Notes under the pieces: model-generated
Seen by the model: only the letters and a program-made list of their open reading frames with translations
The model's database searches: none
Told to the model about the DNA's origin: nothing
Assembly: GCA_028716145.1 (NCBI GenBank)
Contig: JAQUQL010000004.1
Coordinates: forward strand, 1 to 39,726
From: Dehalococcoidales bacterium
GTDB taxonomy: Bacteria > Chloroflexota > Dehalococcoidia > Dehalococcoidales > CSSed11-197
Direction of reading: 5' to 3'
DNA length: 39,726 nucleotides
Translations under genes and position numbers: made by a program
Shown: piece after piece, positions 1-39,726 of the stretch
Position numbering within the stretch: the stretch's first letter is position 1
Layout: each line of letters starts with the position of its first letter

Positions 1-127
1 GGCAGGTTACTTACGTGTTACTCACCCGTCTGCCACTATTCTTCCCTTGCGGGAAGAACCGTTCGACTTGCATGCATAATGCACACCGCCAGCGTTTATC
101 CTGAGCCAGGATCAAACTCTCCGAAAA
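1..127 (-). rRNA. rrs: 16S ribosomal RNA, 5' end (gene continues beyond the left edge of the window)
   Basis: The reverse complement reads AGAGTTTGATCCTGGCTCAGGATAAACGCTGGCGG...GCATGCAAGTCGAACGG...GTGGCAGACGGGTGAGTAACACGTAAGTAACCTGCC, the canonical 16S 5' domain. Confidence 0.97.
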
Positions 128-163
128 TATAAAGGGTTTTTTTAACTTTCTTCCGCTATCCAG

Positions 164-174
164 TTGTTAAAGTA
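164..174 (-). promoter_or_regulatory. boxA-like antitermination element in the 16S leader
   Basis: The minus strand reads ...AGTACTTTAACAACTGGATAG..., close to the rRNA boxA core CTTTAACA, between the promoter and 16S. Confidence 0.45.
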
Positions 175-194
175 CTGCTCATTGGGCAAAAGAT

Positions 195-224
195 ATCCTA
201 TCACATCTCTTGGTGGGCTGTCAA
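195..224 (-). promoter_or_regulatory. sigma70-type promoter for 16S rRNA
   Basis: On the minus strand: TTGACA (224-219), 18-nt spacer, TAGGAT (200-195), about 70 nt upstream of the mature 16S 5' end. Confidence 0.7.
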
Positions 225-287
225 TTTCACAATTTCCGAGGTAGAAACTCCAAAAATCAGTGACGACGAGAAAGTATTCTAACAGAA

Positions 288-316
288 TTGACAACGCATT
301 GCAAGGCCGTTAAACT
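288..316 (+). promoter_or_regulatory. sigma70-type promoter for the tldD operon
   Basis: TTGACA (288-293), 17-nt spacer, TAAACT (311-316), 44 nt before the tldD TTG start. Confidence 0.6.
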
Positions 317-359
317 AACCATTATATCCTGCTTATTTTACGTATAAGGAAACGATCCC

Positions 360-1733
360 TTGCCACATATTGAAGAAACTGCCCACGAAATAAAAGCGCT
401 CATCGGCAACCAGAACGCAGACTATATTGAGGCCCGCCTGGAAAGCACAACATCCTGCCGCCTTAGTTATAGAGGACGCGAGCTTGAGACGGTTAGCCAA
501 TCCTCGTCTATCGGTGGCAATATCAGAGTGCTTTACCACGGAGGATGGGGGTTTGCTTCCTTTAACCGTTTTGACGAGATAAAAAATGCAATGGCTCGCG
601 CGATTGAGAGCGCCCGTCTTGCCGGTAGCGGGCAAAGCCGCCTGGCAAAGATAGAACCGGTAGTCATCAAGACTACCCCTCCCCTTCATGATCCCCGCAA
701 TGTTACCCTTACCAATAAGAAGGAGCTTCTTGACTTCTATAATGAAACAATGTGGCAGGAAGCACCCCTGAGCACTTCCTTTATCGGTTACGGAGACGGA
801 TATAAAACCAGCATTTTTCTTAACAGCGAAGGAAGTTATATAGAGCAATCAAGAGCAGATATTAACCTCAGGGTAAGCGCAGTTGCCGGCAAAGACGGGG
901 ACGTACAACAATCCGGAATCAGCCTTGGTTCAACCGGAGATTTCAATGAAGTGACCGGGCTTGAGGAACAGGTACGCGATATTTCCCGCAAAGCAGTAGC
1001 CCTGCTTGACGCTCCGCGAGCCAGGGGCGGTGAATATACCGTTATACTCGACCCCGTTCTGGCAGGAGTATTTACACATGAAGCCTTCGGCCATCTGTCA
1101 GAGGCAGATTTTGTTTACGAAAATGACCGCATGCGCGAGATTATGACCCTCGGTAAAGCATTCGGGTCAGACCAGCTCAATATCATAGATGATGGCACAA
1201 TGCCGGGGTTGAGAGGCTCTTACCGTTTTGACGAAGAAGGAGTGCCTTCACAAAAAACCTACCTTATAAGGGAAGGGAAACTGGTAGGAAGGCTGCACTC
1301 AAGGGAAACTGCCGCCATCATGGGAGAGGCTCCATCAGGCAACGCGCGGGCAATCAGCTACCGTCATCAGCCAATAGTGCGCATGAGTAATACATACATC
1401 GAACCAGGAGAGACTACATTTGAAGAGATGCTTGCCGATATCAAAGAGGGTATTTATGTAAAAAACTGGTACGGGGGAACAACCTCCATGGAAATGTTCA
1501 CCTTTTCCGGCGGTGAAGCTTACATGATAAGAAATGGTCAGGTTGAAGAACTCCTAAAACCGGTAGTCCTCAGCGGAAACGTGTTTACAACTCTTCATAA
1601 TATAGATGCTATCGGCAACGACCTTGATATGAACCAGGGCGGAGGATGCGGAAAGGGAGGCCAATCACCACTACCGGTATCCAACGGCAGTCCCCATATT
1701 CGCCTGCGCAAATGCCTCGTAGGAGGCCAGTAG
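360..1733 (+). CDS. tldD: TldD family metalloprotease
   Basis: HEAFGH (HExxxH) metal motif, GIYVKNWYGGTTSMEMFTFSGGEAYMIRNG and the NIDAIGNDLDMNQGGGCGKGGQ C-terminus typical of TldD. TTG start with an upstream AAGGA. Confidence 0.93.
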   Translation: MPHIEETAHEIKALIGNQNADYIEARLESTTSCRLSYRGRELETVSQSSSIGGNIRVLYHGGWGFASFNRFDEIKNAMARAIESARLAGSGQSRLAKIEPVVIKTTPPLHDPRNVTLTNKKELLDFYNETMWQEAPLSTSFIGYGDGYKTSIFLNSEGSYIEQSRADINLRVSAVAGKDGDVQQSGISLGSTGDFNEVTGLEEQVRDISRKAVALLDAPRARGGEYTVILDPVLAGVFTHEAFGHLSEADFVYENDRMREIMTLGKAFGSDQLNIIDDGTMPGLRGSYRFDEEGVPSQKTYLIREGKLVGRLHSRETAAIMGEAPSGNARAISYRHQPIVRMSNTYIEPGETTFEEMLADIKEGIYVKNWYGGTTSMEMFTFSGGEAYMIRNGQVEELLKPVVLSGNVFTTLHNIDAIGNDLDMNQGGGCGKGGQSPLPVSNGSPHIRLRKCLVGGQ

Positions 1734-3035
1734 ATGGAACAAATTCTCAATCTTGCCCTGAAAAAGTGCGAAGCCGCCGAGGTTTTTAGCTACACAGACG
1801 AAGAGATTCCGGTTGTATTTGAATCCAACCGCCTTAAAAATATAGAAAGCAGCCAGAGTACGGTTATCGCCCTCAGGGTTATAAAAAATGGCGGTATCGG
1901 GTACGGTGTTACAACCAGCGTAGAAGAAGCAGAAAAGCTGGTTTCCATGGCGGTTGACACTGCCAAATTTGGCATGAAAGCACGCTTCGAACTGCCATCT
2001 CCCCAACAATATCTGCCAGTTAAAACCTACGATTCTGCCGTAGAAAAGGTGACCATTGAAGAGATGGTCAAACTGGGGCAGGAAATGGTCGAGGCTGTCA
2101 CCAGGGCTTCCTCCGAACTTATATGCGATGCAGGGATAAGCCGGCACTGCGGCTCCATTAGCATAATCAACTCCAGCGGATTGAGCGCCAGCTGCCGTTC
2201 GAGCCTGTTTAGCCTGGGAATCGGAGGCACACTCGTGCGTGGCACCGACATGCTCTTCGTTGGAGATGGTTTGTCCTCCTGTCGTCCGATAACATCAGGC
2301 AAAGAGGTGATAGACAACGTTTTACGCCAGCTTGACTGGGCAAAACACCCGGCCTCTCTAACCTCCAGGACAATGCCGGTAATTTTTACCCCCCATGGAG
2401 TGGAAAACGCCCTGATTGCACCTCTGGCAAGTGCGTTTAATGGCAGAATGGTGCTTGAAGGAGCTTCTCCATTAAAAGGCAAACTCGGAGAAACGCTTTT
2501 CAGCTCCAGCCTCAGTATAATTGATGATGCAACCACAGATTACGAAGCTGCCAGTGCGCCTTTTGATGACGAGGGGATACCAACAAAAGCAATGCCGCTC
2601 ATCAACCGGGGCACAATAGAAAACTTCTACTACGACCTCCACACCGCAGCCCTTGCCGGGACCGCAAGCACCGGAAACGGTAATCGCGGCGGAGGAAGCC
2701 TGCCCTCACCGGGGATCAATGCACTTACCATTAAGAGCGGTGATACATCCTTCGAGGAAATGGTAGCAGATATTAAAGAAGGGCTGATAATTGAGCAGTT
2801 GATGGGTGGAGAACAAGGAAATATCCTGGGTGGAGATTTCTCCGGCAATGTTTTGCTCGGTTTTAAAATTGAAAACGGCAAGATTGCAGGGCGTGTCAAG
2901 AACACCATGATTCACGGGAACGTATATCAACTGCTCAAAGATGTTGCAGCCATCGGGAACGACTCCCGCTGGGTGGGGACATCTCTCAAAACACCGTCGA
3001 TCTACTGCCCCGAAATCTCTGTAGCAACTAAATAG
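1734..3035 (+). CDS. tldE: TldE/PmbA family protein (TldD partner)
   Basis: Paralogous to the preceding TldD and lacking its HExxxH motif. Contains GLIIEQLMGGEQGNILGGDFSGNVLLGFKIENGKI, typical of PmbA/TldE. Confidence 0.9.
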   Translation: MEQILNLALKKCEAAEVFSYTDEEIPVVFESNRLKNIESSQSTVIALRVIKNGGIGYGVTTSVEEAEKLVSMAVDTAKFGMKARFELPSPQQYLPVKTYDSAVEKVTIEEMVKLGQEMVEAVTRASSELICDAGISRHCGSISIINSSGLSASCRSSLFSLGIGGTLVRGTDMLFVGDGLSSCRPITSGKEVIDNVLRQLDWAKHPASLTSRTMPVIFTPHGVENALIAPLASAFNGRMVLEGASPLKGKLGETLFSSSLSIIDDATTDYEAASAPFDDEGIPTKAMPLINRGTIENFYYDLHTAALAGTASTGNGNRGGGSLPSPGINALTIKSGDTSFEEMVADIKEGLIIEQLMGGEQGNILGGDFSGNVLLGFKIENGKIAGRVKNTMIHGNVYQLLKDVAAIGNDSRWVGTSLKTPSIYCPEISVATK

Positions 3036-3065
3036 CTTTCGTATATAAAGGAACTATATAAAGAA

Positions 3066-3878
3066 ATGGACACAAGAGAGCTTATCAAAATAATTGCCCG
3101 TCCCAAACTTAAAGAGCCCAACCTTATTGCAGCCTGGCCTGGAGTCTCTTCGGTTGCGTTGATTCTTGCAACCTATCTCCTGGATAAACTGCCTTTTAAG
3201 GACCTGGCTGAAATAAAACCAATGTATTTTTTCGAGCCCATCGGAGTACTGGCGCGCAATAATATCGTAGAAGCGCCAAGCTTTCCACAGAGCCGGTTTT
3301 ACTATCTAAAAAACCCATCCGGCCCGAGAGACGTGATTCTTTTCATCGGTGATGCACAGCCTTCATCAAAAGCATACGATATGGCCAATGCGATACTAGA
3401 CGTTGGAAACCGGTTCCACATGAACCGTGTTTATACCTGCGCTGCCGCCATGACTAAAATGCACCATACTGAACAGCCATCAGTGCGCGGGGTAGCCACC
3501 AACCAGGCAATGGCGGAAGAGCTTACCGGGCTGGGGTTAAACCGTGGCGGAAATTTGCAGATCAGCGGCCTTAACGGCCTCCTTCTCGGTGTAGCCAAGG
3601 AGCGTGACATAGATGGAATCTGCCTGATGGGAGACGTACCTTCATACTCACACCGCATCCAGAATCCAATGGCAGCGCTGGCAGTGCTGGATAAACTCAA
3701 ACCGATGCTGGGGATCGAGATAGACACATCAGATCTAGCTGAAGTAGCCCGGGAAACCCAGCAGAGAATCAAGGAGTTTGCCGCTGAGGCCATGGAGGAC
3801 TACATTGACTACTTCACCGAACCTATCTGGGAACAGGGCGAAGAATATTATGACGATGAGGAAGACGAGGAAGATTAA
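3066..3878 (+). CDS. PAC2 (proteasome assembly chaperone-like) family protein
   Basis: Overall pattern PNLIAAWPGVSSVALILATYL...FIGDAQPS...GLNGLLLGVAKERDIDGICLMGDVPSYS fits the PAC2 family. The C-terminal tail is very acidic. Confidence 0.8.
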   Translation: MDTRELIKIIARPKLKEPNLIAAWPGVSSVALILATYLLDKLPFKDLAEIKPMYFFEPIGVLARNNIVEAPSFPQSRFYYLKNPSGPRDVILFIGDAQPSSKAYDMANAILDVGNRFHMNRVYTCAAAMTKMHHTEQPSVRGVATNQAMAEELTGLGLNRGGNLQISGLNGLLLGVAKERDIDGICLMGDVPSYSHRIQNPMAALAVLDKLKPMLGIEIDTSDLAEVARETQQRIKEFAAEAMEDYIDYFTEPIWEQGEEYYDDEEDEED

Positions 3879-4839
3879 CCGCTCATACTTTAGCATTCCC
3901 ATTACCCTGGATGAAGTATTAAGCGCTCTGGCAAACACAGACGATCTTCCATCTTCAAGCCATCTTGCAGAGCTTTCCGATCTTCCTCCAGAATCTTTAC
4001 TTTTGTTTGCGGGCATATGGCGCACCTTACATGCTGGCCGACGGCGTGAAATCTTATCCAGGTTGCATACCCTCGCTGAAGAAAATGTCGAGCTTAACTT
4101 CGATGCAATTTTTAATCTGGGCATCGATGATGAAGATTTTCAGGTACGCCTTGCTTCGATCAATGGCCTGTGGGAAAACCGCCAGGCATGGCTGCAGCGC
4201 AAGCTTATCGACCTTGCCGGTCAAGACTCTTCCAGTGAAGTGAGAATTTCTGCAGTCCAGGCGCTGGAACGGTTCTGCCTGGACGCAGAGCTAAGCAGTG
4301 ACGAAGAAGCCAGAAAACACCTCTCAGACCTGCTTCTTTCCATATATGACAATCAAAATGAATCCATCCAACTACGACGCCGCTCACTGGAAGCGGCATC
4401 TCCCCTGGACGTTGCCAAAGTGCGCCATACCATTGAAAAAGCTTTCGTCTGCGGCAACCGTGAAATCAAAGTCAGTGCGATTTACGCAATGGGAGCAAGC
4501 TCAAACCCCTGCTGGCTGCCCAGGCTCATCTCAGAACTTCAAAGTGATGATGCTGAGATGCGCTACGAGGCCGTTCGTGCCTGTGGAGAGATTGGCCAGG
4601 AAGACGCGGTAAACTGGCTTATCCCCCTGCTTGAAGACGAAGACAGAGATGTTCAAATAGCCTCTATCCAGGCTCTGGGAAAAATCGGTGGCAGCCAGGC
4701 TAGAGAGGCACTGCTTGCCCAGATGGAATCAGCAAACGAGCTCCTCAGAGACTCCGCAGAGCAATCTCTTTATGAGCTCGATTTGTATGATGACCCTCTG
4801 TCACCGGAGAATATCAACATCGGGCAAGGAGAAGGATAA
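3850..4839 (+). CDS. HEAT-repeat domain protein
   Basis: Repeats such as DAEMRYEAVRACGEIGQEDAVNWLIPLLEDEDRDVQIASIQALGKIGGSQAREAL. The start was chosen downstream of the ORF-track start, at ATG 3850 or 3856, inside the 3' end of the PAC2 gene. Confidence 0.82.
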   Translation: MTMRKTRKINRSYFSIPITLDEVLSALANTDDLPSSSHLAELSDLPPESLLLFAGIWRTLHAGRRREILSRLHTLAEENVELNFDAIFNLGIDDEDFQVRLASINGLWENRQAWLQRKLIDLAGQDSSSEVRISAVQALERFCLDAELSSDEEARKHLSDLLLSIYDNQNESIQLRRRSLEAASPLDVAKVRHTIEKAFVCGNREIKVSAIYAMGASSNPCWLPRLISELQSDDAEMRYEAVRACGEIGQEDAVNWLIPLLEDEDRDVQIASIQALGKIGGSQAREALLAQMESANELLRDSAEQSLYELDLYDDPLSPENINIGQGEG

Positions 4840-4847
4840 CTAAAAAT

Positions 4848-5222
4848 ATGTCCCGCTTGTTTGATAACCTGGATGATAAGAAAACCGCCGATATCAAAAC
4901 CCTGATAGAGTTTATAAATATTTACTGTCGCGAAAAGCACGTAGATGCAGAAAAAAAGGCTATAAAGGTTATGGACGAAAGGCTTGAAAGCGCCATTGAC
5001 CATGCAGATGTAACCCTGTGCGGAGACTGCGAACGGCTGCTCAACCATGCGATCGCCAAACTCATGCAATGCCCGTTTGACCCCAAACCTTCCTGCCGCA
5101 AGTGTCCCGATCATTGTTACGCTCCGTACTACCGTGAGCAAATTAAAAAGGTTATGCGCTTCTCCGGAACCTATCTGGTTAGCCGGGGTAAAGTAAATCT
5201 TCTTTTCCACCTGTTAAAGTAA
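4848..5222 (+). CDS. YgbA-like nitrous oxide-stimulated promoter family protein
   Basis: Cysteine pattern LCGDCERLLNHAIAKLMQCPFDPKPSCRKCPDHCYAPYYREQIKKVMRFSG matches the YgbA_NO family as remembered. Confidence 0.75.
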   Translation: MSRLFDNLDDKKTADIKTLIEFINIYCREKHVDAEKKAIKVMDERLESAIDHADVTLCGDCERLLNHAIAKLMQCPFDPKPSCRKCPDHCYAPYYREQIKKVMRFSGTYLVSRGKVNLLFHLLK

Positions 5223-5329
5223 ACTCCGTTCTTTATCAGTCAGAATATTTTTTCAAGATGGTTTTTCTATACCAAGGGCTGTTTTTTTGTGTTAAGATAT
5301 TCCCCAGCCAATAGTAACGGAGGATTGAA

Positions 5330-6286
5330 CTGGACCAGGAAGAACTGAACCGGCCAGTAGATGACACCTTTGCCATCCAGACCTTCGAACTCAGCCGTTC
5401 CTTCGGAGCGGTAAGAGCTGTAGACAACCTGAATCTGGATATTCGCAGGGGTGAGCTGTTTGCCCTGCTTGGACCGAATGGCAGTGGTAAAACTACTACT
5501 ATTAACATGCTATGCTGTCTGCTAAAACCAACCCGGGGCACTGCTAGCGTTATGGGTTTTGATATCAACCGGGAACCAAGATCAGTCAAAACCGTAATCG
5601 GTGTTTCTCCCCAGGAAACCACACTGTCTGAACACCTGTCCCCACTCGAAAACCTGGAACTTATTGCTGGTTTGAGAGGAATATCTCCCGATAGAGCAAG
5701 AAAATGGTCAAAAGCCATGGTTGAGATCATGGGCCTGGAAGAAAGATCCAAAGACCAGGTAAGAAAATTCTCCGGCGGCATGAAACGGCGCCTGAGCATA
5801 GCTATGGCCCTCATCGCTGATCCGGCAGTCGTATTTCTGGATGAACCCACTCTCGGCCTCGATCCCCAGGCCAGGAGAGCTTTATGGGAGTATATCGCCA
5901 GTCTCAAGGGGGAGAAAACCATCCTGCTGACCACACACTACATGGAAGAAGCTGACTTCCTGTCCGACAATATAGCTATTATTGATTCGGGCAAGATAGC
6001 CGCGCTTGGAACCAGCATGGATCTAAAAACCCTTTCGATGGAAAAACGCACTATTGTTATCAACGCCTGGAATATCACCATCAAGGCGATTGACCTGATA
6101 CGGGACAAATACAAAGAGGTTAAAATAAACGGTAACAGCCTTTCAATCTCGGGAAAATACCTGGATTTTAAGGAAACGACCGATTTTATTCACTCGACCG
6201 GTGCCATAATACGTTCTGCCTATTTCAAGGAACCAAGCCTGGAGGAGGCCTACCTCAAAATCACCGGGAAGGAGCTGGCGGGTTGA
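5330..6286 (+). CDS. ABC transporter ATP-binding protein (probable CTG start)
   Basis: Walker A GPNGSGKTTT lies upstream of the first ATG in the ORF track (5507). The open frame extends back to CTG 5330, preceded by GGAGG at 5319-5323, with in-frame stops at 5312 and 5315. Signature FSGGMKRRLSIAMAL, Walker B VVFLDEPT. Confidence 0.9.
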   Translation: MDQEELNRPVDDTFAIQTFELSRSFGAVRAVDNLNLDIRRGELFALLGPNGSGKTTTINMLCCLLKPTRGTASVMGFDINREPRSVKTVIGVSPQETTLSEHLSPLENLELIAGLRGISPDRARKWSKAMVEIMGLEERSKDQVRKFSGGMKRRLSIAMALIADPAVVFLDEPTLGLDPQARRALWEYIASLKGEKTILLTTHYMEEADFLSDNIAIIDSGKIAALGTSMDLKTLSMEKRTIVINAWNITIKAIDLIRDKYKEVKINGNSLSISGKYLDFKETTDFIHSTGAIIRSAYFKEPSLEEAYLKITGKELAG

Positions 6287-7380
6287 GGTTTACAAAGCTT
6301 GCCATAAGAAATGCCAGGGAAACGTACCGTGACCCGCTGGCTCTGGGGTTCCTGATAGCGTTCCCTCTCCTTTTTATGCTTCTGTTCGGCGCAGCACTCG
6401 GGGGCAATTCTGACTTTTCTTACACGATAGGCGTGGTTGATAAAGATAAAACCGGCGTTTCTGAACAGTTTGTTACACAGGCACTAGATAGCGTCCCGAT
6501 ACTCTCGATTGCCACGTTCGAAACAGACACACTCGCTGGTGACAGTCTTAAAAATGGCGATATCAAAGCTTTTATCGTGCTCCCCTCCGGCTTTGGTGAA
6601 GAAATAACCAAAAGCTGGCAACAAGAGAACCCGGATATAGTCCTTGACCTGGTTTATGACGAAAGCGATTTAACCGTATCCAGCCAGATAATATCCGCAA
6701 TAAACATATCTGTGAGGGAATTTGCCAATATTAAAATACCGATCACGATACGTACCAGCCATATCAATGTGGAAACCGAAGTAAGCCAGATGGACTTTAT
6801 CGCCCCCGGCATCATCATTTTTGGCCTTTTGATAATGGTGCCTACCTCGGCCCGGATAATGGTTCGGGATAAAGAAACCGGGTTTATGGCACGTCTCCTG
6901 GCCACGCCCACCTATCCATGGGAATTTATTGCGGGTTATTCAGCCAGCATGCTGGTTGTGGCGATTGTGCAGATCATAATTTTTATATTGCTGGCTGTGG
7001 CATTCGGAATGAATGTTGTTGGCAGCCTGTCTCTGGCGTTTCTGATATTTTTCCTGACGGCTGTATGCTCCATCAGTATAGGCATGATTGTAGCCGCTTT
7101 ATCAAAAAGCGAAAACCAGGCCGAGCCGCTTTGCTGGATTATTGCCATGCCGCTGGCAGTTCTTTCCGGGGTGTGGTTCTCACGGGAGATTATGCCAGAA
7201 TATATCCAGTTTATGGGAGACCTTTTCCCGTACTCTCATGCAGTTTCTGCCGCCCGCATGGTTATTATCCGTGGAGCAGAGTTTTCCGCTGTTTCCGAAA
7301 GCATTATCATAATTGCAATCTGGGCAATAATTGCTTTCATTACAGGTATCGTCCTTTTCAGGTATAAAATGAGAGCGTAA
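6283..7380 (+). CDS. ABC-2 type transporter permease
   Basis: Large periplasmic loop after the first TM segment, then a C-terminal TM cluster. TTG start overlaps the ATPase stop by 4 nt (TTGA). Confidence 0.88.
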   Translation: MRFTKLAIRNARETYRDPLALGFLIAFPLLFMLLFGAALGGNSDFSYTIGVVDKDKTGVSEQFVTQALDSVPILSIATFETDTLAGDSLKNGDIKAFIVLPSGFGEEITKSWQQENPDIVLDLVYDESDLTVSSQIISAINISVREFANIKIPITIRTSHINVETEVSQMDFIAPGIIIFGLLIMVPTSARIMVRDKETGFMARLLATPTYPWEFIAGYSASMLVVAIVQIIIFILLAVAFGMNVVGSLSLAFLIFFLTAVCSISIGMIVAALSKSENQAEPLCWIIAMPLAVLSGVWFSREIMPEYIQFMGDLFPYSHAVSAARMVIIRGAEFSAVSESIIIIAIWAIIAFITGIVLFRYKMRA

Positions 7381-7383
7381 TCC

Positions 7384-8406
7384 ATGCAGCCTCTAATATT
7401 TGAAAACAATGTGTTAAACATTCTGGATCAGACGAAGCTTCCGGGGGAAGCAATTTATCTCAAAACAACAGATTATACCGATGTCTGCCAGGCAATCAGG
7501 GAACTTTCTGTACGCGGAGCTCCGGCAATCGGGGTGGCAGCCGGTTACGCAATAGCGCTGGGGGCTAGATCAATAAATGCGGCAGATATGCCCGCCTTCT
7601 TAACTGAGCTTGAGAGTGTAATAACCACCGTAACATCTACCCGCCCAACCGCACAAAATCTCTTTCAGGCAGCAGAAAGAATGAAAAAAGTTGCGCTTTT
7701 ATGCCAGACAAGCGGTGAGGCGAGGGAAAAACTCCTGCAGGAAGCACGCAATATTCACTTCGAGCAGATTAAGACAGACCTGGAAATCGGCCGCCTGGGC
7801 GCAGCGATTGTGAAAGATAAAACTTCCATTCTTACTCACTGCAATACCGGCTCTCTGGCCACCGCCGGATACGGCACTGCCCTGGGCGTCATCAAATATG
7901 CATATAGTCTCGGCAAAAAAATCAGCGTTATTGCCACAGAAACCCGCCCGCTGTTACAGGGCGCAAGGCTAACCGCTTTCGAGTTGAAAACGGAAGGAAT
8001 CCCCTTTGTGTTGATAACCGATTCCATGGCGGGTTACATTATGTCTCTCGGGAAGGTGGATATGGTTATTACCGGCGCGGACCGGATTGCCCTAAACGGA
8101 GACACTGCCAATAAAATCGGGACCTACACTCTGGCAATACTGGCCAGGGAACATGGCGTTCCCTTCTATATTGCTGCACCTACTACAACCTTTGATATCA
8201 AAACTCAATCCGGGCAGGACATCGTTATTGAAGAGCGGGAACCGGAAGAAGTTACACATTTCAACTGCCATCCATCGGCTCCGCAGGGAACAAAAGCTCT
8301 AAACCCGGCATTTGACGTTACGCCTTCAAACCTTGTTTCCGGCTACATAACTGAGAAAGGGGTCTTTAAGGCTAAGGAAATTGCCAGTATATTTTCTGAT
8401 CTCTGA
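7384..8406 (+). CDS. mtnA: S-methyl-5-thioribose-1-phosphate isomerase
   Basis: ELSVRGAPAIGVAAGYAIALGA, SILTHCNTGSLATAGYGTALGVI, ITGADRIALNGDTANKIGTY, VEER-like EEREPEEV: MtnA / eIF2B-alpha-like family hallmarks. Confidence 0.95.
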   Translation: MQPLIFENNVLNILDQTKLPGEAIYLKTTDYTDVCQAIRELSVRGAPAIGVAAGYAIALGARSINAADMPAFLTELESVITTVTSTRPTAQNLFQAAERMKKVALLCQTSGEAREKLLQEARNIHFEQIKTDLEIGRLGAAIVKDKTSILTHCNTGSLATAGYGTALGVIKYAYSLGKKISVIATETRPLLQGARLTAFELKTEGIPFVLITDSMAGYIMSLGKVDMVITGADRIALNGDTANKIGTYTLAILAREHGVPFYIAAPTTTFDIKTQSGQDIVIEEREPEEVTHFNCHPSAPQGTKALNPAFDVTPSNLVSGYITEKGVFKAKEIASIFSDL

Positions 8407-8449
8407 TTGCTCGTTTCAGCGTTTTACAAACTGGAACGAGTCTCGCAAT
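8406..8449 (+). other. stem-loop immediately after mtnA (no T-tract)
   Basis: TCGTTTCA (8411-8418) pairs with TGGAACGA (8432-8439). Inner GTTT-TAC-AAAC stem and outer ATTGC/GCAAT. Confidence 0.4.
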
Positions 8450-8552
8450 TAGCAAACACCGGTCTTCCACGCCCATCACCACAGGCAAAGCCCGTACAAA
8501 AATGATAATGATCAGCAAAATGTTTTTACCAGACTCTTTAAAGGTGTTTAAA

Positions 8553-8581
8553 TTGAATCATCAGCTATGGTCTTATATAAT
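8553..8581 (+). promoter_or_regulatory. sigma70-type promoter of the methyl-cycle operon
   Basis: TTGAAT (8553-8558), 17-nt spacer, perfect TATAAT (8576-8581), 23 nt before the mtnP ATG. Confidence 0.8.
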
Positions 8582-8592
8582 CTGATCAGATT
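8579..8592. promoter_or_regulatory. perfect 14-nt palindrome at the -10/TSS, candidate operator
   Basis: AATCTGATCAGATT equals its own reverse complement and overlaps the TATAAT box and the predicted start site. Confidence 0.45.
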
Positions 8593-8603
8593 GGAGGCCG
8601 CAC

Positions 8604-9470
8604 ATGCAAACAGCCAGACTTGGTATTATCGGAGGGACCGGATTATATTCTGTAGAAGGCATGAGCAATATCCAAACCCTCGACCTTACCACTCCCTTTG
8701 GCAAACCCAGTGATGCCATAACTACCGGAGAGCTGGGAGAGACAAAGATCGCCTTTCTACCCAGGCATGGAAAGGGGCACCACATTGCACCCGGAGAGAT
8801 ACCATCTCTGGCAAACATCTGCGCCCTGAAAATGATCGGTGTTGAACAGATTCTGGCCTTTAATGCGGTTGGTTCCCTGAGGGAGGAGATCTGCCCGGGA
8901 GATATTGTGATACCGGACCAGTTTATCGATAAGACCACCCGGCGCCGGAGCAGTTTTTTTGGAGACGGGCTGGTTGCTCATATCTCTTTTGCTGATCCAG
9001 TATGTAAAAGCCTTGCACAAGCGGTCTTTGATGCTGCCATCAAGACCGGGGCCAATGCCCACTTCGGAGGCACTTATATAGTAATGGAAGGCCCGGCTTT
9101 TTCCACCCGCGCAGAATCCATACTGCACCGCTCGTGGGGAGCGCATGTTATCGGCATGACGGCTCTTCCTGAAGCAAAACTGGCTCGTGAAGCCGGGATT
9201 TGTTATGCTACGGTGGCTTGCGTAACTGATTACGACGCATGGCATGAAAGTGAAGAACCGGTTTCGGTTGATATGATACTCAGAACATTGCACTCAAACA
9301 CCGAAGCTTCAAAACAGATTATTCGTCAGGTAGTAACCAAGTTACCTTCGAGGAACAGGTGCAGCTGCGCGAGCGCTCTTAGCAATGCAATAGTCACCGA
9401 TCCTGAAGTTGCAAACAGTAAGCGGATCGAAGAACTCAAGCTTATTACCAGCAAGTACCTGGAAATATAA
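8604..9470 (+). CDS. mtnP: S-methyl-5'-thioadenosine phosphorylase
   Basis: LGIIGGTGLY, FLPRHGKGHHIAPGEI, YIVMEGPAFSTRAES, VIGMTALPEAKLAREAGICYATVACVTDYDAW: MTAP/PNP family. Confidence 0.95.
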   Translation: MQTARLGIIGGTGLYSVEGMSNIQTLDLTTPFGKPSDAITTGELGETKIAFLPRHGKGHHIAPGEIPSLANICALKMIGVEQILAFNAVGSLREEICPGDIVIPDQFIDKTTRRRSSFFGDGLVAHISFADPVCKSLAQAVFDAAIKTGANAHFGGTYIVMEGPAFSTRAESILHRSWGAHVIGMTALPEAKLAREAGICYATVACVTDYDAWHESEEPVSVDMILRTLHSNTEASKQIIRQVVTKLPSRNRCSCASALSNAIVTDPEVANSKRIEELKLITSKYLEI

Positions 9471-9477
9471 ACCAGCC

Positions 9478-10503
9478 ATGAACCATATCGAATACAATTT
9501 TAAAACCACCATAATCGGCAGTATGCCACACAAAAATGCAGGGTCAGCCTGTACCCTGATAGCACGCCACCTGAAAGACATTCCAGCCTGGCCACAACTG
9601 CCAAAGCGTTCCAGCCTGGAAGCGATGGATGTGCAATTCGGAACCGGGTTTCCCGGCCTGGATATTATCGACGGCAAAGCTGTTTTTAATCGCTCCGCCG
9701 GGTTCGAGCAATCCCTTGAGAGCCTTTACGAAGCATATCTGACGGATAATTATGCCAGATATGCGGTTGCGCCTGAATATGCCGCCGGACTCTACTATTT
9801 TTTGAATATGGCCGGCATCAACCCCTGGGCGGTAAAGGGGCAGGTGTCCGGACCTGTAAGCTGGTGCCTGGGCATAAGCGACGAAGAAGGTAAATCTATC
9901 CTCTACGATGACATATTGTCCGACGCTGCTGCCAGAATGCTGGCAATGAGTGGAGCATGGCAGGAAAAAGTACTGAAGACAGTGTGCAAAAATACGATCA
10001 TCTTCATAGACGAGCCTGCTATGTCCAGCTATGGTTCAGCTTATTTCAGCCTCTCTCGCGAGAAGGCAACCACCCTTATTAATGAATCGATGACCAAAAT
10101 AAAATGTCTTAAGGGCATCCATTGCTGCGGCAATACAGACTGGGGGCTGATACTTTCTACCAACCTGGATATACTATCACTGGATGCTTACCAGTATGGG
10201 GATACCCTGAGCCTTTATCCGGAAGCAGTAAAAGCTTTTCTCGCCAGAGGAGGAGGAGTGGCCTGGGGGATTGTCCCCAATTCAGAACCAGAAATCATAA
10301 AAGAAACTCCAGCCAGCCTGAAAGACAGATTGGAGGAGACTATGGCTCCACTGGCAAGAGCAGGAATCGACTTTAAATTACTTGCTGCAAGAAGCATGTT
10401 GACTCCCAGCTGCTCCCTTTCTGCGCTGAGTGAAGAATCAGCCGAACATACTCTTGTATTGCTAAACGAGCTTTCTGATCTTATGAAAGCCAGGCACCTT
10501 TAA
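9478..10503 (+). CDS. mesB: MetE/UROD-fold core methionine synthase lacking a folate-binding domain, probably the MesB family
   Basis: FKTTIIGSMPHKNAG N-terminus, IIFIDEPAMSSYG, GIHCCGNTDWGLIL metal-site region. About 341 aa, so only the MetE C-terminal-type domain. Start corrected to ATG 9478. Confidence 0.72.
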   Translation: MNHIEYNFKTTIIGSMPHKNAGSACTLIARHLKDIPAWPQLPKRSSLEAMDVQFGTGFPGLDIIDGKAVFNRSAGFEQSLESLYEAYLTDNYARYAVAPEYAAGLYYFLNMAGINPWAVKGQVSGPVSWCLGISDEEGKSILYDDILSDAAARMLAMSGAWQEKVLKTVCKNTIIFIDEPAMSSYGSAYFSLSREKATTLINESMTKIKCLKGIHCCGNTDWGLILSTNLDILSLDAYQYGDTLSLYPEAVKAFLARGGGVAWGIVPNSEPEIIKETPASLKDRLEETMAPLARAGIDFKLLAARSMLTPSCSLSALSEESAEHTLVLLNELSDLMKARHL

Positions 10504-10595
10504 ATTAAGAGCATGAAATGCCGGGTAATTGGACAGCGCTTTATTTGAGCTGTTATTGCTTTGCGCGGGAATAAAAACAGGAGATATTAAAAAAT

Positions 10596-11285
10596 ATGGA
10601 AGAGTTACAGCAAACCGGTGATCGATATTTCAAGGCAGTGCATGAAGTTATCAATGACAGCATTGCCAGAATGGTCAAAGATGAAGGCGAGCGCCGGTTT
10701 TATGAATCGCTGCTGGCTGGCGGAAATCACGCTGCTTCCAAAGTAGTCACCTATTGTGAGGGAATGAAAGAACTCTACGGTGAGGGAAGTGCATCTAAAT
10801 CACTGGAGCTCACCAAGCTTTTTACGCTTCTGATGCTGATACAAAGCTACCGATGGCTCAGTGAAAACCAGGCGCAGACCGATCAATCCGAAGAAGCCTC
10901 ACAAGCAGCAGCAGTGAATGTGCTGGCGATTTTTGGAGACGGTGATGACCACTATGTTGAGCTTTTCTCAAGAATGAAGATACAGTTTGATTATGATTCA
11001 CAGCATCATACTTCAATGGTGCACATGGGAGGGCTGATGCTGGGATGGGCAGCAGAAGCCATGGGGCAAAAGTGTGTTGACTGGGAAAACACCAGGTTTC
11101 CGGTTAAAAGCATGAGCGCCCTTACTCATTCAGGTGCCGTGCTGGACTCTTCCAGGATGCGAAGCCCTGCTGATATAAAGGCATTGTGGGCGTGTCATGG
11201 CGCCGGGTGCAAAGTATTGATCGATCATTATGAAGGAAAAGACGTTGAAGGGAACTCTTCCGCCAGCAATCAAGGATCTGACTAA
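10596..11285 (+). CDS. uncharacterised protein in the methyl-cycle operon
   Basis: Open frame of 229 aa with an upstream AGGAG. No recognised family. C-terminal half rich in His and Cys. Confidence 0.75.
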   Translation: MEELQQTGDRYFKAVHEVINDSIARMVKDEGERRFYESLLAGGNHAASKVVTYCEGMKELYGEGSASKSLELTKLFTLLMLIQSYRWLSENQAQTDQSEEASQAAAVNVLAIFGDGDDHYVELFSRMKIQFDYDSQHHTSMVHMGGLMLGWAAEAMGQKCVDWENTRFPVKSMSALTHSGAVLDSSRMRSPADIKALWACHGAGCKVLIDHYEGKDVEGNSSASNQGSD

Positions 11286-12810
11286 AGTCGGAGCAATACC
11301 TGGCGAAACAGTCCCGGCAAAGCTGATCCAGACTCAGATGAGCTGGGTCCTGATTGCTGGCGAGCACGTTTACAAAATGAAAAAGCCGGTTAACCTCGGC
11401 TACGTTGACTACACTACTCTTGAAAAACGCCGCTATTACTGCCACCGGGAGGTTGAGCTTAATCGCAGGCTTTGCCCCCAGAACTACCTTGGAGTCAGCA
11501 CGATAAATCTCTGCAACAACACTTACTGCATCGACGGTAAAGGCGAGGTAGTTGATTACGCTGTCAAGATGAAAACTCTGCCACCGGAAAAAATGCTGGA
11601 TCATATTTTGGAGCATGGCAACCCCACTCCAGAAATGCTCCACCAGGTTGGAGCAAGAATCGCTGCTTTTCATCAGGAAGCTGAAACTGGCCCTCACATC
11701 AATCAATTCGGCAGCCTGGAATCAATCCGTTTTAATGCTGAGGAAAACTTTACCCAATCAAAGCCATATACAGGGGTAGCGGTCTCCTCTGAAACGCTTG
11801 ACCGTATAGAGAATTTTGCTACTGATTTTCTGGATAATCATGCTGGATTGTTTGAGAACAGGGTGGCGGAAGGGCGTATACGAGATTGCCATGGCGATTT
11901 ACACTCCTCCCATATCTGTTTTACTGACAAGTTGTGTATTTACGATTGCATAGAATTCAATGACAGATTCCGGTACGCAGATACCGCCTCTGAAGTTGCT
12001 TTTCTGGCTATGGACCTTGACCATTACGGCCGAGCAGACTTATCGCAAGCTTTTATACAGCGCTATCTTGAAATCACTGGTGACAACCAGGCTGAAAAAT
12101 TAATGAGGTTTTATAAATGCTATCGGGCAATGGTCAGAGCCAAAGTAAACTGCTTTAAACTGGATGATCCTTACGTCAGCGCTGAAGAGAAACGTCTTGC
12201 CTGTCTAGGGGCACAGCTTTATTTCGCCCTGGCGGAAAGCTACACCACAGACAAGCCATGGCTACTGGTAAACGTCGGCCTGGTAGGCAGCGGCAAATCA
12301 ACCCTGGCCAAGGCACTTGCCTCACATTTGGGAATGGCAATAATTTCTTCTGACCTAGTCCGCAAAGAGATGGCAGGTATTCCGCCAACCCAATCGGGTG
12401 CAGTCGAGATGGATAGCGGAATATACTCTCCCGATTTTTCCCGGCTGACGTACGAAGCAATGTTCAACCAGGCCGAAAAATGGTTAAAGCTGGGGGTATC
12501 GGTTATATTGGACGGTACTTTCACGCTCAGAAAAAGCCGCGTTACAGCTCGCGAAATAGCTGCAAGAAATAACGCCGGTTTTTGCGAACTTGAATATATA
12601 ATAAGCGACGAGGAAGCTTGTCAGCGTATCTCTCTCAGACAGAGTGACCCGGGTAATGTAAGCGATGGCACCACCGATGTGTACTTCAAAATGAAACGCG
12701 AATTCGAACCTCTCGACAAAACTGAAGAGTCCCAGCGTGTTATAATTGATAGTGCCGGTACAACTGAAGAACATATTGCCAGTATCCGGCATCATATTTT
12801 TCAACAGTAA
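11230..12810 (+). CDS. bifunctional aminoglycoside-phosphotransferase-like / P-loop kinase protein (COG2187 + COG0645-like)
   Basis: N-terminal APH-like domain ([44 protein letters not shown]). C-terminal P-loop [20 protein letters not shown] with kinase features. Confidence 0.85.
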
Positions 12811-12820
12811 AGGAGCTAGT

Positions 12821-14074
12821 ATGGCTGACTATGAAATAAAAGACATTGCTCTCGCTGAAACCGGGCGTGAGCGCATCAACTGGGCAGGCCGGGAAATGCC
12901 GGTGTTAAAACTTATCGGAGAACGCTTCGATAAAGAAAAACCGTTTGAAGGAATCCGCATAGCAGCCTGCCTTCATGTGACTACAGAAACTGCCAACCTG
13001 GCACTGGTCCTGAAAAAAGGCGGCGCCGAGGTTAGTCTTTGTGCCTCCAACCCTCTTTCCACCCAGGATGACGTGTGCGCAGCACTGGTCGAAAATGGAA
13101 TGGCGGTGAACGCCATTCATGGCGCAGACGATAAAAGTTATTATCGCCACATTAACAAAACGATAGATATAAAACCACATCTGACCGTTGACGATGGGGC
13201 TGACCTTGTGACCACCCTTCATACAACTCGTACAGAGCTTGTCAGCGAAGTATTAGGCGGAACCGAGGAAACCACTACTGGCGTGATACGGCTTAGAAGC
13301 CTGGCGGCTGAAGGACGGCTTAAATACCCCATTGTTGCTGTAAATGACGCGTTAACCAAACACCTTTTCGATAACCGCTACGGCACCGGACAGAGCACCA
13401 TAGACGGCATCACCCGGTCCACCAACATACTCTGGGCAGGAAAAACTGTAGTTGTAGGTGGTTATGGATGGTGCGGGCGCGGTATAGCCATGAGGGCAAG
13501 AGGCATGGGCTCGCAAGTGGTTGTTATTGAAACAGAGCCCTTGCGCGCACTAGAGGCAGTGATGGACGGCTACCGGGTAATGCCAGCCATGGAAGCTGCC
13601 AGAATTGGAGATGTTTTTATCACAGCAACCGGCGACAAACATGTCTTAACCGGCAAGCACTTCGAGATCATGAAAAACGGCGCCATGCTGGCCAATAGCG
13701 GCCACTTCAACGTGGAAATAGATATACCAGCCCTGAAAAATATGTCGACCGGCAGCAAGAATATACGACAAATCATAGATGAACATACTCTTGCCGACGG
13801 GCGCAAAATATATCTTCTTGGAGAAGGAAGGCTGATCAACCTGGCCGGAGCTGAAGGACACCCCGCTTCAGTTATGGACATGAGCTTTGCCAACCAGGCA
13901 CTCTCCCTTGAATACCTGGTAAAAAACCAGGGCTTGGCAACAGGTGTTTACCCGGTGCCTGCCGATATAGACAGGTCGGTTGCCAGTTTAAAACTGGAAG
14001 CACTGGGAGTAAAAATAGATTCCCTGACCCCTCAGCAGCATAAATACCTGCAAAGCTGGCAGGAAGGAACATAG
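12821..14074 (+). CDS. ahcY: adenosylhomocysteinase
   Basis: [24 protein letters not shown]-like region, [94 protein letters not shown] 12821 with AGGAG. Confidence 0.97.
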
Positions 14075-14082
14075 GAGGACCC

Positions 14083-15291
14083 ATGACCAATACCTTTAAA
14101 AACTCTGCCTGCTACCTGCTCACTTCCGAGTCGGTAGCTGAAGGACACCCGGACAAGTTATGCGACCAGGTTTCAGACGCTATCCTGGATGAAATACTGG
14201 ATAAAGACCCCGCCGCACGAGTTGCGTGTGAAACGGCCGTCACCAACGGATTGATTGCCATAATGGGAGAAATCACAACGTCTTGTTATGTTGATGTTGC
14301 CCGTATCGCCCGCGGTGTTGTAGCAGATATAGGCTACACCAACCCTGAGTACGGTTTCCACCACGAAACCTGCGGCGTGATTTCTGCTATCCATGAACAG
14401 TCACCAGACATTGCACAGGGAGTCAACTGCGCCAGAGAAGCACGGAAAGAAGCCCCGAATGACGACTTTGACCTTATCGGTGCCGGCGACCAGGGTATGA
14501 TGGTTGGATTTGCCTGCAACGAAACACCTGAACTTATGCCACTGCCGATATCTCTGGCACACAAACTATGCCGCCGGCTGGCAGAGGTGAGGAAAAATGG
14601 TACCATTCCCTATCTCAGGCCTGATGGAAAGTCCCAGGTAACTGTAGAATACAAGGAAGGTGTACCAAGGAGAATAGATAGCGTTGTGATAGGGGCTCAG
14701 CATGATGATAACATCAGCGCTGAAAAAATAGAGGCTGATATAATCAGGGAAGTAATAAACCCGGTTATTCCACTTGATTTCACCGATGATAATACCAGAT
14801 ACCTGGTTAATGCTACCGGACGCTTTGTGGTGGGAGGACCGGTTTCTGATACAGGGTTTACTGGCCGTAAAATTATTGTAGATACTTACGGCGGTGTAGC
14901 CCGCCACGGCGGGGGAGCCTTTTCCGGCAAAGATCCAACCAAGGTGGATCGAAGCGGGTCGTATATGGCACGCTACGTTGCCAAAAACCTGGTAGCTGCC
15001 GGTCTTGCCGACCGTATGGAAATACAGATAGCTTATGCCATCGGTGTGGCCAAACCACTTTCAGTTTCCTTTGAAGCATTTGGCACTGCCAAAGTAAGCA
15101 ATGAAAAACTGCATGAGCTTATCAACAGGCATTTCGACTTCAGACCGGGAGCTATCATACACCGTTTTAACCTGCGCCGCCCTATATACCGCCAGGTTGC
15201 TTCTTTCGGTCATTTTGGTAGAACCGATATCGAATTGCCTTGGGAGCAAACTGATATGGCCAGCATTTTACAAAAGGAAGCACTTGGTTAA
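14083..15291 (+). CDS. metK: S-adenosylmethionine synthetase
   Basis: [75 protein letters not shown]. Confidence 0.98.
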
Positions 15292-15303
15292 ACTGCAAGT
15301 AAT

Positions 15304-16746
15304 ATGAGTAACCTGGAGCATTCAGTAATAAAATTCGGCACCGACGGATGGCGGGGTATAATCGCCGAAGATTTTACCTTTGACAACGTCCGGCTGTGTG
15401 CTCTTGCAACCGCAAAGTATATACTGAAAAGCAGCAACGATGTCCGACCCCTGGTTGTGGTGGGCTATGATACCCGTTTTGCATCTGAAGCGTTTGCCAG
15501 AGCTGTTGCCGGAGTAATGACAGAAAACGGAATCAGGGTAGTAATAAGCGCTTCAACCTGCGCCACTCCTGCACTCAGCTATGCTGTTGCGGCTAGACAG
15601 GCATCTGCCGGTATCATGATTACCGCCAGTCATAATCCAGCAGAATGGAACGGTTTTAAAATCAAAGCGACCAACGGTTCAAGCGCTTCCCCAGAAACCA
15701 TCAGTACAATTGAGGAGATAATCGCAGACCTGTCACCCGGACCGAAATCCAATTCGACAGGGTTCGATAAAGCCGTAAACAGCGGTTTGGCCGATATTAC
15801 CGACATCAATTCATATTATCTTGCCAGGCTTGCCAGCATGGTGGATATAAAAGCCATCCAAAAGACACCTCTTAAAATAGCATTTGATGGAATGTTCGGC
15901 TCCGGCACCGGATACTTAAGCGAACTGCTTAAAGGCGGACAGCTTGGTGTAATCGAAATCAATGCGGGACCCAACCCGGCATTTCCAGGTATCAGGCAAC
16001 CCGAGCCGATCGGCCAAAATCTGCTAAAACTGTCTTCAGTTGTAAAGGATATAGGCGCAGCAGTTGGTCTGGCCACCGATGGTGATGCTGACCGGCTAGG
16101 CATAATTGATGAAAATGGCGATTTTTTAAACACCCTGCAGGTATACGCCCTGCTTGCTTTATATTTCCTTGAAGTGAGGAAGGAACGAGGCGCAATAGTT
16201 AAAACCATAACCTCTTCCCAGATGCTCGACAGGCTCGGTGAACTGTACGGAGTGCCGGTGCATGAAGTGCCAGTTGGATTTAAATATGTAGCACCGGTTA
16301 TGATAGAGCACGACGCAATGGTCGGCGGGGAGGAGAGCGGCGGATACGGATATCGAGGCCATATTCCGGAAAGAGACGGCATCCTTTCCGGGCTCTTTTT
16401 CCTTGATTACATGATAAAAACCGGCAAAACTCCCTCTCAATTGATCGAGTCTCTTTACAGCAAGGTTGGCCCCCATTATTACGAGAGGAAAGATCTATTT
16501 TTTACACCTGAAAGAAAGCAGGAAATACTTAAATGCGTCGGCAAGGCGAATCCAAGCTGCCTGGCCGGATGCAAGGTAATCAGGAAGGATAACATAGATG
16601 GCACTCGCTTCATGCTGGATGATCGTTCCTGGCTGCTCATCCGATTCTCCGGGACTGAGCCACTCCTGCGCATTTATGCAGAAGCCAGCAGCCCTGAGCG
16701 TGTTAAGCAATTGATACAAGAGGGAAAGGTTATTACCGGTCTGTAA
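15304..16746 (+). CDS. phosphoglucomutase/phosphomannomutase family protein
   Basis: KFGTDGWRGIIAEDF, GIMITASHNPAEWNGFKIK, ATDGDADRLGIID, GGEESGGYGYRGHIPERDGI, RFSGTEPLLRIYAE. Confidence 0.93.
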   Translation: MSNLEHSVIKFGTDGWRGIIAEDFTFDNVRLCALATAKYILKSSNDVRPLVVVGYDTRFASEAFARAVAGVMTENGIRVVISASTCATPALSYAVAARQASAGIMITASHNPAEWNGFKIKATNGSSASPETISTIEEIIADLSPGPKSNSTGFDKAVNSGLADITDINSYYLARLASMVDIKAIQKTPLKIAFDGMFGSGTGYLSELLKGGQLGVIEINAGPNPAFPGIRQPEPIGQNLLKLSSVVKDIGAAVGLATDGDADRLGIIDENGDFLNTLQVYALLALYFLEVRKERGAIVKTITSSQMLDRLGELYGVPVHEVPVGFKYVAPVMIEHDAMVGGEESGGYGYRGHIPERDGILSGLFFLDYMIKTGKTPSQLIESLYSKVGPHYYERKDLFFTPERKQEILKCVGKANPSCLAGCKVIRKDNIDGTRFMLDDRSWLLIRFSGTEPLLRIYAEASSPERVKQLIQEGKVITGL

Positions 16747-16757
16747 GGAGATAAATT

Positions 16758-17123
16758 TTGAGTAAACAGCTGCCACAGAAAATACTTAAACCATGGGGCT
16801 GGGAGCTTCTTTACGCTTTGACCGATAGCTATGCCGGTAAAATCATTTTTGTTAAAGAAGGCCACCGCCTAAGCCTCCAATACCATCGGAAAAAAGAGGA
16901 GACGATGTACCTTTTTTCCGGCAGTATTGTTTTTGAAACCGGTGATTCCCCTTCCGAGCTCAAATGCAGCGTTGTTGTTGAAGGCCAGAGTATCCATCTG
17001 CCCCCCAACACTCTGCACAGGATAAAGGCCAATCAGGACAGTATGATCCTTGAAGTCTCTACCCCAGAGCTTGATGATGTTACCAGGCTTGATGACGATT
17101 ATGGGAGGAAGCGTTATGAATGA
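16758..17123 (+). CDS. cupin-domain protein, mannose-6-phosphate isomerase-like
   Basis: PWGWELLYALTDSYAGKIIFVKEGHRLSLQYHRKKEETMYLFSG...VVEGQSIHLPPNTLHRIKA. TTG start. Confidence 0.85.
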   Translation: MSKQLPQKILKPWGWELLYALTDSYAGKIIFVKEGHRLSLQYHRKKEETMYLFSGSIVFETGDSPSELKCSVVVEGQSIHLPPNTLHRIKANQDSMILEVSTPELDDVTRLDDDYGRKRYE

Positions 17124-17823
17124 TATCAACCCGTACTCAATACTAAAAGTGGAATCCGATATAGCCAACCTCATCGCCGAGCAGCATGGAAGAGAATTAT
17201 CGCTATGCGAACAGCTGATAAACAGTTACCTTAACGGATTCAGTACACTGCCACCAATCAGTGATTCAATCGGTCTCAGGACGGTTCTGCTTTTACTTAC
17301 AACCCGCGGTTTCAACTCCCTGTGGTCTTCCTTCAACCTGTTTAAAAAAGGCTATTACTCTCAATCTATTATTTTAACGCGGTCTGCTCTTGAAGACTGG
17401 CTCACCGGAGAAGACTGCCGTACCAATACCGAAACATTAAATCTCCTGCTGGAAGGCAAGGACGAGTTCTGGAAGCGCGAATTCAAATTTCACCAGATGG
17501 CCAAGAGGTTGCCAGAGCAAATCGCAGATTCATGGAAATCAATTTACGACTCCATGAGCAGTATTGCTCACCCTCGCACTCCTTCTCTTACCATGCTTTT
17601 TACCCCCTCCAAAGATATACGTCTGGGAGCGTATTACGATAAATTTCATTTCTTAAAAGCTTATCAGGTTTGGATGGTTGCTATTTCCCTGTTACCGGAA
17701 GCACTTTACTCCATCATGGAATCTGATGGAGAAGATTGGTGGCAAGTAAACTCACCCCTGTATGCAACCACTTTGCCCGAAATTGAAAGGGTGAAAAAAC
17801 AGCTGGAAAACTGGAACCCTTAA
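17116..17823 (+). CDS. hypothetical protein
   Basis: Open frame starting at ATG 17116 (MNDINPYSILKVES), overlapping the cupin stop by 8 nt. Last gene before the terminator. Confidence 0.7.
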   Translation: MNDINPYSILKVESDIANLIAEQHGRELSLCEQLINSYLNGFSTLPPISDSIGLRTVLLLLTTRGFNSLWSSFNLFKKGYYSQSIILTRSALEDWLTGEDCRTNTETLNLLLEGKDEFWKREFKFHQMAKRLPEQIADSWKSIYDSMSSIAHPRTPSLTMLFTPSKDIRLGAYYDKFHFLKAYQVWMVAISLLPEALYSIMESDGEDWWQVNSPLYATTLPEIERVKKQLENWNP

Positions 17824-17843
17824 CCAAGGCTTTGTAAAAATAT

Positions 17844-17877
17844 AAAAAAACCGCGGAACAAGTCCGCGGTTTTTTTC
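17844..17877. terminator. bidirectional intrinsic terminator between convergent operons
   Basis: A-tract, then CCGCGGA-acaag-TCCGCGG, then a T-tract. U-rich on either strand. Confidence 0.93.
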
Positions 17878-17891
17878 TTTCAATCAAATGT

Positions 17892-18293
17892 TTAACGTTT
17901 GGTGTACTGAGGAGCTTTGCGAGCCCGTTTGAGCCCTGGCTTTTTGCGCTCCTTGATGCGAGAATCCCTGGTGAGCAAGCCGTTTTCCCTGAGTAGGGAA
18001 TGATACTTCTCGTCCACTTCGGAAAGCGCTCTGGCAATACCATGGCGAATAGCTTCGCACTGCCCGGTGATTCCGCCACCGTTTACCTTTATAACCGCAT
18101 CGAACTTGCTCATCGTGCCGGTCACTTCAAATGGTTTTAAAATAGCCTGGCGATACTGCACCCGGTGAAACCGTTCTTCGAAAGGAGCACCGTCAACCAG
18201 GATAGCGCCATTTCCGGAATAAAGCTTGACCTGGGCAACCGCGCATTTGCGCCTGCCTGTGCCGTGTAAATATTCTTTCTGTTTTTCTATCAT
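17892..18293 (-). CDS. rpsI: 30S ribosomal protein S9
   Basis: GTGRRKCAVAQVKL... ending LTRDSRIKERKKPGLKRARKAPQYTKR. Confidence 0.97.
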   Translation of the reverse strand: MIEKQKEYLHGTGRRKCAVAQVKLYSGNGAILVDGAPFEERFHRVQYRQAILKPFEVTGTMSKFDAVIKVNGGGITGQCEAIRHGIARALSEVDEKYHSLLRENGLLTRDSRIKERKKPGLKRARKAPQYTKR

Positions 18294-18307
18294 ATTCCTC
18301 TCCCGGT

Positions 18308-18742
18308 TTAAGCCTTATCCTCAGCAGTCAGCTGCACCTGTGAAGTGTGCGGATGCTCTGCTCCGGCATAGACCCGTAGTTTACTCATCATTTGTTTGCC
18401 CAGTTTATTCTGTGGCAACATTCCCTTAACAGCGTGCTCGATCGCCTTTTCCGGTTTGGTGTCCATTACTTTTTCCAAATTTTCTGACTTAAATCCCCCC
18501 GGATATCCTGAATGGCGATAGTAGAATTTATCTTTCATCTTGTTACCAGTTACCTTTATCTTGGCTGCGTTGACAACAACGACATTATCACCAACATCAA
18601 GATGCCGGGCAAATTTAACCTTACCCTTGCCCATGAGAAGACAGGCAATCTCGGTAGCCAGATCTCCGAGTATGCGCCCATCTGCATCAAGAATAATCCA
18701 GTTGCGTTCTATATCTGCTTGTTTAACCGAATATGTATTCAT
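18308..18742 (-). CDS. rplM: 50S ribosomal protein L13
   Basis: WIILDADGRILGDLATEIACLLMGKGK...GMLPQNKLGKQMMSKLRVYAGAEHPHTSQ. Confidence 0.97.
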   Translation of the reverse strand: MNTYSVKQADIERNWIILDADGRILGDLATEIACLLMGKGKVKFARHLDVGDNVVVVNAAKIKVTGNKMKDKFYYRHSGYPGGFKSENLEKVMDTKPEKAIEHAVKGMLPQNKLGKQMMSKLRVYAGAEHPHTSQVQLTAEDKA

Positions 18743-19602
18743 TCCAGACTCTCTTCCTTTAACTCCCTGGTATAATTTACCCTGTATAGTGTAAGCCCTT
18801 TTGCCGGTGCAGTCGGCTGAGCCAGCCCTACTGTCCGAGCATTCATTATATCTTTTAAGTCCTCCGGCGTCATCTGCCTGCGCCCGATTTTTATTAAAGG
18901 TCCAACCGTATTTCTTACCTGATGAGGCAAGAATGCATTGGCCTCTATATTAATTATAACAAGGTCATCCTCTTGTTGCCGAATGACCCCCGCTCTAATA
19001 ACACGGCGGGTGGTAGATCTGAGCGATTCTGCAGGTGATGCGAATGAAGCAAAATCATGCGTTCCTTCCAGATAACCGCATGCTGCATCCATGGCTTCCA
19101 CATCCAGTTCTCCCCTCACCAAAACCGTGTAAGCTTCTCTGATCGGGGAACGAGAGCCCCGATTGATGATGCAGTATCTATAGCTACGACTTATTGCCCT
19201 GCGCCTGACATCAAAACCTTCACGAACCCGGTAGGCTTCTATAACTGATATATCATCCGGAAGGTGAAAATTCATGCCGCCGATGTAGTCTCTGGTTTTG
19301 AGACAGGCAGAAGTTTTAAACGAAATCACCTGGCCTAATGCATGCACACCACTGTCAGTGCGGCTCGAACCATAAACCCGGCTGAAATTTCCGGTAAGCT
19401 TTTCCAGTGCGTTTTCAAGCTCTCCCTGTATGGTCGGAAGGTTCTTTTGCAGCTGAAAGCCGGCATAACGAGTGCCATCATATTCAACCACCAGCACAAA
19501 CTGCCGCGTAACTTCCGCACCCATCTGGTCTGCCTGGGCGGAACCGGGAAGACTATAATCGCCCGTAAAAGAATCCGGGCTTTGTAAAAGAGCAAAAACC
19601 AT
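18739..19602 (-). CDS. truA: tRNA pseudouridine synthase A (start uncertain; ATG near 19524 is also possible)
   Basis: VEYDGTRYAGFQLQKNLPTIQGELE, GSSRTDSGVHALGQVISF, FLPHQVRNTVGPLIKIGR. Confidence 0.93.
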   Translation of the reverse strand: MVFALLQSPDSFTGDYSLPGSAQADQMGAEVTRQFVLVVEYDGTRYAGFQLQKNLPTIQGELENALEKLTGNFSRVYGSSRTDSGVHALGQVISFKTSACLKTRDYIGGMNFHLPDDISVIEAYRVREGFDVRRRAISRSYRYCIINRGSRSPIREAYTVLVRGELDVEAMDAACGYLEGTHDFASFASPAESLRSTTRRVIRAGVIRQQEDDLVIINIEANAFLPHQVRNTVGPLIKIGRRQMTPEDLKDIMNARTVGLAQPTAPAKGLTLYRVNYTRELKEESLE

Positions 19603-19604
19603 TA

Positions 19605-19955
19605 TTATACCAGTTCTAATCTTGCCTTTGGCGCACCATCGCCGATACGAATACCAAGCTTGATAATGCGAGTGTATCCTCCGGGTCTTTCCGAATAACG
19701 CTTGGCCAACTCATCGAACAGCTTATCAACAACCTTTTCATCATATACGTAAGCCAGCGCTTTCCTCCTGGCAGCCAGTGTCCCATCTTTGCCCAAGGTT
19801 ATGACACGTTCTGCTATCGGGCGCACTTCCTTAGCTTTAGCCAGCGTGGTATCTACCTTTCCAAAATCAAGCAGATCGGTTACCAGCTTGCGGAAAAGCG
19901 CACGGCGCTGACCCGAATCCCTGCCTAATTTTCTTCCATCTACTTTATGTCTCAT
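19605..19955 (-). CDS. rplQ: 50S ribosomal protein L17
   Basis: [29 protein letters not shown]...[25 protein letters not shown]. Confidence 0.97.
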
Positions 19956-19984
19956 GAATCAATCACCTTACGAAGTAATAACTT

Positions 19985-21037
19985 TTATGATAATTCTTCC
20001 GGCTCTTCGTCCTTGTTTGCTTCCGGTTCTTCAGCCTCATCATCTTCTTCTGACGGGACCGAATCTGCTTCCCCGTCCTCCGGTTTAGTTCTCAACCCGC
20101 TGCCACCACCAAGAACCATACCCATTTCTTTCAGCTTATCTTCAACTTCCTTGCGCGACTTAGAGCCGAAATTCCTTAGAGAGGCTACTTCTTCCTCGCT
20201 CATAGTCACCAATTCGCCTACCGTGTTTATATCACCACGTTTAAGACAATTGAGCGCACGAACGGAGAAATTGAGTTGCTCAATGGGCATGTTGTAAATA
20301 TCTTCGGGTATAGTTGCCCTGAAGACCTTTTTTTGGTGTTCAGCGCTTGATGCTGCACCGTATTCAACAAAGGATTCGAGCTGTTCTTTCAGTATATCAG
20401 CAGCCATGCTGACAGCTGTAGCCGGCGTAATGGTTCCATCTGTCCATACTTCCAAATTGAGCCGCTCCTGGCTGATTTCACGCCCGAAGTGCACAGGCTC
20501 GGTGGAGAAGTTAGCCTTTCTAACCGGGCTGTAAACTGCGTCAACTGGTATGGTGCCAACAGGCATGTCTTCTTTGGTTGCTCCTGCCTGATACCCAACC
20601 CCCATTTCAACAGTTAACTCTACGTAAAGCTTACCTTCCGCTGAATCAATGGTTGCCAGACAAAGATCAGGATTTATAACCTCGAAATCCATATTTGGCT
20701 CTATATCAGAGGCATAAACTTTGCCTTCCCCCTGCTTGGACAGTATCAGCTTACCGGGTTGGCCGGAAAGCGGCTTTAACCGCAGATCTTTTACATTCAT
20801 CAGAAAAGCGAGCACGTCTTCTTTGACGAACGGTATGGGAGCAAACTCATGATTGATGCCATCTATCCATACCTGAGTAACCGCTGCGCCAGGTAAATAG
20901 CGCAACATCACACGTCGTAGTGAGTTTCCTACAGTAACACCAAAACCGGTTTCAAACGGTTCGGCAACGAAATGGCCATAATTGGCCTCTTCTTCTATGC
21001 ATTCTATTTTGGGAACAACCAAGCTATACAACCACAA
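19985..21037 (-). CDS. rpoA: DNA-directed RNA polymerase subunit alpha
   Basis: FVAEPFETGFGVTVGNSLRRVMLRYLPGAAVTQVWIDG. Alpha-CTD LNFSVRALNCLKRGDINTVGELVTMSEEEVASLRNFGSKSRKEVEDKLKEMG, then an acidic tail. Confidence 0.97.
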   Translation of the reverse strand: MWLYSLVVPKIECIEEEANYGHFVAEPFETGFGVTVGNSLRRVMLRYLPGAAVTQVWIDGINHEFAPIPFVKEDVLAFLMNVKDLRLKPLSGQPGKLILSKQGEGKVYASDIEPNMDFEVINPDLCLATIDSAEGKLYVELTVEMGVGYQAGATKEDMPVGTIPVDAVYSPVRKANFSTEPVHFGREISQERLNLEVWTDGTITPATAVSMAADILKEQLESFVEYGAASSAEHQKKVFRATIPEDIYNMPIEQLNFSVRALNCLKRGDINTVGELVTMSEEEVASLRNFGSKSRKEVEDKLKEMGMVLGGGSGLRTKPEDGEADSVPSEEDDEAEEPEANKDEEPEELS

Positions 21038-21052
21038 ACCTCCTTAAACCGG

Positions 21053-21676
21053 CTAGCGAGAGTAATATTCAACTACAGCCGCTGTATCAAAACGAATTCC
21101 GACATCTTCGGGAGTCGGCGACGTTACCACCTTGCCCTCCATCTTGGCCTTATCAACACTAAGCCATTGGGGTGTGGTTTTGCTTCCAATATTCTCGGCC
21201 AACTGCTTGAAATAGTTTGCCTTGCGGCTGCCTTCGCGCCATCCGATCAAATCGCCTTCTTTTACCATACAGGAAGGAATATTGGTTTTCTTCCCGTTAA
21301 GTGTTATATGGCCATGACGAACAATCTGTCTAGCCTGAGCAAGAGAATCAGCAAAGCCGAGACGAAATACAGTATTGTCAAGACGCCTTTCCAGTAAAGC
21401 AATAAGGTTATCACCAGTTACCCCTGGCTGCCGGTTGGCTTCAGCAAAGAAACGCCTGAGCTGTTTCTCCATCAGACCGTAACTAAAACGTACTTTTTGT
21501 TTTTCTCTCAACTGTACCCCGCGGTCGCTTATCCGGCGACGGCGTGCAGTTTGTGGCCCGGGAGCCTTTGGCTTTTTATCAAATACACAATGCGTAAGGC
21601 ATTTATCGCCCTTAAGCATAAGTTTTTCACTACTGCGCCGACATAAACGGCAGCGAGCTTCGGTATACCTGGCCAT
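21053..21676 (-). CDS. rpsD: 30S ribosomal protein S4 (zinc-finger, C+ type)
   Basis: [14 protein letters not shown]...[48 protein letters not shown]. Confidence 0.97.
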
Positions 21677-22065
21677 TAGACCCTCCTCCTTTTACGAGCA
21701 CGGCATCCATTGTGCGGGATTGGAGTTACATCCCTGATGCTGGCTACATTAAGCCCGCTGCTCTGCAGAGAACGTATAGCCGCTTCTCGTCCGCTACCCG
21801 GCCCCTTAACATAAACATGAATCTCTTTCAGCCCATGCTCAATGCCTTTTTTTGCAGCATTTGAACCCGCCAGCTGGGCGGCATAAGGGGTGCTTTTGCG
21901 CGATCCCTTAAAACCGGCCGTCCCGGCTGAAGCTGAAGCGATTACATTACCCTGGGGGTCGGTAAGAGTAATAATTGTATTATTGAAAGTTGCCTGAATA
22001 TAAGCCCGACCCTGCGGTATATTCTTACGCTCTTTCTTCCTGATGCGAGTACGTTTTTTTACCAT
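21676..22065 (-). CDS. rpsK: 30S ribosomal protein S11
   Basis: [46 protein letters not shown]...[16 protein letters not shown]. Confidence 0.98.
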
Positions 22066-22087
22066 TTTCTCTCCTAGTTAACCTTTA

Positions 22088-22477
22088 CTACTTCTTGGCC
22101 ATGCCGCGGCGCTGCCCTCTACCGGCAACCGTCTTGCGTTCGCCACGCCTGGTGCGAGCATTTGTACGTGTTCGCTGACCACGGGCAGGAAGGTTGCGCC
22201 TGTGACGCATTCCTCTATAACTGCCAATATCCATAAGTCTCTTGATATTGAGGGTGTTTTCCTTGCGCAAATCGCCCTCAACCTTCATACCTTTACCAAT
22301 CGCATCCCTGAGGCGGTTGACTTCCTCCTCGGTAAGATTGCTGACTTCCGTGGTTCGTTCAATCCCGACATCATCCAGAATTTTCAAGCTGGTAGTACGC
22401 CCAATTCCATAAATATATTGCAGCGCTACCCAGGCCTGCTTTGTTCTTGGGATATCAACTCCGGCAATACGTGCCAT
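22088..22477 (-). CDS. rpsM: 30S ribosomal protein S13
   Basis: [28 protein letters not shown]...[28 protein letters not shown]. Confidence 0.98.
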
Positions 22478-22493
22478 TAAAGCCTCCTCTTAA

Positions 22494-22607
22494 CTAACCC
22501 TGACGCTGCTTGTGTTTGGGATTGGTACAAATCACCCTCACCACACCATGGCGTCTTATTATTTTGCATTTATCACATACCTTTTTTACAGATGCTTTTA
22601 CCTTCAT
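22494..22607 (-). CDS. rpmJ: 50S ribosomal protein L36 (not in the ORF track because of its size)
   Basis: Translated by eye: [37 protein letters not shown]. Confidence 0.95.
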
Positions 22608-22627
22608 TGCGCTTTTTCCATCTTCCT

Positions 22628-22846
22628 TTATTTTAGACGATAGGTAATTCTACCACGGGTAAGGTCGTATGGTGAAAGTTCCACCAACACCTTATCACCT
22701 GGCAGAACCCGGATGTAGTGCACCCGGAGCTTACCTGATATATGAGCAAGTACAACATGACCATTTGCCAATTCAACCCTGAAAGTTGCATTGGCAAGGG
22801 CTTCCTGTACTACACCTTCAACTTCTATTGCTTCTTTTTTTGCCAT
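22628..22846 (-). CDS. infA: translation initiation factor IF-1
   Basis: [72 protein letters not shown]. Confidence 0.98.
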
Positions 22847-22854
22847 TTTCTTCT

Positions 22855-23604
22855 TTACACCGCTGTTAGTATTTCTGCCTGCCCATCACAGATTGCAATG
22901 GTATGCTCAAAATGAGCTGCCAAACTGCCATCAGCAGTATAAACTACCCAGCGATCGTTGCCAACCCTGGTGAGCCATCGGCCATTTGTGACCATGGGTT
23001 CTATAGCAATCGTCATTCCTTTTTTTAATACCAGGCCAGTACCGGCTCTGCCGAAGTTGGGAATCTGCGGATCTTCATGCATATCTCTGCCAATTCCATG
23101 GCCGGTATACTCACGAATCACCGAAAATCCACGGGTCTCGACATATTCCTGTATGGCAGCCGATACATCGCCGATCCGATTGCCATGCCGGGCTGCATCA
23201 ATACCTGCCTGCAGTGAGTCACGAGTGACATCAATGAGCCGAGTGACTTCAGGGCTTACCGCACCAACGGCAACGGTAACAGCGGTATCGCCCTGGAAGC
23301 CGTCTATTTCAAGCCCGAAATCCAGAGAAACGATATCACCTTCCTGTATCACCCGTTCACCAGGTATACCATGCACTATTTCGTTGTTAATAGAAACACA
23401 CAAAGAAGCAGGGAAGCCCTGGTAACCCTTAAAGGTTGGCCTTCCTCCCAGCATCCTTGCTTCTTCATTTGCAATTTCATCCAGCTGGCTGGTTTTCATG
23501 CCAGGCTTTACGCTTTCTGAAAGCTTTTTAAGCACTACAGCAGTGGACCTGCCAGCACGGCGCATAAGTTCCAGCTCGCGGCTGGATTTAATTACTACAG
23601 CCAA
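22855..23604 (-). CDS. map: type I methionine aminopeptidase
   Basis: [55 protein letters not shown]. Confidence 0.97.
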
Positions 23605-23608
23605 CAGA

Positions 23609-24250
23609 TCACTCCAGCGCCCGAATCATACGCGCGGTAATTTCTTCAACCCCACCTTCACCTTCAACCTCAACCAGTTTACACTGGTTCCTGTAGTAAT
23701 CAATCAGAGGAGCTGTTTCTTTATAATATACTTCCAGCCTTCTGGCAACCGTTTCAGGCTTGTCATCGGTGCGCTGATAAAGCTCGCCTCCGCATCCGGG
23801 GCATCCATCCAAGCAAGGGTTATCGGCGGTGCTGGAAGAATATGGAGACTGGCATTCCCGGCATAGCCACCGGCTGGATAATCTCCGTACCAGTTCCTTT
23901 TGTTCTACCTGTATGTTGACAACTCTGTCTATGGCTTTATTCTGTTTTTCAAGAGCTTCATCCAGAGCTACTGCCTGGATATAGTTACGGGGGAAACCAT
24001 CCAGTATCACCCCTTTTTCATCGCCAATGTCATCCAGTTTATCCAGTATAATCCGGATAGTAATTTCATCCGGAACGAGCTCTCCCCGCTCCATATATCC
24101 CTGTACTTCATTTCCCAGATCGCTCTCTTGTTTTACTGCCTGCCGGAACAGATCTCCCGGAGCAAGATGCTCCAGTTTAAGCTCGCCGGCGACACGTTCG
24201 GCCTGGGTTCCTTTTCCTGCCCCTGGAGGGCCCATAAATATAATATACAT
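23609..24250 (-). CDS. adk: adenylate kinase with zinc-type LID
   Basis: MYIIFMGPPGAGKGTQAERVA, DGFPRNYIQA, LID region CRECQSPY...CPGCGG. Confidence 0.97.
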   Translation of the reverse strand: MYIIFMGPPGAGKGTQAERVAGELKLEHLAPGDLFRQAVKQESDLGNEVQGYMERGELVPDEITIRIILDKLDDIGDEKGVILDGFPRNYIQAVALDEALEKQNKAIDRVVNIQVEQKELVRRLSSRWLCRECQSPYSSSTADNPCLDGCPGCGGELYQRTDDKPETVARRLEVYYKETAPLIDYYRNQCKLVEVEGEGGVEEITARMIRALE

Positions 24251-24268
24251 AATTAAGCCGCGCCAAGC

Positions 24269-25591
24269 CTACTTGATAAAACCTTCATAGCGTCGCATCG
24301 CCAGCTGTGCTTCAAGCTGTTTCATGGTGTCAAGTACAACACCCACCACGATAAGCATACCGAAACTTGAAAGTTGCAAAGTTTGAACGCTGGTAATGGT
24401 TTGGGCAATTATCGGAATTATGGCTATAAATGCCAGGAACAAGGCTCCAGCCCACGTGATGCGATTGATTACACCATTTAAATATTTTTCTGTCTGCTTG
24501 CCCGGCCTAACCCCAGGAACGAAGCCGCCCTGTCTCTGCAATGTACCGGGAAGATCCTGCTGCTGGAATATAACCATCGTATAAAAGAAAGCAAAGAACA
24601 CAACCAGCAGGAAATTCAGCCCCCAGTATATCAGACCAAGAGGCATGCTTGCATTAGCACTGAAAATATTGACTATGTGATTGGCAAAATTTGCCTCTTC
24701 GCCGGTGGGGTTAGCAAAATAGCTCGCCACTATACTGGGGAACATTACAAACGCCATCGCAAAGATCAGCGGAATCATTCCTGCAGTGTTAACTCTTAAG
24801 GGGATGTAAGTCGATCCCGACTGCCGGTACATGCGTCCGCCCTTTACCACACTTTTGGCATATTGAACCGGAATGCGACGGTGGGCTTCAGTAAAAAGAA
24901 CAATAAGGGCTGTGGTTGCAAGGACTATTATGATAAAAGCTGCCAGACCCAAAACCTGGCCCTGTTCTCCGGCAAGTATCCCTTCACCAACCATGCCAGG
25001 TATACCGGAAATGATGCCGGCAAATATAATAATTGAGATTCCATTGCCGATACCATACTGGGTTATCTGTTCACCCAGCCAAACCAAAAACAGAGTACCG
25101 GCCACCATGGCAATGATGATAGAAACAGTGGTAAGTCCATCCGTAGACGCCACTGCTCCATTGGCTTGCAGCAATGCAAGCTGTCCATAGCTGGCAAAAG
25201 CTGCCAGCGGAACCGTAAGCAAATGGGTATACAGATTTATCTTGTTGCGCCCGGCTTCACCTTCCTGGGCAAGCGCCTGAAGTTTGGGAATAACCGGGGT
25301 CATAAGCTGCATAACGATGGTAGAAGTAATATATGGGTATACTCCCATTGCCACTACACTGAAATTCCTCATGGCTCCACCACTGAACAAATCGAACATC
25401 CCTAAAAGGGCGTTGGAACGGAAGAACTCACTGAGTATTTCCGCATTCACACCAGGAACCGGGATGTGCGCAATCAGACGGAAGATAACAAGTGCCCCAA
25501 AAACGACCAGCAGCCTGCGCCGCAAATCCGGCAGGCTGAAGACATCGATCATAGCCTGAAGTAATTTAGGCCTGGACTGCACCTGAGCCAA
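24269..25591 (-). CDS. secY: preprotein translocase subunit SecY (exact start uncertain)
   Basis: FSLPDLRRRLLVVFGALVIFRLIAHIPVPGV, GIYPYI-like and ALAQEGEAGRNKINLYTHLL, IPVQYAKSVVKGGRMYRQSGSTYIPLRVNTAGMIPLIFA. Confidence 0.97.
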   Translation of the reverse strand: MAQVQSRPKLLQAMIDVFSLPDLRRRLLVVFGALVIFRLIAHIPVPGVNAEILSEFFRSNALLGMFDLFSGGAMRNFSVVAMGVYPYITSTIVMQLMTPVIPKLQALAQEGEAGRNKINLYTHLLTVPLAAFASYGQLALLQANGAVASTDGLTTVSIIIAMVAGTLFLVWLGEQITQYGIGNGISIIIFAGIISGIPGMVGEGILAGEQGQVLGLAAFIIIVLATTALIVLFTEAHRRIPVQYAKSVVKGGRMYRQSGSTYIPLRVNTAGMIPLIFAMAFVMFPSIVASYFANPTGEEANFANHIVNIFSANASMPLGLIYWGLNFLLVVFFAFFYTMVIFQQQDLPGTLQRQGGFVPGVRPGKQTEKYLNGVINRITWAGALFLAFIAIIPIIAQTITSVQTLQLSSFGMLIVVGVVLDTMKQLEAQLAMRRYEGFIK

Positions 25592-26036
25592 AAGGAACCT
25601 CCTCTATACTGCCACCGGCGGCTTCTATTTTAGCTTTCGCGGCATCAGAATAATTATTCGCGCTGATTTTCAACGGCCTATCAAGGTCGCCGCGTGCAAG
25701 AATCTTAACTGGTTTGGCAAGCGTTTTTACAAGACCATATTCTAGCAGTTTTTCCAGGCTTACTTCGGAACCTGCTTCGAACACGATCAATTCTTCAACG
25801 TTCACCAGGCTAAACTCGGTTTTAAAAATATTGGTAAAACCACGCTTTCGCGGTAAGCGCTTGATAATAGGTAGCTGACCGCCTTCAAAACCCGGTCTGA
25901 TTTTACAACCCGCACGGGCTTTTTGGCCTTTCATACCACGACATGAATATGTACCATGGCCACTGCCATTACCCCGTCCAACGCGTTTTCTATCTCTTTT
26001 GGAACCGGGAGCCGGTGCTAGCTCGTTCAAATTCAC
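25566..26036 (-). CDS. rplO: 50S ribosomal protein L15
   Basis: [41 protein letters not shown]. Confidence 0.97.
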
Positions 26037-26218
26037 TGGCTCGCCTCCTCTATTGTTACTAAATGCCTGACTTTGATTATCATCCCTCTTAAAGACTGGG
26101 AATCATCTTTTACCACACTCTGGTTTAGCTTGTTTAAGCCCAGGGATTTCAACGTTAAGCGCTGGTCCTCGGGATAACCGATAGGACTATGTGTGCAAGT
26201 TATCCTCAACTTAGCCAT
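26033..26218 (-). CDS. rpmD: 50S ribosomal protein L30
   Basis: [56 protein letters not shown]. Confidence 0.95.
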
Positions 26219-26744
26219 TGACCGGCGCCTCCATTTCCATTGCTATCCCCTTCCGTCGGGCAATTTCTGCCTTGGGATCTTTCAACTGGCTCAATGCATA
26301 TACAGTCGCCTTTGCCACATTGATGGGGTTGGAGCTACCCAATGACTTACTCAACACATCTTTAACGCCGGCAGCTTCAACAACTGCCCTGACCGCTCCA
26401 CCAGCTATAATACCGGTACCTGGGGTGGCCGGTTTTAAGAATATAATACTGGCTCCAAGTTTAACAGTGGCTTCACTGGGTATAGTATTACCTTTTAATT
26501 GAACCTTTACTATATTCTTGCGCGCATAAGCTCCAGCTTTGGCTATTGCCGAAGGAACCTCATTGGATTTGGCAAGCCCGACCCCAACATGGCCTGCACC
26601 ATCGCCCACCACTACAAGGGCGTTGAAGCGCATTCGCTTTCCACCCTTTACAACTTTCGAAACCCGGTTGAGGGCGATAAGCTTTTCGTTAAGCACCAGC
26701 TCATCGGGGTTGATTTTTGCCGTTCGCACTTCTTTTTTACTCAC
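26211..26744 (-). CDS. rpsE: 30S ribosomal protein S5
   Basis: [53 protein letters not shown]. Confidence 0.97.
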
Positions 26745-26755
26745 TCCGCACTCCC

Positions 26756-27121
26756 TTAGAACTTAAGTCCCGCTTTGCGGGCGGCTTCTGCCAAAGTTTT
26801 TACTCTGCCGTGATATTTGTATCCACCGCGATCGAAAACAACCTGGGTTATACCTTTTTCACGTGCCTTTTCGGCAATCAGTTCGCCAACCATTTCAGCA
26901 TGTGAACTTTTATTTTTACTTTCAAGCCTGGTTTTCAGCGCCGGGTCCAGTGTAGAAGCAGCCACCAGAGTATGCCCCTGGGAATCATCAATAACCTGAA
27001 CATATATGTGATTCAGGCTGCGAAAAACTGCTAACCTGGGTCTCTCGCTGTTGCCTTTGACCTTACTGCGTACGCGCGCATGCCTTATAATTCTGGCGGC
27101 GCGAGAATTAACTTTGGCCAT
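26756..27121 (-). CDS. rplR: 50S ribosomal protein L18
   Basis: [33 protein letters not shown]...[28 protein letters not shown]. Confidence 0.97.
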
Positions 27122-27675
27122 TATTTCTTACCCCCTACTGCTTTGCCGGCCTTACCCGGTTTAATGCGCACTTTCTCCCCAGCATAGCGCACACCTTTGC
27201 CTTTGTAAGCATCCGGGGGGCGAGATTTCTTAATATCGGCAGCAACCTTTCCGACCATCTCCTTGTCGATACCGGAAACTTTGATTTTGTTGGGATTTTC
27301 CAGGTCAAAGCTGATTCCGGGCTCCGGATCAAAATCAACGGTGTGGGAATAACCCAGCTTTAAGACCAGCTTTTCGCCGGCCTTCTCAGCCCGGTATCCT
27401 ACCCCAACGATTTCGAGATTTTTCTCAAACCCTCGGGAAACACCTTCAACCATGTTGGCAATTAAAGCCCGGGTCAACCCATGCTGGGCACGATGCTCCC
27501 GTGCGTCACTGGGACGGCTCACACTTAATACACCATCTTCCAGCTTTAACTGCATATCCGGATTGATTTTGCGCGCAAGCTCCCCTTTGGGACCTTTGAC
27601 TTTAATCACATTTTCTTTAATTTCAACCAATACCCCCTGGGGTACGGTTATCGGCATTCTTCCAATTCTAGACAT
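27121..27675 (-). CDS. rplF: 50S ribosomal protein L6
   Basis: [33 protein letters not shown]...[26 protein letters not shown]. Confidence 0.97.
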
Positions 27676-27693
27676 TCTTAAGACCTCAATATT

Positions 27694-28092
27694 TTACCAG
27701 ATAAATCCGAGTAGTTCGCCGCCAACTCGCTTGCGATAGGCCTCCCGGCCAGTCATAACCCCCCTGGAAGTGGATACAACAGCTATTCCTGCACCACCAT
27801 AAACCTTGGGGATTTGCGTTGAAGGTACATAAACCCTGAGGCCGGGCTTACTTACCCGCTTAAGACCATTTATGAACGGCCGCCTGACGTTATCATATTT
27901 TAGGGTTATGTTAATACGTTGGCTTACTTTTTCCCCTTCAACGTTGTAATCGGTAATAAAACCTTCGTCTTTAAGGATTTTTGCAATAGCTACCTTCATC
28001 TTTGAAGCCGGTATTGCCACGTTTTCATGCTGCACCATATTCGCATTTCTTATGCGGGTCAGCATATCGCTTATTGGATCAGATACTGTCAT
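27694..28092 (-). CDS. rpsH: 30S ribosomal protein S8
   Basis: [46 protein letters not shown]...[17 protein letters not shown]. Confidence 0.97.
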
Positions 28093-28108
28093 GCATTTTT
28101 CTCCCTGT

Positions 28109-28294
28109 TTACCAGCTTGATTTCGTTACGCCAGGAATTAGTCCACGCGATGCCATCTCTCTGAAACAGATCCGGCAAAGACCAAAATCCCTTATGTAAC
28201 CCCTTGGCCGCCCGCATTTCATGCAACGGGAGTACCCGCGCGATCTGAATTTGGGTGTCCTCTGGGCTTTAATGATCATCGATTTCTTAGCCAT
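28109..28294 (-). CDS. rpsN: 30S ribosomal protein S14 type Z
   Basis: [38 protein letters not shown]. Confidence 0.97.
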
Positions 28295-28303
28295 ACAATC
28301 TCC

Positions 28304-28846
28304 TTAATTCCTGGCGAAAGGCATGCCCAGCAGTTCCAGAAGCCTTCTGGCTTCTTCATCTGTTTGAGCAGTGGTAACAATTGTCACCTCAAGGCCTCTC
28401 AACTTGTCAACTTTATCAAAATCTATCTCGGGGAACATGATTTGTTCCTTAAAACCGAGTGTGTAATTTCCCTGTCCATCAAAAGCATCGGCGCTAACAC
28501 CCTGAAAATCCCGGATTCTGGGAAGCACTACATTAATTATCTTGCCCAGGAATTCCTGCATTCTGCGCCCACGAAGCGTAACTTTCAGACCAACCGGCAT
28601 TCCTTCGCGCAGCTTGAAGGCCGAAATAGACCGTTTTGAGCGTGTGGTCACCGGGTGCTGCCCGCTGATAGCTGTGAGGTCACTTTCGGCTGCCTCCAGG
28701 GCTTTGGCGTTCTGTATAGCTTCGCCAACCCCGATATTAATCACAACTTTAACCAGCCGTGGCACCTGCATAACATTGCTGTAACCAAACTCACTCATCA
28801 GAGTAGGCGCAGCTTCTTTTTCGTATTTCTCCTTGAGAGCCAACAT
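28304..28846 (-). CDS. rplE: 50S ribosomal protein L5
   Basis: [20 protein letters not shown]...[31 protein letters not shown]. Confidence 0.97.
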
Positions 28847-29158
28847 TTAATCAACAACCTCTTTGCACGATTTGCAATAACGCACTTTTTTGCCATCATC
28901 CAGTATTCGGTAACCCAGGCGTGCCGGCTTATGGCATTTATCACACAGGTACATCACATTGGAGATATCCAGTGATTCTTCCCGCTCGATAATTCCAGCC
29001 TGACGGGCTTGCTTGGTAGGACGTGCATGTTTTTTTACCATGTTGATCCCGTCTACCAGCACACGGGTATCGCCTGGAATCGCCTGGCGTACCTTGCCCT
29101 TTTTTCCTTTATCCTTACCGGCTGTTACCAGCACTGTATCATTCTTTTTAATTTTCAT
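28847..29158 (-). CDS. rplX: 50S ribosomal protein L24 with C-terminal zinc ribbon
   Basis: KKNDTVLVTAGKDKGKKGKVRQ. Two CxxC pairs: CDKCHKPARLGYRILDDGKKVRYCKSC. Confidence 0.96.
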   Translation of the reverse strand: MKIKKNDTVLVTAGKDKGKKGKVRQAIPGDTRVLVDGINMVKKHARPTKQARQAGIIEREESLDISNVMYLCDKCHKPARLGYRILDDGKKVRYCKSCKEVVD

Positions 29159-29163
29159 AATTC

Positions 29164-29532
29164 CTATATCACCTCGGGGGCCAGAGAAAGAATCTTGGTA
29201 TAGTCTTTATCACGTAACTCGCGAGCTACCGGCCCAAATATACGGGTTCCCTTGGGATTATTCTTGTCGGTAAGTATTACGGCTGCATTCTCGTCAAATC
29301 TGATATACGACCCGTCATAACGCTTGTACGGCTCCGTCACGCGTACTACTACTGCCCTGACCACTTCTCCCTTCTTGACCGAAGCATCAGGGATGGCCTT
29401 TTTTACTGAAGCGACGATTATATCGCCGACGCGTGCGCACCTTTTTCCGGAACCGCCGGGAACGTTAATACACATGATCTGGCGAGCACCGGTGTTATCT
29501 GCAACCTTTAAACGAGTTTGTGGCTGTATCAT
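29164..29532 (-). CDS. rplN: 50S ribosomal protein L14
   Basis: [29 protein letters not shown]...[43 protein letters not shown]. Confidence 0.98.
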
Positions 29533-29835
29533 TTATTCTGCCTCTTTGACCTCGGGTACGAGTTCTTCTTCTTTTAATTCTGCTACTTCCTTGCGGGAAA
29601 CCACTTCCAGCAAACGCCAGCGCTTTTCTCTGGAAAGAGGGCGCGTCTCTATAATTTTTACTTTATCGCCAGCCTGGCACTGATTTTCCTCATCGTGGAC
29701 TTTATATTTAATCACCCTGCGAAAAGTCTTATGATACAGAGGGTGGCGCTTTATAACTTCCACTCCGACGATAGCCGTCTTTTCCATTTTGCGGCTGATA
29801 ACAAACCCTATTCTAATCTTTCGTCTGGCTTCCAT
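29533..29835 (-). CDS. rpsQ: 30S ribosomal protein S17 with short acidic tail
   Basis: GFVISRKMEKTAIVGVEVIKRHPLYHKTFRRVIKYKVHDEENQCQAGDKVKIIETRPLSREKRWRLLEVV. Confidence 0.96.
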   Translation of the reverse strand: MEARRKIRIGFVISRKMEKTAIVGVEVIKRHPLYHKTFRRVIKYKVHDEENQCQAGDKVKIIETRPLSREKRWRLLEVVSRKEVAELKEEELVPEVKEAE

Positions 29836-29843
29836 AATGTTTA

Positions 29844-30035
29844 TTATACTCCCAGCTCTCTTTCCCTTTTTATCGTCCTCAGCCGGGCTATCTCCTTTTT
29901 AATCTTGCTTATATCCGATGGGCTTTTCAGTTGTCTGGTAGCAGCTTTAAAACGCATGTCCAGAAGCTCTTTCTGGGCTTCATCCAGCCTTTTTAGCAGT
30001 TCTCCATCGGTCATCTCGCGAACATTAGTTTTCAT
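29844..30035 (-). CDS. rpmC: 50S ribosomal protein L29
   Basis: [55 protein letters not shown]. Confidence 0.96.
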
Positions 30036-30468
30036 CGCCAGCGGCCTCCTCTACCGTTTCCTGGGTACGTTCAATAAACTGTGTACTCAGCGGCAATTTA
30101 TGGCCTGCAAGGCGCATTGCCTCTTTGGCCTGATCAAAGGTCACACCACTGATTTCAAACAATATCCGTCCCCGGTTTACCACTGCTACCCAATGGTCCA
30201 TAGGGCCTTTGCCAGACCCCATTCGAGTTTCGGCCGGTTTTTTGGTTACCGGCTTATCCGGGAAAACGCGAATCCATATTTTACCACCCCGGCGTACATA
30301 ATGAACAATCGCTCGCCGGGCTGCTTCTATCTGCCTTGCCGTAATCCAGGCAGTGCTGGTGGCCTGAAGGGCATACTCACCATGTTCAATGACAGTGCCG
30401 CCCTTGGCCATCCCCCTGCGGTGCCCTTTATGTGATTTTCGATATTTAACTCTCTTCGGTTGAAGCAT
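30025..30468 (-). CDS. rplP: 50S ribosomal protein L16
   Basis: [54 protein letters not shown]. Confidence 0.98.
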
Positions 30469-31519
30469 CTTGCTCTTCCTCTACTGTCTTAGCCTTTTTC
30501 TTTTTCACAGAAGCCGGCTTGGTTTTCTCTTCTTTGCCCGCTTCATCGTCAGCAACTGCTTTTTTACTTTTTGTAGCTGTTTTTACTTCGTTGACTGCTT
30601 TACTTTTTACGTCTTCCAGTTCCTTTACCGGCTCCTCCGCCTTGGATTCATCTTCAGCCTGTGGCTGAGATTCAGCGGCCTTAACCTTTTTGCGAGGTTT
30701 AGGAGCGTCTTTGGCTCCAGCTTCCTCGTCCGCAATTTTTGGTTTCCGGCTGGCAGCAGGCTTCTTTTCTTTATCACCCGCGACTGTTTCTTCCGAAGAT
30801 TCCTTTTTGGCGCTTGCTGCCGCCTGGCTGTCATCTACAACAGCATTCTCAACGATAGCCGGTACGACAGCTTCTACAGGCTCTTCTTCCTGTTCGGGTA
30901 ATATATCACCACGATAAAGCCAAACCTTGATGCCAATCCTTCCCATAACGGTGTGAGCTTCAGTAAAACCGTAGTCAACATCGGCTCTTATAGTATGCAG
31001 GGGAACCCTGCCCTGGTGCATAACCTGGCTCCGTGCGATTTCAACGCCCCCCAACCGTCCGGCGCAGTTGATTTTAATGCCCTGAGCGCCAGCTTGCATG
31101 CTTCTGAAAAGAGCTTGTTTCATAGCTCTTCTGTAGGCAACTCTGCGTTCAATCTGTTCAGCCAGCGATCTGGCAACCAGGTAAGCATCGAGCTCAGGCT
31201 GGCGTATCTCCTGCACATTCAGCTGGAGCTTTTTCCCGATCAGTTCTTCCAGACTGCGGCGGGTTTCGTCTACCCTCTGGCCGCCCCGGCCTATGACAAT
31301 TCCGGGCCTGGCGGTATGAATGGTGACGATAATCTTATTGGCCGGCCGTTCAATTTCTATAAGTGAAACTCCGGCATCGCCATATTTGCTGGTAATTGCC
31401 TTACGTATCTTCATGTCTTCCTGAAGATATTCCACGTAATGCTTATCGGTATGCCATTTGGATTGCCAGTCACGAACAATTCCAAGCCTGAACCCAATTG
31501 GGTGAACTTTGCGTCCCAT
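30446..31519 (-). CDS. rpsC: 30S ribosomal protein S3 with a long charged C-terminal extension
   Basis: [32 protein letters not shown]...[18 protein letters not shown], then about 145 low-complexity K/E/A-rich residues. Confidence 0.97.
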
Positions 31520-31857
31520 TAAGCCTCCTGCTCGCTCACAACAACTGTAATATGGCTGGAGCGCTTTAATATAGCACCAGCCCTGCCGCGTGATTTTGCT
31601 TTATAGCGTTTATTCATCCTAGCCTCATCGGCGTAAATGGCTACTACTTTAAGATCAGCCGGTTCCATCTGGAAATTATGCTCGGCATTTGCCATCGCAG
31701 AGCGAATAACTTTTACTATCACTCTGGCATGTGGAGTCGGCATAAAACCGAGCAGGTCCACAGCCTGTATAGCCCTCATACCCCTGACATTGCTGATCAG
31801 TGGTCTTATTTTTCGAGCCGAAACTCCGGTATCCTTTACAACAGCTTTTACTCTCAT
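31519..31857 (-). CDS. rplV: 50S ribosomal protein L22
   Basis: MRVKAVVKDTGVSARKIRPLISNVRGM...ANAEHNFQMEPADLKVVAIYADEARMNKRYKAKSRGRAGAILKRSSHITVVVSE. Confidence 0.97.
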   Translation of the reverse strand: MRVKAVVKDTGVSARKIRPLISNVRGMRAIQAVDLLGFMPTPHARVIVKVIRSAMANAEHNFQMEPADLKVVAIYADEARMNKRYKAKSRGRAGAILKRSSHITVVVSEQEA

Positions 31858-31872
31858 CTCGTTTTAACCTGA

Positions 31873-32151
31873 TTACTTCCTACCTTTTTCTGATTTGGAT
31901 ACATGGCCACGGAAAGTTCGGGTAGGAGCAAATTCGCCCAGCCGGTGCCCAACCATGTTTTCGGTAATAAAAATCGGCACATGCCTCCGGCCATCGTGTA
32001 CTCCAACGGTAAGGCCTACCATATCCGGCACTATCGTTGACCATCTTGCCCAGGTTTTAATAACAACCCGCTCCTTGGTGCGTCCTATAGCTTCAACCTT
32101 CTTCATCAGTTTTGCATCAACTGCCGGACCTTTTTTTATTGACCTTGACAT
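31873..32151 (-). CDS. rpsS: 30S ribosomal protein S19
   Basis: [83 protein letters not shown]. Confidence 0.98.
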
Positions 32152-32155
32152 TGAA

Positions 32156-32983
32156 CTATTTACCTCTCCGCTTGACTATAAGCCTATCCGAAGACTTGTT
32201 TTTCCTTGTTTTGTAACCCAGTGCCGGTTTACCCCAGGGAGTCTTGGGCCCTGGCATACCTACTGGCGATCTTCCTTCACCGCCTCCATGCGGATGATCG
32301 TTCGGGTTCATCGCCGAGCCTCTTACTGAAGGACGAATACCCATCCAACGCTTGCGGCCAGCTTTTCCAAGTTTAACATTCTGGTGATCGATGTTACCAA
32401 CCTGGCCGATAGTGGCCATGCAACTAGCTCGAACCTTTCGCATCTCCCCGGAAGGGAGGCGGAGGAAAACATAATCACCCTCTTTACCCATTATCTGGGC
32501 TGAAGCCCCGGCGCTGCGTACCATCTGACCGCCGCGGCCAGGTGTAAGCTCTATATTGTGCACCTGTGTACCGTTGGGCATATCGCCCATAGGCATGCTG
32601 TTTCCGGTCTTGAATTCAGCGTCCGAGCCAGACTTGATTATCTCACCAACCCCTAAACCGTTAGGAGCCAGTATATAACGCTTGTCGCCATCAGTATAGA
32701 ATATAAGCGCCAGACGCGCAGAGCGGTTTGGGTCATACTCGATGGCCGCAACCCTGCCCGGAACCCCAAGTTTATTACGCTTGAAATCAATCACGCGAAC
32801 CATTTTCTTGGAGCCTCCGCCACGATGGCGTACAGTAAGCCTGCCCTGGTTATTGCGTCCGGCCTGCTTTTTGTTTGGCTTCAGAAGTGCCTTTTCAGGC
32901 TTGTCCTTAGTGATGTCTCCAAAACTAATGCCAATAAATCCCCTTCTTCCAGGCGATGTTGGCTTGTATGTTTTAAGTGCCAT
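32156..32983 (-). CDS. rplB: 50S ribosomal protein L2
   Basis: [16 protein letters not shown]...[30 protein letters not shown]...[44 protein letters not shown]. Confidence 0.98.
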
Positions 32984-33004
32984 GTCTTTTCAAGCTCTCC
33001 TTAC

Positions 33005-33310
33005 TTAAACGCCCTCAAACAGCTGGATACTGTCGCCTTTTTTCAGGGATACCACCGCTTTTTTCCAAGCAGGCTCCTGAAATATGTTTCTTCCCATACG
33101 GCGCTGTTTGCCTTGAACGTTCATAACATTTACGCCAGTTACTTCAACATCGAAAGCCATTTCTACTGCTCTTTTAATTTCCCATTTGCTGGCTTTATCG
33201 GCGACCATAAAACAATACTTGCCGCCCTGCTGAAGGATGGTTCCCTTTTCAGTGATTAACGGTTTCTTTAATACTTGATGGAGGTTCATTTTATTCTTTC
33301 GCCTCTCCAT
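33005..33310 (-). CDS. rplW: 50S ribosomal protein L23
   Basis: LHQVLKKPLITEKGTILQQGGKYCFMVADKASKWEIKRAVEMAFDVEVTGVNVMNVQGKQRRMG. Confidence 0.96.
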   Translation of the reverse strand: MERRKNKMNLHQVLKKPLITEKGTILQQGGKYCFMVADKASKWEIKRAVEMAFDVEVTGVNVMNVQGKQRRMGRNIFQEPAWKKAVVSLKKGDSIQLFEGV

Positions 33311-33941
33311 TTACGCTAGCTTTGCCCCAAAGTGCTTCAATCTGGCGCAACGCTGATTCAGTAATAAGAAGTTTTCTATACTTCATAACATCGCCAACAT
33401 TAAGCTGGCGGGCTTGAATTGTCTTGATTTTTGCGATATTTCTAGCCGATTTAATGATATTTACATCAGGCTGGTCAATTGCCACCAGAGTGGTTTCGGC
33501 GATGCCGAGCGCCTTGATGACACCCGCCATCTCACGAGTTTTGGGCTCATCGAATTTCAACTCGTCAAGAACTATAATTTTATCATTTTCAGCCTTGGCT
33601 GAAAGCGCACACCTGATTGCAAGCTGCCGCATGGCCTTGGGCATTGCCTGTCGATAATCTCTGGGTTTGGGGCCAAAGGTAATCCCCCCGCCACGCCTGA
33701 GCGGCGACTTTATAGACCCAGCCCGGGCATTGCCAGTGTGCTTCTGCCGGAAAAGTTTACGAGTGCTCCCGGCAACTTCGCCCCTGGTCTTGGTCGAAGC
33801 TGTTCCCTGCCTGCAGTTAGCCTGTTGGCGCACCATAGCCTGGTGAACAACAGCTTCGTTAAACATTATCCCGAAAACGCTGTCACTCAGCTCGATGTTA
33901 CCCTTGATCTCTCCTGCCATATTGTAAAGTGGAAGTTGCAC
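33291..33941 (-). CDS. rplD: 50S ribosomal protein L4 (GTG start proposed)
   Basis: VQLPLYNMAGEIKGNIELSDSVFG...RQGTASTKTRGEVAGSTRKLFRQKHTGNARAGSIKSPLRRGGGITFGPKPRDY. CAGGAG lies upstream of GTG 33941-33939. Confidence 0.95.
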   Translation of the reverse strand: MQLPLYNMAGEIKGNIELSDSVFGIMFNEAVVHQAMVRQQANCRQGTASTKTRGEVAGSTRKLFRQKHTGNARAGSIKSPLRRGGGITFGPKPRDYRQAMPKAMRQLAIRCALSAKAENDKIIVLDELKFDEPKTREMAGVIKALGIAETTLVAIDQPDVNIIKSARNIAKIKTIQARQLNVGDVMKYRKLLITESALRQIEALWGKASVNGEAKE

Positions 33942-33942
33942 C

Positions 33943-34569
33943 TTAATTACTCCTGTTTGCCTTCTTGACCACAACCACACCTTTAGTCATGCCGGGTACA
34001 GCGCCCTTAACCATCAGAATGTTGCGTTCTACATCGGCTTTGATTACCTCGAGGTTTCGCGCTGTAACCTGCTCTACCCCCATGTGGCCGGCCATTTTCT
34101 TTCCTTTTAATACACGTCCAGGTGTTGTACCCGAACCAATAGAACCAGGCGCCCGATGGCGATCAGACTGACCGTGAGTCTTGGGTCCACCAGCAAAACC
34201 GTGGCGCTTGACAACCCCGGCAAACCCCCGCCCTTTCGTAATACCTGTAATATTAACTTTATCTCCAGGGGCAAACATGCTGACGTCAACACTGTCCCCC
34301 CGGTTTACCCCATCAACTGAATCCAGCCGTATTTCCTTCAGGCAAGCAGGCTTTTCCATATCCCTGGCATGCCCCTGAACCGCTTTGGTTACCCTTTTTG
34401 CCTGGCCAAACCCCAGTTGAGCGGCTGTATATCCGTCTCGTTCAGCGGTCTTAACCTGGATAACCTTGCAGGGGCCCGCCTCTATCAGCGTAACCGCCTC
34501 GGCTTTTCCTTTGTCATTAAAGACCTGGGTCATGCCCAGTTTGCGTCCTAAAATACCTGTAATCATCAT
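33943..34569 (-). CDS. rplC: 50S ribosomal protein L3
   Basis: GILGRKLGMTQVFNDKGKAEAVTLIEAGPCKVIQVKT...GVVKRHGFAGGPKTHGQSDRHRAPGSIGSGTTPGRVLKGKKMAGHMG. Confidence 0.97.
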   Translation of the reverse strand: MMITGILGRKLGMTQVFNDKGKAEAVTLIEAGPCKVIQVKTAERDGYTAAQLGFGQAKRVTKAVQGHARDMEKPACLKEIRLDSVDGVNRGDSVDVSMFAPGDKVNITGITKGRGFAGVVKRHGFAGGPKTHGQSDRHRAPGSIGSGTTPGRVLKGKKMAGHMGVEQVTARNLEVIKADVERNILMVKGAVPGMTKGVVVVKKANRSN

Positions 34570-34577
34570 TAAAACCT

Positions 34578-34886
34578 TTAAATTTTAATATCTATGCTGA
34601 CCCCGGCCGGCAAATTAAGCTCGATCAGGGAATCAACCGTTTTCGAGGTCGTCTCAATAATATCGATCAGACGTTTATGGGTCCGTACCTCGAAATGCTC
34701 CTGCGAATCTTTGTCGATAAATGGCGAACGCGTAACGGTGTAGCGATTGATCCGCGTCGGCAGAGGTATCGGCCCTACTACGGTTGCTCCCGTGCGCTCC
34801 AGAGCGCCAACTATCTGCTGGGCAGCCTGGTCCAGAACTTTGTGGTCATAAGCTTTGAGTTTGATTCTAATTTTCTGTTTTGCCAT
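34578..34886 (-). CDS. rpsJ: 30S ribosomal protein S10
   Basis: [76 protein letters not shown]. Confidence 0.98.
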
Positions 34887-34904
34887 ATCCTATCCTGATT
34901 TTGC

Positions 34905-36965
34905 CTACTTTAGCTGAGCCAGCACTGACTCAGGTACTTCCTGGTATTCGAAAAATTCAAGGGCGTAATTCGCACGTCCCTGGGTAATAGATCTTAAAAC
35001 GGTGGCATACCCGAAGGTTTCCGCAAGAGGAATAATCCCTCTAACTGTTACCGTATCACCACCAGTATCGATGCCCTGAATCTGGCCACGCCGTGAGTTT
35101 ATATCCCCGATAATATCGCCCAGGAATGATTCCGGGCTGGTAACTTCCATCTTCATAACCGGTTCAAGGACTGTAGTCCCGGCACGGGACAGCGCTTCCT
35201 TGAAAGCCAACGAGCCTGCCATTTTATAAGCCATTTCAGAAGAATCAACATCGTGGTAGCTGCCATCATATACGGTAGCCCTGAAGTCTACAACCGGGTA
35301 TCCTTTTAACCCACCGGTCTCGGATGATTCTCTGATGCCGGCGCCAGCGGCCGTGATGTATGTCCGCGGAACCGCTCCGCCTTTGATTTTATCTTCGAAA
35401 ACATATCCAGCGTTTCTCTGGAGGGGTTCAAATTCAACCAGAACATGGCCATACTGACCGTGACCGCCAGACTGACGTACAAATTTGCCTTCGGCTTTCA
35501 CAGTGCGTTTTAAAGATTCCTTGAATGCAACGCGTGGGTTGCCAACCTGGGCGCTAACTTTGTATTCGCTCATCATGCGGCTTACGATAACATCCAGATG
35601 AAGCTCGCCCATCCCTGATATAACCGTTTGCCCGGTATCTTTGTTGTAAGCAACACGGAAAGTGGGGTCTTCTTCTGCCAGTTTTTGCAGAGCCTGCCCC
35701 ATTTTATCCTGATCGGCCCGGCTTTTGGGCTCGATAGCAACAGAAATTACCGGCTCAGGAAATTTAATGGACTCGAGTAATACCTGGTTATCACTAGTGC
35801 AGAGAGTATCGCCGGTAAAAGTGTTCTTGAGCCCCATAGTAGCTATGATAGCTCCTGTATCAGCCTCTTCCAGCTCCTCATAACGATTAGCGTTCATAAG
35901 CACCAGACGACCGATCCGTTCACGGTTTTGCTTGGTGGCATTATATACCTGCGAGCCTTCCTTCAGCCTGCCGGAGTAAACCCTGAGATATACCAGCCGC
36001 CCGATAAAGGGGTCGGCAACCACCTTGAAAGCTAGAGCGGTAAAAGGTGCTTCATCATCTACTGGGCGAATAACTTCAGCTTCAGTGTTGACATCAATAG
36101 CAGTAACCGGCGGCATATCCAGCGGTGATGGCAAATAGTCAACAACTGCATTCAGAAGCAGAGTTACCCCTTTATGCTTGAGAGCACTGCCACACAAAAC
36201 CGGAATGATTCTGTTGGTTAGAGTGCCTTTCCTTACAGCGTTTTTAATCTGCTCTGTTGTAATATCGTGCCCTTCTATAAAGGCATTCATTATATCGTCA
36301 TCAGCTTCTGACAGAGTCTCGATAAGCAATTGACGATATTTTTCAACACGTTCTTTTTCTGCGTCAGGAGTTTCGCAGGGGGTAAGTTTTCCTTCTTTCT
36401 GCCCATCCATGAGATATGCCTGGTTTTCGACCAGATCCACAACGCCAAGGAATGTATCTTCCTTGCCAATGGGGCACTGGATTGCAACCGGCCTGGCATT
36501 GAGCCTCTCACGTATCATTTTTATACAACGTTCGAAGTTGGCTCCGGTGCGATCCATCTTGTTGATAAAACAAATCCGTGGAACTCCATACTTGTCTGCT
36601 TGCCTCCAGACTGTCTCTGATTGGGCTTCGACTCCACTTACGGCGTCAAATACAACAACACCACCATCAAGAACGCGCAAACTGCGCTCCACTTCAGCGG
36701 TGAAATCAACGTGGCCGGGGGTATCTATAATATTGATACGGTGTTCGTGCCAGTAGCAGGTGGTAGCTGCAGAAACGATAGTAATGCCCCTCTGTTTTTC
36801 AAGGTCCATCCAGTCCATTACAGTGGTACCTTCATCAACCTGGCCTACTTTGTAGGTGCGACCGGTATGGAACAGTATACGCTCGGTAACTGTCGTTTTA
36901 CCGGCATCGATGTGGGCGATGATACCAATATTACGTATTTTTTCTAATGGATAACTTCTGGACAT
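34905..36965 (-). CDS. fusA: elongation factor G
   Basis: [63 protein letters not shown]...[24 protein letters not shown]. Confidence 0.98.
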
Positions 36966-37056
36966 TCTTCTTTCTTTCGGAAAATGTTTATTTCAATTCT
37001 AACTGGAGTTTTCATTAACTAAGATCAGCCTGCTAGAGCCCGTGTTTCAGGTATGG

Positions 37057-37527
37057 CTACCAGCGGTAATGTGCAAAAGCCCGGTTGGCTTCTGCCATCT
37101 TGTGAGTTTCCTCCCGCTTCTTTATTGCTGCTCCCTGGTTCTTGTAAGCGTCCATAAGCTCAGCGGCCAGTTTTTCAGCCATTGAGTGCCCGCTGCGCGA
37201 CCGGCTCGCCTTCAGTATCCAGCGCATGGCAAGCGAGGTGTTTCTTCCCTGCCGCACTTCCACCGGAACCTGGTAAGTGGCGCCTCCGACGCGCCTGGGC
37301 CTTACTTCTACCAACGGAGTTACATTATTAAAAGCCGTTTCGAGCACCGACAGCGGCTCTTTTCCCTCTTTTTCTTCGATAATATCCATTGCCCCGTATA
37401 CGATCTTTTCGGATATACTCTTTTTGCCGCCGTACATCATCTTGTTGATCAGCAGGCTTATCAAAAGACTGCCATACTTGGCATCAGGCATTAATTCGCG
37501 TTTTTTAATTTGAGATCTTCTTGGCAT
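37057..37527 (-). CDS. rpsG: 30S ribosomal protein S7
   Basis: [50 protein letters not shown]...[20 protein letters not shown]. Confidence 0.98.
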
Positions 37528-37542
37528 TTATCTTCTCCCGCC

Positions 37543-37968
37543 CTATGCTGCCTTCTTCGGTCGTTTGGCGCCGTATTTGCTGCGTCCTTGCTTTCGGTTA
37601 TTTACGCCACTGGCATCCAGGGCACCACGCACTATATGGTAGCGCACACCGGGAAGATCCGGAACGCGACCACCCCTGATAAGCACAACCGAGTGCTCCT
37701 GCAAGTTGTGGCCTTCCCCTGGTATATAGGCGGTTACCTCGATCCCATTGGTTAGCCTTACCCTGGCAATTTTACGCAGTGCAGAATTAGGTTTTTTGGG
37801 TGTCGTAGTCTTTACCTGCACGCATACACCACGCTTCTGGGGCGAACCCTTGCGACCTTTATTGGTCCGGTTTTTCAAGGCATTAAAAGTAAACCGGAGA
37901 GCTGGCGTGTTGGTCTTCGCGCTGATCTTTTCACGCCCTTTTCTTACTAATTGATTTACCGTGGGCAA
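37543..37968 (-). CDS. rpsL: 30S ribosomal protein S12 (TTG start proposed, shorter than the ORF-track start)
   Basis: [114 protein letters not shown] 37968-37966 is preceded by AAGGGGGGAAA. Confidence 0.96.
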
Positions 37969-38004
37969 ATTTCCCCCCTTATTTACAAGGCATTCTGAAA
38001 ATTT

Positions 38005-38061
38005 CAAAGGATGAGTCACGCCCATCCTTTGCACTATAAAGGACTAACTCACCGTTAGCCC
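38005..38061 (-). promoter_or_regulatory. structured 5' leader of the str operon (two hairpins)
   Basis: Minus strand: CAAAGGATG-GGCGTGACT-CATCCTTTG (38031-38005), and GGGCTAAC-GGTGA-GTTAGTCC (38061-38041, one mismatch). Confidence 0.5.
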
Positions 38062-38099
38062 TTTGTTCGATCCGCCTTAGTGATAAGCAACAGCCTATA

Positions 38100-38129
38100 A
38101 GAGTAGCATAGTCGTTTTATCACTGTCAA
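38100..38129 (-). promoter_or_regulatory. candidate str operon promoter (proximal)
   Basis: Minus strand: TTGACA (38129-38124), 18-nt spacer, TACTCT (38105-38100), with an extended -10 TGC upstream. Confidence 0.5.
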
Positions 38130-38168
38130 GCTTGAAGAGCTTTGAAAAGCCCCGTTAAAAACCGTGAA

Positions 38169-38198
38169 ATCATAACACAACCAGCATTGTATTGACAA
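38169..38198 (-). promoter_or_regulatory. candidate str operon promoter (distal)
   Basis: Minus strand: TTGTCA (38198-38193), 18-nt spacer, TATGAT (38174-38169). Confidence 0.5.
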
Positions 38199-38220
38199 GG
38201 CTGATAGCCGGTGTTAAAAT
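38192..38220 (+). promoter_or_regulatory. sigma70-type promoter for the DAHP synthase/aroB operon
   Basis: TTGACA (38192-38197), 17-nt spacer, TAAAAT (38215-38220). Confidence 0.8.
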
Positions 38221-38260
38221 GCTTCAGCGTTAGGCAAAGGCCTGTTTAAAATTAAGTCAT

Positions 38261-38338
38261 ATGCACACAGACATTATAAACAAATCATTTTGGGGTTATT
38301 TTTATTACATCCTGTCCTTGGAGAGGGCTGGCTTGTAG
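38261..38338 (+). CDS. candidate aromatic-rich attenuation leader peptide
   Basis: ATG CAC ACA GAC ATT ATA AAC AAA TCA TTT TGG GGT TAT TTT TAT TAC ATC CTG TCC TTG GAG AGG GCT GGC TTG TAG = MHTDIINKSFWGYFYYILSLERAGL. It lies between a strong promoter and a terminator, upstream of DAHP synthase. The Shine-Dalgarno is weak. Confidence 0.75.
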   Translation: MHTDIINKSFWGYFYYILSLERAGL

Positions 38339-38381
38339 GATCTGGTACCCATTGTTACTGAAACAGCTTAACCCTCCCAAG
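38317..38381 (+). promoter_or_regulatory. candidate antiterminator pairing
   Basis: CTTGG(A)GAGGG (38317-38327) pairs with CCCTCCCAAG (38372-38381): 10 bp with one bulged A, mutually exclusive with the terminator stem. Confidence 0.7.
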
Positions 38382-38400
38382 TGGAGGGTTTTTTATTTTT
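38370..38400 (+). terminator. intrinsic terminator in the DAHP synthase leader (attenuator)
   Basis: AACCCTCC-caagt-GGAGGGTT followed by TTTTATTTTT, ending about 40 nt before the structural gene start. Confidence 0.88.
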
Positions 38401-38438
38401 ATTCGTCTTTAATTGGTTAGTTGTTAGGAGGTTGCATT

Positions 38439-39524
38439 GTGATAATAATGAAAAAGGGAGCCACTGCTGAAGAAATCGCCAGTGTGGTGCACGACCTTAA
38501 AAGCCACGGACTGGAAGCTGATGTATCAACTGGAGAGATCCGAACAGTAATAGGGATTATAGGTGATGAAAGCCGCATTTCGGCAACTCATCTCGAGACT
38601 CTACCGGGAGTAAAAGAAGTTCGGCTTATAGAAACACCTTACAAGCTTATAAACCGGGAGTATTCCGCCCTGTTTGACGGTAAAACCGAAAGCCGGGTGG
38701 TTAAAGTTGGTAAAGTTAACATTGGCAATTGTGAACCGGTTTTTATGGCTGGGCCATGTGCGATTGAGGGTAAAGACCAGCTTATGCGGATTGCTGAAGA
38801 TGTAAAAGCAGCTGGAGCAGATATCCTGCGGGGAGGAGTTTTTAAACCACGAACTTCAGTACACTCCTTCCAGGGGCTGGGTTCCAGCAAAGAAGGGGCA
38901 GAACGGGCTTTGAGTTGGCTCCGCGAAGCGGGGGATAAATACGATATGCCGGTTATAACTGAAGTGAGGGGCGAGTCTCATGTGGACCTGGTGGCCAGAT
39001 ATGCCGATATATTACAAATTGGCTCTCGCAACATGTACAACCAGGATTTGCTAATAAAGGTAGCGGCAGCTGGAAAGCCGGTTTTGTTCAAGCGTCATTT
39101 CGGAGCAAGTATCGAGGAATTTCTTTCTTTTTCAGAATACATAGCTGCATCTGGCAACAAGGATATTATCCTGTGTGAGCGCGGAATCGTGCCGGTAGGA
39201 CGAGGCAAGAACTACACGCGTTACGTTCTTGACCTACAGGCAGTACCGGTTATTCAAAGGGAAACATACCTGCCTGTCGTTGTTGATCCTTCTCACGCTG
39301 CTGGCAGAAGAGATCTGATCGCAACCATGAGTCTATCTGCCATTGCGGCTGGCGCTTCAGGGCTGGAAATTGAAGTTCACCACAACGCCAAGGAAGCCCG
39401 CTGCGACGGTCAACAAATGATTACAGCCAGCGAGCTTGGAGCCCTTATCGAATCCTGCCGGAGGGTCAACCGCGCCATCAGAGATTCCGGGGGAGATTAT
39501 ACTGGGTACAAATGCAAGAATTAA
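38439..39524 (+). CDS. aroF: 3-deoxy-7-phosphoheptulonate (DAHP) synthase, type I-beta with N-terminal ferredoxin-like regulatory domain
   Basis: IIMKKGATAEEIASVVHDLKSHG N-terminal domain. EPVFMAGPCAIEGKDQL, GGVFKPRTSVHSFQGLG, ILQIGSRNMYNQDLL, PVLFKRHFGASIEEFL, DPSHAAGRRDLI, LEIEVHHNAKEARCDGQQ. GTG start with AGGAGG. Confidence 0.95.
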   Translation: MIIMKKGATAEEIASVVHDLKSHGLEADVSTGEIRTVIGIIGDESRISATHLETLPGVKEVRLIETPYKLINREYSALFDGKTESRVVKVGKVNIGNCEPVFMAGPCAIEGKDQLMRIAEDVKAAGADILRGGVFKPRTSVHSFQGLGSSKEGAERALSWLREAGDKYDMPVITEVRGESHVDLVARYADILQIGSRNMYNQDLLIKVAAAGKPVLFKRHFGASIEEFLSFSEYIAASGNKDIILCERGIVPVGRGKNYTRYVLDLQAVPVIQRETYLPVVVDPSHAAGRRDLIATMSLSAIAAGASGLEIEVHHNAKEARCDGQQMITASELGALIESCRRVNRAIRDSGGDYTGYKCKN

Positions 39525-39726
39525 ATCTTAGATACTCCGGCGTTACTACCAGCCGGATAGTGATCGGCAGCAGACTCATAGATAGTTGCGGCGCATTATT
39601 AAAAGAAACCACTTTTCCCGAAAAAGCGGTAATAATAACCGATACCAATGTCGGGCCGATATATGAGGGCATACTGTCCAAAAGTCTTGCAAGAGAAGGA
39701 ATTATAGCTGAAACAATAACCGTTCC
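39512..39726 (+). CDS. aroB: 3-dehydroquinate synthase, N-terminal part (truncated by window end)
   Basis: MQELNLRYSGVTTSRIVIGSRLIDSCGALLKETTFPEKAVIITDTNVGPIYEGILSKSLAREG. ATG 39512 overlaps the DAHP synthase stop. Confidence 0.85.
   Translation, partial: MQELNLRYSGVTTSRIVIGSRLIDSCGALLKETTFPEKAVIITDTNVGPIYEGILSKSLAREGIIAETITV

Follow-up and report, generated by a model that had tools for sequence, protein, structure and literature searches.

The closest described counterparts of the element reported here are leaders of aroF, the gene for DAHP synthase (DAHPS), and attenuators of aromatic amino acid operons. In C. glutamicum, aroF is preceded by the aroR leader, whose Phe-Tyr-Phe run mediates a response to Phe limitation, whilst Tyr availability is without effect (PMC4046766; PMC11802643, citing Neshat et al. 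2014). The uORFC-13-1 motif, with 24 representatives that derive only from Acholeplasma and unassigned environmental sequences, lies exclusively upstream of aroF (PMC8632094); according to its published description, it consists of a predicted upstream ORF with a ribosome binding site and 'at least one' Phe codon, adjoining a terminator. In E. coli, pheL (RF01859) and trpL gate the single-branch operons pheA and trpEDCBA, respectively, by means of an aromatic run, alternative 1:2, 2:3 and 3:4 stems, a terminator and a stop codon that lets the ribosome mask segment 2. A different solution is provided by T-boxes (RF00230), which bind tRNA directly without a leader peptide and which have been reported in Dehalococcoides, at trpE and at trpB-like genes (PMC2494555). 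Attenuation across bacteria is treated by Lopatovskaya et al. 2010, as cited in PMC4833913.

The leader described here precedes aroF in the Dehalococcoidales. In common with C. glutamicum aroR, it places an aromatic-codon leader peptide and an attenuator before a DAHP synthase gene, although it belongs to another phylum and typically has five to eight aromatic codons, often including Trp, instead of three. With uORFC-13-1 it shares the position upstream of aroF and a predicted ORF with Phe codons next to a terminator, but mostly not the ribosome binding site. With pheL and trpL it shares the aromatic run, the 2:3 and 3:4 stems, the terminator and the placing of the stop codon, and it has a candidate 1:2 stem; unlike these, it is found at aroF and mostly lacks a Shine-Dalgarno sequence. 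Like the T-boxes of the same genomes, it would sense tRNA charging at genes of aromatic amino acid metabolism, whereas the T-boxes sit at trpE, TrpB-like and TrpX genes and not at aroF. The mechanism is a known one, with two aroF precedents, and what is new is the lineage, the absence from Rfam and the unusually rich, mixed aromatic runs. An earlier note, made from the letters of this locus, knew of no such element in the lineage; this agrees with the open-licence literature, in which no description of a leader-peptide attenuator at aroF in Chloroflexota was found. On the comparative evidence set out below, it is very probable that the aroF operon is under the control of a trpL/pheL-type ribosome-mediated transcription attenuator throughout the order.

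The aroF leader and its locus

The window, that is, the whole stretch of 39,726 nucleotides that was analysed, is one entire contig (G000:C4) of a draft genome of 1.33 Mb (93% complete), whose closest named relatives are Dehalococcoidales MAGs. Its aroF gene is the sole DAHP synthase match of the PRK08673 type in the genome. The promoter, the leader ORF with its aromatic codons, the terminator and the AGGAGG/GTG start of aroF are all present where the earlier note had placed them (Table 1), and the predicted 5' UTR of the leader is ~34 nt long. The terminator hairpin (38370-38390) has 8 bp followed by a U-run and a folding energy of -12.1 kcal/mol. Segments 2 and 3 pair over 10 bp with one bulged A (38317-38327 with 38372-38381). 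This pairing, which had been proposed to use up the 5' arm of the terminator, is real and is worth -17.0 kcal/mol (CCUUGGAGAGGGC & ACCCUCCCAAGU).

Table 1. Coordinates of the aroF leader and adjoining genes in the window
Feature	Position	Strand	Remarks
Promoter of leader transcript	38192..38220	+	TTGACA 38192-38197, N17, TAAAAT 38215-38220; consensus match 11/12
Predicted transcription start	near 38227	+	From promoter; prediction only
Leader peptide ORF, 25 codons, MHTDIINKSFWGYFYYILSLERAGL	38261..38338	+	Stop TAG at 38336; without Shine-Dalgarno
Regulatory codons Phe-Trp-Gly-Tyr-Phe-Tyr-Tyr, proposed stall site	38288..38308	+	TTT TGG GGT TAT TTT TAT TAC; aromatic 6/7
1:2 hairpin	38305..38338	+	38305-38319 with 38323-38338; MFE structure of whole leader
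Segment 2, antiterminator strand CTTGGAGAGGG	38317..38327	+	Pairing and comparative evidence
Segment 3, terminator 5' arm and target of segment 2	38370..38381	+	
Segment 4 and U-run, 3' arm of intrinsic terminator	38383..38400	+	
aroF, DAHP synthase, NCBIfam PRK08673 subfamily, full length	38439..39524	+	GTG start behind AGGAGG
aroB (3-dehydroquinate synthase), truncated by contig end	39512..39726	+	TIGR01357 on ortholog in L144

By itself, the window sequence makes a moderate case. An ORF with at least six aromatic residues in seven codons arose in 23 of 5000 dinucleotide-preserving shuffles of 38221-38438 (p ~0.005), the antiterminator energy is modest (p 0.04), and folding of the whole leader against shuffles revealed no unusual stability (z -0.15). 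The decisive evidence is conservation.

In Rfam searches, no family reached its gathering score for the window leader or for any of 12 related loci, save an unrelated pan motif on one of these loci (L021). The Phe_leader model (RF01859) aligned over its full length, at 23.3 bits (E 0.11) against a cut-off of 55 bits. The T-box model (RF00230) gave no match at 38100-38500 even at E<=5, the three T-boxes of this genome being on other contigs.

At 38192-38198, the -35 box of the leader promoter (TTGACA, forward strand) overlaps that of a promoter-like site of the divergent rpsL (str) operon (TTGTCA, reverse strand). The 5' region of the str operon (37965-38170, - strand) contains three stable hairpins (z -3.72, 0/200 shuffles) and is 79-91% identical in 5/5 congeners, with no Rfam match; it is a candidate structured leader RNA of the genus.

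Conservation of the leader across the order

The comparison drew on aroF orthologs and the DNA preceding them, taken from 61 genomes of the order together with named GTDB records. Removal of duplicates gave 100 distinct upstream regions, and setting aside a leftover duplicate (L033) and ten records that were distant DAHPS paralogs or came from other organisms left 89. An aromatic leader ORF is present in 88 of these 89 Dehalococcoidales regions, together with a G-rich strand just 3' of the aromatic run and an intrinsic terminator. Automatic detection flagged 85 regions, one of them wrongly (L094), and four more were recognised by eye (L018, L030, L064, L079). The sole exception, L094, is the additional aroF copy of genome G039, and the leader is present at the other copy. 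The terminator was found by strict scan in 80/85 leaders and was seen by eye in three of the other five (L015, L074, L119). Upstream of DAHPS paralogs of ~46% identity (L127-L130) no aromatic leader was found. Separately, three Dehalococcoidales-like DAHP synthases (L095, L099, L100; 58-61% identity) occur without an aromatic leader on contigs labelled archaeal or Bathyarchaeota, and these would reflect gene transfer or binning error.

The leader peptides are 18-35 codons long and variable outside the aromatic run, examples of which are FWAYYY, YFWGYFYFY, YYYYYFAFW, FNAYYYFYYFFW and YFYAYYYF. Within the runs, Tyr, Phe and Trp exchange for one another: the 585 aromatic codons of 85 runs comprise 332 for Tyr, 190 for Phe and 63 for Trp, and all three amino acids occur together in 56 of the runs. 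Both synonymous codons are in use for Tyr (TAT 194, TAC 138) and for Phe (TTT 150, TTC 40). Across 82 leaders, aromatic codons make up 70% in frame versus 9.5% and 16% in the two alternative frames and 27% predicted by composition alone, a contrast that is somewhat inflated because the frame was chosen as the aromatic-rich one. The pattern is one of selection on the in-frame codons.

Pairing and covariation of the antiterminator

In the 80 leaders with a strictly detected terminator, the G-rich strand 3' of the run pairs with the terminator 5' arm at a median of -21 kcal/mol (median z -3.8 against shuffles), and the pairing reaches p<=0.05 in 95% of them. Moreover, each segment 2 prefers the arm of its own species, with a mean 2:3 energy of -19.9 kcal/mol compared with -16.1 kcal/mol for permuted arms (z -12, 0/2000 permutations).

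For the scoring of covariation, 71 leaders were aligned with plain MAFFT; the antiterminator helix comprises 11 pairs in this alignment. The terminator helix was kept outside this scoring because MAFFT shifts its register; each terminator folds singly. Standard pairs account for 85.9% of helix 2:3 compared with 79.2% after shuffling and 43-62% in slid versions of the helix, and cells with changes on both sides number 73 as against 27.9 +/- 4.0. As related sequences can inflate such cell counts, the pairs were also placed on an aroF protein tree (63 taxa), where 19 independent two-sided compensatory changes were reconstructed versus 0-5 in slid controls. The 1:2 hairpin of the GGCGC..GCGC type covaries as well (24 two-sided cells versus 11.8 +/- 2.8) and is paired in 70.7% of cells; in the genus of the window it takes another form.

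The earlier note had proposed trpL/pheL-type attenuation and an alignment of orthologs as a check on it. In that alignment the aromatic run and the geometry are conserved and the alternative stem has undergone compensatory change, so that the proposal is supported by the 88/89 conservation, the own-arm preference and the compensatory substitutions.

Ribosome geometry and proposed mechanism

The elements, their conservation, the covariation of the antiterminator and its geometry are read from sequence and comparison. For the geometry, the ribosome was assumed to cover 18 nt on the 5' side and 12 nt on the 3' side, counted from the first base of the A-site codon. With this footprint, segment 2 has a median of 100% free at the last aromatic codon and a median of 80% covered at the stop codon (79 leaders). 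In 52/79 leaders, segment 2 is both free when the ribosome occupies the last aromatic codon and covered over half its length or more once the stop is reached; the remaining 27 depart from this strict arrangement mostly because their stop codon lies further 3'. The stall and stop positions postulated for the window agree with the model, in which segment 2 would be 82-100% free with the ribosome in the run and 91% masked at the stop; a ribosome anywhere from TTT 38288 through TAT 38303 leaves 38317-38327 fully free. Before segment 4 emerges, the antiterminator fold has a calculated energy of -21.0 kcal/mol, and once the ribosome is placed at TAG 38336, the terminator (-12.1 kcal/mol) is the only one of the two structures to form. 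Once finished, the terminator can win thermodynamically even when the stall is in the later aromatic codons, so that the mechanism depends on kinetics, like that of the classic attenuators.

From these features we infer translation of the leader, ribosome stalling and a response to starvation, in the following sequence. RNA polymerase would start near 38227 and a ribosome would translate the 25-codon leader. When charged aromatic tRNA is short, the ribosome would stall at 38288-38308 with its leading edge short of segment 2, which would then be free to pair with 38372-38381. Formation of this antiterminator would allow transcription into aroF-aroB and, as in relatives, on through aroD-aroE/K-aroA-aroC-pheA-tyrA. 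When the aromatic tRNAs are charged, the ribosome would proceed to the stop codon at 38336 and cover 38317-38327, leaving the terminator (38370-38390) to form. If the leader were not translated at all, the 1:2 hairpin would hold segment 2 and the outcome would again be termination.

Promoter and translation start

A TTGACA box and a TANNNT -10 element lie directly upstream of the leader in nearly all of the 81 leaders tested, and a promoter score of at least 10 was obtained for 66/81 leaders compared with 2/81 shuffled regions. The predicted 5' UTR has a median length of 20 nt and is ~5 nt or less in about a third of leaders, which are possibly leaderless mRNAs. A Shine-Dalgarno-like motif is present in 15/81 leaders and is lacking in that of the window. 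For this reason, translation of the window's leader ORF is only assumed, yet most of the relatives that keep the aromatic run are also without such a motif.

Operon content and the amino acids putatively sensed

In congener G003 and in the complete genome G049, the operon reads aroF-aroB-aroD-aroE-aroK-aroA-aroC-pheA-tyrA, with aroE and aroK fused in G003 and with the G049 operon assigned from gene order and protein starts only. The window's genome has a chorismate synthase-like ORF and pheA on another contig. With this content, the leader would gate the common pathway together with the Phe and Tyr branches, which fits the regulatory codons. No trp genes were found in the operon of G003 or G049. 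T-boxes lie upstream of trpE in many relatives, and the window's genome has three (G000:C33, C2 and C68; L141-L143), two of them at TrpB-like genes and one at a TrpX-type transporter; in one relative (L146), a second DAHPS is located within a T-box-led trp operon. No trpE match was obtained in the window's genome (93% complete) or in two congeners, which makes the window's organism a probable Trp auxotroph, living on salvaged Trp or indole.

These data bear on a narrower reading of the attenuator, in which it senses one or two amino acids only (Phe and/or Tyr) and the Trp codon is incidental or structural; this could equally well be true or false. Trp provides just 63 of the 585 aromatic codons, many leaders have a TGG that shares bases with the GGCGC arm of hairpin 1:2, the operons of G003 and G049 include pheA and tyrA but no trp genes, and T-boxes attend to trpE in relatives and to the TrpB-like and TrpX genes here. 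There is also the precedent of C. glutamicum AroR (FYF), which responds to Phe and not to Tyr (PMC11802643). Against this, all three amino acids are represented in 56/85 runs, and in the genus of the window the Trp codon, which comes early in the run and belongs to no conserved stem, is kept in 6/6 genomes, three of them without a trpE match. Across the order, Trp codons have no tie to trpE presence, being kept in the trpE-less G000, G001, G003 and G059, and for this reason the comparison with trpE says little about Trp sensing. The sensor appears to respond mainly to Tyr and Phe, with an uncertain share of Trp. Pooled sensing of Phe, Tyr and Trp together is plausible, and true pooled sensing that includes Trp stands at about even odds.

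It is highly improbable that the ORF encodes a non-regulatory small protein, or arose by chance, before an ordinary terminator. The variability of the peptides outside the run and the p value of ~0.005 from one sequence would be compatible with such an ORF, but its recurrence in 88/89 regions at 18-35 codons, co-located with promoter and terminator, and the compensatory evolution of the antiterminator are not expected of it. Barely credible is the binding of an aromatic metabolite or a tRNA by a riboswitch or T-box, with the ORF a mere coincidence: T-boxes do occur in the same genomes, at Trp-related genes (PMC2494555), but the window leader scores above gathering with no Rfam family, the spacer between segments 2 and 3 (~30-60 nt) is poorly conserved and without an aptamer-like core, and selection acts on codons in frame.

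Distribution and similar leaders at other genes

Returning to the attenuator, a covariance model of the leader matches 45/295 genomes of the class, including 18 that lie beyond the order; these counts are lower bounds, as the filters lose weak matches and known cases were missed. In some genomes of the class (L212, L214, L215), an aromatic leader precedes a different, short DAHPS. Unexpectedly, the same genomes yielded further matches away from aroF. In the window's genome, a leader of similar design, MSNKNIKQVERNFAFTGRTRCAGGISFMQVL (G000:C7:26137-26248, - strand; L153, L173), precedes an operon for an AMP-binding acyl-CoA ligase, LivH/LivM-like and LivF transporter parts, a binding protein and a PaaK-like ligase. 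Upstream of orthologs of this acyl-CoA ligase across the order (L179-L205), an F-x-F-T-x-R leader end, a GGCGC hairpin and a CCTCCC terminator recur, with a fuller aromatic run in G013 and G049. This leader is possibly a Phe-sensing switch on the uptake and activation of aromatic acids.

Two further loci are found in genome G036. At G036:C9:54596-54712 (L155), a leader in which eight Tyr codons follow one another without a break (AHYYYYYYYYAFTGR) precedes, together with a terminator, a HisC-like aminotransferase that may act on Tyr. At G036:C21:36298-36419 (- strand; L156, L175), a leader (..GFTSFVFTGRTRCAWGAA) precedes a CoA-transferase/2-hydroxyacyl-CoA dehydratase operon with two family III CoA-transferases, two HGD-D subunits, an activase and a GlcD-like protein, which in gene content resembles an aryl-lactyl-CoA dehydratase operon. 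In G040, where no aroF match was found, a Tyr-rich leader (..YRYTTGYIYYYPGD; G040:C41:7823-7941; L160, L176) lies before a DctP-type solute-binding protein and may mark an aromatic amino acid transporter.

Matches outside the class (G340, G482, G663; L208-L211) were rejected as aromatic leaders, having no aromatic runs. Their leaders are rich in other residues, such as ..MPIPPMPIAPIPGLKARSGG before a threonine synthase-like gene and the branched-chain-like MSQPAGVVVLSLISSLIIKGLLPFG, and similar GGGAGG/CCTCCC attenuators may serve other amino acids in other Chloroflexota. Since non-aromatic leaders were matched, the RNA design is probably common and the covariance model partly detects this design and not common descent. 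Tentatively, and at somewhat less than an even chance, the Dehalococcoidia may have an aromatic regulon of similar attenuators, leaderless or without Shine-Dalgarno sequences. In such a regulon, the aroF leader would pool Phe, Tyr and Trp charging at pathway entry, others with the same hairpin, GGGAGG and CCTCCC elements, in which the number of aromatic codons ranges from few to many, would gate the uptake and CoA-activation of acids (probably aromatic ones), an aminotransferase and a transporter, and the Trp genes would be left to T-boxes.

Significance

Leader ORFs of this kind would tend to be missed by gene finders, as they are short and mostly without a ribosome binding site. With the attenuator described here, attenuation by leader peptides would reach into a large lineage that is mostly uncultured and in which little is known of amino acid regulation. 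It would place control at the first committed step of the shikimate pathway and not at one terminal branch, in cells whose Trp genes have T-boxes. The mixed Phe/Tyr/Trp runs offer a direct test of whether a single stall site adds up the scarcity of three amino acids, and the genes of the uptake and CoA-ligase operons may become easier to assign to functions from the similar leaders in front of them.
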